DNA from: Chitinophagaceae bacterium | GTDB taxonomy: Bacteria; Bacteroidota; Bacteroidia; Chitinophagales; Chitinophagaceae | DNA: 9,415 nucleotides | Assembly (NCBI GenBank): GCA_003132765.1 | Contig: PKYU01000216.1 | Coordinates: 1,127 to 10,541 of the forward strand | Reading direction: 5' to 3' | Notes under the pieces: model-generated | Told to the model about the DNA's origin: nothing | Seen by the model: the letters and a program-made list of their open reading frames with translations, nothing else | The model's database searches: none | Made by a program: the position numbers and the translations under genes | In this document: positions 1 to 9,415 of the stretch, one piece after another | Layout of the letters: every line of letters starts with the position of its first letter | How positions within the stretch are numbered: the stretch's first letter is position 1

Positions 1-2344
1 TTGCTGCTTTTATTGCCTGGAAGCTAATAGTTAAAAGTGCAATTAGCAAAGCTGCCAAACCAGCCATTCCAAAAACCCACCAGTGCACGTTTATCCTGTA
101 TGCAAAATCATCCAGCCAACTATTCACCGCCCACCATGATATAGGTATAGCAATAATTATTGCCAGGAACACCAGTTTTAAAAAGTCGATGCTGATCAAT
201 TGCACAATGCCGGAAATGCTTGCTCCCAACACCTTTCTTATGCCAATTTCTTTTCGTTTAACTTGCGCCGTATAGGTTGTTAATCCAAAAAGACCGAGAC
301 AGGAAATAAAAACAGCGATGCCTGCAAAAACATTGAAGAGAACACCAGAACGTTGTTCAGATCTGTAGAGGTCATCAAAACTTTTATCCAAAAAATTATA
401 ACTGAAAGGAACATTTCCCGCATATTTTTTATATTGGCTTGCCACCGCGGCTATAACCTGCTTCGCATTGGTGGCTGTAGTCCTTACATAAAGTATGTTG
501 GGTTTGTTCCAAAAATTATAAAAGAGCAGCGGCCCGATCTTTGTTTTAAGAGATTGAAAATTGAAATCTTTAACCACACCGAGTATCGTTCCTTTCCGGT
601 CATGGAAGGTAATCTGCTGGCCTACATAAGGTGTTTTCAGGTCCATTTGTTTTACGGCTGTTTCATTTAAGACATAATAACTGCTATCGGCAGGAGAACC
701 GTTAAAATTAGTTCCCTCCACAAATTTAATTCGCATCAGGGGAATGAAATTTTTATCCGCTTTGAGTTGCGTAATGAGCATATTACTATTTGCCGGTTTG
801 CCTTTCCAGTCAATATCGCCAGTTGAACTATACAAATTTGAAATGTTGTCGGCATCAGACGCTGCTACATTTGAAATTGAAGTTTGTTGTCTTAATTCTG
901 CTTCCACTGCATCAAGATGATTTACCACTTCATCGGGCAGCAGCACGGAAAAAACATAACTCCTATCATACCCTAAATTTTTATTTCTTATATAATCCAT
1001 CTGGCGGCTGATAATGATGGTACACACCAAAAGAATTACCGAAATGGAAAATTGAAAAACCACCAGCCCTTTCCTAAGGGAAGTAATTCCGATTCCGCTT
1101 TTAAATTTTCCTTTGAGAGATTCAATTGGTTTAAAGGAAGATAACAACAGCGCCGGGTAAATACTGGAAGCTATTAATGTTCCCAATATTGCCAAAACGA
1201 TGGCCTTCCATACGGCTACATTTGTGAAATTAAATGTTAGTGTTTTCCCTGAAACTTCATTGTACAAAGGCATTAAGATATAAATAAGTATAAGAGCAAG
1301 GGCCGCTGCAAAGACAAAGAGTACCATTGTTTCCAGCGTGAATTGGAAAAACAATTGCATTTTACTGGCACCGATAATTTTCCGTACCCCCACTTCTTTA
1401 GCCCTTAACAGGGAACGGGCAGTAGAAAGGTTCACATAATTGATACTGGCAATAGACAACAACAATATTACTATCAGCATAAAAATTTGTACCATCCTTA
1501 ACGCTGCATTATTTCCATCAGCACCTACGAGGTGTATGTCTGCAAGATTCTCCAGATTAAAAGCCGCATCAGATTCTCCGTTTCTCGCTTTTTTATATAA
1601 AGCAGAAAAAGTATCGCCTGTTTTTACCGGATCAGTTCCGGGCTGCAGTTTCACAAAGGTGTTGAATGCATAATTACCTACATCTTCATCGATCGTTTTC
1701 CAATCGCCATTGCCGCCCCATGAAGTAAAAAGCCGGGCATAAAATCCCATCGAAAAAATAGCATCAAACTTTAGGGAAGAGTTATCAGGAAAATTCTGCA
1801 ATACACCGGTAACGATAAAATTGGTTTTGTAGAAAACCAATGTTTTTCCAATAGCATCCGTATCACCAAACAGTTTTTTGGCGGTAGATTCTGTTATTAC
1901 AACAGAAAAAATATTGGGAAAGGCATTGTCATTGTTTCCTTCAATAAACTTAAAATTGAACATTGAAAAGAATCCGCTGTCAACACTGGCAACTGTGTTA
2001 CCATCAAAAATGTTTTCACCGCTTTTATCCGAAAGCAACTGGCCGTCATCCTGGTGTATCCTTACTATGGATTGAACTTCCGGGATGTTGCTTGCATACA
2101 CAGCCAAAGGTCCCGGCACTCCGGGCCAAGTTTGCGCTTCACCATTAGATACAAAGTGGGCGCTTAGCTGGTAGATATTTTTGTAATCCTTATTAAACTT
2201 ATCATAGCTCAATTCGTGCTGTACCCACATTAACAACATGATGCCGGTAGCAAGCCCTACAGCCAGTCCGCTGATGTTTAAGGCACTGTAAAATTTATGG
2301 TTCCATAAGCTCCTCCATGCTGTTTTGAAATAGTTTTTGAACAT
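1..2344 (-). CDS. MacB/FtsX-type ABC transporter permease (3' end beyond window)
   Basis: Inner-membrane permease of a MacB-like ABC exporter, working with the ATPase encoded just upstream. The frame is open from the ATG at 2344 to the left edge, giving 781 complete codons. I checked the frame at several points and found no break. The N-terminus MFKNYFKTAWRSLWNHKFYS is typical of Bacteroidota permeases. TM1 is about residues 20-41, followed by a MacB periplasmic core-like region to about 280. The first FtsX block, about 283-366, carries RAKEVGVRKIIGAS near 315. A further TM at about 421-443 starts the second half, followed by a second periplasmic region. The second FtsX block from about 665 carries KRKEIGIRKVLGAS. 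This duplicated FtsX layout of nearly 800 residues is usual for the family, so only a few C-terminal residues should be missing. The substrate cannot be told. It lies 122 bp after the ATPase stop and is probably in the same operon. Confidence 0.94.
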   Translation of the reverse strand, partial: MFKNYFKTAWRSLWNHKFYSALNISGLAVGLATGIMLLMWVQHELSYDKFNKDYKNIYQLSAHFVSNGEAQTWPGVPGPLAVYASNIPEVQSIVRIHQDDGQLLSDKSGENIFDGNTVASVDSGFFSMFNFKFIEGNNDNAFPNIFSVVITESTAKKLFGDTDAIGKTLVFYKTNFIVTGVLQNFPDNSSLKFDAIFSMGFYARLFTSWGGNGDWKTIDEDVGNYAFNTFVKLQPGTDPVKTGDTFSALYKKARNGESDAAFNLENLADIHLVGADGNNAALRMVQIFMLIVILLLSIASINYVNLSTARSLLRAKEVGVRKIIGASKMQLFFQFTLETMVLFVFAAALALILIYILMPLYNEVSGKTLTFNFTNVAVWKAIVLAILGTLIASSIYPALLLSSFKPIESLKGKFKSGIGITSLRKGLVVFQFSISVILLVCTIIISRQMDYIRNKNLGYDRSYVFSVLLPDEVVNHLDAVEAELRQQTSISNVAASDADNISNLYSSTGDIDWKGKPANSNMLITQLKADKNFIPLMRIKFVEGTNFNGSPADSSYYVLNETAVKQMDLKTPYVGQQITFHDRKGTILGVVKDFNFQSLKTKIGPLLFYNFWNKPNILYVRTTATNAKQVIAAVASQYKKYAGNVPFSYNFLDKSFDDLYRSEQRSGVLFNVFAGIAVFISCLGLFGLTTYTAQVKRKEIGIRKVLGASISGIVQLISIDFLKLVFLAIIIAIPISWWAVNSWLDDFAYRINVHWWVFGMAGLAALLIALLTISFQAIKAA

Positions 2345-2354
2345 AGATCTTAAA

Positions 2355-2388
2355 TTAGGTACCAGGTGGGATGTTTTAGGTATCAGGT
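2355..2388. repeat. Intergenic direct repeat TTAGGTAYCAGGT (two copies)
   Basis: Two near-identical 13-base words, TTAGGTACCAGGT and TTAGGTATCAGGT, lie 21 bp apart in the gap between the ATPase and permease genes. The same AGGTATCAGG word recurs in the gap between the regulator and kinase genes (6849-6863). It may be part of a family of short dispersed intergenic repeats. No function is evident. Confidence 0.5.
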
Positions 2389-2445
2389 TTTAATTCTAAA
2401 AGTTTGGGATTGACGAATGATTCAAAAGATAAAATTCAATAATCT

Positions 2446-2466
2446 CATGCTTCATACCTCAAACCT
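2446..2466 (-). repeat. Intergenic repeat word, inverted copy (GAGGTTTGAGGTATGAAG)
   Basis: Read on the minus strand, directly after the ATPase stop codon, this stretch contains GAGGTTTGAGGTATGAAG. It resembles the GAGGTATCAGG and TATGAGGTTTCAG words in the regulator-kinase gap (6847-6883). It sits opposite the direct repeats at 2355-2388, so the 122-bp gap consists largely of this repeat material. Confidence 0.35.
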
Positions 2467-3144
2467 CTAAATCAGAATATTTTCCGTAACCGTTTGTCCA
2501 TCCAGCATCCGAATAATACGATGACTATAGCGGGCATCGTGTTCGCTATGCGTAACCATTATGATGGTGGTGCCATGCTCATTCAAATCAGTAAGCAATT
2601 GCATTACTTCATTACCATTTGAAGAATCGAGGTTACCTGTTGGTTCATCTGCGAGAATCAGTTTGGGATTATTCACCACTGCACGGGCTACGGCTACACG
2701 TTGCTGCTGACCACCGCTCAGTTGCTGTGGATAGTGATTGCGACGATGCATAATCTGCCTTTTATCCAGCACCTTTTCAACACGCTGTTTTCTCTCCTCA
2801 CCCTTCACTCCGAGATAGATTAGGGGCAATTCCACATTTTCAAAGACCGTCAGTTCATCAATTAGGTTGAAACTCTGGAATACGAATCCGATATTCCTTT
2901 TGCGGAGGTCTGCTCTCTTGCGTTCATTGAACCCTGCTACTTCTGTTCCATTGAACAGGAAACTTCCGCTGTCAGGATCATCAAGCAAGCCTACAATATT
3001 CAGCAAAGTAGATTTGCCGCAACCCGAAGGACCCATAACGGCAACAAATTCACCATCCTTCACTTCAAATGACAGTTTATTTAATGCAACGGTTTCCACT
3101 TCTTCCGTGCGGTAGATCTTTTCGAGATTAGAAATTTGTATCAT
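2467..3144 (-). CDS. MacB/LolD-family ABC transporter ATP-binding protein
   Basis: Cytoplasmic ATPase (225 aa, normal family length) that should power the FtsX-type permease encoded next. All nucleotide-binding motifs are visible: Walker A GPSGCGKST at 38-46, Q-loop Gln90, signature LSGGQ at 142-146, Walker B LILADEP at 162-168 with catalytic Glu167, D-loop NLDS at 171-174, and the switch His199 in MVTHS. The segment NHYPQQLSGGQQQRVAVARA and the early EVETVALNKLSFEV are characteristic of the LolD/MacB (FtsE-like) branch rather than of importers. The ATG at 3144 follows an A-rich leader without a clear Shine-Dalgarno sequence, usual in Bacteroidota. It lies downstream of the membrane fusion protein gene, separated by about 330 bp that hold a possible small gene, and most likely shares its transcript. 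Confidence 0.96.
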   Translation of the reverse strand: MIQISNLEKIYRTEEVETVALNKLSFEVKDGEFVAVMGPSGCGKSTLLNIVGLLDDPDSGSFLFNGTEVAGFNERKRADLRKRNIGFVFQSFNLIDELTVFENVELPLIYLGVKGEERKQRVEKVLDKRQIMHRRNHYPQQLSGGQQQRVAVARAVVNNPKLILADEPTGNLDSSNGNEVMQLLTDLNEHGTTIIMVTHSEHDARYSHRIIRMLDGQTVTENILI

Positions 3145-3157
3145 GGTTTTTGTTTTT

Positions 3158-3175
3158 GTGAGCTATCAGCTTTGA
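3158..3175. repeat. Intergenic repeat word TGAGCTATCAGCTTTGAG
   Basis: This short word lies in the 37-bp gap in front of the ATPase gene. AGCTATCAGC also occurs in the regulator-kinase gap (6897-6906, as AGCTATCAGCC). It appears to belong to the same mosaic of intergenic repeat words as the AGGTATCAGG copies. Confidence 0.35.
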
Positions 3176-3181
3176 GTTTTA

Positions 3182-3379
3182 TTAAATGTTTATGAAAAAT
3201 ATTTCAGGTTTGTAATATATACTTTCTTTATTGTTCAATATTAGCGAATGATGTATTAGTTTTGGATTAATATTATACTCACAGTCAACTTTACATGATT
3301 TTTCCTCACTTTTGATTGGTAGCGAAACAATGCAACATAAAGCAAGTATTAAAAGTCGATGAGTAATTAAATTTTTCAT
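3182..3379 (-). CDS. Possible small secreted protein (65 aa), unrecognised
   Basis: An open frame of 65 codons between the membrane fusion protein and ATPase genes, on the same strand. The N-terminus has a signal-peptide pattern: MKNLITHR, then a hydrophobic stretch LLILALCCIVSLPI, then a polar start KSEEKSC. A Sec signal with cleavage near residue 25, or a Cys-rich exported peptide (Cys15, 16, 29, 33), is conceivable. The remainder is rich in Asn, Ile and Lys and shows no domain I know. The ATG at 3379 has an AT-rich leader. MacAB-type operons in this phylum do not normally carry a gene here, and it could equally be the decayed N-terminus of a larger exported protein or a chance frame in AT-rich DNA. 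The signal-like start and co-orientation are the only support. Confidence 0.4.
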   Translation of the reverse strand: MKNLITHRLLILALCCIVSLPIKSEEKSCKVDCEYNINPKLIHHSLILNNKESIYYKPEIFFINI

Positions 3380-3449
3380 TATTGTTGATTTTATAGATAA
3401 TCATCTATTATAATTCAGTTTACAGAAATGAGTCATCAGATTGGGATAT

Positions 3450-3474
3450 GCGGTCTCTGCCCAAACCTCACCGC
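3450..3474 (-). terminator. Weak hairpin immediately after the membrane fusion protein stop
   Basis: A five-base GCGGT/ACCGC inverted repeat (3450-3454 and 3470-3474) with a 15-base loop begins at the base after the stop codon of the membrane fusion protein gene. There is no following T-run, so it is not a convincing intrinsic terminator. It could slow transcription or mark an mRNA processing or stability point between the first gene and the rest of the operon. Confidence 0.2.
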
Positions 3475-4728
3475 TCATTTTTGTAACACCAACTCCTGCA
3501 TATTTCCATAATTTTCATAACTCGACGTAACCACTTTATCTCCCGGTTTTAATCCCTGCAATACTTCGTAATAATCGGGATTTTGATTTCCTAACTGGAT
3601 GTCAACTTTATAAGCATTCTTCCCATTGTCGGCCACTTTAAATATCCAGTTGCCACCTGTTTGCTGGTAGAAGCCTCCTTTGGGCAATAAGATAGCTTGT
3701 CTTTCATCACTCAATGCCAGCCTTATTTGTAAGGTTTGGCCACGACGGATGCCTTTAGGAGCCTTACCGGTAAATTCCATATCTACCTGGAACCTTCCAT
3801 TGGTTACCTGGGTATATACCTTTTTTATAACCAGTTCATAAGCGGTGTCTGCAAAATCAAAAGTGCCCTTGAGGCCGGTGAAAATTCGCGAAATATAGTG
3901 CTCATCAATATCTACCCTTACTTTATAACCACCCAAAACATCAATTTGTCCAAGTTGGTCACCCTTATTTTTTGTCTGTCCCACTTCTGCATCAAGTGAG
4001 GTAAGTTGTCCGTCGATAGGCGCCCGAACTATTAAATCACCCACTTTCTGTCGCATCACATTCAATGCATTTTGAGATCCTTCAAAAGATTGCCTTGCCT
4101 GTATCAACTGTTGCTCAGTAGATACAGAATCCTGTTGGAGGATTTTATCGTTAAGTTGTTTCTTTTGCAAATAATAATTGAAATTATTTAATGCCTGCTG
4201 GTATTCCTGGGAACCAATCACCTTTTCTTCATATAAATGCTTATCCAGTTTATACACGCGTTCAGCTTCCTTCAACTGACTTTCCACATCGGTCATTTGA
4301 TTGAGTTTGCTCACCGTATTTTGCTGTGCAGCATTTTTTGAAATTTGCATTTGAGTAAGCAGGTTATAAACGTTGGTCTGCTGTGTAACAAGGCCGAGTT
4401 GCAAATCGGTATTAGATAATCTTATGATAGGTTGTCCCTTTTTCATCATAGTACCATCATCCACATATTTTTCTTCAACACGTCCTCCCTCTACTGCATC
4501 CAGGTAAATGGTAGTTAGCGGTAATACAATACCATTTACCGGAATAATCTCCTGGAAGGAACCTTTGGTAATTTCACTAATCGTGATCCTGTCAGTATTT
4601 ACATTCAATTTACTGTTTCCTGATGTGTAATAATAGCTTGCAGCAATAAGCATTACAATAGCGACAATTCCGGAAATTGTAAGTATCCTTTTTTTAGTCC
4701 ATGTCTTTTTTTCAATTATTCTATCCAT
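3475..4728 (-). CDS. HlyD/MacA-like periplasmic adaptor (membrane fusion protein)
   Basis: Periplasmic adaptor that should link the MacB-like permease to an outer-membrane TolC-type channel; no channel gene is in the window. It has 417 aa, a normal length. A short cytoplasmic N-terminus is followed by one TM helix or uncleaved signal anchor at about 14-34 (ILTISGIVAIVMLIAASYYY). The first half of the lipoyl domain is at about 72-106 (VEEKYVDDGTMMKKGQPIIR). A long Gln-rich coiled-coil hairpin spans about 108-230. The second lipoyl half follows at about 231-262 (DLIVRAPIDGQLTSLDAEVG). Beta-barrel and membrane-proximal domains run to the C-terminus, with IRRGQTLQIRLAL and LQGLKPGDKVVTSSYENYG as typical motifs. 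It is the first gene of the minus-strand exporter operon, preceded by a putative sigma54 promoter and tandem activator sites, which points to control by the adjacent NtrC-family regulator. Confidence 0.95.
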   Translation of the reverse strand: MDRIIEKKTWTKKRILTISGIVAIVMLIAASYYYTSGNSKLNVNTDRITISEITKGSFQEIIPVNGIVLPLTTIYLDAVEGGRVEEKYVDDGTMMKKGQPIIRLSNTDLQLGLVTQQTNVYNLLTQMQISKNAAQQNTVSKLNQMTDVESQLKEAERVYKLDKHLYEEKVIGSQEYQQALNNFNYYLQKKQLNDKILQQDSVSTEQQLIQARQSFEGSQNALNVMRQKVGDLIVRAPIDGQLTSLDAEVGQTKNKGDQLGQIDVLGGYKVRVDIDEHYISRIFTGLKGTFDFADTAYELVIKKVYTQVTNGRFQVDMEFTGKAPKGIRRGQTLQIRLALSDERQAILLPKGGFYQQTGGNWIFKVADNGKNAYKVDIQLGNQNPDYYEVLQGLKPGDKVVTSSYENYGNMQELVLQK

Positions 4729-4792
4729 ATATCCAGGTGAAATTAAAATCCAATTATTAATTTAAATGTCTTAATCCAAACCATCCTGATCT

Positions 4793-4808
4793 TGTAAAGT
4801 TTATGCCA
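4793..4808 (-). promoter_or_regulatory. Putative sigma54 promoter of the exporter operon
   Basis: On the minus strand the sequence is TGGCATAAACTTTACA. Against the sigma54 consensus TGGCAYR-N4-TTGCW it matches the whole -24 element, has the correct 10 bases between GG and the -12 pair, and differs in the -12 element only at G (TTACA for TTGCA). The -12 base would be at 4794 and transcription would start near 4782, leaving a leader of about 53 bases before the ATG at 4728. The adjacent gene encodes a GAFTGA-containing sigma54 activator, and two related palindromes lie upstream at activator distance. Confidence 0.55.
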
Positions 4809-4857
4809 CTTTCATAACTATTTGTATTTCATTAAATTAAGTGAAAAGAGCCGGATA

Positions 4858-4904
4858 AAAGTGTACGGTTTTGGTACAGTTGCCGTTCGCTATCAGTACA
4901 ATGG
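4858..4904 (-). promoter_or_regulatory. Tandem upstream activator sites of the exporter promoter
   Basis: Two 25-bp sites with centres 22 bp apart. The proximal site (4858-4882) reads ACTGTA-N9-TACA on the minus strand, centred at 4870, 62 bp upstream of the first T of the -24 element. The distal site (4880-4904) keeps the left arm ATTGTA and the internal CG, but its right arm is degenerate. Both align to the sites at 5320-5366. The layout is like that of NtrC-family enhancers; TGT-N11-ACA is close to the known NifA site TGT-N10-ACA. The likely binder is the Fis-type HTH of the regulator at 5473. Confidence 0.6.
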
Positions 4905-5017
4905 ATTTAGGGGGTAAAGAAAATGAAAACTTTATAATGCACACTTCTGTATTTTTAAACGGAAACAATATAAGGTTTTCATCGGGGCAATATCGAAGGA
5001 AGGCTTTGCAACTTTGT

Positions 5018-5203
5018 TTATAAGAACCTTCTTCCATAAAAATTTCTTTTGTTGCCATGAATATTCCATAAATTGACACAGCTAAATTTCTTTTGGCCGG
5101 TTCTTTTGGTCTCATGGTCTAATGTTTCTTTTACATCTTTTGCCAGGTTTTTTAATTCCACTTTGGTAAGTGGTTCTAAAAAATACGTTGTTTTGGTTTT
5201 CAT
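5018..5203 (-). CDS. Small protein (61 aa) with LWNI...RRF C-terminus
   Basis: A 61-residue cytoplasmic-looking protein with no signal peptide or membrane segment. It begins MKTKTTYFLEPLTKVELKNL. A charged, probably helical middle (KDVKETLDHETKRTGQ) is followed by a C-terminal block FSCVNLWNIHGNKRNFYGRR and then FL. From memory, small Bacteroidota proteins often end in a similar F[ST]xxDLWNIQRxxRxxxxRRF pattern; I cannot search to confirm and know no function. The frame extends upstream to an ATG at 5323, but that start would lie inside the upstream palindrome. The ATG at 5203 follows an A-rich leader (AAAAAAAACAAACATTT), normal for this phylum. It is preceded by its own promoter-like element and tandem activator sites matching those of the exporter operon, which suggests co-regulation. 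It may be a regulatory or accessory small protein, or a peptide precursor exported by the adjacent transporter. Confidence 0.6.
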   Translation of the reverse strand: MKTKTTYFLEPLTKVELKNLAKDVKETLDHETKRTGQKKFSCVNLWNIHGNKRNFYGRRFL

Positions 5204-5256
5204 AAATGTTTGTTTTTTTTGATTAGTAAATAATTTTTTTCTTTGCCAACAGATAT

Positions 5257-5271
5257 TACAATGGTGTGCCA
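5257..5271 (-). promoter_or_regulatory. Sigma54-like promoter of the 61-aa gene (spacing one base short)
   Basis: The minus strand reads TGGCACACCATTGTA. The -24 element TGGCAC is perfect and TTGTA resembles the -12 element TTGCA. However, there are 9 rather than 10 bases between the GG and the -12 pair, which is unfavourable because sigma54 spacing is strict. Transcription would start near 5246, about 43 bases before the ATG at 5203. Its place 61 bp from a palindrome matching the exporter module is the main support. Confidence 0.42.
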
Positions 5272-5319
5272 AAACATAGGAACCTGGTTTACAATGAAAT
5301 GAAAAAAATGAATTGTTAA

Positions 5320-5366
5320 TCACTGTACGCTTATGATACAGTGAGTATCCGTTTTTAATACAGTTT
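5320..5366 (-). promoter_or_regulatory. Tandem upstream activator sites before the 61-aa gene
   Basis: The proximal site is a perfect 8-bp inverted repeat, TCACTGTA-N9-TACAGTGA (5320-5344, centre 5332), 61 bp upstream of the -24 element at 5271. The distal site (5342-5366, centre 5354) has the left arm ACTGTA and internal ACG on the minus strand, with a degenerate right arm. Its centre is 22 bp from the proximal one, so both face the same side of the helix. On the 25 positions the proximal site matches the exporter site at 4858-4882 at 17, including 16 of the 19 core positions. The sites also lie upstream of the divergent regulator gene (5473) and might affect its own expression. Confidence 0.62.
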
Positions 5367-5472
5367 GATCATTTGGCATAATTTTTTAAATTTTAATTCC
5401 ATAAACATTCTTAAAAATGGTAATCTTGCGATGATCCCGATATTCATTTCTTTTAAAAAGCAGTAATAAAAA

Positions 5473-6834
5473 ATGAACTTAAAAAATGCTAACATACTGG
5501 TGGTAGACGATGATACGGATGTATTAACTGCTGTGCGCCTGCTTTTAAAGATGGAAGCGAAAGAAGTGGTTACGGAGAAAAATCCGGAAAATATTCGTTC
5601 CATTTTATCCAAACGATCCTTCGATATTATTCTATTGGATATGAATTTTAAAAGTTCTATCAATACAGGTAATGAAGGAATATATTGGTTGAAAAAAATA
5701 AAAGAATCAGCAACGAGTGCCTCTGTGATAATGATTACTGCTTATGGTGATATAGACCTCGCCGTTAGGTCATTGAAAGAAGGCGCTTCAGATTTTATCA
5801 TAAAACCCTGGCACAATGAAAAACTAATTTCAACAATAAAAGAGTTGTTAAAGGGAAAGGAAGGAAATAAAGAGGAAGGAAAGATTTCTACAGAGGGTAA
5901 AAAATTCAATGACCTGATTGGTGAATCGGAAGTGGTAAAGGATATATTTTTTAAGGTTGAAAAAATTGCTCCAACCGATGCTAATATTTTGATACTTGGG
6001 GAAAATGGTACCGGTAAAGATCTTATAGCAAAGGCCATTCATAAGCTATCACTTCGTGCTAAAAAGCCTTATGTAAAAGTGGATGTAGGTGCGCTAACAG
6101 AATCTCTTTTTGAAAGTGAATTGTTCGGCTATAAAAAGGGTGCTTTTACAGGAGCCAATGAAGAAAGGGCCGGTAGATTTGAAACCGCCAATGGAGGTAC
6201 TTTATTTCTTGATGAAATCGGAAATATTTCTCTGCATCAACAAGCGAAATTATTAAGTGTTTTACAAAACCGGCAAATCAATAAATTAGGTAGTAATGAA
6301 ATGATCAATATTGATATCAGGTTGATTTGCGCTACTAATGTATCATTAGCAGAATTGGCGAATGAAACCCGATTCAGGAAAGACCTTATTTACAGGATTA
6401 ATACAGTGGAGGTAATGATGCCTCCTTTGCGAAAGAGAAACGGAGATATCCTCAAACTCGCTAACCATTTTCTGAAAATATATTCGGAAAAATATATGAA
6501 GAGCCAGTCTGTATTGGATGGGAAAGCAATCGAAAAACTGAATAATTATGTTTTCCCCGGGAATGTTCGTGAATTACAATATGTGATAGAGCGGGCAGTG
6601 ATTATGGCTGACAATCGGGAACTTTCTGCAGCTGATATTATTTTTTCTCCGATTGAAAAAAATGAAGCTGTTCCCGCAACAAATGAAAATGATCAATTGA
6701 ATTTAGAAGTGCTTGAAAAAAATACTATTTTAAAAGTAATTGATAAGCATAACGGTAATATTAGCAAAGCAGCAAAAGAACTGGGGCTCACGAGAACGTC
6801 TTTATACAGGAGGTTGAATAAGTATGATATTTGA
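5473..6834 (+). CDS. NtrC-family sigma54-dependent response regulator
   Basis: Transcription activator of a two-component system (453 aa, usual length). Receiver domain, residues about 6-125: acidic pair Asp12/Asp13, phospho-acceptor Asp56 in DIILLDMNF, Thr89 and Lys111 (IIKPW). AAA+ sigma54-interaction domain, about 147-375: Walker A GENGTGKD at 176-183, GAFTGA loop at 223-228 that contacts sigma54, Walker B GGTLFLDE at 241-248, arginine-finger region RFRKDLIYR at 300-308, and PGNVREL at 362-368. That motif is preceded by Phe where most family members have Trp. A Fis-type HTH follows at about 410-450 (NGNISKAAKELGLTRTSLYR). Two in-frame TAA codons (5464-5469) lie just before the ATG, fixing the start. 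The kinase gene follows after 140 bp on the same strand. Two sets of tandem palindromes in the divergent upstream region are the likely targets. Confidence 0.97.
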   Translation: MNLKNANILVVDDDTDVLTAVRLLLKMEAKEVVTEKNPENIRSILSKRSFDIILLDMNFKSSINTGNEGIYWLKKIKESATSASVIMITAYGDIDLAVRSLKEGASDFIIKPWHNEKLISTIKELLKGKEGNKEEGKISTEGKKFNDLIGESEVVKDIFFKVEKIAPTDANILILGENGTGKDLIAKAIHKLSLRAKKPYVKVDVGALTESLFESELFGYKKGAFTGANEERAGRFETANGGTLFLDEIGNISLHQQAKLLSVLQNRQINKLGSNEMINIDIRLICATNVSLAELANETRFRKDLIYRINTVEVMMPPLRKRNGDILKLANHFLKIYSEKYMKSQSVLDGKAIEKLNNYVFPGNVRELQYVIERAVIMADNRELSAADIIFSPIEKNEAVPATNENDQLNLEVLEKNTILKVIDKHNGNISKAAKELGLTRTSLYRRLNKYDI

Positions 6835-6845
6835 AGTGTGTGGTG

Positions 6846-6916
6846 TGAGGTATCAGGTATCAGGGATCTAGTATGAGGTTTCAGCTAACGGCTAAAAGCT
6901 ATCAGCCAAAAGCTAA
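6846..6916. repeat. Mosaic of short intergenic repeats between regulator and kinase genes
   Basis: About 70 bases assembled from recurring words. GAGGTATCAGGTATCAGGG is followed by GTATGAGGTTTCAGC, and then AGCTAACGGCTAAAAGCTA, TCAGCC and AAAAGCTAA. The words AGGTATCAGG and AGCTATCAGC are shared with the gaps at 2355-2388 and 3158-3175. It occupies half of the 140-bp gap and has no open frame of note or clear hairpin-plus-T-run. Function unknown; it could be a small dispersed repeat family or slippage-derived sequence. Confidence 0.5.
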
Positions 6917-6974
6917 ATTTTGGAAAAAATCCGGTATCCTTTATCAATAAACAATAATTTATAACCAGGAAAGA

Positions 6975-8330
6975 GTGCAGCAAACGACTTACTTCAAGCA
7001 AACGGGTTGGAGAATTTTTATTAGAATATTTTTATTGTTGGTAACGCTTACCACTATGGCATTTGTTGTAATGCATGCGTTGTTTATTTATTTGGTTTTG
7101 ATCATTCCGCTGATCGCTTACCAACTCGTGGAATTATATCGCTTTCAACTCAAGGCCCAGGAAGAACTGCAACAATTTATTGAGTCTGTTCATTACCGAG
7201 ATTTTTCCCGTCATTTTAATGTTAAGCAGGCCCCTGCTGATTTGCAGCCTTTACGGGAAGGATTTAATGAAATAAATGATGCCTTTAAAACCATCAGTAA
7301 GGAAAAGGAAATTCAATATCAATACCTGCAAAAGATCCTTGAACTGGTGAACACTGGCATATTATCTTATGAGTTCGAAACAGGTGAAGTTGTCTGGATG
7401 AATGAATCACTCAAGCAAATGCTGGAACTTCCTTATTTGAAATCTATCCAGTCTTTACGTAAAAGATATCCTGAATTGTGCAGTGAAATTATGGAACTAA
7501 AACCGGGAGAAGGAAAAATATCCAATGTGCAACAGGAAAAAGGAAAATTTAAGGTGCTGGTGTCGGCAACCGCATTTCAAACGGAAGGAAAGAAATTTAA
7601 ACTCATTGCATTTCAAAATATAAGTGAAGCGGTAGATGAAACAGAATCACAGGCGTGGAAGAAATTACTAAGTGTAATGACTCACGAGATAATGAATTCT
7701 GTAGCGCCCATTTCATCACTTGCCAGCACACTTAAGAAAACATTGGAAAAATCAAAGGCCCAATTAAACAATGAAAAAGGTGAAGTGGATGATCTTGACT
7801 TAGGCATTGAAACAATAAAAAAAAGAAGTGAAAGCTTATTAAAATTTGCAGAAACGTACCGCAATCTCAATAAGATCACGAAGCCTGATGTAAAAAGTGT
7901 TTACGTAAGGGACCTGTTTGAGAATATTTATAGCCTGATGCAGCCTAGCCTCGAGCAAAAAAATATTGAGATGGAAATTATTTTGAAAGACACGCAACAT
8001 ATTGTGGAAGCTGATGTAACCCTTATAGAGCAGGTTTTAATAAATATCGTTGTGAATGCCATTGAGGCGGTTAAAGAAAAGGAAGATGGAAGAATTGTTC
8101 TTTCAGCAGGAGAGAACCGCCAGAGGAAAGTTTTCATAAAAGTATCGGACAATGGGGCCGGTATGGACGAAGAAATATTGGAAAAGATCTTTATACCATT
8201 TTTCAGCACCAAGAAAAACGGTAGTGGTATAGGCCTGAGTTTATGTAAGCAAATCATGATGCTGCACAAAGGAAATATACAGGTGCAATCAGAACCCGGA
8301 AAAGGTACTGCCTTTACATTGACATTTTGA
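6975..8330 (+). CDS. NtrY-like membrane sensor histidine kinase (GTG start)
   Basis: Sensor kinase of 451 aa, the likely partner of the regulator encoded upstream. Two TM helices at about 13-32 and 34-51 form a tight hairpin with almost no periplasmic loop. A linker or HAMP-like segment follows at about 52-110, then a PAS-like domain at about 115-222 (NTGILSYEFETGEVVWMNES). The dimerisation/phosphotransfer domain has H-box LLSVMTHEIMNSVAPI with phospho-acceptor His237. The ATPase domain has N-box Asn361 (NIVVNAIEAV), G1 SDNGAGMD at 391-398, F-box IPFFSTK and G2 GSGIGLSL at 416-423. All catalytic residues are present. The start is GTG: an in-frame TAA lies at 6948-6950, no ATG occurs between it and 6975, and an AGGA sits just upstream. 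With no extracellular sensor domain, the signal is probably sensed in the membrane or by the PAS domain. Confidence 0.95.
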   Translation: MQQTTYFKQTGWRIFIRIFLLLVTLTTMAFVVMHALFIYLVLIIPLIAYQLVELYRFQLKAQEELQQFIESVHYRDFSRHFNVKQAPADLQPLREGFNEINDAFKTISKEKEIQYQYLQKILELVNTGILSYEFETGEVVWMNESLKQMLELPYLKSIQSLRKRYPELCSEIMELKPGEGKISNVQQEKGKFKVLVSATAFQTEGKKFKLIAFQNISEAVDETESQAWKKLLSVMTHEIMNSVAPISSLASTLKKTLEKSKAQLNNEKGEVDDLDLGIETIKKRSESLLKFAETYRNLNKITKPDVKSVYVRDLFENIYSLMQPSLEQKNIEMEIILKDTQHIVEADVTLIEQVLINIVVNAIEAVKEKEDGRIVLSAGENRQRKVFIKVSDNGAGMDEEILEKIFIPFFSTKKNGSGIGLSLCKQIMMLHKGNIQVQSEPGKGTAFTLTF

Positions 8331-8452
8331 AAATACTGTTACTCCTTGATTTTTCACCTAATTTCCATACTGAAAAATAATTTTCCCCGGTCCAGTAACT
8401 TTTTCACAGTTCCAATCGTAGTACTGTGATTGTTTAAAAAAAATTATCTATT
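8331..8452. promoter_or_regulatory. Intergenic leader of the DUF2807 gene with inverted repeat CACAGT-N12-ACTGTG
   Basis: The 122-bp gap after the kinase gene holds a 6-bp inverted repeat (8405-8410 and 8423-8428), 24 bp in total, ending 24 bases before the ATG at 8453. It may be an operator or a leader hairpin. It does not match the TGTA-N9-TACA activator sites, and I see no sigma54-type element here. No clear terminator follows the kinase gene, so read-through into the DUF2807 gene is possible. Confidence 0.3.
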
Positions 8453-9172
8453 ATGAAAAAGTTATTAGCAATATTATTAGCTTTCATTAGCCTGAATTCA
8501 TTCTCTCAAAAATGGGAAACTATTAAAGGTAATGGAGAAACAAAAAAAGAAACCAGGGAGGTAAGTAGCTTTACCTCGATCAATGCCCAGGGCCCGATGG
8601 AAATCAAAATTGATTATGGAAATTCAGGCACCATATCTGTAGAGGCAGATGAAAACCTTCTTCCTTATATTGAAACAACCGTAGAAGATGGAAGATTATC
8701 AATTAATCCAAAGAAAAATGTGAACCTGAAATCGAGGTCAGGAATTGTTGTATATGTTTCCATGACTCAGATAAAATCCTTGAAATTAAGCGGTAGCGGA
8801 AATATTAGTGGTTCAGGGGCTTTTACTAATGATGCCACAACTGATTTTTCCGTTTCAGGCTCCGGGAACCTTTCCCTCGATTTTGATACATTTAAAGAGC
8901 TTGATCTTTCTATATCAGGAAGCGGAAATATTAAATTGAAAGGCGCTTCCAGTATGATATCTGCTAAAATAAGTGGTAGTGGAAATATCGACTGTAGTAA
9001 TACCAGTAGCAATGACGTTGTTGCAACGGTGAGCGGAAGCGGCAATATTAAAGTATATGCCAATAACAGTATTGATGCTCAAATAAGCGGCAGTGGCAAT
9101 GTCTTTTTTAAAGGAAATGCTCAAAAAATAAACAGGAAAATGTCAGGTAGTGGAAAGGTTGTTAAAATGTAA
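8453..9172 (+). CDS. Secreted DUF2807 ('head GIN domain') beta-repeat protein
   Basis: Exported protein of 239 aa. A signal peptide is clear (MKKLLAILLAFISLNSFS, cleavage near 18-19). The first half of the mature part (about 36-110) contains SSFTSINAQGPMEIKIDYG and ISVEADENLLPYIET, the typical opening of the DUF2807 family, annotated elsewhere as a putative autotransporter adhesin head domain. The second half has a regular SGSGN motif at about 113, 135, 155, 174, 194 and 212, with a final SGSGK at 231. The 18-22-residue steps are what a right-handed beta-helix would show, with each motif at a turn. It lacks a lipobox Cys and a C-terminal sorting domain, so it is probably periplasmic or surface-associated. 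The biochemical role of the family is not established. It follows the kinase gene by 122 bp and might share its transcript. Confidence 0.9.
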   Translation: MKKLLAILLAFISLNSFSQKWETIKGNGETKKETREVSSFTSINAQGPMEIKIDYGNSGTISVEADENLLPYIETTVEDGRLSINPKKNVNLKSRSGIVVYVSMTQIKSLKLSGSGNISGSGAFTNDATTDFSVSGSGNLSLDFDTFKELDLSISGSGNIKLKGASSMISAKISGSGNIDCSNTSSNDVVATVSGSGNIKVYANNSIDAQISGSGNVFFKGNAQKINRKMSGSGKVVKM

Positions 9173-9194
9173 AAGGCATTCTTTTCTTTTTATC

Positions 9195-9233
9195 AAAAAA
9201 AATGAGCCATTTTTCGATTCAGAAAAATGGCTC
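9195..9233 (-). terminator. Strong intrinsic terminator of the minus-strand oxidoreductase gene
   Basis: A perfect 12-bp stem, GAGCCATTTTTC (9204-9215) paired with GAAAAATGGCTC (9222-9233), encloses a six-base loop. On the minus strand it is followed by an eight-T run (the A-run 9195-9202), the classic intrinsic-terminator pattern. On the plus strand there is no T-run after the stem, so it should work best for the gene entering from the right, though it may also slow transcription coming from the DUF2807 gene. Confidence 0.85.
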
Positions 9234-9247
9234 GGTCAATAGACTTA

Positions 9248-9263
9248 AGCTTTCTCGAAAGCT
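9248..9263. repeat. Short inverted repeat AGCTTTC-TC-GAAAGCT at the oxidoreductase stop
   Basis: Seven-base complementary arms separated by two bases overlap the last bases of the oxidoreductase stop codon. They lie 14 bp before the main terminator stem as read on the minus strand. It may form a small accessory hairpin; there is no T-run of its own. Confidence 0.3.
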
Positions 9264-9415
9264 AACTGATCACTTTTAAATTTTCAGGATCCCACTGCAT
9301 AATTTTATTTTTGAAATAACTTTCGATGCATAATAATGCCGGAGCAGCGGCCCTATACCCAAAGAGCGCATTTTCAGCTACCTGTCCCTTAGTTCGAATA
9401 GCATTGACCCAGTTG
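9262..9415 (-). CDS. C-terminus of a Gfo/Idh/MocA-type oxidoreductase (5' end beyond window)
   Basis: Only the last 50 residues and a TAG stop are in the window. The frame starts NWVNAIRTKGQ, continues ENALFGYRAAAPALLCIESY, and ends with KIMQWDPENLKV before the stop. A tail of the form FGxRAAxPALxxxxSYFxxxxxxWDPxxMK is, from memory, typical of Bacteroidota Gfo/Idh/MocA-family NAD(P)-dependent oxidoreductases acting on sugars or related compounds. The nucleotide-binding N-terminal domain is not visible, so the assignment rests on the tail alone. The gene is convergent with the DUF2807 gene and ends in its own strong terminator, so it is not part of the exporter/two-component locus. Confidence 0.72.
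   Translation of the reverse strand, partial: NWVNAIRTKGQVAENALFGYRAAAPALLCIESYFKNKIMQWDPENLKVIS

Follow-up and report, generated by a model that had tools for sequence, protein, structure and literature searches.

The window, by which we mean the whole stretch of DNA analysed here at its full length of 9,415 nucleotides, lies on contig C188 of a genome of 3.96 Mb (623 contigs, 72% complete). It contains an exporter operon and a short gene on the minus strand, and genes for a response regulator, a histidine kinase and a DUF2807 protein on the plus strand. Two modules of paired sites lie in the divergent region. The features are as follows.

2..2344, minus strand: MacB_PCD/FtsX permease, cut by the window edge (Pfam PF12704 and PF02687)
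2467..3144, minus strand: ABC ATPase of the LolD/MacB type (Pfam PF00005)
3182..3379, minus strand: 65-aa open reading frame (ORF) whose N-terminus is hydrophobic, between the adaptor and ATPase genes (ORF reading)
3475..4728, minus strand: HlyD-type periplasmic adaptor, gene 1 of the exporter operon (Pfam PF13437 and TIGR01730, both above cut-off)
4793..4808, minus strand: exporter-operon promoter predicted to be of sigma54 type, TGGCATAAACTTTACA (relatives have TGGCA at an equal offset)
4822..4831, minus strand: third conserved box of module 1, reading TGAAATACAA (position deduced from aligned spacers)
4858..4882, minus strand: proximal site of module 1, TGTA-N9-TACA (exact core match)
4880..4904, minus strand: distal site of module 1, on the exporter side (exact core match)
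5018..5203, minus strand: 61-aa gene of an unnamed small-protein family, in the divergent region (profile search and alignment)
5256..5271, minus strand: predicted sigma54-type promoter of the 61-aa gene, TGGCACACCATTGTAA (TGGCA; -12 half one base early)
5285..5294, minus strand: third conserved box of module 2, reading TTGTAAACCA (position deduced from aligned spacers)
5320..5344, minus strand: proximal site of module 2, with perfect 8-bp arms (exact core match)
5342..5366, minus strand: distal site of module 2, on the small-gene side (exact core match)
5473..6834, plus strand: NtrC-type response regulator with receiver, AAA+ domain with GAFTGA and Fis-type helix-turn-helix (HTH) (Pfam, motif positions, co-occurrence)
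6975..8330, plus strand: histidine kinase (Pfam PF02518; hydropathy)
8453..9172, plus strand: DUF2807 (Toastrack-type) protein, after the kinase (Pfam PF10988)

The closest relatives of the window regulator are mostly from Chitinophagaceae and Mucilaginibacter. The ABC ATPase is 75-92% identical across the related exporter loci that hold one, and the 65-aa ORF has no match in Pfam or NCBIfam. For the DUF2807 protein, tblastn (E 0.001) found no similar protein in 52 related loci, and its membership in the system is uncertain.

Two modules share sequence and geometry

The initial annotation had described four 25-bp minus-strand sites that share a core and form two tandem pairs upstream of sigma54 elements. 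The arrangement holds in every detail. The 19-base core is exact at all four sites (low ends 4862, 4884, 5324 and 5346) and occurs nowhere else in the window, the spacing is 22 bp in both pairs, and the -24 T, at 4808 and 5271, lies 62 and 61 bp from the proximal centres. The palindrome TGTA-N9-TACA is found at the two proximal sites only, with perfect 8-bp arms at 5320-5344. Both sites of each module match with 0 mismatches. A chance origin, which had been considered hard to sustain, is disfavoured by 300 dinucleotide shuffles of the window, which gave 0 exact core sites. The NifA upstream activator site, to which the sites had been compared, has the form TGT-N10-ACA, whereas the palindromic window sites and the consensus read TGT-N11-ACA.

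The predicted sigma54 promoter elements stood only in part: TGGCA is present as the -24 element, but the -12 half is weak in both modules. It has one mismatch to the consensus used in module 1 (TGGCATAAACTTTACA), and in module 2 (TGGCACACCATTGTAA) TTG comes one base early.

A scan for the core across the genome (72% complete), as proposed in the initial annotation, returned exact matches at the four window sites only. Allowing up to 2 mismatches gave 110 matches genome-wide against 112 in the reversed control, so loose single matches are meaningless. Four places elsewhere in the genome with 1 mismatch have no partner site 22 bp away and no TGGCA at the right distance.

The module is conserved at related exporter loci

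One scan with the regulator protein yielded 52 loci. We kept 44 in which the regulator is at least 60% identical and hlyD is divergent; the other eight (L037, L060, L076, L079, L081, L084, L086 and L087) have no hlyD in the piece or a regulator below 60%. The prediction that the motif would be conserved before orthologous exporters was borne out, with the module present in 42 of the 44 loci against a mean of 0.0 in 100 dinucleotide shuffles. Its geometry is constant: the sites of a pair are spaced about 22 bp, and the distance to TGGCA is 92-94 bases for the distal and 70-72 for the proximal site.

Sites with at most 1 mismatch in the 44 divergent regions number 48 on the exporter strand and 0 on the opposite strand, and a second site (at most 3 mismatches) follows at +22 in 34 cases. 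Since TGGCA was a search criterion in the module alignment and consensus runs, its 100% presence in those alignments arises by construction; the unbiased count comes from site-TGGCA pairs at any distance in the 44 regions. Such pairs number 80, and 48 of them fall at +92 to +94 or +70 to +72 (6, 30 and 2 at +92, +93 and +94; 3, 4 and 3 at +70 to +72). The 10 pairs at +70 to +72 are those in which the site is itself proximal. The box thus has both marks of a sigma54 -24 element, the sequence TGGCAC/T and a fixed distance from the putative enhancer.

The distal-site consensus resembles TGTATCRAAANCGNACA; its TGT, C, CG and AC hardly vary. One of the two failing regions, L073, has no part of the module; the other, L036, fails the full module test and retains one good site with TGGCAC at the right distance. 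Among the 42 that pass, L077 and L080 each have one poor site (6 mismatches), with a spacing of 21 in L080. Kinship among the loci inflates the raw counts and does not explain them, because the 47 full-length regulators are 58-100% identical in pairs (median 70%) and form 22 clusters at 85% identity, one of which has 17 members.

The alignments of the relatives also revealed a third box, WTGAWWWYCA, which is conserved and in part palindromic and is located 13-23 bases before the -24 T. It is absent from the initial annotation, and we identified no known binder for it.

A blind search recovers the module at exporter genes

We searched 396 genomes of the order with a DNA pattern of two half-specified sites 22 apart followed by TGGCA. 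The pattern occurs at 34 places in 28 of these genomes, and the reversed pattern at 0. We read each of the 33 places outside the window; counting the window, 25 of the modules lie at the exporter operon, 8 at other FtsX/ABC-exporter genes and 1 elsewhere. Three of those assigned to the operon are incomplete or rearranged: L123 ends before hlyD and adjoins the regulator, L118 has hlyD and no regulator alongside, and L119 has another large ORF between module and hlyD. Of the nine others, four precede an ABC ATPase followed by an outer-membrane-efflux-like gene (Pfam-checked in L137 only), and another four precede an FtsX permease, in L130 after a 113-aa ORF. The ninth, L132 (G363:C1 near 2557073), precedes a baeRF family 3 (archaeo-eukaryotic release-factor-like) gene.

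A slightly stricter pattern, applied to 296 genomes sampled across the phylum, matched in 5 of them (0 for the reversed pattern). These belong to two families, f1, the window's own, and f23; from sequence shared with named loci we take f1 to be Chitinophagaceae and f23 the family of Mucilaginibacter. The regulon had been predicted to be local. This agrees with the window genome as far as its 72% completeness goes, but it does not extend to the relatives: the regulon is not always local, because in several of them the module also precedes further ABC-exporter genes. The named loci and genomes overlap (for example L038/G347, L047/G171 and L074/G156), so the two sets are not independent.

The module co-occurs with the regulator

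Co-occurrence was assessed in 80 genomes, comprising all 27 module-positive genomes other than the window's own and 53 of the 105 genomes of the family listed as module-negative. A regulator orthologue is present in all 27 module-positive genomes, at 61-74% identity. Among the 53 module-negative genomes, 13 have an orthologue, 4 only a paralogue of about 50% identity and 36 neither at E <=1e-120. Because the negatives were picked for being module-negative, only the fractions 27/27 and 13/53 are informative.

On reading, every one of the 13 negative genomes with an orthologue carries a looser module. A scan allowing 9 mismatches over the pair found it in 11 of the 13; when these 13 pieces were shuffled 12 times, the mean was 0.17 and the maximum 2. 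In 8 of the 11 loci, one site of the pair matches poorly (4-9 mismatches). The scan also picked up one reverse-strand match, in L219, that looks like chance. By eye, G070 has its looser module at the exporter, away from the regulator, and that of G215 has CGGCA as its box. In G265, the regulator and kinase lie on contig C6 without a module and the exporter with its module lies on C2; adjacency alone therefore proves nothing.

We rejected the idea that the motif is a property of the wider regulator family, as 0 of 5 loci with a paralogue of about 50% identity carry it. These five loci have their own abc genes alongside and, in four cases, their own hlyD. The HTH end of the regulator, GNITKAAKELGLTRTALYRRLSKYDI, is nearly invariant in the orthologues and differs both in the paralogues and in the only other strong sigma54-activator match in the window genome (72% complete). 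The suggestion that the motif belongs specifically to the adjacent regulator is thus supported on both sides, by the presence of the orthologue in 27/27 module genomes and the absence of the motif from the five paralogue loci. Conservation in 42 of 44 loci, recovery by a blind search, the 27/27 orthologues and the motif-free paralogues together argue that the module is very probably the enhancer of this NtrC-type regulator and likely, as predicted from sequence, its binding place.

Predicted sigma54 competence of the regulator and its putative promoters

The window regulator contains a receiver, a PF00158 AAA+ domain and a Fis-type HTH (HTH_8) in this order, all above the Pfam cut-offs, which is the domain order of NtrC-family response regulators. 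GAFTGA and Walker A motifs are present in the protein. Moreover, the window genome holds a fragment of a sigma54 gene near a contig start.

TTGC five bases after TGGCAC/T, the textbook -12 element, occurs in 0 of 48 modules. The variants found include a near match, TT[TAC]C (8 modules), and a TTG displaced by one base, either early (15) or late (13). For sigma54 elements, PMC12316311 allows 5-7 bases of spacing. Across 50 regulator rows, the activator loop reads GAFTGA in 4 (the window and three near-identical loci), GAFTDA in 36 and GAYTDA in 10. A Desulfovibrio study counts GAFTDA and GAYTDA among the loops compatible with activation (PMC4641369); in a Dickeya study, sigma54 was not pulled down with a GAFTDA protein, and whether the variant is the reason was left undecided (PMC10714721). 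The altered loops of 46 of the 50 regulators stand alongside a degenerate -12 element, and the two changes may have co-evolved.

A kinase with almost no loop between its hydrophobic stretches

The kinase has two N-terminal hydrophobic stretches with almost no loop between them. Among 49 kinase rows including the window's, a few of them truncated, the first ~60 residues contain either one merged hydrophobic stretch or two neighbours at most ~9 residues apart. This membrane reading is taken from hydropathy. The near-absence of a loop suggests that the signal is sensed within the membrane or by way of the exporter.

The 61-aa gene belongs to a wider small-protein family

A single-sequence search with the 61-aa protein gave only one protein, 97% identical and possibly the window's own record, so a profile was needed to find the family. 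The profile retrieved 297 relatives at E <=0.01, with the consensus FSAAELWNIQRQRR..QRRF (also given as FSAAELWNIQRQRR..RRF); W, I and RR are invariant in 32 aligned members. The window protein is divergent, with 22-44% identity to its aligned relatives. The family has no credible Pfam or NCBIfam match and is found in 52 of 147 genomes of the window's family. A predicted structure shows two helices, but its confidence (mean pLDDT 68.6, pTM 0.27) was too weak for interpretation or a structure search, and we set it aside.

Small genes separate double modules in the window, in the near-identical loci L038, L039 and L085, in L074 and in L122; in G070, which has a single module, hlyD is separated from it by a small gene. 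The expectation that the module would also precede related small genes therefore holds in the few loci having such genes. The converse, that every such small gene is part of the regulon, was rejected: among the best 30 small-family loci, 3 have the regulon module (L151, which is the window, L168 and L157) and 27 are not beside this system.

In 17 of these best 30 loci, a PadR gene and a PspC gene lie directly downstream of the small gene:

L153-L156, L158, L160-L162, L164-L167, L169-L171, L173 and L174: small gene before PadR-PspC

Pfam confirmation of these neighbourhoods was obtained for one locus, L155. The upstream stretches scanned in the PadR-PspC-linked loci contain no regulon module; the ORF pattern missed some of these loci. 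A further locus, L159 (G398:C32:264060-264684), has three tandem small-family genes, with a fourth elsewhere on the contig.

Discussion

We consider it likely that an enhancer and a sigma54-type promoter make up each module. The adjacent regulator would act there to induce the HlyD-ABC-FtsX operon and the 61-aa gene, probably in conditions of envelope stress. The kinase would sense the membrane or the exporter itself and then phosphorylate the regulator. The phosphorylated regulator would form a ring on the two helically phased sites, loop over ~60 bp and remodel sigma54 RNA polymerase. The exporter would then remove a substance that is damaging or made by the cell itself, and the same response would be assisted by the 61-aa protein; the third box may bend the DNA or, alternatively, bind another factor. 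From the genomic comparison we infer binding by the regulator, sigma54 dependence and induction of both the exporter and the small protein, while the stress signal and the exported substance are guesses.

The degenerate promoters leave room for a different assignment, in which the tandem sites bind another factor, such as a repressor, and the TGGCA box is not a sigma54 promoter. The textbook -12 TTGC missing from all 48 modules and the D in the GAFTGA loop of most regulators fit this assignment. We nevertheless regard it as unlikely: in 42 of 44 loci, TGGCA keeps a fixed, enhancer-type distance; this AAA+ activator and its HTH, but not the paralogues, are accompanied by the motif; and a sigma54 gene fragment is present in the genome. 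It is less likely again that the module is an enhancer read by some other protein that travels with the exporter rather than by the adjacent response regulator. The separate contigs of module and regulator in G265 would permit such a reader; yet G265 itself has the orthologue, as do the other 26 module genomes, and the one other strong activator match in the window genome has a different HTH.

We give least credence to the view that module 2 arose by duplication of module 1 and is decaying, with a 61-aa ORF that is no real gene. Both sites of both window modules have 0 mismatches, and small genes of the same family lie between the modules at other double-module loci. The divergence of the window protein (22-44% identity) and the single hit of its own search, 97% identical and possibly its own record, could be read as marks of a spurious ORF; against them stand the 297 profile relatives (E <=0.01), of which the 32 aligned all keep W, I and RR.

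Enhancers of the NtrC family have dyad sites in tandem and in helical phase, placed 60-120 bp before a TGGCA box. The modules resemble those of NtrC and NifA in their tandem phased dyads, in the TGGCA box and in the adjoining gene for an activator with receiver, AAA+ domain and Fis-type HTH. They differ in that the dyad is TGT-N11-ACA with an internal CG, and that the spacing is fixed, at 22 bp between sites and 92-94 bp to TGGCA. Furthermore, the -12 half is degenerate, and most regulators carry GAFTDA or GAYTDA. To our knowledge, little is known about the sites recognised by Bacteroidota sigma54 activators.

A link between sigma54 and FtsX-type permeases has already been published: in Bacteroidia, predicted sigma54 promoters are enriched at COG0577 FtsX-type permeases, which the study terms the first evidence of such a link (PMC12316311). 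Our loci agree with that report in having predicted sigma54 promoters at the same permease type in the same class. In the excerpts of PMC12316311, however, no activator or enhancer site is given for these permeases and no small gene is named, and its main text contains neither "UAS" nor "Chitinophag". Among the literature matches listed, from a search that covered few subscription journals, this activator, its site and the small family are not described.

The exporter shares its three-part layout with DarBCD (NF038007, NF038008 and NF038010), and models of this set score highest in NCBIfam for both ATPase and adaptor. We rejected its identity as a darobactin exporter, since all three window proteins score below the curated equivalog cut-offs (302 of 375, 113.5 of 700 and 177 of 450 bits).

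In Bce-type modules, a histidine kinase without a periplasmic sensor domain stands beside the FtsX-family ABC exporter that it controls. The kinase described here, read by hydropathy as two helices without an intervening sensor domain, resembles this type; in contrast, the regulator is of the NtrC/sigma54 type by Pfam rather than the OmpR type, and the transporter is MacAB-like with an adaptor. Neighbourhoods of PadR, PspC and Toastrack genes are described as envelope-stress systems in PMC11237479, a paper in which the words "small protein" do not occur. The likeness to these systems lies in the small family preceding PadR and PspC in 17 of its best 30 loci and in the DUF2807 Toastrack gene of the window, whereas the eight window proteins scanned have no Pfam match to PspA, PspC or PadR. 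By analogy, we tentatively suggest that the locus could be a sigma54-wired counterpart of the Bce systems, doubtful as this is. In it, a kinase lacking a sensor domain would read membrane damage or the activity of the exporter, a dedicated activator would drive tandem-site promoters ahead of the exporter parts, and a 61-aa family induced along with them would also serve a PadR-PspC response. If so, one small protein would link two separately controlled envelope defences of Bacteroidota.

Comparison alone has supplied the sequence, the spacing and the regulator for a combined test in culturable relatives; the module pattern is specific enough to list regulon members in raw genomes. Moreover, it ties to an exporter an uncharacterised small-protein family that elsewhere stands before PadR-PspC genes.

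Small hydrophobic ORFs are a further feature of the exporter loci (14 of 41). Upstream of hlyD, 5 were found against 5 in the opposite-strand control, while the gap between hlyD and the ATPase has them in 9 of 41 loci against 1 in that control; thus, only the gap ORFs stand out. These ORFs (window 3182-3379; L041, L043, L044, L047, L050, L077, L080, L082 and L083) have a hydrophobic N-terminus, and their C-terminal end is often hydrophobic too. They lie inside the exporter operon and are possible exported peptides.
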